From Bacteroidales bacterium (GTDB taxonomy: Bacteria; Bacteroidota; Bacteroidia; Bacteroidales; UBA932): DNA of 42,906 bases. The translations under genes and the position numbers were made by a program. The notes under the pieces are model-generated. The model saw nothing but the letters and a program-made list of their open reading frames with translations. It was not told where the DNA came from and ran no database searches. The stretch covers positions 1 to 42,906 of the forward strand of contig DUNA01000012.1 of assembly GCA_012839605.1 (NCBI GenBank), given 5' to 3'. Shown one piece after another: positions 1 through 42,906 of the stretch; the first letter of the stretch is position 1; each line of letters starts with the position of its first letter.

Positions 1-100
1 ACAAAATGTAACTCACATTGTGGTGGATATGCTTAACGATTTCATATCCGGTACCATGGCCTGTTTGAACGCAGAGAATGCCTTGTGAGTTACATTTTGT
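1..100. repeat. 17-bp perfect inverted repeat enclosing 66 bp at the window edge
   Basis: Bases 1..17 (ACAAAATGTAACTCACA) are the exact reverse complement of bases 84..100. The left arm is cut by the window start, so the true repeat may be longer. The arms carry codons 3-8 of the nicotinamidase-like gene, and the enclosed segment carries its following codons in opposite orientation. This is what a fold-back (inverted chimera) or a contig-end assembly error would produce. A genuine inversion is less likely, because flipping the inner segment still leaves a stop codon at the second arm. Confidence 0.75.
2..85 (+). pseudogene. Nicotinamidase/isochorismatase-family N-terminal fragment, apparently inverted
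   Basis: Read from base 2 on the plus strand, this gives QNVTH followed by IVVDMLNDFISGTMACLNAE, then NAL and a stop. It resembles the N-terminus of isochorismatase-type cysteine hydrolases; the Asp of VVDMLNDF would be the first catalytic residue. The real start codon of the same gene lies on the minus strand (108..106, MSEQNVTH) and overlaps the pncB stop by 8 bp. The coding sequence is therefore split: start on the minus strand, next codons on the plus strand, meeting at the inverted repeat 1..17/84..100. The intact gene would be a pncB partner in nicotinamide salvage (pncA-like). The fragment is too short to prove nicotinamidase activity, and a fold-back artefact is the likeliest cause of the arrangement. 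Confidence 0.6.
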
Positions 101-1561
101 TCAGACATGGTTCAGTTCTTCTTTGATTTTATATATAAGCCCCATTTTCAAGTCATACAGATCGTCCGAAATGTCTACTTTGTAAAAATGCGGGTTGATG
201 ATCCTTCGTTCCGTAGGGTTCATTCTTGATAATTCGTCTAAATATTTCTTTTGTTTCTCTTGAGCAGTCGTACGTGGCGCAATACGCACACCGTTTTCCA
301 CTACCTTATGCTGCAATATTTCTGACGTATAGGTACCTTCACGGTATACAGTTCTCTTTGTTTGATCAAACTCATCCCGTAAGAGAATCTCTTTGCCTTC
401 CTCTATGGCTTTTGCCAAGGTGTCATCACGCAAACAGGTGACATCGGCCTTGCTTTCATTTTCTTGGTAGATGCGGTACGTTATCTGGAAACCGGGATTG
501 ATTACTTTTGCTTTGTCGTTTGATATTTTTAATACAGGTTGGCCGTTTATCTGCACCATTTTATAGACATTCCCAAAGCAAGGATTGTGTTTGCTCGTAG
601 CAATGGCATCCCCTACTCCGTAGCAATCTATAGCCGCATTTTGCCTTTCCAAATCTGAAATCAAATATTCATCCAACGCATTGGAAGCAAAAATGATACA
701 CTTATCAAATCCTTCTTTATCAAGCATTTCTCTGCATTTTTTGGAAAGATAAGCCAAGTCTCCGCTGTCCAGACGTATGCCGTAAAAAGGGGTATACTTG
801 TTGTCTATGTTGTTGGCTTTAAAAGCAGCTATGGCATTTTGGATACCGCTTTTTAACGTATCGTATGTATCTATGAGCAATATAAGGCCTTCCCCTCTAT
901 GGCTTTTGATATACGTATCAAAGGCTACAAATTCCGATCTTGGATTGCAACCAAAAGCCGTAATATAGCTGTGTGCCATAGTTCCTGTACTAGGAATACC
1001 AAATTCAGTTGTTGCCAAAATATTGGATGTGCCTACGCAACCGGCTACAAACGCTGCTTTGCCTCCATGAAGAGACGCCCAAGGACCATGGGCTCTCCTT
1101 GAACCAAATTCAGTTACCGGTTTGTTTGTGCTTCGTGTGACGCGCGACGCCTTTGTGGCAACAGCCATTTGGTGGTTCATGATTGACAGCATAGGCGTCT
1201 CTAAAATCTGTGCTTCCAATAAAGGAGCCACTACTGTTATGATGGGTTCTTTTGGAAAAACGATCTGTCCTTCTTCCATTGCGTACACATCTCCTGTAAA
1301 GCGTACGGTAGTCAGCTTTTTACAAAAATCTCTGTAATGATCTTCCGGCAAAAACTTCCTGAAAAAAGATTCAGGCATCTTGCCAAACCCCTGGATCATA
1401 TCCAATACTTGGTCAATGCCGCTGACAACGGCCCAGTTGTTGTTGTCAGGTGCTTTACGATAAAACATGTTGAAAACGGCTGTTTTATTATCCAAGCCTG
1501 CATCCACAAAGGTTTTACCCATTGTATATTGGTATTTATCCGAGCAATACGATACTTCCAT
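101..1561 (-). CDS. pncB: Nicotinate phosphoribosyltransferase
   Basis: This cytoplasmic enzyme joins nicotinate to PRPP with ATP hydrolysis, giving nicotinate mononucleotide in the Preiss-Handler branch of NAD synthesis. The 486-residue length suits the bacterial family. Conserved blocks are EFGSRRAHG (151-159), GTMAHSYI (193-200, with the family's conserved active-site His) and RLDSGDL (263-269, phosphoribosyl binding). The start is ATG at 1561. The stop overlaps by 8 bp the start codon of a nicotinamidase-like gene (108..106), so the two were probably translationally coupled, with the partner supplying nicotinate. It is divergent from gpsA across a 71-bp gap holding opposing -7 boxes. The family assignment is secure. 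Confidence 0.95.
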   Translation of the reverse strand: MEVSYCSDKYQYTMGKTFVDAGLDNKTAVFNMFYRKAPDNNNWAVVSGIDQVLDMIQGFGKMPESFFRKFLPEDHYRDFCKKLTTVRFTGDVYAMEEGQIVFPKEPIITVVAPLLEAQILETPMLSIMNHQMAVATKASRVTRSTNKPVTEFGSRRAHGPWASLHGGKAAFVAGCVGTSNILATTEFGIPSTGTMAHSYITAFGCNPRSEFVAFDTYIKSHRGEGLILLIDTYDTLKSGIQNAIAAFKANNIDNKYTPFYGIRLDSGDLAYLSKKCREMLDKEGFDKCIIFASNALDEYLISDLERQNAAIDCYGVGDAIATSKHNPCFGNVYKMVQINGQPVLKISNDKAKVINPGFQITYRIYQENESKADVTCLRDDTLAKAIEEGKEILLRDEFDQTKRTVYREGTYTSEILQHKVVENGVRIAPRTTAQEKQKKYLDELSRMNPTERRIINPHFYKVDISDDLYDLKMGLIYKIKEELNHV

Positions 1562-1579
1562 TCTTATGACTTAAAGGTG

Positions 1580-1608
1580 TAAAGGTAGACAAATTAAGTT
1601 TATCTTTG
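1580..1608. promoter_or_regulatory. Back-to-back -7 boxes for pncB and gpsA
   Basis: On the plus strand TATCTTTG (1601-1608) matches the Bacteroidota -7 consensus TAnnTTTG, 24 nt before the gpsA ATG. On the minus strand TACCTTTA (1587..1580) is one base off the consensus, 18 nt before the pncB ATG. The two boxes are separated by 13 bp. I see no clear TTTG element 19-21 bp upstream of either. The gpsA box is the more credible of the two. Confidence 0.5.
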
Positions 1609-1632
1609 TAAGTTAACAAACAATTCAACATA

Positions 1633-2640
1633 ATGAAACTGTTTCAGAAAAACACGAAATTTGCCGTCATTGGGTCAGGGAGTTGGGCTACGGCTTTGGT
1701 GAAAATTCTTCTGGACACACAAAAGGAAATTTTCTGGTATGTCAGGGATCCCAAAATGATCCAATATATCAAAGACAACAAGCACAATCCCCATTATCTT
1801 CAAGCAGCCAAACTAGATTCCTCACGTTTGCGTATGAGCGCAGACATCAATGATGTTGTGAAAAATGCCCAAGTATTGATTTTCTGTATTCCCTCTGCCT
1901 ATTTCATTGCAGAAATGATCAATTTGAGTGAACCGCTTGATAAAAAATTTATAGTCACAGCCATCAAAGGACTCATTCCGGAACGCAATTTGTCCATAAC
2001 GGAATATTTCAACAGAATACATAACATTTCCTATGATTACCTGGGTGTCATTGCCGGCCCCGTCCACGCAGAAGAAGTGGCTATGGAACGGTTGTCTTAT
2101 CTGAGCGTTACGTGTAAAAGAAAAAGGACAGCAGAAAAATTGGCAGAGGCGTTTCATGCTCCCTACATCCTTACAAGCCCCGGAACAGATATTTACGGCT
2201 TAGAATATGCCGTTGTCTTAAAAAACATCTACGCCATAGCTTCCGGTATGAGCCGAGCTCTTGGTTTTGGTGACAATTTTCAAGCCGTTCTTGTATCTTG
2301 TGCGTATCAAGAAATACGTGCTTTTTTAAACCGATCTTTCCCCGATAAAAGCAGAAATACTTCGCTTTCAGGTATTCTTGGCGACTTGCTTGTTACGTGT
2401 TATTCGCAATTCAGTCGCAACAGAACCTTTGGGAACATGATAGGACAAGGATATTCCATAAAAACAGCTCAACTGGAAATGAATATGGTGGCCGAAGGCT
2501 ATTACGCCACTGCCTGTATTCATGAAATCAATAAAAAATACAAAGTACATATGCCTATTGCCGAGGCCATGTACAAAGTCCTCCACGAATTCCGATCTCC
2601 CGCCATAGTTTTTCAAGCTTTAAGCCAGAAATTGAAGTAA
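1633..2640 (+). CDS. gpsA: NAD(P)-dependent glycerol-3-phosphate dehydrogenase
   Basis: This enzyme reduces dihydroxyacetone phosphate to sn-glycerol-3-phosphate, the backbone precursor of phospholipids, in the cytoplasm. The 335-residue protein starts with a Rossmann fold whose nucleotide loop is GSGSWAT (14-20). The GPVHAEEVA segment (142-150) matches the family's GPsxAxEva region, and Lys197 in VVLKN is the expected catalytic lysine. The start is ATG 1633, with no Shine-Dalgarno, behind a TATCTTTG -7 box. The gene ends 3 bp before pgi, so the two form one transcription unit. The gpsA-pgi order is common in Bacteroidales, where lysS often precedes it; here the divergent neighbour is pncB instead. 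Confidence 0.95.
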   Translation: MKLFQKNTKFAVIGSGSWATALVKILLDTQKEIFWYVRDPKMIQYIKDNKHNPHYLQAAKLDSSRLRMSADINDVVKNAQVLIFCIPSAYFIAEMINLSEPLDKKFIVTAIKGLIPERNLSITEYFNRIHNISYDYLGVIAGPVHAEEVAMERLSYLSVTCKRKRTAEKLAEAFHAPYILTSPGTDIYGLEYAVVLKNIYAIASGMSRALGFGDNFQAVLVSCAYQEIRAFLNRSFPDKSRNTSLSGILGDLLVTCYSQFSRNRTFGNMIGQGYSIKTAQLEMNMVAEGYYATACIHEINKKYKVHMPIAEAMYKVLHEFRSPAIVFQALSQKLK

Positions 2641-2643
2641 AAC

Positions 2644-3981
2644 ATGATTCCGTTGTTGCACATAGATACCTCTGCAGTACTGCCATTTCTTAAAGCAAGT
2701 ACTTTTTCTCAATGGGAAGAGAAAGCATTGCAGGCTTTACAAAAATTGGAGCAAGGAACAGGAAAAGGATCCGATTTTTTGGGATGGATGCACCTGCCTT
2801 CCGCTGTACAACCCAAGCTGTTCCAACAAATAGAAGATATCCGTAGAGACTGGGAACGAGATATAGAGTTGGTGGTAGTCATAGGCATTGGCGGCTCTTA
2901 TCTGGGATCCAAAGCCATCATAGAGGCCCTTTCTCATCCGTTTGGACATTTGCTTCCCAAGAAAGGTCCACAGATTGTCTTTGCCGGACAAAACATAGAA
3001 GAAGATTACATCAGCTCTCTGATGGAAGCCATGGAGCGTGCATCTACTGCCTGCGTTGTCATATCTAAATCAGGAACGACTACGGAACCGGCTATTGCAT
3101 TCCGATTGGTCAAACAGCATTTGTATGAGCGTTACGGAGCAGAAGAAGCAAAGAGGCGCATTGTAGCCATCACCGACCCGGAAAAGGGTGCTCTTAGAAA
3201 AATGGCCACAAACCAAGGATACAGAACGTTTTCCATCCCACACGACGTAGGCGGTCGTTACTCCGTCTTTACTCCTGTAGGTCTGTTGCCTATTGCTCTG
3301 GCCGGTATTCGTATTGAAGAATTGATGCAAGGCGCAGCAGCTATGGAGGAAATAACAGCAGAGGAGAGTCCCAAAAACCCGGCTGTTCAATACGCCGTTG
3401 CTCGCAATGCATTGTACGCAGAAGAGAAAAAAATAGAACTCCTTGTCACATACCATCCCGGTTTGTTTTTCTTGACAGAATGGTGGAAACAACTGTTTGG
3501 AGAAAGCGAAGGAAAAGAACATAAAGGCTTATTCCCGGCCGGTGTAAGCTTTACAACAGACTTGCATTCCATGGGACAATATATTCAAGACGGAGAACGA
3601 CACGTGTTTGAAACAGTCCTTACCATTGAAAAACCTGTGGGCAAAGCAACCATCCCGCATACAGAACAAGACGACGACGGACTCAATTATTTGGCAGGAA
3701 AACGTATCGATTATTGCAACAAAATGGCCGCATTTGGTACACGTTTGGCTCACATAGACGGAGGCGTTCCCAACATTTCTCTTCAGATACCCCGTCTGAC
3801 TCCTTTTTATTTGGGAGCGTTGCTCTATTTTTTCCAAAAATCCTGTGGAATAAGCGGTTACGTATTAGGAGTCAACCCCTTTGACCAAGAAGGCGTTGAA
3901 GCTTATAAGAAAAACATGTTCGCTTTATTGAACAAACCGGGATTTGAGGCTCAAGGAGACCTTCTTAGAAAACGTTTGTGA
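2644..3981 (+). CDS. pgi: Glucose-6-phosphate isomerase
   Basis: This enzyme interconverts glucose-6-phosphate and fructose-6-phosphate in glycolysis and gluconeogenesis. The 445-residue length fits the shorter bacterial form. Visible family motifs are GIGGSYLGSKA in the first sugar-isomerase domain, SKSGTTTEPA (phosphate binding), GESEGKEHKG (active-site Glu) and a C-terminal AYKKNMFAL helix carrying the catalytic Lys. The ATG lies 3 bp after the gpsA stop, so the gene is cotranscribed and probably coupled. Its last 57 bp overlap in antisense the 3' end of the GH2 gene. Both reading frames look normal to their ends, so the overlap appears real and not a frameshift. Confidence 0.95.
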   Translation: MIPLLHIDTSAVLPFLKASTFSQWEEKALQALQKLEQGTGKGSDFLGWMHLPSAVQPKLFQQIEDIRRDWERDIELVVVIGIGGSYLGSKAIIEALSHPFGHLLPKKGPQIVFAGQNIEEDYISSLMEAMERASTACVVISKSGTTTEPAIAFRLVKQHLYERYGAEEAKRRIVAITDPEKGALRKMATNQGYRTFSIPHDVGGRYSVFTPVGLLPIALAGIRIEELMQGAAAMEEITAEESPKNPAVQYAVARNALYAEEKKIELLVTYHPGLFFLTEWWKQLFGESEGKEHKGLFPAGVSFTTDLHSMGQYIQDGERHVFETVLTIEKPVGKATIPHTEQDDDGLNYLAGKRIDYCNKMAAFGTRLAHIDGGVPNISLQIPRLTPFYLGALLYFFQKSCGISGYVLGVNPFDQEGVEAYKKNMFALLNKPGFEAQGDLLRKRL

Positions 3982-6336
3982 GGCGGCCGTAAGTATAATA
4001 TCTCCCGGTTGCTGTTCTGTCTGTACCACAACCAAACATTTGCCGTAAAAAGCCTTGCGTTCTTGCGCAACAAAAGATTCATGGCTCGTTGGATTTCCGT
4101 TATCCACCGCCTTTATGATGCCGGGACCTTCAATAGAGAAGGAAATCAAATCGTCTGCATACGGAACAAGCACCCCGTGTTCATCCAAAACCTCTACTGT
4201 TACAAACGCTAAATCTTTCCCATCGGCTTGTAAAACAGGTCTGTCTGCAGTAAGCCTCAATTGCGCAGCCTGTCCTGCTGTGGAAACCGTTCGGGTAAGG
4301 ACCTGTTGGCCGTTCTTATAAGAAATGGCCGTAAGCTTTCCGGGTTCATAAGCAACGCGCCAAAAGGCATGAAGCCGCTCAGGAGTTTTCTTTCCTACAC
4401 CCAGAGATTTTTCATTTAAAAACAACTCCACAGAATCGGCTTGATTATAATACGCCCACACGTCCACCTGCTGACCCGGTTCCCAATTCCAATGAGGAAA
4501 CACATGCAGCATGGGTGTGTCTGTCCACTCGCTTTGATACAGGTAATAGACATCTTTGGGAAATCCCGCCAAGTCTATGATTCCAAAGTATGAACTTCTT
4601 GCCGGCCAGCTATAAGGCGTAGGTTCACCCAAGTAATCAAAACCGGTCCACACAAACATACCGGAAATAAAAGGATTGTCCCTTACTTGAATCCACGCAT
4701 CTTCATGCGTATTGCCCCAAGGTACGTGCATATTGTCGTAAGCTGAACAGGCATAATGCGACGTTTCATAAGACATCCACCATTCCCTGGGCTCTATCCT
4801 TATAGAATCTGAAGGCATTTGGTAAAAACCTCTGGTGTGCACAGAGGAAGTCGTTTCCGTAGCTACAAAAGGCATATCCGGAAAATGTTCCGGTACTTTT
4901 TCATATGCCCAGCTGCGGTAGTTGAATCCAATGATATCCAGCGCATTTGCCTTGAATAAATTGTTGTGAACGCCCGGTTCGTCGCATCCGGCCGTAACGG
5001 GTCTTGTAGGATCCAATTCCTTAACAATTTCTACCAAATTGCGCGTGAGCAGGACATCTGAAGGAGAATCGTCCCACTGCTCCTTTACCTCGTTCCCTAT
5101 GCTCCAAACAATGACGGAAGGATGGTTGCGATCTCTTACAATGAAATCCTCCAAATCTTTCTTATACCACTCATCAAAAAACAAGGAGTAATCGTACTCA
5201 GACTTCTTTTGACGCCATACGTCAAAGGCTTCGTTTATTACTAAAAACCCCATCTTGTCACACAAATCCAACCACTCGGGAGCAGGTGGATTGTGAGCCG
5301 TTCTGACGGCGTTGCAGCCCATGTCTTTCAACAATTCCAGCTGCCGTTCCATAGCCCTGATATTGACAGCTGCTCCCAACGAACCCAAATCGTGGTGCAT
5401 GCATACACCCAACAATTTGAGCGAACGTCCGTTCAAGAAAAACCCTTCTTTGGAAGAAAAAGAAAAGGTGCGTATACCAAAAAACGTCGTATAGTTGTCC
5501 AACACGTTGCCTTTCCGAATAAGCTTGCTTTCTGCCGTGTACATCACGGGGTCGTCCACATCCCAACGTTCCGGGTTTTTGACTGTAAGAATTTGCTCTA
5601 CTTCTACCGGAAGTGTATCTTTCAAATCTATGAAAGTACATTCCCGCGCCACCGTTTTACCCCGGTTGTTTTTGACTTTCGTAAGCAAGTAGACATACGT
5701 GCCATCCCATGAGTCAACGGCCACTTTTGTACGTACACTTACCACTGCCTGTTCTTCCGTTACCCGGGGCGTAGTAATGTATGTACCCGAATACGGTATG
5801 TATACCCCGGATGTTGCCACCATCCTGACGTTCCTGTAAATGCCCGAACCGGAATACCATCTGGAATTGGGTTGCCGAGCATTATCGGCCGTCACTTCTA
5901 CCACATTGCTTTCTCCCGTCTCATTCAAGAAAGGGGTGATATCGTAACTGAAAGAGGCATATCCACACGGACGGTATCCAACCCGGTGTCCGTTTACAAA
6001 AACTCGGCTTTCCCGATACACACCGTCAAATTCCAAAAAGATGCGCTTGCCTTTCGTTTTTGATTCCGTAGCAAACACCTTCCTGTAAGTTCCTTTGCCT
6101 CCGGGAAGGGCTCCACCGGACGGAGTAGCCGGATGGTCTTTGTCAAAAGAGCCTTCTATACTCCAATCGTGCGGTAGATCTACTTGTTGCCAAACAAGGG
6201 AATCCTCTACATCTGCCGCTAAAGAAAACTCCCAATCTTTATTAAAATCAAATACGATCCTAACCGGTTTGCGTCCGCACGAAGTCATAAAGACAGCCAA
6301 AAAAACGCCTAACAAAAAAATACTTCTACATCTCAT
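3925..6336 (-). CDS. Glycoside hydrolase family 2 beta-galactosidase-type lipoprotein
   Basis: This is a predicted lipoprotein exo-glycosidase that most likely removes terminal beta-galactose from oligosaccharides in the periplasm or at the outer membrane. The N-terminus is a lipoprotein signal with lipobox MTSC (Cys20). It is followed by a GH2 sugar-binding domain (DLPHDWSIEG, then SRWYSGSGIYRNV), an Ig-like domain, the TIM barrel, and C-terminal DUF4982-like (AYYNQADSVELFLN) and Ig-like domains. The predicted acid/base is Glu416 (WSIGNEV) and the nucleophile Glu494 (VATETTS). The start codon overlaps the rnhA stop (ATGA), which couples a CAZyme to a housekeeping operon. Substrate specificity within GH2 (galactoside, glucuronide or mannoside) cannot be fixed from sequence; the domain order favours beta-galactosidase. 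Confidence 0.88.
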   Translation of the reverse strand: MRCRSIFLLGVFLAVFMTSCGRKPVRIVFDFNKDWEFSLAADVEDSLVWQQVDLPHDWSIEGSFDKDHPATPSGGALPGGKGTYRKVFATESKTKGKRIFLEFDGVYRESRVFVNGHRVGYRPCGYASFSYDITPFLNETGESNVVEVTADNARQPNSRWYSGSGIYRNVRMVATSGVYIPYSGTYITTPRVTEEQAVVSVRTKVAVDSWDGTYVYLLTKVKNNRGKTVARECTFIDLKDTLPVEVEQILTVKNPERWDVDDPVMYTAESKLIRKGNVLDNYTTFFGIRTFSFSSKEGFFLNGRSLKLLGVCMHHDLGSLGAAVNIRAMERQLELLKDMGCNAVRTAHNPPAPEWLDLCDKMGFLVINEAFDVWRQKKSEYDYSLFFDEWYKKDLEDFIVRDRNHPSVIVWSIGNEVKEQWDDSPSDVLLTRNLVEIVKELDPTRPVTAGCDEPGVHNNLFKANALDIIGFNYRSWAYEKVPEHFPDMPFVATETTSSVHTRGFYQMPSDSIRIEPREWWMSYETSHYACSAYDNMHVPWGNTHEDAWIQVRDNPFISGMFVWTGFDYLGEPTPYSWPARSSYFGIIDLAGFPKDVYYLYQSEWTDTPMLHVFPHWNWEPGQQVDVWAYYNQADSVELFLNEKSLGVGKKTPERLHAFWRVAYEPGKLTAISYKNGQQVLTRTVSTAGQAAQLRLTADRPVLQADGKDLAFVTVEVLDEHGVLVPYADDLISFSIEGPGIIKAVDNGNPTSHESFVAQERKAFYGKCLVVVQTEQQPGDIILTAASQTFSKKVSLSLKSRFVQ

Positions 6337-6809
6337 AACAAAATGCCTGTTTGTGTTTGAACAAATCCTTCATCCACCAACAACTCCTCTTCCGGTGCCC
6401 GTGCAGCGGCTACGGCCATTGTATCGCATTTTTCATTTTGCGGATGGCCGGCATGGCCTTTTACCCAAACAAAACGAACCGTATGCATAGAAGATGCTTG
6501 TAAATAACGGGTCCACAAGTCCACGTTCTTAATCTTTTTGAACCCTTTGGCCTTCCATTTGGCCAACCATCCTTCTTCTACTGCTCTGACTACGTACGTC
6601 GAGTCTGAATACACACATACTTGTGTACCGGGCTTCTTTAACGCTTCCAACCCTGCTATGACTGCCATCAACTCCATCCTATTGTTCGTGGTATGCTTAT
6701 AACCTGCACTCAGCTCTTTGTAGTGCCTTCCCGATTGCAAAATAGCCGCATACCCTCCCCGCCCGGGGTTGCCTAAAGACGAACCGTCTGTGTAAAGATC
6801 AACCTTCAT
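6333..6809 (-). CDS. rnhA: Ribonuclease HI
   Basis: This enzyme cleaves the RNA strand of RNA:DNA hybrids such as R-loops and Okazaki primers. Starting at ATG 6809 gives 158 residues, close to the E. coli enzyme. The catalytic acids are Asp8 (YTDGSS), Glu46 (NRMEL), Asp69 (YSDS) and Asp129 (NEKCD), with His122 in the GHAGHPQNE loop. A longer reading frame reaches 6863, but its extra 18 residues lie inside pdxA and precede the canonical MKVDLYTDGS start, so I reject it. The gene overlaps pdxA by 11 bp upstream and the GH2 gene by 4 bp (ATGA) downstream, which indicates one coupled operon. There is no sign of a hybrid-binding domain. Confidence 0.93.
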   Translation of the reverse strand: MKVDLYTDGSSLGNPGRGGYAAILQSGRHYKELSAGYKHTTNNRMELMAVIAGLEALKKPGTQVCVYSDSTYVVRAVEEGWLAKWKAKGFKKIKNVDLWTRYLQASSMHTVRFVWVKGHAGHPQNEKCDTMAVAAARAPEEELLVDEGFVQTQTGILL

Positions 6810-7836
6810 GTAGTTTGTTGGCGTGAAGCTCCTCGTTTTTTTTACGGGTTTTGTAAATATCACAAGCCTTAAAAATAGCGGAAAGCATAGATTCTGCCGA
6901 GGCCTTGTCCTCTCCGGCCAAGCGATAAGCCGTTCCGTGATCGGGGGACGTTCTTACTATGGGAAGACCGGCGGTGAAATTGACACCCTCTCCAAAAGAA
7001 AGCGCTTTGAACGGTATCAAGCCTTGGTCATGATACATAGCCAAAACAGCATCGAACTTCCTGTATTCGGCCGCTGCAAAAAAGCCGTCTGCCGCGTACG
7101 GACCAAAAGCCAAAATGCCTTCTTGGTTCACTTCTTCAATAGATGGAATAATGATTTCTTGCTCCTCCAATCCCAAAAGACCCCCATCACCTGCATGCGG
7201 GTTCAGGCCCAGAACAGCAATCTTAGGCTGTCTGATAGTAAAATCGTTCTTTAAGGTTTGATCCAACAGACGTATTTTGTGTACGATTTGTTCCCGGGTC
7301 AATGCGGCCGCTACTTGAGCCAAAGGAATATGCCCCGTAACTATACCCACTCGTAATTTGGGGCTGCACAACACCATTAACGGAGCCGGAACATCAAAAA
7401 CTTTCCCCAGATATTCTGTGTGCCCGGGAAAAGCAAAGCCTTCTTTTTTCATGTTTTGTTTACTAAAAGGAGCCGTAACCAACGCTTGGATTTTGCCGGC
7501 TTGTAAATCTTCCACAGCTCTTTCCAAGGCTTGCATGGCAGCTTGTGCCCCTTCATCCGTCATTTTTCCGGGTTCTGCCATAAAGTGATCTGAAACACAT
7601 GGAATCAAGTTTACCATTTTATAGTGTAAATCAGAAACAGAATGCGTAACGTGAACGTTCAAATTTTCTACTCCGGAAGATATTTTTTTATAAAACCCCA
7701 ACAAGCGGGATGATCCGTAAATAACAGGCGTGCATAATTCATTGATTCGGTTATCTGCCACTGCTTTTATCAACACTTCATACCCTATCCCATTCGTATC
7801 TCCTTGTGTAATCCCTACAATTATTTTTTTATGCAT
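6799..7836 (-). CDS. pdxA: 4-hydroxythreonine-4-phosphate dehydrogenase
   Basis: This enzyme oxidises 4-phosphohydroxy-L-threonine with NAD in the DXP-dependent route to pyridoxal 5'-phosphate. The 345-residue protein opens with GITQGDTNGIGYE, the Bacteroidota form of the usual GDPxGIGPE loop. The metal-binding histidines are visible in FPGHTEYLG, LNPHAGDGG and MYHDQGLIP. The start is ATG 7836, 20 nt downstream of a TATATTTG box on the minus strand. It is the first gene of the pdxA-rnhA-GH2 operon and is divergent from recG, sharing a compact bidirectional promoter region. The assignment is secure. Confidence 0.95.
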   Translation of the reverse strand: MHKKIIVGITQGDTNGIGYEVLIKAVADNRINELCTPVIYGSSRLLGFYKKISSGVENLNVHVTHSVSDLHYKMVNLIPCVSDHFMAEPGKMTDEGAQAAMQALERAVEDLQAGKIQALVTAPFSKQNMKKEGFAFPGHTEYLGKVFDVPAPLMVLCSPKLRVGIVTGHIPLAQVAAALTREQIVHKIRLLDQTLKNDFTIRQPKIAVLGLNPHAGDGGLLGLEEQEIIIPSIEEVNQEGILAFGPYAADGFFAAAEYRKFDAVLAMYHDQGLIPFKALSFGEGVNFTAGLPIVRTSPDHGTAYRLAGEDKASAESMLSAIFKACDIYKTRKKNEELHANKLHEG

Positions 7837-7856
7837 AAGTACGTTTATTAGAACAA

Positions 7857-7885
7857 CAAATATACATAAGATATCGCTATATTTG
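7857..7885. promoter_or_regulatory. Back-to-back -7 boxes for pdxA and recG
   Basis: On the minus strand TATATTTG (7864..7857) lies 20 nt before the pdxA ATG. On the plus strand TATATTTG (7878-7885) lies 7 nt before the recG ATG at 7893. The two identical boxes form a perfect inverted repeat with a 13-bp spacer. Each box falls close to where the other promoter's -33 contacts should lie, so the two promoters probably compete. Initiation 4-7 nt after the recG box would give an essentially leaderless recG message. Confidence 0.6.
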
Positions 7886-7892
7886 TGTGCCT

Positions 7893-10001
7893 ATGGAATG
7901 CATTTGGGATACGAGCATACAGTTTCTTCAAGGAGTGGGTCCCGGCAGGGCAAAAGAACTTCAAAAAAGTCTGAACATTTCAACCTTTGGTGACCTGATA
8001 CGTCATTACCCTTTCCGGTATATAGACAGAACCCGCTTTTACGCCATACGGGAGATCACCCCCGACTTGGCAAACATTCAAATTAGGGGCACGGTAAAAG
8101 ACATGAAAATTGTGGGAGCGGGGCCGCGTAAACAGAGATTGGTTGTCCTTTTTGAAGATGCGACGGGAAGTATAGAACTGGTTTTTTTCAAAGGCGTTCA
8201 GTGGTTGAAAAACAAGATAAAACTACAAACGGAATATGTAGTATTTGGCAAGCCTACCACATTTAACAACAGAATCAACCTGGTACATCCGGAAATGGAT
8301 ATTCCTGATGACGAAAGTCTGCGTGGAAGTGCAGGCCTTCAGGCCGTGTACTCTTCTACTGAAACACTCCGAGACAAAGGGTTTACACAAAAATTTTTCT
8401 CTCTGTTGATGGCGCGCGTTTTGGAACGAGCAGAAGGCCGTATTCAAGAAACGCTCCCGGATTACCTAATAAAACAACTGAAGTTGATGCCGTTGCCCAT
8501 GGCATTGGAAGAAATCCATTTTCCCACAAATCTGCAAAAATTAAGAGCCGCACAAACAAGACTGAAATTTGAAGAACTGTTCTACATTCAGTTGGGTCTT
8601 TTGAAACAACGATCCGTCCGATTAAGCGCCCACGACGGAATCCTTTTCCCAAAAGTAGGGGTAGCCTTCAACAACTGTTACCGATCCTTGCCTTATGAAC
8701 TTACGGGAGCCCAAAAACGCGTTTTGAAAGAAATTAGAGCCGATATGGGAAGCGGTCGGCAAATGAACCGCCTGCTCCAAGGAGACGTAGGAAGTGGTAA
8801 AACGTTAGTAGCTTTGTTAAGCGCTCTTATTGCCATAGATAACGGCTACCAAGTCTGTTTGATGGCTCCTACGGAAATCCTGGCAGGACAACATTACCAA
8901 ACTATCTTACGGTTGTTGGAAGGGCAAGACATACAAATAGGCCTTCTAACAGGCTCTACCAAGCAGTCGGAAAGGACGAAATTGCACAAATCCTTACAAG
9001 ACGGCTCTCTACAGCTATTGATAGGGACTCACGCTTTAATAGAAGACACCGTTTTGTTCAAATCACTTGGATTTGTAATTATTGACGAACAACACCGTTT
9101 TGGTGTTGAACAACGTGCCCGTCTATGGAAAAAAACAAAAGGGCATCCTCCTCATGTCATGGTCATGACAGCCACTCCTATACCCAGAACATTGGCCATG
9201 ACTTTATACGGAGATTTGGACGTCTCTGTAATAGATGAAATGCCTCCCGGACGGCAGCCGGTACAAACGGAACACTATCCCGCCTCTCACAGAGGCAAAG
9301 TATATTCTTTCATACGCAAAGAAATAAAAGCAGGAAGACAGATTTATGTAGTCTATCCGCTGATTAGAGAGTCTGAAAAATTGGATTACGAAAACCTGGA
9401 AGAAGGATACAGGCAAATCACAGAAGCGTTCCCCGCACCTTTGTATTCCGTAGCCGTTGTTCACGGACAGCAAAAACCGGAAGACAAAGCGTATGACATG
9501 AACTTATTCGTCAAAGGACATGCTCAAATTCTTGTGGCCACTTCTGTCATAGAAGTAGGAGTTGATGTGCCCAATGCTACGGTAATGGTCATAGAAAGCG
9601 CAGAGAGGTTTGGGCTTTCTCAGCTGCATCAACTGCGCGGTCGTGTGGGGCGTGGCGGAGAAAAATCCTACTGCATTTTATTGACAGGACATGCATTAAG
9701 CAAAGAAGCCCGAGAGCGTTTACACCTGATGAGCATCAGCAACGATGGTTTTGAAATTGCCGAGGCAGATATGCGCCTTCGCGGACCGGGAGATTTGGAA
9801 GGAACGGCTCAAAGCGGACTGGCCTTTGAACTACGCATTGCCGACTTGGCTCGTGACGGCCAAATTCTGGAGTGGGCCCGCATGGAAGCCCAACGCGTAC
9901 TGAAAGAAGATGCTCTGTTGGAAAAAAAGATGCATGTTGTTTTGGTCCAACAATTGTCTCTATTGAGTAAAAGACAGGCAGATTACAGCAGGATTTCCTA
10001 A
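7893..10001 (+). CDS. recG: ATP-dependent DNA helicase RecG
   Basis: RecG is a double-strand DNA translocase that remodels stalled forks and D-loops. From ATG 7893 it has 702 residues. The N-terminal part carries the wedge/OB domain (about 60-130), followed by the helicase domains with Walker A GDVGSGKT (297-304), the Walker B variant DEQH, TATPIPRT (motif III) and the C-terminal QLRGRVGRG motif. A GTG two codons earlier (7887) is possible. ATG 7893 is preferred because it is the first ATG and the alternative lies almost on top of the -7 box ending at 7885. The gene is divergent from pdxA and convergent with a small lipoprotein gene, with an 8-bp gap. Confidence 0.95.
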   Translation: MECIWDTSIQFLQGVGPGRAKELQKSLNISTFGDLIRHYPFRYIDRTRFYAIREITPDLANIQIRGTVKDMKIVGAGPRKQRLVVLFEDATGSIELVFFKGVQWLKNKIKLQTEYVVFGKPTTFNNRINLVHPEMDIPDDESLRGSAGLQAVYSSTETLRDKGFTQKFFSLLMARVLERAEGRIQETLPDYLIKQLKLMPLPMALEEIHFPTNLQKLRAAQTRLKFEELFYIQLGLLKQRSVRLSAHDGILFPKVGVAFNNCYRSLPYELTGAQKRVLKEIRADMGSGRQMNRLLQGDVGSGKTLVALLSALIAIDNGYQVCLMAPTEILAGQHYQTILRLLEGQDIQIGLLTGSTKQSERTKLHKSLQDGSLQLLIGTHALIEDTVLFKSLGFVIIDEQHRFGVEQRARLWKKTKGHPPHVMVMTATPIPRTLAMTLYGDLDVSVIDEMPPGRQPVQTEHYPASHRGKVYSFIRKEIKAGRQIYVVYPLIRESEKLDYENLEEGYRQITEAFPAPLYSVAVVHGQQKPEDKAYDMNLFVKGHAQILVATSVIEVGVDVPNATVMVIESAERFGLSQLHQLRGRVGRGGEKSYCILLTGHALSKEARERLHLMSISNDGFEIAEADMRLRGPGDLEGTAQSGLAFELRIADLARDGQILEWARMEAQRVLKEDALLEKKMHVVLVQQLSLLSKRQADYSRIS

Positions 10002-10009
10002 GCTGCCTA

Positions 10010-10459
10010 CTACGGATTGATATCTATCCCGGTATACATGGTCAAAGAATCTGTAATGACAAAATATTGATGCAAAGGCATTTTGTCCCTTTGCTCCGGA
10101 AAGATGATTTGTTTAGAGGACGGCTTGTATTTGACGGGTCGCACAACCGTTCCCGGGTCTTGAAAATCCAAAATAAAAGCCCGTTGCCTGTTGAGCAAAG
10201 TCATATATACTTTGTATTGTCCGGAATCATCCGTAACAGCTGTGTCAGACTCTTGCCATTGTGCATAAGAGCGGTGCATAACCACTTGAATACCGGATAT
10301 GGGCCTTCCTAAAACACTCCCTACCCGCCCCTCTACTACATAAGTAAATGTCGCTTTTTCTCTTTTAACACAAGCAGCTGTTACCAAACAAGCGACACAA
10401 AGAAAAAAACCGTATTTACAGTACGTTGAGTACTTGTTCTTTGATTTTTTCAAGTTCAT
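10010..10459 (-). CDS. Small lipoprotein with a carboxypeptidase-regulatory-like beta domain
   Basis: This 149-residue predicted lipoprotein has no assigned function. A basic start (MNLKKSKNK) and hydrophobic stretch end in a lipobox VTAAC (Cys30). The segment VVEGRVGSVLGRPISGIQV, followed by TAVTDDSGQYKV, has the pattern of carboxypeptidase-regulatory-like or transthyretin-like folds (new-version-of-protein, then default-plus-modifier). That fold is common in Bacteroidota surface lipoproteins. I recall similar short lipoproteins beside radical-SAM genes, but none is present here. The start overlaps the yicC 3' end by 44 bp in the same direction. No later Met precedes the lipobox, so this start is kept. 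Expression probably depends on yicC translation. Confidence 0.7.
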   Translation of the reverse strand: MNLKKSKNKYSTYCKYGFFLCVACLVTAACVKREKATFTYVVEGRVGSVLGRPISGIQVVMHRSYAQWQESDTAVTDDSGQYKVYMTLLNRQRAFILDFQDPGTVVRPVKYKPSSKQIIFPEQRDKMPLHQYFVITDSLTMYTGIDINP

Positions 10460-11294
10460 CTTTCATTTTTACTACAAGTTGTTGTATTTGGGCGTGAAAC
10501 GCTTTGGAACCCAGTGTATTGATTTCTCTCCCCATTTCTTGTGAGATGAAATTCAGCTTCCTGCCTGCGTATTTTTCATCTTCCAACGTGTGTCTGAAAT
10601 AAGCACAATGCTGTTTCAGCCTGACACGTTCCTCGTTGATATCTGCTTTTTCCAAATAATAAATCAACTCCTGTTCCAACCTGTTTTGGTCAACGGTGAC
10701 ATCATTGCCCATGTCGGCTATTTTGTCTTCCAAGCGTTTTCTAACAACAGCAATTCTACCCGGATCCAACTCTTCAATTTTTTTGGTATACAACTCTATC
10801 ATATTCAAGTGGGATAGCAAGTCTTTCCCCAACTGTTCTCCCTCTTTCAAGCGAAATTCATCTACATTATCTGCTGCTTTGAAGATGGTATCTACCAACT
10901 TGTCCCACTCTTCCGGATCCAATTCTCTTTTCTGAACTTCCCTGATTTCCGGCATCCTAAGCAGCGCAGCTGTCAAATCTAAAGCACGTACCTCTTGTTC
11001 TAACTCTTGAAAGATGGCCTGAAGATCTGAAAAATATTTCTTAATCAAGTGGGCATTAAAAGTACATTCCGGAACCTCTTGCTCCTGCTGTGTAGAAATA
11101 AAAAGATCAATATTGCCACGTTGCAACTTGTCTATCAGCCGTTTCCTTAATGCATGTTCGTGTTCTCTAGGAATTTGCGATGTTTTGAATCCTACATCTG
11201 CTGTTTTTCCATTAACCGAGCGGATTTCAACGGTATATTTTTTCCCGGCAATGGAGGTTTCCGCCTTCCCGTACCCGGTCATTGATCGTATCAT
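10416..11294 (-). CDS. yicC: YicC family endoribonuclease-like protein
   Basis: This 292-residue protein is of the YicC/YloC family, known in other bacteria as an endoribonuclease that influences small-RNA decay. The N-terminus MIRSMTGYGKAE and the acidic C-terminal region with EVRALDLTAALLRMPEI and ELIYYLEKADINEE are typical, as is the ending NTLGSKAFHAQIQQLVVKMKDELEKIKEQVLN. The open frame continues upstream to 12020, but that part is antisense to glnS and not conserved. ATG 11294 gives the canonical family start. In many bacteria gmk follows yicC; here a lipoprotein gene follows instead. A -7 box TATATTTG lies 15 nt upstream. Confidence 0.9.
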   Translation of the reverse strand: MIRSMTGYGKAETSIAGKKYTVEIRSVNGKTADVGFKTSQIPREHEHALRKRLIDKLQRGNIDLFISTQQEQEVPECTFNAHLIKKYFSDLQAIFQELEQEVRALDLTAALLRMPEIREVQKRELDPEEWDKLVDTIFKAADNVDEFRLKEGEQLGKDLLSHLNMIELYTKKIEELDPGRIAVVRKRLEDKIADMGNDVTVDQNRLEQELIYYLEKADINEERVRLKQHCAYFRHTLEDEKYAGRKLNFISQEMGREINTLGSKAFHAQIQQLVVKMKDELEKIKEQVLNVL

Positions 11295-11309
11295 TATTCT
11301 GAATTTCCA

Positions 11310-11338
11310 CAAATATACATTATTTATAGCTAATTTTG
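11310..11338. promoter_or_regulatory. Back-to-back -7 boxes for yicC and glnS
   Basis: On the minus strand TATATTTG (11317..11310) precedes the yicC ATG by 15 nt. On the plus strand TAATTTTG (11331-11338) precedes the glnS ATG by 22 nt. The spacer is 13 bp. The left 11 bases (CAAATATACAT) and the GCTA entering the right box are identical to the pdxA/recG region, which suggests a recurring bidirectional promoter layout. Confidence 0.55.
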
Positions 11339-11360
11339 TATTCCTGAAAATTATCCAAAT

Positions 11361-13073
11361 ATGAATACGGAAAAGACAAAAACCGCTGAAGAACGTTCTC
11401 TGAATTTCATTGAAGAAATTATTGAAGCCGACCTTGCACAAGGCAAGTACAAATCCATTATTACCCGGTTTCCTCCGGAACCTAACGGGTACCTTCACAT
11501 AGGACATGCAAAAAGTATTTGTTTGAATTTTGGTTTGGCCATCAAGTACGGAGGCATAACAAACCTTCGCTTTGACGATACCAACCCCATAAAAGAAGAT
11601 GTGGAATACGTAGATTCCATAAAAGAAGATATTACATGGCTTGGCTTCCAATGGGCGAACGAACTGTATGCCTCGGATTATTTTCAACAATTGTACGACT
11701 GGGCTCATGGTCTTATAGCCAAAGGGTTGGCATACGTAGATGACCAAACACAAGAAGAAATCCGTCAAACACGAGGCACTGTTACCACTCCCGGAACAAA
11801 CAGTCCTTTCCGCAACAGAAGCGTTCAGGAAAATGCAGATCTCTTTACACGTATGAAAAACGGGGAGTTCCCCAATGGCAGCAAAGTGTTGCGTGCAAAG
11901 ATAGATATGTCGCATCCAAACATGCTTATGCGAGACCCCGTCATGTACCGTATTTTGCATGCAGACCACCATAGAACAGGCTCCCGGTGGTGTATATATC
12001 CTATGTACGATTATGCACACGGACAGTCAGATTCCATAGAAAAAATCACCCATTCCATCTGTACCCTGGAATTTGATGTGCACAGACCTTTATACGATTG
12101 GTTTATAGAAAAATTAGAGATCTTTCCTTCCCATCAGTACGAATTTGCACGTTTGAACATTACACATACGGTCATGAGTAAAAGAAGGCTGTTGGAATTG
12201 GTGCAATCAGAACTGGTTAACGGTTGGGACGATCCGCGTATGCCTACCATCAGCGGTTTGAGAAGAAGAGGATACACACCGGCAGGAATTCGTTTGTTTT
12301 CAGAAAAAGTGGGCGTGGCCAAACGTGACAATCTGATTGATTTCTCACTCCTGGAATGGTGCATAAGAGAGGATCTAAACAAAACAGCCCCCCGTTACAT
12401 GGCGGTATTGGACCCTATAAAAGTCATCCTGACCAATTATCCGGAAGACAAATTGGAACATATGAAAGCCTCTCTCAATCCGGAAGATGCCTCTGCCGGA
12501 GAACGCTCCATACCGTTCTCAAAAGAGCTGTACATTGAACGCGACGACTTTATGGAAGAGCCGCCCAAAAAGTTCTTCAGATTGCGCCCCGGTGGCGAAG
12601 TCCGTTTGAAATACGGCTACATCATCTGTTGTGAAAACGTTATCAAAGACGAAAACGGGAACATAACGGAATTGCACTGTACATACGATCCGGATACTAA
12701 GCCCGGAACGGGAACTTGGCGTAGTGTCAAAGGAACTATTCATTGGCTTTGTGCCCGTCATGCAGCTACTGCCCAAGTACACCTATACGACAAATTGTTT
12801 ACAGAAGCAGATATGGGAAGCCTACCCGAAGGGGCCGACTACAAAGAATATATCAATCCCCTTTCTCATACGACTGTGCAAGCTCTAGTAGACAAAGACG
12901 CCCTCAACCTGGCTTTACAAGCAAAGGCCGGTAAAGACAACACGCGTGTTCGTATGCAATTTGAACGATTGGGTTATTTCGTAGCAGATTACAATTCGTC
13001 TGACACACTCCCCGTCTTTAACAGAGTATGTACATTGAGAGATTCTTATGCCAAGACCCTCAAAAAAGGCTAA
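11361..13073 (+). CDS. glnS: Glutamine--tRNA ligase
   Basis: This class I aminoacyl-tRNA synthetase charges tRNA-Gln with glutamine. The 570-residue length matches bacterial GlnRS. The signature [15 protein letters not shown] (HIGH motif) lies near residue 40, and VMSKRRL (the KMSKS equivalent) is in the catalytic core. The C-terminal half holds the beta-barrel anticodon-binding domain. A dedicated GlnRS means that tRNA-Gln need not be charged through the GatCAB route. The start is ATG 11361. The stop overlaps the convergent RNase E/G stop by 4 bp. Confidence 0.96.
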
Positions 13074-14626
13074 AGGTCAATGATGCCGTTGCTCTCATCC
13101 AACCATCGAGCTTGAGTAACGGCCAAATCAGGATTCACACGCACGCCCAGGCGGCATTTGTATTTTTTAGACCATTTTTTGGCTCTTGAAGTCATCCCTT
13201 TTGTAAGATACGCTTCTACAAAAGGATGTACTTCCAACACTACTTTCTTCAGTTTTTTCTCCCTTGCAAAGAAAGCCAACTGGTTTTCAATATTTTCAGT
13301 AAACAGCAAACTTGGGGCAATCTTTCCTGTACCGTTACAACTGGGACATTTTTCACTTGTGTTGATTTCCATGGCTTGTCTTACTCGCTGACGCGTAATT
13401 TGCATAAGACCAAATTTTGTTATAGGCAATATGTTGTGCTTGGCTCTGTCGGATTCCATCAGTTCTTTCATACGTCTGAACAGTTTCTGACGGTGGTCTG
13501 CCGTATCCATATCTATAAAATCTATAACAATGATTCCTCCCAAATCTCTCAACCTCATTTGTCTTGCCAATTCTTCTGCAACCATCATATTTACCTCAAA
13601 GGCATTGTTTTCTTGTCCGTCTCCCATTCTGGAACGAATCCCGCTGTTGACGTCTACCACATGCAATGCCTCTGTATGTTCAATGATGATATATACTCCT
13701 TGTTTTAAAGGCACAATCCTTCCAAAAGAACTCCTAATCTGTCTGTTGATATCAAAGGCATCAAAAATAGAGTCTTTGCCTTTGTACAGTTTTACAATTT
13801 TCTCCTTTTCGGGAGCTATCTTACCTATGTACTCACAAACATCCTCAAAAACCGTGTGGTCATTCACATGAATGCTTGTAAACGAATCGTTTAACAAATC
13901 TCGAATCAAAGTGGTAATACGGCTGTTTTCTGTCAAAAGTCTAGACGGCAACATTCCCTTACTCATAACAGACCAAGACTCTTCCCATCTTTTGATAAGT
14001 GCATTCAATTCTGCATCCAATACAGCTGCTTTTTTGCCTTCAGCTGCTGTTCGTACAATCAATCCGTAATTGGGCGGCAATATACTTTTTACCAAACGTT
14101 CCAGCCTGTTACGCTCCTCTTTAAGCGTTATACGTGTAGAAAGGCTGACTTTTTCTGAGAAAGGCAACAGTACCATATTGCGTCCGGCAATAGAAATGTC
14201 TGATGTCAGACGTGAACCTTTTGTAGATATAGGTTCCTTGACAATTTGCGCAAGAACAGGCTGTCCGGGCTTGAGCACGTCTGCTATTTTGCCTTCTTTG
14301 GGTAATACGGTTCCCAGTTTTAAACTGGAGTAAATTTCTTTTGGTTTGTTTTTTCTTTGAATTACTTGTTGGCTAAAGTAATTGATGGTAGAAAAAGCAT
14401 AACCTAGGTCAAAGTAATGAATAAATGCATCTTTTTCGTGACCAATATCAACGAAGGCAGCATTTAAGGACGGCATAATTTTCCTGACCCTTCCCAAGTA
14501 TAAATCGCCCACCGAGAAATGATTGTCCGTTGTTTCTTCTTTGTGAAGTTCCATCAGCCTTTTGTTTTCAAGTAGGGCAATAGAAACTTCCGAGGAAGTC
14601 ACATCAATAATTAAATCTTTCTCCAT
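13070..14626 (-). CDS. rng: Ribonuclease E/G family protein
   Basis: This endoribonuclease processes rRNA and decays mRNA. The 518-residue length fits RNase G-type proteins without the long RNase E tail. In order it shows an S1 RNA-binding domain (from about residue 38, [23 protein letters not shown]), the 5'-sensor/RNase H-like fold, metal-binding acids in VVDVNSG and [11 protein letters not shown], and the Zn-link cysteines CPSC. The start is ATG 14626. The leader just upstream carries a 12-bp hairpin ending 15 nt before the start codon, possibly autoregulatory. It is downstream of the HU and small basic protein genes and convergent with glnS. Confidence 0.94.
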
Positions 14627-14641
14627 AATGTGGTTAAAGTA

Positions 14642-14685
14642 AGAAACCTAAAGTGCCTTTTCAAAAAAAGTAGCTTTAGGTTTCT
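14642..14685 (-). promoter_or_regulatory. Long stem-loop in the leader of the RNase E/G gene
   Basis: On the minus strand AGAAACCTAAAG (14685..14674) pairs perfectly with CTTTAGGTTTCT (14653..14642) around a 20-nt loop that can itself pair partly (CTTTT with AAAAG). No U-tract follows, so it is a poor intrinsic terminator. Its foot is 15 nt from the RNase E/G start codon. This is where self-cleavage or autoregulatory structures lie in other RNase E/G genes. Confidence 0.55.
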
Positions 14686-14709
14686 CAGTTCTTAAGACAT
14701 GAAAAAGGC

Positions 14710-14799
14710 TTACTTCTTCTTGTGACGGTTTTTGCGCAAACGTTTTTTCCGTTTGTGCGTTGCCATTTTATGTCTTTTTCTTTTTTTTCCGCTTGGCAT
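14710..14799 (-). CDS. 29-residue basic protein, AURKAIP1/COX24-like (probable ribosomal protein)
   Basis: ATG 14799 to TAA 14710 encodes MPSGKKRKRHKMATHKRKKR followed by LRKNRHKKK. This tiny, extremely basic peptide matches a family conserved across Bacteroidota and annotated with the AURKAIP1/COX24 (DUF1713) domain, related to the mitochondrial small-subunit protein mS38 and mycobacterial bS22. A role as an extra 30S component is inferred from that relationship. It lies 7 bp after the HU stop and 83 bp before RNase E/G in the same direction, so the three may share a transcript. It is too short for ordinary gene callers. An alternative start at the internal Met12 would remove the conserved MPSGKKRKRHK. 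Confidence 0.85.
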   Translation of the reverse strand: MPSGKKRKRHKMATHKRKKRLRKNRHKKK

Positions 14800-14806
14800 A
14801 ACTAAA

Positions 14807-15091
14807 TTATTTAACGCTTTCTTTCACTTTTTCCAAGAACACTTTTGCAGGTTTAAATGCAGGTATGTAATGTTCGGGAATAATGATGGTAGTGTTTTTA
14901 GATATATTTCTGGCTGTTTTTTGAGCACGTTTTTTCAGGATAAAGCTACCAAAACCTCTAAGATACACATTGTTATTGCTAATCAATGAATCCTTTACAG
15001 TTTCCATGAAACTCTCTACTACTTTCTGAACAGCTACTTTTTCAAGTCCTGTAGCCTTAGCAATTTCATTTACAAGATCTGCTTTTGTCAT
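14807..15091 (-). CDS. HU family DNA-binding protein
   Basis: This 94-residue histone-like protein bends and compacts DNA as a dimer. The N-terminal helices MTKADLVNEIAKATGLEK and the core VYLRGFGSFILKKRAQKTARN, with its conserved GFGSF turn, are diagnostic. The usual Pro at the intercalating arm tip seems to be replaced (segment ISKNTTIIIPEHYIPAFKPAK), where the typical form reads NP-x-T-G. It is followed by the small ribosomal-type gene after 7 bp. A -7 box TACCTTTG lies 50 nt upstream on the minus strand. HU and IHF-like paralogues cannot be told apart here, so no gene symbol is given. Confidence 0.93.
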   Translation of the reverse strand: MTKADLVNEIAKATGLEKVAVQKVVESFMETVKDSLISNNNVYLRGFGSFILKKRAQKTARNISKNTTIIIPEHYIPAFKPAKVFLEKVKESVK

Positions 15092-15141
15092 AATAAGAAA
15101 ATTTAAAAGTTATTTAAAATGATAATATTTCAAATGGACTG

Positions 15142-15170
15142 CAAAGGTAACTCTTTATTCTTAATATCAA
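15142..15170 (-). promoter_or_regulatory. Promoter of the HU gene
   Basis: On the minus strand TACCTTTG (15149..15142) fits TAnnTTTG, with a TTG (15170..15168) 18 bp further upstream. The spacing is slightly shorter than the usual 19-21. The resulting leader to the HU ATG would be about 45 nt. Confidence 0.55.
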
Positions 15171-15209
15171 GGTGTTTCATACAAAAAAACAAAAAATACC
15201 ATATATATC

Positions 15210-15217
15210 TATCTTTG
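15210..15217 (+). promoter_or_regulatory. -7 box of mutY, almost touching the start codon
   Basis: TATCTTTG matches the -7 consensus exactly and ends only 4 nt before the mutY ATG (15222). Transcription starting at the usual distance would begin at or beside the A of ATG, giving a leaderless mRNA. Confidence 0.6.
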
Positions 15218-15221
15218 TCTT

Positions 15222-16301
15222 ATGGATTTTACAAATGCGTTGTTTCGTTGGCACAAAAATCACCAACGGCTCTTTGTTTGGAAAAACACAAAAGACCCCT
15301 ATGCCATATGGGTATCCGAAATCATACTACAGCAAACAAGAGTACAACAAGGCGAAAGGTATTATACAAAATTTCTTGACACATTTCCAACCGTACACCA
15401 TTTAGCACGAGCTAAAGAAGACCAAGTACTTAAGGTTTGGCAAGGATTGGGGTACTATTCCAGGGCACGTAATATGTACAAAACAGCAAAAAACATTGTC
15501 ACTGAACACAAAGGCTCTTTTCCGGATTCAGTTGAAAAATTGCAACAGCTCCATGGAATTGGTCCGTATACGGCAGCAGCCATCGGTTCTTTTGCTTTTG
15601 ACCTGCCGGTTGCCGCATTGGAAGCAAACGGCTACAGACTCTTAGCGCGGTTTTTTGGAATAGAGGAACCTATACACACATCAGCAGCAAAAAAGAAATG
15701 TCATTCTTTGGCTGAACATTTGTTGCCAAAGGGAGAAAGTGCACGATTTAATCAAGCCCTTATGGATTTTGGATCGCTCATATGTTCCCCAACCCCTCGT
15801 TGCTGCTCATGTCCGTTATCAAAAGACTGTACAGCCTTTAAAGAAAACAAAACACATGTGCTTCCCGTCAGAGAAGCAAAAAAGCACGTTAAGGACAGGT
15901 ACTTTCATTACTTTGTTTTTCTTAATCAATCTTACACTGTGATAAGACGTCGCAAAAACAACGATATATGGAAAGGCCTTTATGAGTTTCCGCTTATAGA
16001 AACAAAAAAAAGCGTTACATACAAACAGCTCTGTAGAACAGATGCCTTTGAATATTTGTTGACACATATTTGGGGAATGACTCTTCCCCCTACTCTTCCT
16101 TCTCACACATATGCCATGCAACCCCATAAATTGTCACATCAAACAATCCATGCCGTATTTTATCAAATACCATGGCTTTCTACTACAGTATTGAGCAAAG
16201 AAGAGTACATACAAACAACGGTTTATGAACTGCCGGAATACGCCGTCTCTAAATTAATTGAAAATTATCTCTGTTTTTTTCCTAATTTTGTCGGTTTATG
16301 A
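15222..16301 (+). CDS. mutY: MutY-type adenine DNA glycosylase with altered catalytic position
   Basis: MutY removes adenine mispaired with 8-oxoguanine. The 359-residue protein shows the HhH-GPD core: Glu33 in SEIILQQT (equivalent to E. coli Glu37), and the helix-hairpin-helix LHGIGPYTAAAIG (110-122). The [4Fe-4S] cysteines Cys188, Cys194, Cys197 and Cys203 have spacing 5-2-5, where 6-2-5 is usual; an extra Cys195 is adjacent. A C-terminal NUDIX-like 8-oxoG recognition domain follows. The normal catalytic motif LDGNVxRVLAR reads LEANGYRLLAR, so the catalytic Asp is Glu134. Activity may be changed. The stop overlaps the next gene by 4 bp (ATGA). HU is divergent upstream. Confidence 0.88.
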   Translation: MDFTNALFRWHKNHQRLFVWKNTKDPYAIWVSEIILQQTRVQQGERYYTKFLDTFPTVHHLARAKEDQVLKVWQGLGYYSRARNMYKTAKNIVTEHKGSFPDSVEKLQQLHGIGPYTAAAIGSFAFDLPVAALEANGYRLLARFFGIEEPIHTSAAKKKCHSLAEHLLPKGESARFNQALMDFGSLICSPTPRCCSCPLSKDCTAFKENKTHVLPVREAKKHVKDRYFHYFVFLNQSYTVIRRRKNNDIWKGLYEFPLIETKKSVTYKQLCRTDAFEYLLTHIWGMTLPPTLPSHTYAMQPHKLSHQTIHAVFYQIPWLSTTVLSKEEYIQTTVYELPEYAVSKLIENYLCFFPNFVGL

Positions 16302-17752
16302 AAGGAGTTCTATCAAAAAGCCTGTTTCTGAGCTTCTTTGCCTTCTTTATGGTCGGCATGGGCTGTTATTTGGCAAGGGCAAACACGGTGAAGCATTCAG
16401 AAGAATATGTTGTCATTGACAACATCCAACTCCTTGGAAATAAAACAACAAAAGATTTCATCCTTATTAGAGAATTGCCTTTTTCTCTAGGCGATACGAT
16501 CCATACAGCCACGTTTCCGGAACAACTGCGTTTGGCAGAAGAGAATCTGAACAACCTACTTCTTTTCAACTATTTAGAGATAACACCTTTGCCAGAAGTG
16601 GACAACCCCTCTTCCATTACCCTGATCATAGAAGTAGAAGAAAGATGGTATATCTGGCCTCTTATAGAATTCAAATTGGAAGAACGCAATTTGAGCGCCT
16701 GGCTGCAAAATTGGGATTTCAAAAAGATCACCATAGAAGCAGGTGCACGAATAGACAATTTCCTAGGACTGAAACATAAACTGGTAGTGTCTGTTCACGG
16801 AGGATATCAATGGGGTGCTTTTTTGGGGTATCGTGATATTTCTTTAGATAAAAAAGGGACTCATTTTTTGAGCATGGATATGCAATGGAATGTGAGTCAC
16901 AATCTGGATATCTATACGAGTGAAGACAAACCGGCTCGTTTTAACATTCCGGATGTCGTTCTTGAAAAGTCCTTGGAAAGTCGTATAAATTATTCATACC
17001 GTCCCAATATTCGTACTACCCATATCGTATCTTTCATTCACCAGTATATTATTTTGGCAGATACTGTACTGCAATTAAATCCACACTATTGGGGCAATGA
17101 CCTCTTGAATAGAAATGCGTTTCAACTAAATTACAGGTATCGCTCAGATCAACGCGATTACCATCCCTACCCGTTAAACGGATATTTGGTTCAAGCCGGA
17201 GTAAATACATATATTACATCAGATGCTACGGTCAGGTATGCACAAATGCATCTGGGGCTTCAATATTTTAAACAATTAGCCCTGTCGCGTTGGTATGTTT
17301 CTTCTGTTTTTTCAGGAGCTTTTTCGTTTTCAAACACACAAGCTTTCATACTGCAAAGAGCCATAGGGTACGAAAACAACATGCTCAGGGGGTATGAACA
17401 TACGGTAGCCGATGGCCAGTCGTTTGCAGTGTTAAATAATACGTTGAAATACAACTTGATGAAAAAGAAAACGTTTACCATCAATTGGCTTTCTTTCCTT
17501 CCCAAATTCAATAAAATACATTTTTCTATTTATGCCAACGCCCATTTTGACGTGGGTTATGCCCATAACAATTGGAATGAAAGACAAAACGTGCTGAGCA
17601 ACCAGTGGCTGTACGCCGGAGGAGTGGGACTTGACTTTGTCACGTATTACGATATGGTTATTGGTATAGATTATTCTGTCAACAAACAAATGCGAAACGG
17701 TTTCTTTTCCTGGAGAAACTTCTTCTTTTCCATTAAGGTCCCCTTTATTTAA
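16298..17752 (+). CDS. Outer-membrane beta-barrel protein with one POTRA domain (BamA/TamA superfamily)
   Basis: This 484-residue predicted outer-membrane protein has a signal peptide (about 1-28, ending CYLARAN) and one POTRA-like domain (about 38-115, IDNIQLLGNKTTKDFILIRELPF). A barrel follows with the Omp85-type LRGYE motif near residue 367 and an aromatic-rich C-terminal strand ending VPFI. It is much shorter than BamA (which has five POTRAs), so it is not the essential assembly factor. A role in insertion or secretion of some surface component is possible, but the sequence does not show it. The start codon overlaps the mutY stop (ATGA), a coupling without an obvious functional link. Confidence 0.82.
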   Translation: MKGVLSKSLFLSFFAFFMVGMGCYLARANTVKHSEEYVVIDNIQLLGNKTTKDFILIRELPFSLGDTIHTATFPEQLRLAEENLNNLLLFNYLEITPLPEVDNPSSITLIIEVEERWYIWPLIEFKLEERNLSAWLQNWDFKKITIEAGARIDNFLGLKHKLVVSVHGGYQWGAFLGYRDISLDKKGTHFLSMDMQWNVSHNLDIYTSEDKPARFNIPDVVLEKSLESRINYSYRPNIRTTHIVSFIHQYIILADTVLQLNPHYWGNDLLNRNAFQLNYRYRSDQRDYHPYPLNGYLVQAGVNTYITSDATVRYAQMHLGLQYFKQLALSRWYVSSVFSGAFSFSNTQAFILQRAIGYENNMLRGYEHTVADGQSFAVLNNTLKYNLMKKKTFTINWLSFLPKFNKIHFSIYANAHFDVGYAHNNWNERQNVLSNQWLYAGGVGLDFVTYYDMVIGIDYSVNKQMRNGFFSWRNFFFSIKVPFI

Positions 17753-17819
17753 TCGGTCATTTTGTCAGAGATAAGCTCTGGCACGAAGATTGACTATATT
17801 CTTGTTAGACAATATTACC

Positions 17820-20213
17820 ATGAACGTTTTTTTAAGTGATAAAATGACTGTAATCCCTTTGTTAGAAGGGGAAATAGATGATATGCCTGAAAATATTAAA
17901 GAGGATCGTTTGCCGGAAACCCTCCCTTTGTTGGTGTTGCGCAACGCCGTTGTGTTCCCCGGGACTCTCATCCCCATTACCGTAGGCAGGACAAAGTCTA
18001 CGCGCTTGGTACGTGAAAGTTTTGATAGCGACAAATGGGTAGGCACCGTAACGCAACTAGACCCTTTGGAGGACGACCCGGAAGAAGACAGGGTAAGTAG
18101 GTACGGATCTTTGGCAAAAATTCTAAAAATCATAGAAATGCCGGAAGGCGGCATTACAGTAATACTGCACGGTTCACGCAGATTCAAAATAAGCCGCATG
18201 ATTCAGCAAGAGCCTTATTTTGCAGCAGAGGTAACGTATCTGCAAGACATTCTTCCTCCGGAAGACGACAACAGTTATAGGGCTTTTGTAGAAGGAATAA
18301 AAGATGTGGCTTCACAAATTTTCCAGTTGACTCCCAATATGCCGCGTGAAGCTGAATTTGCTCTTAAAAATATTGATAAAGATGACTTCCTGATCAACTT
18401 CGTGGCTTCCAATATTTACTTGGATGGTACAGGAGAAAAATTGAAGTTGTTGGCCATGGATTCTTTGAAAGAAAGGGCGTCCAGATTGTTGGAATTGTTG
18501 TACAAACAACTGGAACTCTTAAAATTTAAAGAGCAAATCCATCAAAAAGTAAGAGGTGAAATAGACCAGCAGCAAAAAGAGTACTACTTGAGCAACCAAC
18601 TGAAGACCATTCAGGATGAATTGGGTATTACTCAAGATATGGAAGAAATTGATGAATTGCGGGAAAAGGGAGCCAAAAAGAAGTGGAGTAAAGAAGTAGC
18701 AGGCATTTTTGAAAAAGAGGTCCAAAAACTGGAACGTGCCAATCCCAACCAACCGGATTACGCAATTCAACTCAATTATCTGCAGCTGATGATCGATCTC
18801 CCGTGGAAGGAATACACCAAAGACAATTTGGATCTGAAGCGTGCCCGCAGAGTTCTTGACAAAGACCATTCCGGTCTGGAAACTGTCAAAGACAGAATTT
18901 TGGAGCACTTGGCTGTTCTGAAATTGAAAGGAGATATGAAATCTCCCATTTTGTGTCTTTATGGGCCACCGGGTGTAGGTAAAACATCGCTGGGACGCTC
19001 CGTTGCCAAAGCATTGGGAAGAAATTTCGCACGCATTTCTTTAGGAGGCTTACACGACGAATCGGAAATCCGTGGTCACAGAAGGACGTATATAGGTGCC
19101 ATGCCGGGAAGAATCATTCAAAGTATCAAGCGCAGCAAATCTTCCAACCCCGTCATAGTGTTGGATGAAATTGACAAAGTAGGCACAGATTTCAGAGGAG
19201 ACCCCTCCTCGGCTTTACTGGAAGTACTGGATCCTGAGCAAAACAACACGTTTCATGATAACTACTTAGACGTAGATTATGACCTTTCCAAGGTGCTGTT
19301 CATTACTACGGCCAACAACATAGGAGGTATCCAAGCCGCCTTGAGAGACCGTATGGAACTGATTCCTATTCACGGATATTTGGCAGAAGAAAAACGAGAA
19401 ATTGCCAAGAGGCACTTGTTACCCAAGCAGATAGAGGCTCATGGCCTTACTAAAGAACAGCTGAAAATGGGAACAAAGGCCATAGACGTGGTAATCAATG
19501 AATACACACGCGAATCGGGCGTCAGGAACTTAGACAAACAATTGGCCAAAATAGCCAGACACGTAGCTAAAAAGATAGCATTGGAAGAAGAATTCACGCC
19601 TAGAATCAGCCCGGATAACGTACGAGAAATTTTAGGTGTGCAACGAGTTATCCAAGATGTACAAAAAGGAAATGAGTTCCCCGGTGTTGTTACGGGATTG
19701 GCGTGGACAGAAACAGGTGGTGAAATCTTATTTATAGAATCCAGTCTTAGCAAAGGAAAAGGCAAACTCACGACTACCGGCAATTTGGGAGATGTCATGA
19801 AAGAGTCTGCCATAATTGCTCAACAGTATCTCAAAGCCCATGCCTCTCTACTGGGATTGGATCCGGACGTATTTGCCACAACAGATATTCACTTGCACGT
19901 ACCGGAAGGGGCCATTCCAAAAGACGGCCCGTCTGCCGGTATTACCATGATTTGTTCTATAGCCAGCGCCTTCAAAGACAAGTGTGTCCGTAAAGGAGTT
20001 GGGATGACGGCAGAAATTACATTACGAGGAAAATTGTTGCCCGTAGGAGGTATAAAAGAAAAAATCTTGGCAGCCAAGCGCTCCGGAATCAAAACAATCA
20101 TATTGTCTGAGGACAACAAAAAAGATATTGAAGAAATAAAGCCCGATTATATTAAAGGTCTGGAATTCAAGTTTATGAAAACCATACCGGAAGTCATTAA
20201 TTACGTATTATAA
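17820..20213 (+). CDS. lon: ATP-dependent protease Lon
   Basis: Lon is a cytoplasmic hexameric AAA+ serine protease that degrades misfolded and regulatory proteins. From ATG 17820 it has 797 residues. It shows an N-terminal substrate-binding domain (LPLLVLRNAVVFPGTLIPI), a coiled-coil linker, the Walker A motif GPPGVGKT (382-389) and a C-terminal protease domain with Ser705 in PKDGPSAG and Lys746 in GGIKEK. The frame extends to a TTG at 17790; ATG 17820 is preferred, though ATG 17844 (MTVIPLLEGE) is also possible. The ung ATG follows the lon stop codon directly, so the two are cotranscribed. No heat-shock operator is visible. Confidence 0.95.
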   Translation: MNVFLSDKMTVIPLLEGEIDDMPENIKEDRLPETLPLLVLRNAVVFPGTLIPITVGRTKSTRLVRESFDSDKWVGTVTQLDPLEDDPEEDRVSRYGSLAKILKIIEMPEGGITVILHGSRRFKISRMIQQEPYFAAEVTYLQDILPPEDDNSYRAFVEGIKDVASQIFQLTPNMPREAEFALKNIDKDDFLINFVASNIYLDGTGEKLKLLAMDSLKERASRLLELLYKQLELLKFKEQIHQKVRGEIDQQQKEYYLSNQLKTIQDELGITQDMEEIDELREKGAKKKWSKEVAGIFEKEVQKLERANPNQPDYAIQLNYLQLMIDLPWKEYTKDNLDLKRARRVLDKDHSGLETVKDRILEHLAVLKLKGDMKSPILCLYGPPGVGKTSLGRSVAKALGRNFARISLGGLHDESEIRGHRRTYIGAMPGRIIQSIKRSKSSNPVIVLDEIDKVGTDFRGDPSSALLEVLDPEQNNTFHDNYLDVDYDLSKVLFITTANNIGGIQAALRDRMELIPIHGYLAEEKREIAKRHLLPKQIEAHGLTKEQLKMGTKAIDVVINEYTRESGVRNLDKQLAKIARHVAKKIALEEEFTPRISPDNVREILGVQRVIQDVQKGNEFPGVVTGLAWTETGGEILFIESSLSKGKGKLTTTGNLGDVMKESAIIAQQYLKAHASLLGLDPDVFATTDIHLHVPEGAIPKDGPSAGITMICSIASAFKDKCVRKGVGMTAEITLRGKLLPVGGIKEKILAAKRSGIKTIILSEDNKKDIEEIKPDYIKGLEFKFMKTIPEVINYVL

Positions 20214-20882
20214 ATGGATGTCCGGATAGAGCCGGAATGGAAAAAAGTACTAGCCCCCGAATTCTCAAAACCGTATTTTGAGGAATTGGTTGCTTTTCTC
20301 TATAAAGAAAAGCAAGAAAGAAAAACAATGTATCCACCCGGAGGTCTTATTTTCAATGCTTTCAAACTGACTCCTTTTTCACGTTTAAAGGTACTCTTGT
20401 TAGGCCAAGATCCTTACCACAGGCCGGGCCAGGCACACGGTCTTTCGTTCTCTGTGCCGGTTGGAGTTCCACAACCTCCCTCTTTACAAACCATTTTTAA
20501 AGAATTGCAAACAGACTTGGGTATTGTACCACCACATCACGGTTGTTTAGAGAACTGGGCTCATGAAGGCGTGTTGTTGCTCAATGCCGTATTGACTGTA
20601 AGAGCAGGGCATCCCACATCTCATGCAAAATCCGGATGGATGGAATTCACAGACTCTGTCATTCGTACCGTTTCTGAGCAAAAGAACAACGTCGTGTTTT
20701 TGCTCTGGGGCAATTTTGCCAGAAGCAAAAAACATTTGATAGATAGTACCCGGCACTGTATTCTAGAGGCTGCACACCCTTCTCCTTTAGCCCGCGGAGC
20801 CTTTTACGGTTCAAAACCTTTTTCTGCCACAAACGATTACTTGCAGTCAAAAAATATATCCCCTATAAACTGGAATTTGTAA
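20214..20882 (+). CDS. ung: Uracil-DNA glycosylase
   Basis: Ung excises uracil from DNA in base-excision repair. The 222-residue family 1 enzyme carries the catalytic water-activating loop GQDPYH (64-69, Asp66), LLLNAVLTVRAG for uracil binding, and the DNA-intercalation loop AHPSPLARGAFYGSKPFS. In the last, the usual HPSPLS reads HPSPLA. The ATG abuts the lon stop (TAAATG) with no intergenic base, so translation is likely coupled. Family membership is secure. Confidence 0.95.
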   Translation: MDVRIEPEWKKVLAPEFSKPYFEELVAFLYKEKQERKTMYPPGGLIFNAFKLTPFSRLKVLLLGQDPYHRPGQAHGLSFSVPVGVPQPPSLQTIFKELQTDLGIVPPHHGCLENWAHEGVLLLNAVLTVRAGHPTSHAKSGWMEFTDSVIRTVSEQKNNVVFLLWGNFARSKKHLIDSTRHCILEAAHPSPLARGAFYGSKPFSATNDYLQSKNISPINWNL

Positions 20883-20886
20883 TGCA

Positions 20887-20909
20887 TGAAAGGTCTCCTT
20901 TATTTTTCT
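20887..20909 (+). terminator. Possible weak intrinsic terminator after ung
   Basis: AAAGG-TCT-CCTTT forms a short 5-bp stem followed by a T-rich run (ATTTTTCTTATTTTT). The stem is weak. It would separate lon-ung from coaD, whose -7 box starts at the end of the T-run. Confidence 0.35.
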
Positions 20910-20917
20910 TATTTTTG
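20910..20917 (+). promoter_or_regulatory. -7 box of coaD
   Basis: TATTTTTG fits TAnnTTTG and lies 25 nt before the coaD ATG at 20943. No clear -33 TTTG is seen upstream. Confidence 0.45.
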
Positions 20918-20942
20918 ATTCGTAAATTATTTGGACTTGCTC

Positions 20943-21419
20943 ATGGAAAAAGTAGCTGTGTTTCCGGGATCTTTTGATCCTTTTACCTTAGGACATTTAG
21001 ATGTCTTGTTATCTGCCCGTAAACTTTTTGACAGAATTGTAGTTGCCGTTGGCGTCAATCAACAAAAAGTCAGCCTCTTTACACCGGAAGCACGGGTGGC
21101 CATTATCAAAGAAGCTGTAAAAGATGTTCCCAAGGTTGAAGTGTGTGCTTTCGACGGCTTGACTATCGATTTTTGTAGAAAGAATAAATACAATTTTATT
21201 TTTAGAGGCATTCGTACCACAACGGACTTTGAACTTGAACAGGTTATTGCTCAAGTCAACTCCAAAATGGCACCGGAAATTCAAACAATCTTTATTCCTT
21301 CCGGACCTAAATATTCTTTCATCTCCTCTACGGTGGTAAGGGATGTCCTTCTGAACGGAGGAGATGCAAGCTGTATGCTTCCAAAAGGAATTGATTTGAC
21401 TAAATATTTAGAAGTATAA
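20943..21419 (+). CDS. coaD: Phosphopantetheine adenylyltransferase
   Basis: This enzyme transfers AMP from ATP to 4'-phosphopantetheine, the fourth step of coenzyme A synthesis. From ATG 20943 it has 158 residues, the usual size. The nucleotidyltransferase motif GSFDPFTLGH (9-18) and the ISSTVVRD motif near residue 128 are both present. The open frame begins at a TTG (20931) four codons earlier, but MEKVAVFPGSFDP is the canonical family start. The stop lies 7 bp before the next gene, so it probably heads an operon with the thioredoxin-fold and UbiD genes. Confidence 0.95.
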   Translation: MEKVAVFPGSFDPFTLGHLDVLLSARKLFDRIVVAVGVNQQKVSLFTPEARVAIIKEAVKDVPKVEVCAFDGLTIDFCRKNKYNFIFRGIRTTTDFELEQVIAQVNSKMAPEIQTIFIPSGPKYSFISSTVVRDVLLNGGDASCMLPKGIDLTKYLEV

Positions 21420-21426
21420 AGATGTA

Positions 21427-22719
21427 ATGCTTTCTATTTTCCTTGCTGCATTTTGTCAAATTACTCTGTGCTTGAACGGCGGAAGCCAAGCCCCGGTTGT
21501 TCTTGCTCTGCAGAAAGGAGAGCAAATAGTCCTCGTAGATACCCTTGTCCGGAACGAACAAGGCTGTTTCACATATTCTGCGGAAGAAGCTCCCGATCCC
21601 GGCCAATACCTGTTTGTACAGAACAATGTCCGTTTGTTCAATTTTCTGATTTCCTCAAAAGATTCTCTTCGTATGAGATTTCATGCAGACATGCATGAAG
21701 GACGCGTGTACGAAGTTCGTGTGGAAGAATCTGAAGAAAACAAGGCTTATCTTCGTTTCTATCGTATGTTGCAAGAACAATATGCACGCATGCAAAGAAT
21801 GGCAGAAGCTTCTGAAAATCAACCTAACACACTGCCTCAGATCATACACCTTGAAGCCACTATTCGAGAATATACTGAGTTTCTGTCTGAACAATACGAA
21901 GGAACGTTATTAAGCATTATTGCAAAAAACGTCTTCACACCTATTCTATCTGAAAACAGCCCACCGGAAGCGTATTTGGGATATATTGACTTTGCAGACG
22001 TCCGTATTTTGAATACAGCTATACTTCCCTTACGAATCAAAGAATATGTTCAACTGTTGCGTGACATGAAGACAGAGCAAATGCTCTTCCATACAGACAA
22101 GTTGCTACAACAAGACATGCATCCCCTGGTAAAATCTTACGTTGTGCGTCATCTGTTTTCTTTGTTTTACACATCAGAAATAATGGGTATGGAAAATGTA
22201 GCATTTCATCTGGCAAAAGAGTGGCTTATGACAGATTCTTTACTCCGTACAGAACCGGAATTGCAGAGAGAGGTGGAAACTTTTATTAGATTTAACAAAG
22301 AGTGCCTATTGGGTATGACCGCTCCGGATCTTACCTTGTCCGATGTGCACGGAAAACTACACCAAATACACGCAATCCAAAGCACATACACCGTACTTGT
22401 TTTTTTTGAAGACAATTGCCCGGCATGCAGCAGCCAGTTATTGAAGCTTGTGGCTTTTTCTAAAGAACAAGATTTGCCTCAAATTCAATTTGTGGCCATT
22501 TATACAGGAGACAATAAAAAGGTCTTAGAGCAATACACATCCTATTTTCCAAACGGCTGGCTGACTTTATGGGATCCCGATATGCATTCTCGTTTTCCGG
22601 AAAAATTCAATGTCATAAGTACCCCCAAATTGTTCCTGCTTGATAGGAAAAAAACAATTATCGGCAGAGATATAGGTACAGAGACCTTGAAACAAATCAT
22701 AAAGGATACCAACTTATGA
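21427..22719 (+). CDS. Secreted thioredoxin-fold (TlpA/ResA-like) protein
   Basis: This 430-residue protein has a short hydrophobic N-terminal signal (MLSIFLAAFCQITLC), a DUF4369/DUF5106-type N-terminal region rich in helices, and a C-terminal thioredoxin-like domain from about residue 295 (LGMTAPDLTLSDVHGK). The redox motif is CPAC in FEDNCPACSSQ, and the cis-Pro loop is STPKLFLLD. It is probably a periplasmic thiol-disulfide oxidoreductase, like those that act on cytochrome c maturation or stress in Bacteroidota. The exact partner is unknown. The hydrophobic start may be a lipoprotein signal (ITLC) or an ordinary one. It overlaps the next gene by 4 bp and follows coaD after 7 bp. Confidence 0.8.
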   Translation: MLSIFLAAFCQITLCLNGGSQAPVVLALQKGEQIVLVDTLVRNEQGCFTYSAEEAPDPGQYLFVQNNVRLFNFLISSKDSLRMRFHADMHEGRVYEVRVEESEENKAYLRFYRMLQEQYARMQRMAEASENQPNTLPQIIHLEATIREYTEFLSEQYEGTLLSIIAKNVFTPILSENSPPEAYLGYIDFADVRILNTAILPLRIKEYVQLLRDMKTEQMLFHTDKLLQQDMHPLVKSYVVRHLFSLFYTSEIMGMENVAFHLAKEWLMTDSLLRTEPELQREVETFIRFNKECLLGMTAPDLTLSDVHGKLHQIHAIQSTYTVLVFFEDNCPACSSQLLKLVAFSKEQDLPQIQFVAIYTGDNKKVLEQYTSYFPNGWLTLWDPDMHSRFPEKFNVISTPKLFLLDRKKTIIGRDIGTETLKQIIKDTNL

Positions 22720-24467
22720 CATACTACTTCAACAATTATTTAAAAATCCTACAAAGAGAAGGAGAAATCAAAACCATCAGCCGATTTGTAGACCCCAGCC
22801 TACAAGTAGCCGAGGTTACAGACAGAGAAGCCGCCCTGCCGGAAGGTGGAAAAGCCTTGCTTTTTACAAATACCGGTACAGATTTTCCAATAGTGACAAA
22901 TTTGTTTTCCTCTGAAAGACGGATTGCTTTATCCTTTAATATGGAGAGTATGGAAGAGGTAAGTAGGAAAATATTGGATTTCTACCAATCCCTCATACAT
23001 AATACCACGGTTGGTCGGTACGCAAGGAAATCTCTTTTTCATGAACTGGTTCAATTTTATCCCCGAGTTACAGGTGTGGGGAGCTGCCAAGAAGTAGCCC
23101 TTTTTCCCCCGGATCTGAACAGAATACCTTTTACAAAAAACAGACCTTTTGACGAAGCGTACAGCCTTCACGACGTTCCCATGGTCATAAAAGATCCCAC
23201 TTCTTCACAATACGCCATTGGTTCAGCACGTCTTCTTTGGCATTCCCGCTCTACTTTTCAGGTCAGTTTTGAACCGGGATTGCGAATGGGTCAATATTAC
23301 CATAGTGCACCAAGCGGAAGAGTTCCCGTTGCATTTTTTCTAGGAGGAGACCCTCTCTACAGTTTATCAGGACTCCTTGCACGAGCAGAAGAGCCGGAAC
23401 CGTTTTTATTGGAAGGATATTTAAGAAAAAAAGCTGTTGTCAAAGTTCCCTGTTTAAGCCAACCGCTGGAAGTACCTGAGAATTGTGATATGGTCATTGA
23501 GGGGTATATAGACAAAAATGCCCAATTGATACCTTCTCCGTCTTGTGGGAACAGTACGGGGTTTTACTCCCTGGGAGGGGAAGACCCTTTGGTGCATGTT
23601 ACATGTATTACGCACAGAAAGGGAGCTCACATTCCCATTATTATTCCATACCATGGGTTGGTACGCAACAGAGGGTTTCTCACAAAATCTCTTTCCACCA
23701 TAGTAGAGGCAAGTTTAGAAAACACGGTAGACAGACAGGTTAGAAGGTTAAGTTTCCCTTATTTTTGCAGGCAATGTGCTGTAGCTGTTGCCGGGATTCA
23801 AAAGTTTTATCCGGGACAAATAGAAAAGACGGCACATGCCTTTTGGGGCAGCGACCAACTATCCCTTAACAAATTGTTGATTCTTGTAGATGAAAACATA
23901 GATGTAAACAGCTGGTTAAAAGTAAACGATTGCATAAGACAATACTATCGTCCCTCAACAGATACGTTTATAAGCAAAGGAGCGCTTAGCATAACAGATC
24001 AAGCAGCCCCGCGAAGAGGATACGGGGGAAAAATATGTATAGATGCCACAAGAAAACCGACTTCAAAAACAACAAACGGCATCAACCCGGAAAAATCTTT
24101 TGTTTTTTATCACAAGTCAAACAAAACATTTCGTGCCAATCCGGCTCTTTCATATATATACATTGCCTTAGACGATGAAGTTGACTTAACCAACCATCTG
24201 CAATGCTTGTGGTTAGCCGTTTCAAGAACAGACCCCGTCCGTGATGTGAAGATTCATAACGGCATGTTGTTCATTAATGCCTGTTTGGATAAACAAGCAG
24301 AAAACGACATGACCAGACCGTGGCCTAATGTCTGTTGTTCTTCTATGGAAACAATAGAAGAAGTGGATCGACTTTGGGATCGTCTGAAGGTGGGAGACTT
24401 TGTTCCTTCACCCTCATTGACACTTCATTCCCTCTTGCGCCAAGGAAATGCAAAAATCAATGAATAA
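22716..24467 (+). CDS. Divergent UbiD-family decarboxylase homologue
   Basis: This 583-residue protein is clearly of the UbiD family along its length: GGKALLFTNTGTDFPIVTN, VPVAFFLGGDP, CDMVIEGYID, VTCITHRKGA and GYGGKICIDAT. True UbiD enzymes use prenylated FMN to (de)carboxylate aromatic or unsaturated acids. Compared with the Bacteroidales form as I recall it, the cofactor/metal Asn of NxGMYR is Ala167 (AIGSAR) and the His of the ARHF segment is Tyr194. The EGPFGDHTGYY loop is degraded to SPSCGNSTGFY. Arg172 and the Asp/Glu of CDMVIEG remain. It may be inactive or repurposed. Its start overlaps the thioredoxin-fold gene (ATGA), and its 3' end overlaps lnt by 43 bp on the other strand. Confidence 0.8.
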   Translation: MTYYFNNYLKILQREGEIKTISRFVDPSLQVAEVTDREAALPEGGKALLFTNTGTDFPIVTNLFSSERRIALSFNMESMEEVSRKILDFYQSLIHNTTVGRYARKSLFHELVQFYPRVTGVGSCQEVALFPPDLNRIPFTKNRPFDEAYSLHDVPMVIKDPTSSQYAIGSARLLWHSRSTFQVSFEPGLRMGQYYHSAPSGRVPVAFFLGGDPLYSLSGLLARAEEPEPFLLEGYLRKKAVVKVPCLSQPLEVPENCDMVIEGYIDKNAQLIPSPSCGNSTGFYSLGGEDPLVHVTCITHRKGAHIPIIIPYHGLVRNRGFLTKSLSTIVEASLENTVDRQVRRLSFPYFCRQCAVAVAGIQKFYPGQIEKTAHAFWGSDQLSLNKLLILVDENIDVNSWLKVNDCIRQYYRPSTDTFISKGALSITDQAAPRRGYGGKICIDATRKPTSKTTNGINPEKSFVFYHKSNKTFRANPALSYIYIALDDEVDLTNHLQCLWLAVSRTDPVRDVKIHNGMLFINACLDKQAENDMTRPWPNVCCSSMETIEEVDRLWDRLKVGDFVPSPSLTLHSLLRQGNAKINE

Positions 24468-26014
24468 AGACTTAATAGCAATAAAGCCCAACTAGCCCCC
24501 CTGCCTACCCAATCTCCATATCTGACATATAGAGTCAGTTCTTCGTTTAGATTGATTTCTCCGCGTAATACATCCTGAACCCACCACGGTGCCTGTACCA
24601 CACGTTCTCCTTTGTGATTGATAATGGCAGAAATACCCGTATTGGCGCAATGTGCAATACCACGTCTTGTTTCAATAGCTCGTAGAGATGCATAACTAAC
24701 ATGTTGTCTGTATCCGGGAGTATTTCCCCACCAACCATCGTTTGTAATAACAGCCATCAGGTTGGCTCCTTTTTTTACATATTCAGTAAAGAACTCTCCA
24801 AATATCGATTCAAAGCATATGGCTGTCCCCACGCTAAGACGCTCTGCATTCCAAGTGAAAACAGTTCTTTCTTTTTGAATGCCCAATGTACCAGATGTAC
24901 CACCTAATTTGGGTGCCCATTTCTCTATAAACGGGAAAAGATCTATGTAAGGCATTTTTTCTCCACCTGTAACCAATTTTGACTTGTGGTAATACTGCAT
25001 CCTATTTGTTGTATCCAGCATGATGGCGGAATTGTATACTTCGTACCAGCCTCTTCCATAAGAACGGGAAGCAACGGTAGGTTTGCGGAGCGATGGCGGA
25101 TAAAATTCGAACATGGTAGCTCCAAAAAGGATGGCCGTCTGAGGATTGTTTACGACAAAAGATTTGTATGAAACCATGGAAGGAACGGCAAAGTAATTCC
25201 CTACAATCACTTCGTTTATACTTGTTTCCGGGGCTACTACCAGCCGTGTTTTTTCCGTAATTTCTGATTGAGCAAGACGTAAAATTCTATCGTCTTGCTG
25301 TTCTTGTGTCATAGAATGGAATTTCTCACGAACCGGGTCAATATTTGGCTGAATTACAACTACTTCTATAGGATTGGACGGTTCTTTGTAGGTGTAAAAC
25401 CTCACAAGAGACACAGGGATGGGTAGGATTAGCAAGATAAAAACGGCTGCCATTTGCCATTTTTTTAAGACACGTTTGATGCTATAATAAAAGAACAAAT
25501 TGCCAAACCAAATCCAAAGACTCCCCCCTAGCACACCTGTTGCTTCGTACCACTGAACAAGGCGAATGTTCGTAGCAAAACCATTCCCCAACGTCAACCA
25601 TGGAAATGTAATTTCTGCATCGTAATAAAAATGCTCCCAAGCCACCCAAAGAGCAACTAAAAAAAGATATGCTACAATGTCCGGTTTGCCTTTCCTCAAA
25701 ATCCACTTCTTTACCCACCTGAAAATGGCGAAAAGTGCAAAGAAAATAAACGCATTAGCCAGTACAGCCAATATGCCACCTACTACGGTAATGTTGGAAA
25801 TCCATGAAACGGTAAGCACATTCCACGTTAAAAATGTGATGCCGTAATACTTCCAACACCCTTTTGCTGCCTGCTCTGTAAAGAGATGTTCCATCCATAA
25901 AAGAGGGACAAAAGCAAACAACAAGATCAAGCCCGTATGCGGAATTAAAAACGGTATACTTAAAAGAATACCTGATAGAAATGATAGTATCAGAGGTTTG
26001 CGTACAGAGTTCAT
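24425..26014 (-). CDS. lnt: Apolipoprotein N-acyltransferase
   Basis: This inner-membrane enzyme adds the third acyl chain to the N-terminal Cys of lipoproteins. Its 529 residues comprise about six N-terminal membrane segments (1-210), a periplasmic nitrilase-like domain and a final membrane helix (WALLLLSLYSLIFAF). The nitrilase triad is visible: Glu in VVAPETS, Lys in YYHKSKLVTGGEKMP and Cys in GTAICFESIFG. It would serve the several lipoproteins in this window. The start is ATG 26014, only 4 nt after a TAGATTTG box on the minus strand, which suggests a leaderless message. It is divergent from the LysE-type gene. Confidence 0.93.
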   Translation of the reverse strand: MNSVRKPLILSFLSGILLSIPFLIPHTGLILLFAFVPLLWMEHLFTEQAAKGCWKYYGITFLTWNVLTVSWISNITVVGGILAVLANAFIFFALFAIFRWVKKWILRKGKPDIVAYLFLVALWVAWEHFYYDAEITFPWLTLGNGFATNIRLVQWYEATGVLGGSLWIWFGNLFFYYSIKRVLKKWQMAAVFILLILPIPVSLVRFYTYKEPSNPIEVVVIQPNIDPVREKFHSMTQEQQDDRILRLAQSEITEKTRLVVAPETSINEVIVGNYFAVPSMVSYKSFVVNNPQTAILFGATMFEFYPPSLRKPTVASRSYGRGWYEVYNSAIMLDTTNRMQYYHKSKLVTGGEKMPYIDLFPFIEKWAPKLGGTSGTLGIQKERTVFTWNAERLSVGTAICFESIFGEFFTEYVKKGANLMAVITNDGWWGNTPGYRQHVSYASLRAIETRRGIAHCANTGISAIINHKGERVVQAPWWVQDVLRGEINLNEELTLYVRYGDWVGRGASWALLLLSLYSLIFAFPWRKRE

Positions 26015-26018
26015 AAAG

Positions 26019-26063
26019 CAAATCTACAAATAATTCACAAATCCTTGTTTTTTTTTAACTTTG
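26019..26063. promoter_or_regulatory. Divergent -7 boxes for lnt and the LysE-type gene
   Basis: On the minus strand TAGATTTG (26026..26019) ends 4 nt before the lnt ATG. On the plus strand TAACTTTG (26056-26063) ends 6 nt before the ATG at 26070. Both fit TAnnTTTG. The closeness to the start codons predicts little or no 5' untranslated sequence. I find no convincing -33 elements. Confidence 0.5.
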
Positions 26064-26069
26064 TCCGCC

Positions 26070-26723
26070 ATGAGTGATTTTCCTCTGAATTTATTACTGG
26101 GAATGATTACCGGTTTTTTTGTATCGGTTCCGCTTGGTCCTGCCGGATTGTTCTGTATTCAGAGGACATTGAGCAAAGGGCAAAGATCGGGACTTATTGC
26201 AGGATTGGGAGCGGCTGCATCTGATGTTATTTATGCGTCGCTTGCCATTTTGAGTTTGTCTTTCATTCGCAACCTGATAGAAAACAATAAGAACCTTTTG
26301 TTCCTTATTAGTGGCATTGCGTTGATGATTATTGGCATTGCTATTTTTTCATCCAATCCGGTGAAACAGCTTAGACAAAACCGTGAGTCCAAGAAATTTT
26401 GGGAGGATTTTCTCACAGGGTTTATTATGTCTATAACAAATCCGGGATGCCTGTTTCTTATTATTGGCGTATTTGCATTTTTGGGAATGAGTGTGGACAG
26501 AAGTTCAGGTTCCATTATCATTTCTGCACTATTACTCGGCGTTTTTTTGGGTGCAACCCTCTGGTGGTTCTTGTTGAGTATCTTTGTTGATCTTTTTAGA
26601 AAAAAGTTCAGACTCAGACAATTATGGTACATTAATCGAGTCTCGGGAAGCGCTATTATGCTTCTCGGTATTTTAGCAAGTGCCAAAGGCATAGCTCTTA
26701 TGCTACGTATGTTCATTCACTGA
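26070..26723 (+). CDS. LysE/RhtB-family membrane exporter
   Basis: This 217-residue integral membrane protein has about six hydrophobic segments. The N-terminus MSDFPLNLLLGMITGFFVSVPLGPAGLFCIQRTLSKG contains the LGPAG loop conserved in LysE/RhtB amino-acid exporters, followed by GLGAAASDVIYA and SITNPGCLFLIIGVFAFLG. The substrate cannot be read from sequence. The open frame begins at a TTG (26061) inside the -7 box, so ATG 26070 is taken as the start. The tmRNA promoter begins 7 bp after its stop. Confidence 0.85.
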   Translation: MSDFPLNLLLGMITGFFVSVPLGPAGLFCIQRTLSKGQRSGLIAGLGAAASDVIYASLAILSLSFIRNLIENNKNLLFLISGIALMIIGIAIFSSNPVKQLRQNRESKKFWEDFLTGFIMSITNPGCLFLIIGVFAFLGMSVDRSSGSIIISALLLGVFLGATLWWFLLSIFVDLFRKKFRLRQLWYINRVSGSAIMLLGILASAKGIALMLRMFIH

Positions 26724-26730
26724 TTTTTCT

Positions 26731-26738
26731 TATCTTTG
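26731..26738 (+). promoter_or_regulatory. -7 box of the tmRNA gene
   Basis: TATCTTTG matches the consensus exactly and lies 10 nt upstream of the mature tmRNA 5' end at 26749. This leaves a few bases of leader for RNase P removal. No other promoter-like box was seen before the lipoprotein gene downstream. Confidence 0.65.
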
Positions 26739-26748
26739 CACGACCAAT

Positions 26749-27146
26749 GGGGATGTTTTGGTTTTGACAGCAGACGACATTGGAAAGTAAGCACGTGGAG
26801 CGCTGTGTTCCGGCTCCTTAATCCCGGGGCTCAAGCCTTAATCGGCAACAACAATTACGCACTCGCTGCCTGATAGTCAAAATGACTGTCGCTTAATCTT
26901 CCCGGACAAGGTCCGGAAAGACGAGTATCCCACCGGTTTTTTTAGCGTTTTGGATTCCGGTATAAGGGGTATCATCTACAAAAAGCTGGTTGTGAAAAAT
27001 CTCCGGTTTCACAATAAGATTTTAGGAGATAAGAAGCACGTGGCGCTCCTGTACGCAGCTTGCTTCCGACAATCAACTACAGGATAAACGTGTAGAAAGC
27101 TTTTGGATGCGCTGTTTGGACGGCGGTTCGAATCCGCCCATCTCCA
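26749..27146 (+). ncRNA. ssrA: Transfer-messenger RNA (tmRNA)
   Basis: tmRNA rescues stalled ribosomes and tags the nascent protein for proteolysis. The tRNA-like ends pair as GGGGATG (26749-26755) with CATCTCC (27139-27145). The 3' T-arm GGCGG-TTCGAAT-CCGCC is intact, and the discriminator A is 27146. CCA is not encoded. The reading frame at 26844-26873 gives the tag GNNNYALAA followed by tandem stops TGA TAG; Bacteroides tags are of the type GExNYALAA, so an Asn replaces Glu at the second encoded residue. The region between contains the pseudoknots. The 3' end is 1 nt before the ATG of a protein gene, and no terminator separates them. Confidence 0.95.
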
Positions 27147-27147
27147 C

Positions 27148-28014
27148 ATGAAACCATTTCGTATCTTTTTATTTACGCTCCTCCTTACCGGTTGCGTGAA
27201 AAGTACAACATGGGCTCCTAGAACCATTCAAACCTTTGATAGTAAAGGACAACTCAGTGCCAAATATTTGTTTACCTACAATGAGCGCGGGTACCCGTTT
27301 ACTTTAACTGAAGAAATCCTTATCCCAAATGTTTCCAACTGGCAGAAAACGTACAGAATTTCATATTTGTATAGTGAAGACGGGAAACATACAAGTGCCA
27401 TCAAAAAAACGTACGATCCTTCCCTGAAAAAATGGGTGCATTTCAGACGTATGCTTGTCCATTACGACCAAGCATCCGGTTTGACTGAAACTGAAATCCA
27501 TCAACAATACTGCAAAGACTCTGAAAGTTGGCGTAATGTGATAAGAGATCATTACATAAGAAACAGGATGGGGCAACTGCTCTTTGTTGTAAGAGAATTT
27601 TGGGAAGAAAACAAATGGGAGAATCTTATAAAACACAAATTCTTATACAATGCAAAAGGCGTCTTGACAGGTGAAAAAACAGACAAATGGAACTTGAAAG
27701 ACCAACAATGGCTTTCAGATACAAGACACAATTACACATACGGAAAAAACAAAAATGCCGTAAAGAAAACTATAGAATCTTGGGATAAAGAAATAGAAGC
27801 ATGGGGGAAAACAGGAACGCTTTTCTACAAGTACGACAAATATGGCAATACTATAGAAATCCATTTTGTTCCAACAAACGATTATGACTCTGAAGACATT
27901 CCTCTTGTTTTTTTCTACAATCACATGAGGTCTTTTAAAGGAAGGGATTCAGATGGTTTCTATTCTTTTATCGGTTGGAAAGGAACGGCCGAATATTTCA
28001 GAACAAACAGATGA
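27148..28014 (+). CDS. Predicted lipoprotein with repeated aromatic beta motifs
   Basis: This 288-residue protein starts MKPFRIFLFTLLLTGC, a lipoprotein signal with lipobox LTGC (Cys16). The rest is built from roughly 40-50 residue repeats with a pattern of Tyr/Phe-rich strands and Trp (for example YLFTYNERGYPFTLTEE, ISYLYSEDGKHT, HKFLYNAKGVLTGEK, NYTYGKNKN, LFYKYDKYGNT). This recalls DUF3836-like or YD/MORN-like surface proteins of Bacteroidota. Function is unknown. The ATG is at 27148, one base after the tmRNA discriminator; the open frame running through the tmRNA is not meaningful. The stop overlaps the AddB-like gene start (ATGA). Confidence 0.72.
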   Translation: MKPFRIFLFTLLLTGCVKSTTWAPRTIQTFDSKGQLSAKYLFTYNERGYPFTLTEEILIPNVSNWQKTYRISYLYSEDGKHTSAIKKTYDPSLKKWVHFRRMLVHYDQASGLTETEIHQQYCKDSESWRNVIRDHYIRNRMGQLLFVVREFWEENKWENLIKHKFLYNAKGVLTGEKTDKWNLKDQQWLSDTRHNYTYGKNKNAVKKTIESWDKEIEAWGKTGTLFYKYDKYGNTIEIHFVPTNDYDSEDIPLVFFYNHMRSFKGRDSDGFYSFIGWKGTAEYFRTNR

Positions 28015-30719
28015 GCGCAACTTCTTTTTTAGGGACTGTAGCACACACACTCTATCAACAATACAAAGAACGCATTGACACTTGCTGCTTTGTCTTTCCC
28101 GGCCGTAGAGCTGCTCTTTTTTTTGAACGAGAACTAACCAATCTGGCAACAGAAGAAATGTGGATGCCTACGACAATAGGCATAACGCAGTTTGTAGAAA
28201 AATTCACATCACAAAAAGCATCCGATCCTTATGTGTTGCTTCTGGAATTGTTTAAAATCTATAGAAATCTGACAGGAAAAACGGAAAGTTTGGAGCAATT
28301 CCAATATTTGGGTAATGTACTTTTGCACGATTTTGACCAAGTAGATAAATACCTGCTTAATCCCAAGGTGTTGTTTAACAATGTGAAAGATTTGCAACAA
28401 GTAGAACAAGACTTTCACTTTCTTACAGACGAACAAAAAAAGGCCTTGGCTTCTTTTTGGTCTTCTTTTTTAAAAAAACCAGACCATCCCTTACACAAAC
28501 ACTTTATTACTTTATGGGAAATCCTTCCCAATCTGTATTCCATATTTGGAAGTACGCTGGAGACAAAAAATTTGGCTTACGAAGGTCTCTTGTACAGAAA
28601 AATGGCCAATGAAATAGAACAAATAAAGCAAAATGCGTTTATAGAATCGTATGACACCTTTGTTTTCGTTGGTTTTAATGCACTCAACCCGTGCGAAAAA
28701 AAGCTTTTTCATTTTTTGAAAAACACAGAAAAAGCTCTCTTTTATTGGGATTACGATCCATTTTATACGGAAAATAAAATACACGAAGCCGGCCTGTTTC
28801 TCAGGGAAAACACAAAAGACTTTCCCTCTGCCCTACTTCCTGATGAGAAACATTCTTTAAAACAGAAAAAAGAGAGTATACAAATTGTATCTGTTCCTTC
28901 GCGCGTGATGCAAGCAAAAGTTGTCCCCCAAATTCTTAAAGAGCATAACATTCCTTACGACATAAATACAGCCGTAGTGCTAACAGATGAGAGCTTGCTC
29001 CTTCCATTGCTCTACGGACTTGGTAATGGCATGAAAAAAGGAGAAGTTGTAAACGTTACCATGGGGTTTCCACTCATTGGGACCTCTTTATTCTCCCTGA
29101 TTCAGTCTGCGCTGCAATATTTTTTTCAGTCGGAAGAAGAAAAGGACATCACTCCTCTTATGATGCATCCCTATATAGAGCTTCTTGAATTGGAACCACT
29201 TTTCCGGCATATTCCAAAAACAGCAGAAGAGCTCTACAAATTTCTTCTTGAAATCATCAACAGGACTGCAACATCCTCAAAACTTCCGGCTGAAGACGCC
29301 TTGGTGAAAACCGTAGCCAAAGAAATGAGAAGACAAATAAACAGATTGTACTTGTCCATTTCTTCTTCAGAGCTTGATATCAGTGCGACTGTTTTTGCCG
29401 ACTTTGTCAAACAACAATTGGCCGGTTCCATCATTCCTTTTAGTGGCGAACCCTTATGGGGATTGCAAGTTATGGGGTTGTTGGAGACAAGGTGTCTGGA
29501 TTTTGAGAACCTTGTTCTTGTGTCAGCACAAGACCACCTGTTACCCAAATCCCACAAAGAGGTATCCGTTATTCCTTATAACTTGCGAAGGGCTTTCGGA
29601 CTTCCTACACAAGAGCAACATACAGCTATATGGGCGTACTATTTTTATCGGCTTTTGCAAGGTGCCAAAAATATTTTTTTCATATACAACAACAATCCCG
29701 ACTCCCCTTCCGGAGGAGAAGTAAGTCGGTTTGTTAGACAAATTGAGTTGGAGCTGCCCAATCTATTTGTCACCTCTTCTCCGCTCGTTTTTCATTACCA
29801 TTTGCCTCATATAGCTCCTGTAATTGTTTCAAAAACAGGGAGCGTTCAGAAAAAACTGCAATCTTTTCTTTCTGCAGAATCAGGACGTATCCTTAGCCCT
29901 ACTGCCATCCTCTCCTATATCCGTTGTCCTTTGCAGTTCTATTTTAAATATTTAAAATCTTTAAACAATCCGGCTTTTGCTCCAGAAGAACCGGACATAT
30001 TGCATATAGGCAATACAACACACCATTTGCTTGAACGTTTATACCGTCCGCTTGTTGGAAAAATACTTGAAAAAGAAGACATCTTGCACAGATTGTCCCA
30101 AACAAACACAAAAGGAATCTTTACAAAGGAATTGGATGGTAATCAAATATTACATGAAGAAATAGCCGCGTTTTATACAAAACGCTTTGTCCGGTTTGAC
30201 GCCACCCAAACACCATTTAATGTAGTATCACTTGAAGAAAGCTTTTTCTTCAAATTTGAAAATATTCCCATGACCGGTATCGTGGATAGAGTAGATATCA
30301 GACAAGGTAAAAAGGTATTGATAGACTATAAAACAGGAGAAAGAAAAAATTCGTTTGAACGTGTTGCAGATTTGTTTTCTTCTAAATATACCCTAAAAAA
30401 CGGAGACGCTTTCCAAATGCTATGTTATTCATACTTAATAAAAGATTTGTCCGATAATAACGAATTGCCGGTACCCATGCTGTTTTATTTGAACAACCCG
30501 GTGGCAGACGTATCCGGCTCTTACATCTCTTATAACAGGGAGGCACTAGATACATCAACAGCTCTCTTTTCCATTCAAGATGAATTTATCGACCACCTGG
30601 ATGATCTGTTAAAAGAATTGTTTAATTTTAACATTCCATTCAAACAAACAAACGAACTAAAAAACTGTACATTTTGTCCTTATATTTCTATTTGCCAAAG
30701 AGAAAAAATCAATGACTAA
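28011..30719 (+). CDS. AddB-like PD-(D/E)XK exonuclease/helicase-fold protein
   Basis: This 902-residue protein resembles the AddB subunit of AddAB, which resects double-strand breaks for RecA. A helicase-like fold occupies the N-terminal two thirds, without a usable Walker A. The C-terminal nuclease shows Asp759 (TGIVDRVD), Asp772 and Lys774 (IDYKTG). Four cysteines, Cys639 (YIRCPLQFYF) and Cys886-x2-Cys889-x5-Cys895, have the spacing of the AddB iron-sulfur staple. No addA is adjacent; it may lie elsewhere. The start at 28011 (MSATSFLG) overlaps the lipoprotein stop. The stop overlaps the next gene by 8 bp. Confidence 0.82.
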   Translation: MSATSFLGTVAHTLYQQYKERIDTCCFVFPGRRAALFFERELTNLATEEMWMPTTIGITQFVEKFTSQKASDPYVLLLELFKIYRNLTGKTESLEQFQYLGNVLLHDFDQVDKYLLNPKVLFNNVKDLQQVEQDFHFLTDEQKKALASFWSSFLKKPDHPLHKHFITLWEILPNLYSIFGSTLETKNLAYEGLLYRKMANEIEQIKQNAFIESYDTFVFVGFNALNPCEKKLFHFLKNTEKALFYWDYDPFYTENKIHEAGLFLRENTKDFPSALLPDEKHSLKQKKESIQIVSVPSRVMQAKVVPQILKEHNIPYDINTAVVLTDESLLLPLLYGLGNGMKKGEVVNVTMGFPLIGTSLFSLIQSALQYFFQSEEEKDITPLMMHPYIELLELEPLFRHIPKTAEELYKFLLEIINRTATSSKLPAEDALVKTVAKEMRRQINRLYLSISSSELDISATVFADFVKQQLAGSIIPFSGEPLWGLQVMGLLETRCLDFENLVLVSAQDHLLPKSHKEVSVIPYNLRRAFGLPTQEQHTAIWAYYFYRLLQGAKNIFFIYNNNPDSPSGGEVSRFVRQIELELPNLFVTSSPLVFHYHLPHIAPVIVSKTGSVQKKLQSFLSAESGRILSPTAILSYIRCPLQFYFKYLKSLNNPAFAPEEPDILHIGNTTHHLLERLYRPLVGKILEKEDILHRLSQTNTKGIFTKELDGNQILHEEIAAFYTKRFVRFDATQTPFNVVSLEESFFFKFENIPMTGIVDRVDIRQGKKVLIDYKTGERKNSFERVADLFSSKYTLKNGDAFQMLCYSYLIKDLSDNNELPVPMLFYLNNPVADVSGSYISYNREALDTSTALFSIQDEFIDHLDDLLKELFNFNIPFKQTNELKNCTFCPYISICQREKIND

Positions 30720-32712
30720 AAAAGAAAAAGAAAAATACCTGATACCGCTTGTTTTTGTTGTTGCAGCGGCCTTGATTATTGCTTCTCTCCCACGTGAAGG
30801 TCAGTTTAAATACCAATACCAAAAAGGCAGTCCTTGGATGTATGATAATCTGGATGCAACATTCGATTTTCCCATTTTAAAAACAGAAGAGGAGTTGCGC
30901 GCAGAACGCGAAAGAATTACGCGCAATTTCACACCGTACTTTATACTCAGGTCAGATATTGAAGCAGAACAACTAAGGGCTTTTTCTACAGAAGCAGAAC
31001 AAGCAAACATCCCTTATGAACAACAAAGCAAGCTGCTTTCACTTTATAAAACCATATACAGTCGCGGAATCTTAGATAATACAAGGCATAGCGAACTGGA
31101 TCCGGAAACAGGGCTGGCTGTGATTAAGGGCAATATAGCAGATAAAAAAGCCGTTTCCGATGTTTATTCTCTCACCTTGGCTAAAAACACATTTTTAAAC
31201 AGTGTTGGAGAATATCCTATGGACCTTACTGTTTTTTTAACTCCCAACCTTATCTATGATGAAAGCACCACGTATGCCGTTCAGTCAAGCAGTCTGCAAG
31301 ATATTTCATTGACTAAGGGTATTGTTCATACGGGACAACGAATTATAAGCAAGGGAGAAGTAGTAACCGGTTATTCAGAACAAATTTTAAACTCTTTGCG
31401 TGCAGAGTACAATACAAAGATAGGCTTCTCAGGAAACATCTTGCTTTTAATTATTGGACAAACTCTATGGGTTATCCTGGCTTTGTTCATCTTATTTATA
31501 CTCATACGAGCCATTGCCCCTCAAATGTTGAAGCGTATCCCGGAACTTATATTTATCCTCTTCTTATTTGTATTGACTGTAGCCGGTTCCTCTCTGTTAT
31601 ACAAGGTTGAACCCAGCCTGTTGTACTTGCTGCCTTTCCCGGTAATTGTTTTGTTTATGGACTCGTTCTTCCCAACACGTCTTTCGTTGCCCTTGTACTT
31701 GTTGTTTCTTGTTCCATTAGCGCTTATTACAGACAGTTACCAACTTTTTCTCATCAATATCATAGCCGGAGGTGTTGCTGTCTTTGTATTCAAGTTTTGG
31801 GGAAGCGGTTGGCAACAGTTTTTGTCGGCTCTTTTGGTCTTTGTTGCTTATTTGGTTTCAGACATTTCTCTGCAATTGATTTCAGAAGGAACATTTCAGC
31901 AGCTGCATGTAGAAATATTCAGAAATTATGGCATAGCAGCTATCCTTATGATTGCTTCTTATCCATTGGTTTTCCTTTTTGAAAAAATCTTTGGTTTCGT
32001 TTCTCTGTCTAGACTAAGAGACTTAGCAGACACAGGAAATAAAATGCTTAGAGAATTATCGGAAAAGGCACCCGGAACAATGCAGCATTCGTTGCAAGTT
32101 GCCAATCTGTCAGAAACAGCCGCCCGCAGTATTGGAGCAAATGCTCTTTTGTGTCGAGTTGGCTCTCTTTACCACGATATAGGAAAAATCAACAACCCAC
32201 AATATTTTACCGAAAATCAGGCGGCCGGATTCAATCCGCATACCCTGCTCAATCCAAGAGAAAGCGCAAGAATCATTATCCAACATGTAGAAGACGGAAA
32301 AAGCATGGCCAAAAAATTTGGGTTGCCTACTCTTGTTAGCGATTTCATAGAAACCCATCATGGAAGAACACGAACGGAAGCTTTTTATACGGCGTGGTGC
32401 AACGAAGGCGGAGATCCTGACAATGTAGAAGATTTCACATACGAAGGCCAACTCCCTACAACTAGAGAACATGTTATTGTCATGTTGGCAGATGCCGTAG
32501 AGGCAGCTTGCAGAAGTTTAAAGGATTATACTCCGGAAAGCATCTCGACTTTGGTACATAAAATGATACGCCAACGTATTTCAGAAGATCAACTGCAAAA
32601 TGCAGATATTACTTATAGAGATTTACGCAAGATACAAGAGGTGCTTAACATACAAGTACAAGAGATGTACCATTCCCGCATTACGTATCCCAAAAGAAAG
32701 CGATTAAAATAA
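30712..32712 (+). CDS. 7TM HD-domain phosphohydrolase, PgpH-like
   Basis: This 666-residue membrane protein has one N-terminal helix (about 10-27), an extracytoplasmic 7TMR-HDED-like domain (about 30-230), a bundle of about seven helices (240-450) and a cytoplasmic HD domain with His488-Asp489 in YHDIGKINNPQYF and the later ETHHGRTRTEAFY. Members such as PgpH hydrolyse cyclic di-AMP, so it is probably a c-di-AMP phosphodiesterase responding to an external or envelope signal. A cyclase gene is not in the window. Translation overlaps the AddB-like gene by 8 bp. The 3' end overlaps menA by 9 bp in antisense. Confidence 0.88.
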   Translation: MTKKEKEKYLIPLVFVVAAALIIASLPREGQFKYQYQKGSPWMYDNLDATFDFPILKTEEELRAERERITRNFTPYFILRSDIEAEQLRAFSTEAEQANIPYEQQSKLLSLYKTIYSRGILDNTRHSELDPETGLAVIKGNIADKKAVSDVYSLTLAKNTFLNSVGEYPMDLTVFLTPNLIYDESTTYAVQSSSLQDISLTKGIVHTGQRIISKGEVVTGYSEQILNSLRAEYNTKIGFSGNILLLIIGQTLWVILALFILFILIRAIAPQMLKRIPELIFILFLFVLTVAGSSLLYKVEPSLLYLLPFPVIVLFMDSFFPTRLSLPLYLLFLVPLALITDSYQLFLINIIAGGVAVFVFKFWGSGWQQFLSALLVFVAYLVSDISLQLISEGTFQQLHVEIFRNYGIAAILMIASYPLVFLFEKIFGFVSLSRLRDLADTGNKMLRELSEKAPGTMQHSLQVANLSETAARSIGANALLCRVGSLYHDIGKINNPQYFTENQAAGFNPHTLLNPRESARIIIQHVEDGKSMAKKFGLPTLVSDFIETHHGRTRTEAFYTAWCNEGGDPDNVEDFTYEGQLPTTREHVIVMLADAVEAACRSLKDYTPESISTLVHKMIRQRISEDQLQNADITYRDLRKIQEVLNIQVQEMYHSRITYPKRKRLK

Positions 32713-33612
32713 TAGGGCATATAACACAAAGGAAAGCGCATAGACGCCAATACCCATAATAAGCAATAGGAGCGCCTTATCCATTAACCGACCGTTGCTG
32801 CGCTTTACCAGCATAAGGTGACAAATGAAAAACGGAAGAGAAGGTAAAAAAAGACATCCGCAAAAACCGGAACTCCATACATAAAAACCAGAACAGAAAA
32901 AAGCTCCCCCAATAAGCAGGTACTGATACCATTTTGCAGGTTTTGTTGCATTCTCCTTATTTACATACGATAATAGTACGGCAAACGTTTTTTTTCCGTG
33001 TTTTTTATCGTTTTCAAAGTCTCTTATATTGTTCACATTTAAAACAGCCGTAGAAAACAATCCCATAGCTCCGGCAATGTAGTACACCTCACCTTCCGGT
33101 ATGCGAGCCATTAAATAATAACTTCCGACTACGGCAACAGGACCAAAAAAAACAAAGACGGCCAAATCTCCCATTCCATGATATCCATAAGGCTTTTTCC
33201 CAACAGAATACAATACGGCTGCCAACAAAGAGAGTGTCCCCAGTATGAGAAAGAAGAAAGAATCAACCTGTAGCAAACTGCCTAAAGCAGTACGCAACAA
33301 CAGAAGCCCCGAACCCATAGCCAACAAGGCTGTCGCCATAATAAAACAGCCAAATTGCTTTTCCGACAGCCTGTTGTTTTGCAGACTTAGTGGTTTTCTT
33401 GATTGCTGCTCTTTATCAGTACCTCTTTTCCAATCCCCCAACTCATTAACCAAATTTGATAGAACTTGCAGCAAAGAGGCCGTAAGCAGTAAGAAAACAA
33501 AAATTGCCATGGAAAAGAACCCGTCACTTTTTGCCAGAAATGCACCGGCGACTATAGAAGAGCATGACAGGAGCAATGTCCGCGGACGCATGCTTTGGAT
33601 GAAAAATCGCAT
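32704..33612 (-). CDS. menA: 1,4-dihydroxy-2-naphthoate polyprenyltransferase
   Basis: This integral membrane UbiA-family enzyme attaches the isoprenoid tail in menaquinone synthesis. It has 302 residues with about eight hydrophobic segments. The first prenyl-diphosphate motif is NLVNELGDWKRGTD (53-66) and the second NVNNIRDFENDKKHGKKT. This fits MenA more than UbiA or heme O synthase. The frame opens at TTG 33618, but ATG 33612 is preferred; it lies 6 bp after the LytTR regulator stop, in the same direction. So menA appears to be the last gene of a kinase-regulator-menA operon, an unusual pairing that suggests control linked to the respiratory quinone. Confidence 0.87.
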   Translation of the reverse strand: MRFFIQSMRPRTLLLSCSSIVAGAFLAKSDGFFSMAIFVFLLLTASLLQVLSNLVNELGDWKRGTDKEQQSRKPLSLQNNRLSEKQFGCFIMATALLAMGSGLLLLRTALGSLLQVDSFFFLILGTLSLLAAVLYSVGKKPYGYHGMGDLAVFVFFGPVAVVGSYYLMARIPEGEVYYIAGAMGLFSTAVLNVNNIRDFENDKKHGKKTFAVLLSYVNKENATKPAKWYQYLLIGGAFFCSGFYVWSSGFCGCLFLPSLPFFICHLMLVKRSNGRLMDKALLLLIMGIGVYALSFVLYALLF

Positions 33613-33618
33613 ATACAA

Positions 33619-34380
33619 TTATTTCAAGAAGAACTGGTTTAAAAAATCCTGGAAATCCTTCTTATATTGGTCCCCTATGGGAACACTGGCTTCTTTGTTA
33701 AATACAATTCGGTTTTGAACAACTTCAGTGATTTTTTTCAGATTCACAATAAAAGATCTGTGTACCCTCATGAACGTATCTTTTGGCAAACGAGCTTCAA
33801 TAGTTTTTAAGCTAAAAAGTGTCATCACGGGATGGCTGTTTTCTGAAAAAACAACCACATATTCTCTTCTGCTTTCTATGTACTGTATGTCCGATATTTT
33901 CAGTCTTACTGTACGAGAATCTGCCCTGACAAATACGTACTCATTATCCCATGCTCCATGGCTGTCTTCGTCCTCTACATCGTCCTCTGATTTATCTTTA
34001 GTCATAGAAGCAGCCGTTCTCAATTCGTATTGTTGTTTCACCTTCTCTGCACTTCTTATAAAATCTGATAAGCTAAAGGGCTTTAGCAGATAATCTGTAG
34101 CGTCTACTTGAAATCCCTGAACAGCAAAGTCTGAATAAGCCGTTACAAAAACAACAATCGGTCTGTCTTTTAAAGAACGTATGTATTCCATCCCGTTAAT
34201 ATCGGGCATCTCAATATCCGTGAAAATGGCATCTATTTTCTCTGTGGCTAATACTTCCATAGCCTCTGTGGGTCCGGTACAGGCTTTGACAAGCTCCAGG
34301 TAAGGAATTTTTTCAACATACATAGCCATCTGTTGAAGTGCCAAAGGTTCATCATCTATAACAATACACCTGATTTTCAT
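33619..34380 (-). CDS. LytTR-family response regulator
   Basis: This is a 253-residue two-component regulator. The receiver domain has acidic residues Asp9-Asp10, phospho-acceptor Asp55 (IFTDIEMPD), Thr80 and Lys100 (YLLKPF). A variable acidic linker (about 125-145) joins it to a C-terminal LytTR DNA-binding domain (about 150-250, FVRADSRTVRLKISDIQYIESRREYVVV). LytTR domains bind pairs of direct repeats about 21 bp apart. A matching pair lies upstream of its own operon at 35632-35661. The gene is 3 bp downstream of its cognate kinase gene. Confidence 0.93.
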   Translation of the reverse strand: MKIRCIVIDDEPLALQQMAMYVEKIPYLELVKACTGPTEAMEVLATEKIDAIFTDIEMPDINGMEYIRSLKDRPIVVFVTAYSDFAVQGFQVDATDYLLKPFSLSDFIRSAEKVKQQYELRTAASMTKDKSEDDVEDEDSHGAWDNEYVFVRADSRTVRLKISDIQYIESRREYVVVFSENSHPVMTLFSLKTIEARLPKDTFMRVHRSFIVNLKKITEVVQNRIVFNKEASVPIGDQYKKDFQDFLNQFFLK

Positions 34381-34383
34381 AAT

Positions 34384-35430
34384 CTACATTTTAATAGGGA
34401 GTTCTAACTGTACAGCATACTCCGTCCTTGATTCATTTTCTCCCATAGTCAATTTGTAATCATCACCATAAAGGAGCTTCAGACGTTCTGTCACATTTTT
34501 AATGCCCAACCCTCCTTCTTTTACGGATTTTGGTTTTTCCGGAAATATCGAATTTGTAATGGAAAAATGGAATCGTCCCGGCTCTACCCAAAAGTTCATA
34601 CTTATCAAAGTATCTTCTCCGTATACAATACCATGCTTAAAAGCGTTTTCAATAAACACAATCAAAATAAGCGGTGGTAACGCGACATTCGGCATATCGC
34701 GAGGTACCGTAATATTCAATTTCACGTTATCTCCATACCTAAGGAGATTCAAATTGCAGTATGCTCTAAACACCTCCATTTGTCGAGAAAAAGAAATGGT
34801 GGTCTCCGGCGTACTTTCATACAACATATGACGTAGCAATCTGGACAAACTGACAATGGCTTCTTTTGCTTTCTGATCATCTGTATCTACTAAGACGTGA
34901 ATGTTGTTTAACGTATTCATTAAAAAGTGAGGACTTATTTGGAATTGCAAAAACTCCATTTTATACCTCATCAATTTGTTATCAGCCTCGTGCGCCAGCA
35001 TTTTGTCCTTGATGCTGTGAAAAACAAGACGAACGGCCACATTCATACCCATTAACAACAGTGCAATGACAAAGTTGCTCAGCAACGTAGATTCATAAGG
35101 TATGTAATTGGACCATCGTGCACCGTATTCTGCATCCAATATATTTACAATGGCTTCACAACCAAAGACAATGCCTAATAATAATGTAAATAAAAGAAAA
35201 AAATACGTAAAATAATCTCCTTTAAATAAAAAGAAAGGAACGTACAGATAATGGTGCAACAGCAGACCTATAAAAAAAGGAGAAAGGATAGCCCAAAGTA
35301 CAATAACATGTTGTTGGATTAAAATAGGACTGAGAAAAGCCACCCCCATAAGCCCCCACAAAGTCAGATTTTCTAGTCTTCTTAGTTTCTTAAGCTCCTT
35401 GTCAATATGGTACTCTTTATGTTCTGCCAT
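34384..35430 (-). CDS. LytS-type sensor histidine kinase
   Basis: This 348-residue inner-membrane kinase has four predicted membrane helices (about 22-60, 62-92 and 115-138) with little extracytoplasmic sequence, so the signal may be sensed within the membrane. The His_kinase domain (PF06580 type) has phospho-acceptor His168 in ISPHFLMNTLNNIH. The ATP-binding part shows LPPLILIVFIENAFKHGI (N box) and GGLGIKNVTERL (G box). It pairs with the downstream LytTR regulator. The start is ATG 35430, about 140 nt below a strong promoter, with two hairpins in the leader. Confidence 0.92.
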   Translation of the reverse strand: MAEHKEYHIDKELKKLRRLENLTLWGLMGVAFLSPILIQQHVIVLWAILSPFFIGLLLHHYLYVPFFLFKGDYFTYFFLLFTLLLGIVFGCEAIVNILDAEYGARWSNYIPYESTLLSNFVIALLLMGMNVAVRLVFHSIKDKMLAHEADNKLMRYKMEFLQFQISPHFLMNTLNNIHVLVDTDDQKAKEAIVSLSRLLRHMLYESTPETTISFSRQMEVFRAYCNLNLLRYGDNVKLNITVPRDMPNVALPPLILIVFIENAFKHGIVYGEDTLISMNFWVEPGRFHFSITNSIFPEKPKSVKEGGLGIKNVTERLKLLYGDDYKLTMGENESRTEYAVQLELPIKM

Positions 35431-35482
35431 ATGTATTAGGAACGAAGATACAACTTAAGTGAGAATTTATAAAAATAAAAAA

Positions 35483-35529
35483 AGGTGGGACTAGATTTCC
35501 CACCTGTGAAAAAGATTTCGCATCTTTTT
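35483..35529 (-). terminator. Two hairpins, the second terminator-like, in the leader of the kinase operon
   Basis: Read on the minus strand, hairpin A is AAAAAGAT (35529..35522) with ATCTTTTT (35516..35509) and a 5-nt loop. Hairpin B is AGGTGGGA (35505..35498) with TCCCACCT (35490..35483) and a 7-nt loop, followed by TTTTTTTATTTTT (overlapping 35483..35471). B is a good intrinsic terminator. It lies between a promoter (35576-35607) and the kinase ATG (35430), so it may attenuate the kinase operon. It may also simply end transcripts of the M16 protease gene upstream. Confidence 0.75.
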
Positions 35530-35575
35530 TGTGTTCGTTTTTAGTTCAAAAAACCATTCATTATTTATCCTACCA

Positions 35576-35607
35576 CAAAGTTAAGCGACAGAGTTAACAA
35601 ATACAAA
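35576..35607 (-). promoter_or_regulatory. Promoter of the kinase-LytTR-menA operon
   Basis: On the minus strand TTTG (35607..35604), a spacer of exactly 20 bp, and TAACTTTG (35583..35576) give a full match to the Bacteroidota consensus. The start site would be near 35570. It is 24 bp downstream of the nearest LytTR-type repeat. Confidence 0.72.
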
Positions 35608-35631
35608 CAGGATCTTTTGAAAACAGCGTTG

Positions 35632-35661
35632 CATCTACGAACCGACCTGTTTCATCTACGA
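35632..35661 (-). repeat. Direct repeat of 9 bp with 21-bp period, candidate LytTR operator
   Basis: TCGTAGATG occurs twice on the minus strand (35661..35653 and 35640..35632), separated by 12 bp. This gives two helical turns between repeats, the geometry reported for LytTR regulators. The bases preceding each repeat are also similar. The pair lies immediately upstream of the -33 element of the operon encoding the LytTR regulator, in an activator position, and downstream of the M16 protease stop. Confidence 0.6.
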
Positions 35662-35687
35662 GCGGCCTTATTTTTTCTACATAACGT

Positions 35688-38615
35688 TTAATACCCAAAA
35701 ATATCATGTAACGACAACTTGATGACTGTTCCGTAGTCGTTTAAATAGTCCAAATCCAGTGCATCTATATCACTTAATATGCCATATACTGTAGGTCTGT
35801 TTTGAATCCACTCTTTTTGAAACTCCACAATATCCTCAAGCTCAACAGATTGAGCTTGGTTGAACAAATCTTTTCTTCTGTCTGTCCACAAATTCTTTTC
35901 TTTTGCTCTCTGGTAATAGTTTATCAACGCTCTTCCCGTAATACGATTTGTACGCAGTGTACTCACCAGTCCTTCTTTTGCCAAAGAAAACGACTTTTCA
36001 GATTCAGGCATGTCGTTGATGATATCATGGAACGCCTCCATGGCTTCTTGCATCTTATCGTTTTGCGTGGCAATAAAACTGGAAAATGTATACGGGAACC
36101 CTTCTTCTATGCGAGTGGGTTCACTATATCTTGCACTAGCACTGTACGCCAGCCCCCGTGCCTCTCTCATTTCTTGGAAAACTATGGCATTCATAGATGA
36201 ACCAAAGTATTCATTATACATATTCGCTAACGTATAAGGCACATTTTCGTACATTTCTCCTTCTCTGGCAGAGTAGGAAGCGTAGTACAATTGATTGGCT
36301 TTATACGGAGCCAAAAACACTTTGTTTTCTTCTATGATTTGCGGCTTATAATATATCTTTTCCGGATCTTCTTTGGGGGTATCAGGAATCGGATAAACAG
36401 AGGTGAAAGCAGTACCGGCTTTATCCATGCTTTCAGGTCCATAATAATATACATCTACGCCGTATGAAAACAATTCTTTGATTTTACTTATAAGTACATC
36501 GGGTGTGGTTTTCAACAGTTCTTCTTCTGATATGATGCGGGTTAATGAATTTTCAGGCCCGTACTGCATATATGTTTGCAAACGTTGGAAACACGCTCTC
36601 TGGTCTGTTTTAGCATCCATCCTATTCTTTAGAACATTGTGCACCATGTCATTGTACACTTCTTGGTCGGCCTCTGCATGCATTCCCAATTCCACTAGAA
36701 GCGCTAATGCCGATTGCATGTTCTCTGCCAAACCGCTTAATGATATAGTGCATGTATTTCCTGAAACAGAGGCATAATATGAGCAAGCCATTTCATAAAA
36801 CGCCTTTTTAATCTCTGCCGCGCTCTTTTCCGACGTTCCTATGTATTCCAAATAGTCAAACGCCGTGGACAATGCATTGTCGTGGTTGGAACCTATGTTA
36901 TACACCCATGTCAAGGTAAACATATCGTTCATTGTATTTGGAACGTACACGAGCTCCACTCCTTCTGCAAGTTTTTTCTTTTTGTAATCTTTATTGAAAT
37001 CAACAAAGATCGGTTTGATAGGCTTCACTCGCGATGCAAGCACTTCTTTTAAAAAGGCAGAAGAAGTGTCCCGGTTCATATGAATGGGCGTTATATCCGG
37101 TTTGTCAATCTTGACATAATTGGGATCCGGGCCTTGCTTTTTATAGACGGCTACAAAGTTGTCTTCTTTAAAATGCTCATTGGCATACGCCACCAAATCT
37201 TCTTTCGTGACGGCTTCCATCCGCTCAATAAAGGCAATTTGTTTTTCCCAAGGAACTCCATTGATGAAAGAACTCACAAACAGGTTCGCCCGCCCTCTAT
37301 TGTTTTCAAGCCTGCGCATCATGTTGAGTTTGTAGTTGTTGATGATGGCTGTTAGCAACGATTCCTCAAAGTCCCCTTCCCTGATTTTATCAAGGCTGCT
37401 CAACATCAAATCTTTCACTTCCTCCAGTGTTTGTCCTTGCCGAGGGTTCCCCTGCATGAGCAACAAGCTGCGATCAGCCAACATATAAGCAAAAGCCGAG
37501 GAATACAGTACTTTTTGTTGCTGGTTCAACTCCAAATCCAATATACCGGCTGTTCCATTGCTGAGCACCTGTCCCAAGACGGTAAACAAAGCGTCTTCGT
37601 CTGAAGAAACGTGCGGTCCGTGCCACCCAAGGGTAACGTATTCCGATTCCAATCCCCATACATTATGCGATATGGGGCCTTTTATGGGCTCTTCTTGTGT
37701 TGGTACACGATCGGGAAGATTCGGATTGGCTTCCCAACCGCCAAAGTACTCGTCTATAATGGCAATCATTTCATTGGGATCAAAGTCTCCCGATAAGCAA
37801 ACAGCCACATTATTGGGTACATAATACATTTTATAATACTCCTTAATATTGGTAATGGAAGGATTTTTCAAATGTTGCTGCGTACCTAACACAGTCTGTG
37901 TGCCATAGGGGTGCGAAGGAAACAGGGCAGCCAAAAGTTTTTCCAATACTTTATCACTGTCCATGGCGGCGTACATATTGCTCTCTTCATACACCGTTTC
38001 CAATTCTGTGTGAAAACCGCGTATTACATTATCGGAAAAACGCTCTGCCTGAATTTTTGCCCAATTCTTAATTTGATTTGACGGAATATCCTCTATATAA
38101 ACCGTTTGATCATAGCTGGTACCGGCATTTGTTCCGACAGCTCCAATGGCAGACATCAATTTGTCGTATTCATTGGGAATGGAATGCTTGGATGCTTCCA
38201 ATGACACACTATCAATCCGACGATAAATCTCTTTTCTTTGTAAAGGGTCAGTTGTCTCTCTGTACTCTTCAAACAACGCCTCTATTTGATCAAGCAACGG
38301 TTTTTCCAGTTCGTAATTTTGTGTTCCAAATGTGCTTGTACCTTTAAACATAAGATGTTCAAAGTAATGCGCTAATCCGGTCGTTTCTGCCGGATCGTCC
38401 TTAGCACCCACTTTTACAGCTATGTACGTCTGTATCCTGGGTGTTTCTTTATTGACCGTCATATACACCTTCAATCCGTTATCCAAAGTATATATACGTG
38501 CTTGCAGCGGGTCTCCTTCTACACTTTCATATGTATAGCGACTTCCGCATGACATTATGGCACCTAGTGCCGCTATCGTCAAGACGATAGTTTTCCATTT
38601 TTTGAAAATTGACAT
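35688..38615 (-). CDS. M16-family zinc metalloprotease, lipoprotein
   Basis: This 975-residue pitrilysin-type protease contains two M16 halves in one chain. From ATG 38615 the N-terminus is MSIFKKWKTIVLTIAALGAIMSCG, with a lipobox (IMSC), so it is probably anchored in the periplasm or outer membrane. The inverted zinc motif HYFEH (His83, Glu86, His87) and the downstream ETVYEESNMY glutamate form the metal site. The second half (from about residue 520) lacks the motif, as expected for the inactive domain. The frame begins ten codons earlier, inside the promoter region, and the lipoprotein signal supports the later start. Substrates are unknown; such proteases often degrade peptides after import. 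Confidence 0.92.
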   Translation of the reverse strand: MSIFKKWKTIVLTIAALGAIMSCGSRYTYESVEGDPLQARIYTLDNGLKVYMTVNKETPRIQTYIAVKVGAKDDPAETTGLAHYFEHLMFKGTSTFGTQNYELEKPLLDQIEALFEEYRETTDPLQRKEIYRRIDSVSLEASKHSIPNEYDKLMSAIGAVGTNAGTSYDQTVYIEDIPSNQIKNWAKIQAERFSDNVIRGFHTELETVYEESNMYAAMDSDKVLEKLLAALFPSHPYGTQTVLGTQQHLKNPSITNIKEYYKMYYVPNNVAVCLSGDFDPNEMIAIIDEYFGGWEANPNLPDRVPTQEEPIKGPISHNVWGLESEYVTLGWHGPHVSSDEDALFTVLGQVLSNGTAGILDLELNQQQKVLYSSAFAYMLADRSLLLMQGNPRQGQTLEEVKDLMLSSLDKIREGDFEESLLTAIINNYKLNMMRRLENNRGRANLFVSSFINGVPWEKQIAFIERMEAVTKEDLVAYANEHFKEDNFVAVYKKQGPDPNYVKIDKPDITPIHMNRDTSSAFLKEVLASRVKPIKPIFVDFNKDYKKKKLAEGVELVYVPNTMNDMFTLTWVYNIGSNHDNALSTAFDYLEYIGTSEKSAAEIKKAFYEMACSYYASVSGNTCTISLSGLAENMQSALALLVELGMHAEADQEVYNDMVHNVLKNRMDAKTDQRACFQRLQTYMQYGPENSLTRIISEEELLKTTPDVLISKIKELFSYGVDVYYYGPESMDKAGTAFTSVYPIPDTPKEDPEKIYYKPQIIEENKVFLAPYKANQLYYASYSAREGEMYENVPYTLANMYNEYFGSSMNAIVFQEMREARGLAYSASARYSEPTRIEEGFPYTFSSFIATQNDKMQEAMEAFHDIINDMPESEKSFSLAKEGLVSTLRTNRITGRALINYYQRAKEKNLWTDRRKDLFNQAQSVELEDIVEFQKEWIQNRPTVYGILSDIDALDLDYLNDYGTVIKLSLHDIFGY

Positions 38616-38634
38616 AATCTTTGTGTTAGTATGA

Positions 38635-38642
38635 CAAATATA
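38635..38642 (-). promoter_or_regulatory. -7 box of the M16 protease gene
   Basis: TATATTTG on the minus strand, 19 nt before the ATG at 38615. Its plus-strand reading continues as CAAATATACA, the same core seen in the pdxA and yicC promoters. No clear -33 element. Confidence 0.5.
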
Positions 38643-38695
38643 CAAATTATTACGCTCGGCATTGTATTTGTTCTATATACAAACAAAAACAAGAT

Positions 38696-39391
38696 ATGGA
38701 AACTACCTCCACAATGTCTCTTTATTGGATGATTTTTATTGGCACAGCTCTTCTTAGCTGGTTGGTCCAAATTTCTCTTCAATCAAAATTTAGGAAATAT
38801 TCAAAAATTGGTATTCCTGCAAGATTGACAGGTGCGGAAGTTGCGCGTAAAATGCTCTTGGAAAACGGCATCACAAATGTGCAAGTAATCTCGGTGCGCG
38901 GTAGACTTACAGACCATTACAATCCTGTTACTCGTACGGTAAATTTAAGCCAAGGAGTCTACGATAGTCAATCCATCATGGCGGCTGCCGTTGCAGCCCA
39001 TGAGTGCGGACACGCGGTACAGCACGCAAAAGGATACGCCCCTCTTAAAATGAGATCTGCCCTTGTGCCTGCCGTACACTTTGCCTCACAATGGGTTATG
39101 TGGCTCATCTTGGCAGGAATGTTAATGATTAACACCTTTCCCCAGCTTATGTTCATAGGGATTGTGCTTTTTGCACTCACCACCCTATTCAGTTTCATTA
39201 CTTTACCTGTAGAGATTAACGCCAGCAGAAGAGCCCTTGCCTGGCTAAATACAGCAGGAATAACAAATTATGAAACATACCCTATGGCAAAAGATGCATT
39301 AAAGACAGCTGCCTATACGTACGTAATAGCTGCTTTAAGTTCTTTAGCAACTCTGTTTTATTACATTTCTCTCTTTTCAAGACGTAGATAA
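38696..39391 (+). CDS. YugP-type membrane zinc metallopeptidase
   Basis: This 231-residue membrane protein is of the YugP family (neutral zinc metallopeptidase 2). It has an N-terminal helix (about 8-27), the zinc motif HECGH (102-106) in AAHECGHAVQHAKGYAPLKMR, two further membrane helices (about 125-170) and a distal metal-ligand region ITLPVEINASRRALAWL. Family members are widespread but of poorly known physiological role, perhaps membrane protein quality control. It is divergent from the M16 protease, so two proteases share an 80-bp intergenic region. The start is ATG 38696. Confidence 0.9.
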   Translation: METTSTMSLYWMIFIGTALLSWLVQISLQSKFRKYSKIGIPARLTGAEVARKMLLENGITNVQVISVRGRLTDHYNPVTRTVNLSQGVYDSQSIMAAAVAAHECGHAVQHAKGYAPLKMRSALVPAVHFASQWVMWLILAGMLMINTFPQLMFIGIVLFALTTLFSFITLPVEINASRRALAWLNTAGITNYETYPMAKDALKTAAYTYVIAALSSLATLFYYISLFSRRR

Positions 39392-39429
39392 AAGAATCGG
39401 TTTTCAAAACAATCTTGTGCATTTTTAAG

Positions 39430-39461
39430 TTTGGTTTTTAAAAAACATTTGCTTATTTTTG
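39430..39461 (+). promoter_or_regulatory. Promoter of the pilin-like gene
   Basis: TTTG (39430-39433), a 20-bp spacer and TATTTTTG (39454-39461) match both elements of the Bacteroidota promoter consensus at ideal spacing. The leader to ATG 39480 or 39486 would be only 13-20 nt. Confidence 0.72.
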
Positions 39462-39479
39462 GTAGCAAGTAATGCCTTT

Positions 39480-39920
39480 ATGGCCATGAAAACCATTTTT
39501 TATTTATCCGCTCTTTGCCTGGGCACATTGTTTATTTATCCGTTACAAGCCCAGGTAGTAGTTACCGGTCACGTTTCAGCTGAAATCGTTGACATAGTCT
39601 CTATCTATTCCCAAACAGTTGTTAGCCAAGAAGTAATTTCTCTTTCTGACTTTGTCTTTGGAGAAGTTGCTGTTACTTCAGGTGATGATATGGCTTTCCA
39701 AGTTCTCTTATCACCTGCAACCGTTAAAGGAAAGGAAGGAAATGTCTTATTTCTGGAAACTTCCTACACATCGCTTGGGAAAAAAAATGAAGAGGCCGTA
39801 AGTTCACTTTATGAAAATAGTGACCGGGTTTTACAATTGAAAAGTAATACAGACATGTTGCATGAACAGGCTCCCGGACCGTATCAAGGTTCTTGCCGTT
39901 TAACCCTCTCTTACAACTGA
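39480..39920 (+). CDS. Secreted pilin-like protein (DUF4402-like)
   Basis: ATG 39480 gives 146 residues with a clear signal peptide (MAMKTIFYLSALCLGTLFIY, then PLQAQ). ATG 39486 is an equally possible start. The mature part begins VVVTGHVSAEIVDIVSI. It has the phrase SLSDFVFGEVAV, like the xLxFGxl element of DUF4402 proteins, and ends GPYQGSCRLTLSYN, like their terminal beta strand. Such proteins occur beside fimbrial ushers, and one follows here after 84 bp. I infer a fimbrial or surface subunit. The fold call is tentative because the similarity is short. It has its own strong promoter and is followed by a terminator. Confidence 0.6.
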   Translation: MAMKTIFYLSALCLGTLFIYPLQAQVVVTGHVSAEIVDIVSIYSQTVVSQEVISLSDFVFGEVAVTSGDDMAFQVLLSPATVKGKEGNVLFLETSYTSLGKKNEEAVSSLYENSDRVLQLKSNTDMLHEQAPGPYQGSCRLTLSYN

Positions 39921-39941
39921 TTATTACTTGTCAAGGTACTC

Positions 39942-39970
39942 TTGGAATATTGTAAGTTTTGCTAACTTTG
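39942..39970 (+). promoter_or_regulatory. Promoter of the usher-like gene, nested in a terminator hairpin
   Basis: TTG (39942-39944), an 18-bp spacer and TAACTTTG (39963-39970). The -7 box is in the loop of the terminator. Transcripts starting near 39976 lack the 5' arm, so the hairpin cannot form in them, and they reach ATG 40005 after about 30 nt. Confidence 0.6.
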
Positions 39971-39995
39971 CAGAATTTACAATATTCTTTTTTTT
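39945..39995 (+). terminator. Intrinsic terminator after the pilin-like gene
   Basis: GAATATTGTAA (39945-39955) pairs perfectly with TTACAATATTC (39977-39987) around a 21-nt loop, followed by eight T (39988-39995). It lies 25 bp after the pilin-like stop. The loop contains a promoter -7 box (39963-39970) that points to the usher-like gene. Confidence 0.78.
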
Positions 39996-40004
39996 GAAAC
40001 ACCT

Positions 40005-42764
40005 ATGCAATCTAACAAAAGATGCTCCCTATATAAATCTTATTTACGTTTAATCATCGGCTTTTTGCTGATTTCAGGACCTGTTTTGGCTCTGCCTGCC
40101 GGTTCAGATGACGAAGAATATCTAGAAGAAATGATAGTCTATTTTTCTGTTCCTCGTATTGGAGGAGCAGATATTGCGGCCGTTCTTGGAGATTCAGATA
40201 TTTATTTGTCAATTTTGGATATTTTTGATTTCCTAAAAATTAAAAACTCATCCACTCCGGGATTTGATCGAATTCATGGATTTTTTATTACCGAAGACGC
40301 TCCTTACGAAATAGATCGTGTACATCTTAAAATTACCTATAAAGATAAAGAATACACACTCAAGCCCACTGATTTAATACGATCGGAAACAGGTTTGTAT
40401 CTGAAAATAGAATATTTTGGACAAATCTTTGACTTAGATTGTAATTTTAACTTCAGAAGCCTTTCAGTAACCATGAACACCAGCATTGAATTGCCGGTTA
40501 TCAGGGAGATGAGACAGGAGCAAATGCGAAAAAGTCTTGGAAGATTTCGTGGGGAAATCACTGCCGATACAACCATTCGTAGGAAATATCCACTCTTTCA
40601 TTTTGGGATGGCAGATTGGAATGTCATCTTGACACAACAGCTGCAAGGCAATAAAGATGCGCGTATCACAATGAACTTGGGTAGTATATTGGCAGGTGGT
40701 GAAGCCAATGTCCGGCTCAACTACGATACAAGAAGTGGTTTTCAATTAAGAAACCAATTCTTTGAATGGCGTTTTGTCAATAACGACTTCAAAGTCATGC
40801 GCCAGGCAACTGTCGGACAAATAAGTACATTTTCTACTTCTACCATTAATCATCCTGTCCTGGGGGTTCAACTCACAAACACGCCCACCACATACCGGCA
40901 ATCTTTTGGAACCTATACACTGAGTGATTTTACAGAACCCGACTGGACAGTTGAGCTCTACGTAAACAATGTGCTGATTGACTATCAAAAGGCCGATGCT
41001 TCTGGCTTTTACTCCTTTGAGGTTCCTATGGTTTATGGGAACACCGTTGTCAAGCTCCAGTTCTACGGCCCTTGGGGAGAAGAACGGTATAAAGAACAAA
41101 CTCTGAACATCCCGTACAATTTCCTTCCTCCCGGTACTTTTGAGTACAGAGCCTCGGCAGGAGTTGTTCAAGATGATCAATGGAGCCGGTTTTCCAGAGT
41201 AGACATGGATTATGGAGTAGCTCGATTTATGACCATGGGGGCCGGTGTCGAATACCTTTCCTCTGTCACATCCACTCCTGTCATGCCCTTTGCAAAAGCC
41301 TCTGTCAGACCTCTGTCCAGCCTTCTGATCACCGGTGAATACATGCACAAAGTAAATGTTAAAGGAACCTTAAACTGGAGGCTTCCTTCCGACATACAAC
41401 TGGAGCTGAAATATACTAAGTACGATAAAGAACAAAAAGCTATCAACACCAATTATCTGGAAGAAAGGAGAGTCTCTCTGTCCATTCCCATCAGAGGAAA
41501 ACAGCTTTCCTTTTATACAAGGATGGGAGCCAGCCAAATTATTATGCCCAATAGCTCATTTGCTACAACAGAACTGTTGTTATCGGGTAATTTATTTGGT
41601 GTCAGTTCAAACCTGACCACTTATGCTTCTTTTTCACCTTTTTCAAAACCTGTTATTTTCAGCAATCTTTCATTATCTGTACGTCTGCCTTATTCTTTTA
41701 TACTAAATCCTCAAACGCAATTCAGCTATAGTCAGAAAAAATTTATTTCTGCCAGACTTGCTGTTGAAAAACGTATAAAAGGAAGCGGGTACATAAATAT
41801 GTCTTATGAAAGAAACTTTCTTTACGGATCTTCTAACATAGAATTGGGCATGCGCTACGATTTCTCTTTTGCTCAAATCGGCTTCTCGGCACGTAAGAGC
41901 AATAAGGCATACTCTTTTGTTGAATCCTTCAGTGGAAGTGTAATGGCAGATGCACGTACCAAGTACTTAGGTTTCACCAACAGAAGTAGTGTTGGAAGAG
42001 GAGGTATGGTATTACGTCCTTTCCTGGACCTGAACTGGAATGGCGTATGGGACAAAGGAGAACCCAAAGTCTTTGGTTTGGAAGTCAGGGTAAGTGGTGG
42101 CAGGATTCAGTATAACGAACGCGATACACTTACACGAGTATACGATCTACAGCCTTATACAGAATACCTGGTTTCTTTGGATGGGAAAAACATGGATAAC
42201 ATTTCCTGGAGATTACCTCATGAAACGATGAGCATTGTAGTAGACCCCAACCAATTTAAGCATATAAATATACCTGTGGTTGTAATAGGAGAAGCTTCCG
42301 GAGAAGTCTATTTACGTAGTGATAACATGCTGAAAGGACAAGGAAGAATTACGGTGCACTTTTACAATAAAGACACGGTCCTCAGGTATACAACCATGAC
42401 AGAATCCGATGGATATTTCAGCTTTATGGGCCTTCCTCCGGGAGACTACCTAGCTGCCATAGACCCGCAGCAAATGGAGAAGTTGAACATGACGGCCTCT
42501 CCGGCCTTTACACCCTTCACTATTAACCCTTATATTGACGGAGACCTGGTTTACGATTTGGAATTTACCATATGGTCCAACAATCCGGTAGAAAAACCGG
42601 TAGTTAAAGAAGAAGCTAAGCCTGTTACAGAAATAGCTAAACCCAAACCCGTTACAGAAATCGCAAAACCCGATACAACATTCGTTGGGCCGCCGATAGA
42701 AAAACCTGCAGTTAAGTCTGCTGTTAAACCTGTAGTTAAAGAAGAAGCTAAGTGGAATTACTAA
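40005..42764 (+). CDS. Fimbrial-usher-like outer-membrane protein
   Basis: This 919-residue protein has a signal peptide (to about residue 30, PVLALP) and an N-terminal usher-like segment (YFSVPRIGGADIAAVLGDSD, LSILDIFDFLKI). A large beta barrel follows, with a plug-like domain (VELYVNNVLIDYQKADASGFYSFEVPM, about 325-355) and C-terminal beta-sandwich domains. These include FLDLNWNGVWDKGEP (calcium-type SdrB-like loop) and a carboxypeptidase-regulatory-like fold (TESDGYFSFMGLPPGDY). The tail (about 865-919) is a Pro/Lys/Glu repeat. In chaperone-usher systems the usher secretes and assembles subunits. No chaperone is in the window; it may lie beyond the insertion sequence. Homology to ushers is by pattern, not search. 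Confidence 0.75.
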   Translation: MQSNKRCSLYKSYLRLIIGFLLISGPVLALPAGSDDEEYLEEMIVYFSVPRIGGADIAAVLGDSDIYLSILDIFDFLKIKNSSTPGFDRIHGFFITEDAPYEIDRVHLKITYKDKEYTLKPTDLIRSETGLYLKIEYFGQIFDLDCNFNFRSLSVTMNTSIELPVIREMRQEQMRKSLGRFRGEITADTTIRRKYPLFHFGMADWNVILTQQLQGNKDARITMNLGSILAGGEANVRLNYDTRSGFQLRNQFFEWRFVNNDFKVMRQATVGQISTFSTSTINHPVLGVQLTNTPTTYRQSFGTYTLSDFTEPDWTVELYVNNVLIDYQKADASGFYSFEVPMVYGNTVVKLQFYGPWGEERYKEQTLNIPYNFLPPGTFEYRASAGVVQDDQWSRFSRVDMDYGVARFMTMGAGVEYLSSVTSTPVMPFAKASVRPLSSLLITGEYMHKVNVKGTLNWRLPSDIQLELKYTKYDKEQKAINTNYLEERRVSLSIPIRGKQLSFYTRMGASQIIMPNSSFATTELLLSGNLFGVSSNLTTYASFSPFSKPVIFSNLSLSVRLPYSFILNPQTQFSYSQKKFISARLAVEKRIKGSGYINMSYERNFLYGSSNIELGMRYDFSFAQIGFSARKSNKAYSFVESFSGSVMADARTKYLGFTNRSSVGRGGMVLRPFLDLNWNGVWDKGEPKVFGLEVRVSGGRIQYNERDTLTRVYDLQPYTEYLVSLDGKNMDNISWRLPHETMSIVVDPNQFKHINIPVVVIGEASGEVYLRSDNMLKGQGRITVHFYNKDTVLRYTTMTESDGYFSFMGLPPGDYLAAIDPQQMEKLNMTASPAFTPFTINPYIDGDLVYDLEFTIWSNNPVEKPVVKEEAKPVTEIAKPKPVTEIAKPDTTFVGPPIEKPAVKSAVKPVVKEEAKWNY
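42600..42752 (+). repeat. Direct repeats in the usher-like gene's 3' end
   Basis: A 21-bp unit is repeated exactly at 42600-42620 and 42732-42752 and encodes VVKEEAK. Between them PVTEIAKP is encoded twice at 42621-42671. Near-identical units may allow slippage or recombination that changes tail length. Confidence 0.7.
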
Positions 42765-42797
42765 CTTAGTTGGGACACAGAGTTAAGCATAAAAGTT

Positions 42798-42805
42798 TAA
42801 TTTTG
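42798..42805 (+). promoter_or_regulatory. -7 box of the transposase gene
   Basis: TAATTTTG fits TAnnTTTG and ends 6 nt before the transposase ATG, so initiation would produce a very short or absent leader. Confidence 0.4.
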
Positions 42806-42811
42806 TGTAAC

Positions 42812-42906
42812 ATGAGAAAACAAAGAACACATTACGGCAAAGCATTCAAAGAGAATGCGGTCAAATTAAGTTTAGAGCGCAAGAACGTATCTGAACTTGC
42901 CCAGGA
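42812..42906 (+). CDS. Transposase OrfA, N-terminal fragment
   Basis: The first 31 codons read MRKQRTHYGKAFKENAVKLS and then LERKNVSELAQ. This is the start of an HTH_Tnp_1/IS3-type OrfA: the pattern basic-YxxxFKxxAVxL followed by an N-V-S-x-L-A recognition-helix region is typical. In this family OrfA binds DNA and a programmed frameshift joins it to the DDE integrase OrfB, but both lie beyond the window. The gene is incomplete because the window ends here, not because it is broken. Confidence 0.78.
   Translation, partial: MRKQRTHYGKAFKENAVKLSLERKNVSELAQ

Follow-up and report, generated by a model that had tools for sequence, protein, structure and literature searches.

The window analysed here, a 42.9-kb stretch of DNA (42,906 nucleotides, whose numbering is used throughout) from a Bacteroidales genome assembled as 91 contigs and 1.65 Mb, carries on its minus strand a two-component system in which a regulator with receiver and LytTR domains and a His_kinase-type sensor are encoded in one operon. 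The kinase and regulator genes are separated by 3 nt, and the regulator is followed by a UbiA-family prenyltransferase. The region between the kinase and the M16 peptidase gene upstream of it contains the features listed below in the direction of transcription.

35688, minus strand: stop of the M16 peptidase gene, upstream border of the intergenic region
35675 to 35683, minus strand: weak third LytTR-type half-site, TATGTAGAA, one 21-bp period further upstream
35653 to 35661, minus strand: LytTR-type half-site 1, the exact 9-mer TCGTAGATG
35632 to 35640, minus strand: LytTR-type half-site 2, TCGTAGATG, 21 bp from half-site 1 and centred at about -65 from the predicted start
35576 to 35607, minus strand: putative sRNA promoter of the Bacteroidota type, TTTG-N20-TAACTTTG
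35477 to 35571, minus strand: predicted sRNA of about 95 nt, from the predicted start site to the end of the T-run
35554 to 35571, minus strand: predicted 5' pairing arm, AGGAUAAAUAAUGAAUGG, the last base of which also opens hairpin 1
35537 to 35554, minus strand: hairpin 1 (GUUUUU/AAAAAC), by fold prediction
35532 to 35544, minus strand: predicted 3' pairing arm, CUAAAAACGAACA, overlapping hairpin 1 on its 3' side; the 11 other aligned copies read ACGUACA
35509 to 35529, minus strand: hairpin 2, by fold prediction
35477 to 35505, minus strand: predicted intrinsic terminator of the sRNA (hairpin 35505-35483, T-run to 35477)
35443 to 35450, minus strand: second -7-like box, TATCTTCG, past the terminator and ahead of the kinase
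34384 to 35430, minus strand: LytS-type sensor kinase, ATG at 35430; His_kinase PF06580 over cut-off
33619 to 34380, minus strand: LytTR response regulator; Response_reg PF00072 and LytTR PF04397 over cut-off in Pfam

An earlier note on this DNA had taken the region to be the self-control region of the operon, made up of an operator, a promoter and an attenuator. The 9-bp direct repeat with a 21-bp period that it described is confirmed as an exact pair of TCGTAGATG words, and the full TTTG-N20-TAACTTTG promoter lies exactly where it had been placed, with TTTG at 35607-35604 and TAACTTTG at 35583-35576. When the 88-bp region was shuffled, 22 of 20,000 shuffles contained an exact 9-mer repeated at a period of 20-23, and 33 of 5,000 one repeated at any period; the feature is not unique to this site, as the whole window holds three start positions at which an exact 9-mer recurs at 21 bp. 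Both half-sites are exact copies of TCGTAGATG only in the source genome and in G011 among 12 genomes. The genome-wide search that the note had suggested for finding a regulon, run for the box pair at up to three mismatches, recovered the site itself with no mismatches and no second site, against four matches in the backward control. The operator and promoter part of the earlier reading is supported, since the repeat and the promoter downstream of it are both conserved and boxes of this type stand before some fimbrial genes. The note had also counted two hairpins before the kinase ATG; the terminator-grade one stands, and we count three in all. Terminator-like sites number one in 701 bp, against 0.3 expected.

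Orthologues of the kinase were found in 12 other searched genomes of the genus (61-86% identity), and the region upstream is assembled in 12 genomes including the source; the G002 contig begins inside the terminator, and the sRNA alignment omits it. Pairwise identity across these 12 genomes is 0.56 at the end of the peptidase gene, 0.67 between its stop and the first box, 0.77 over repeat 1 (35664-35649), 0.38 in the spacer, 0.65 over repeat 2 (35642-35628), 0.59 from the box to -33, 0.74 in the -33 region and 0.46 in the promoter spacer. It is 0.93 in the -7 box, 0.51 over the next four bases and again 0.93 across the 94-nt block 35571-35478; over the 22 bases after the block it is 0.46, in the second -7-like box 0.86, from there to the ATG 0.66 and at the start of the kinase 0.65. 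The repeat, the -7 box and the hairpins are all conserved within the genus, and the stretches outside the promoter boxes, repeats and block show 38-67% pairwise identity. This pattern, in which conservation sets in at the expected transcription start and is lost after the T-run, is characteristic of an RNA gene.

The start-to-terminator block and the second -7-like box before the kinase indicate that the element is most likely a stand-alone sRNA gene of about 95 nt with its own promoter, and not the leader of the kinase mRNA. Its promoter and its intrinsic terminator can both be read in the sequence. Past the terminator, a TAT[AC]TT[CT]G box lies 12-17 bases before the kinase ATG in all 13 genomes. 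Among sampled genes the TAnnTTTG form occurs in 163 of 647 upstream stretches, in 92 on the opposite strand and in 10 of 647 coding controls; for the TAnnTTCG variant the corresponding counts are nine, six and four, an enrichment that is not clear. For that reason we regard a separate promoter for the kinase-regulator operon, after the sRNA terminator, as likely but not certain.

Attenuators usually take the form of a strong terminator within a leader, and the position of this one fits: the element lies on the same strand as the kinase and directly upstream of it, and the -7 variant of the second promoter is weak. The promoter might thus drive the kinase operon, with the terminator as a cis switch that lets some transcripts through, as the earlier note had proposed. 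Set against this are the stem-pair probabilities of the terminator (0.87-1.0), at which no antiterminator fold was seen at equilibrium, the conservation of the second -7-like box past it in 13 of 13 genomes, and the conserved block, which includes the 5' arm and does not extend past the T-run. Attenuation would also leave the complementarity of the RNA to the starts of fimbrial mRNAs, described below, unexplained. We consider it improbable. Direct autoregulation of the kinase-regulator operon, for which we found no positive support here, may still occur but would require read-through. A terminator before a gene can pass for an attenuator when relatives are left uncompared. The block could also be conserved for a short peptide, MNGFLN (AUG AAU GGU UUU UUG AAC UAA), and none of the 12 aligned copies breaks its frame. 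Invariance extends, however, to third codon positions and to nearly all flanking bases, and a peptide needs neither, which makes this very unlikely.

The stand-alone RNA appears to be restricted to one genus. A covariance model built from the 12 copies yielded one full-length match (E < 1e-16) in each of 12 genomes, all in the genus, out of 299 searched in the family, and an exact 23-base core was found in 11 contigs of an 84,980-species collection, again all in the genus, a count from which own-genome records were possibly left out. Two distant matches to the model (L072 and L073, E 0.003-0.006) are terminators only, in unrelated sequence; a match in G020 (L044) was taken as chance, as were the other 11 own-genome matches of the sRNA search (E 0.1-4.5). 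The Rfam scan gave no family at threshold and listed no RNAIII match; the best of eight sub-threshold matches was manA-II, which aligned weakly here (26.4 bits, where the gathering score is 100), mostly through AT-rich stretches and the terminator.

The consensus fold has three hairpins. Covariation is minimal, with one pair changed on both sides, because the sequence hardly varies. Nucleotides 1-18 are invariant in the 12 copies except for a 2-nt insert in G006, and in the G008 copy the predicted unpaired probability is 0.68-0.99 for nucleotides 1-17 and 0.1 for nucleotide 18. In the source-genome copy with its tail extended to 35470, the minimum-free-energy fold pairs part of the 5' arm with the U-tail. 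The source-genome sRNA alone of the 12 reads ACGAAC in place of ACGTAC.

A search of the genus for the complement of the sRNA 5' end found it at the starts of fimbrillin-like lipoprotein genes and of a pilin-like gene. The 5' arm and the arm at the 3' side of hairpin 1 are complementary to the starts of fimbrial genes, namely of a pilin-like gene, a fimbrillin operon and a DUF4402 pilin gene. The relevant features of the window are these:

39486 to 39920, plus strand: pilin-like gene, predicted sRNA target; no Pfam match in this copy
39493 to 39509, plus strand: predicted sRNA site within the pilin-like gene (codons 3-8); pairs with the 5' arm at 16 of 17 positions, one of them G-U
40005 to 42764, plus strand: large protein downstream of the pilin-like gene, usher-like by eye

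The pilin-like gene lies about 4 kb from the sRNA in the window, 4-11 kb from it in nine genomes and on a separate contig in three. Five of 12 of its homologues match DUF4402 weakly (best E 0.0008). TTTATTTATCCG occurs twice in its signal peptide (39480-39545), which gives the 5' arm another, weaker site some 30 nt further on. The Pfam, NCBIfam and PDB searches gave no usher match for the large protein, so the label 'usher-like' comes from reading its sequence. Structure predictions were too poor for a fold search (pLDDT 48 for the pilin-like protein and 31 for the large one). The fimbrillin-like lipoprotein genes sit behind a purine nucleoside phosphorylase gene, with an Mfa_like_1 match in G004; in four of the ten genomes that have the phosphorylase gene, fimbrillin A is not found behind it.

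To place this complementarity against background, we ranked duplex energies over the gene starts in sampled stretches, up to 335 per genome. The pilin-like gene ranked first of 197 starts in G009, first of 124 in G008, first of 30 in the window and fifth of 335 in G004, where fimbrillin A was first and fimbrillin B fourth; the best-pairing start was a pilin-like or fimbrillin gene in all four genomes. Ranks two and three in G004 are non-fimbrial (an ORF that matches no Pfam family and a DsbD-like protein). When each arm was scored on its own, fimbrillin A came first of 335 for both, and the pilin ranked first and first of 125 in G008, first and second of 198 in G009, and third and seventh of 335 in G004. 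Shuffled sRNAs reached the native energy 0-6 times in 500 for the six fimbrial starts tested; for the two non-fimbrial G004 starts they did so 0 and 4 times, so shuffles alone do not separate the fimbrial starts.

Among 12 pilin orthologues, a set that leaves out the G010 homologue (34% identity) and paralogues, duplex energies range from -33.8 to -17.8 kcal/mol, the weakest (G005) falling within the upper background; the G002 value was computed with the G008 sRNA. More distant pilin paralogues in G008, G010 and G011 give -17 to -19 kcal/mol. A two-part pattern covering both arms gave 23 matches in 13 genomes, against four in the backward control; nine are pilin starts and four fimbrillin A starts, and the other ten lie elsewhere. 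Judged against background and shuffles, base-pairing of the sRNA with mRNAs of other loci is a strong prediction.

Two further stretches complementary to the RNA were seen. In G008 a decayed fimbrillin A leader (contig C9, L080 4240-4300) is complementary to most of the first 39 nucleotides of the sRNA and might, from its appearance, descend from an inverted copy of that RNA. In G004 a 21-nt perfect complement of the hairpin 1 region (contig C7, 66203-66223; L046 1501-1521; E 9e-4) spans the stop codon of an apparent outer membrane protein gene, and could be either chance or an unusual 3'-end target.

The second complementary word, TGTACGTTT or a close variant, lies near the predicted 5' end of the same fimbrial mRNAs and matches AAACGUACA in the sRNA. 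Of the 12 pilin leaders, 11 contain GTACG. The one that lacks it is from the source genome, which is also the only one whose sRNA reads ACGAAC; there only the 5' arm pairs well with the pilin-like mRNA. GTACG likewise occurs in the fimbrillin A leaders of G004, G001, G012, G005 and G008, and is absent from that of G011, which is partly masked. These words and the TTATCC words might instead be DNA operators or codon habits of signal peptides, given that in pilin genes the palindrome GTAC follows the -7 box by 3-4 nt, and that the codons of hydrophobic signal peptides are AT-rich. GTACG, however, lies within 14 nt of TAnnTTTG at only three of 643 sites in an 800-kb sample, two of which belong to the pilin-like gene; shuffled sRNAs of the same composition seldom match, and both parts are common to different Pfam families (Mfa_like_1 and DUF4402-like). 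The source genome moreover differs on the sRNA side and the target side alike. We hold the reading as operators or codon habits to be quite unlikely.

We also examined whether LytTR-type boxes occur elsewhere in the genus. A scan for the 21-bp-period repeat gave 134 matches against 78 in the control, which suggests that most of them are noise; of the 12 genomes in which the region is assembled, it picked up the sRNA promoter in 11, all but G012. Twelve stretches were chosen by eye as intergenic-looking or recurrent: six precede a DUF4402-type pilin gene, one precedes a fimbrillin gene (G002), three precede a secreted-nuclease lipoprotein and two lie inside reading frames. The DUF4402 call is by Pfam in two genomes (G008 and G004) and by likeness of the first residues in the others, the G012 contig ending just past the ATG. 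In G005 and G008, three half-sites before the DUF4402-type gene pass the scan.

The DUF4402-type leaders, which were found through the boxes and not through the sRNA, pair with the sRNA up to the start codon. In five of the six genomes only 2-4 of 652 sampled starts pair as well, and the G010 leader is no better than background (172 of 652 starts as good); the 652 starts were drawn from G004, G009 and G008 rather than from each target's own genome. As boxes precede DUF4402-type genes whose leaders also pair with the sRNA, a single type of regulator may activate the sRNA and a pilin alike. In G002 (contig C13, L257 1154-1260) a LytTR-type box stands directly before the fimbrillin gene behind the phosphorylase, the position that carries the sRNA-complementary fimbrillin A leader in other genomes. 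A weaker repeat of 21-bp period precedes the secreted lipoprotein in G004, G005 and G012 (L253, about 1277-1460; L252 and L254); the G004 protein, the one of the three run against Pfam, has BACON, DUF5689 and Endonuclease_NS domains.

Taken with the promoter, the start-to-terminator conservation, the predicted fold, and the complementarity to fimbrial starts with its rank against background, all of which are shown by sequence, we think it probable that the element encodes a stand-alone, trans-acting sRNA that is driven by a LytTR regulator and represses fimbrial mRNAs by two-arm pairing. The adjacent LytTR response regulator would bind the 21-bp-period repeats upstream of -33 and activate the RNA of about 95 nt. 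The source genome encodes three further LytTR-domain proteins (G000:C54 and G000:C80; L048-L050), two of which share a contig and lie about 5 kb from each other, so it is from position that we infer which regulator binds. The 5' arm, AGGAUAAAUAAUGAAUGG, would pair with codons 3-8 of fimbrial mRNAs and the 3' arm, CUAAAAACGUACA, with UGUACGUUU near their predicted 5' end, so that translation would be blocked by a duplex on either side of the start codon. Transcription of the kinase-regulator operon would begin at its own promoter, past the sRNA terminator.

Pairing over early codons or the start codon normally blocks initiation. The duplex here would cover codons 3-8, and in the DUF4402-type mRNA the pairing reaches the start codon, both of which tell against an activating RNA whose pairing at the mRNA 5' end protects the message or repositions a GCC/GGC hairpin before the AUG. 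Such a hairpin is predicted just before the AUG in most of the 12 pilin leaders, where the duplexes would bracket it and not break it, and boxes precede a pilin gene as well; activation nonetheless seems to us unlikely.

The repressing sRNA may have a wider role. The same box type stands before the DUF4402-type pilin and, in one genome, before a fimbrillin, so the system might exchange one fimbrial set for another or damp its own pilin. More tentatively, at what we would put at slightly under an even chance, the locus is the fimbrial switch of one Bacteroidales genus: the LytTR system would activate a DUF4402 pilus operon together with an sRNA that silences fimbriae of different classes (fimbrillin-type and pilin/usher-type) by pairing with two arms around the start codon, and targets in only some species would have evolved complementarity to a nearly invariant RNA. 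If true, this would link LytTR signalling to the choice of fimbriae in Bacteroidales. To our knowledge, few sRNA targets are known in Bacteroidota. The RNA comes with a predicted regulator, a predicted target set and a one-species difference on both the RNA and target sides, and the proposal is thus directly testable.

No LytTR-sRNA-fimbriae circuit of this kind was found described in the titles and abstract openings searched, a body of text that has most subscription papers outside its coverage. Several known systems resemble parts of it. In the LytTR Regulatory Systems HdrRM and BrsRM, 9-bp repeats with a 12-bp gap lie upstream of the promoter (PMC6193735), and the 9-12-9 geometry found here agrees with theirs. 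Those systems, however, comprise a regulator and a membrane inhibitor instead of a kinase and a receiver-domain regulator, and their repeats lie about 10 bp from the -35 box, whereas ours precede an sRNA, 24 bp from its -33 box. GibS and other intergenic sRNAs of Bacteroides thetaiotaomicron are described as having their own start site and an intrinsic terminator, with TAnnTTTG as the -7 box in the phylum (PMC7366714); the promoter type and sRNA properties seen here agree with that account. In contrast to those sRNAs, with which we compare it by description, the present RNA is genus-restricted and has predicted fimbrial targets.

The Escherichia coli sRNA RprA is under two-component control and requires Hfq. 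The likeness is that it acts on a surface-structure pathway (PMC3465796); its target there is csgD, a regulator, and the phylum is different. A parallel in layout is the agr system of Staphylococcus aureus, in which AgrA, a LytTR regulator, acts through RNAIII, an RNA made beside its own operon (PMC4227749). Both combine a two-component LytTR regulator with direct repeats centred about 60 bp upstream of a regulatory-RNA promoter that adjoins the operon. The RNA described here differs from RNAIII in being about 95 nt long, in lying on the same strand as the operon instead of divergently and in having predicted fimbrial targets, and the likeness, one of layout, is loose.
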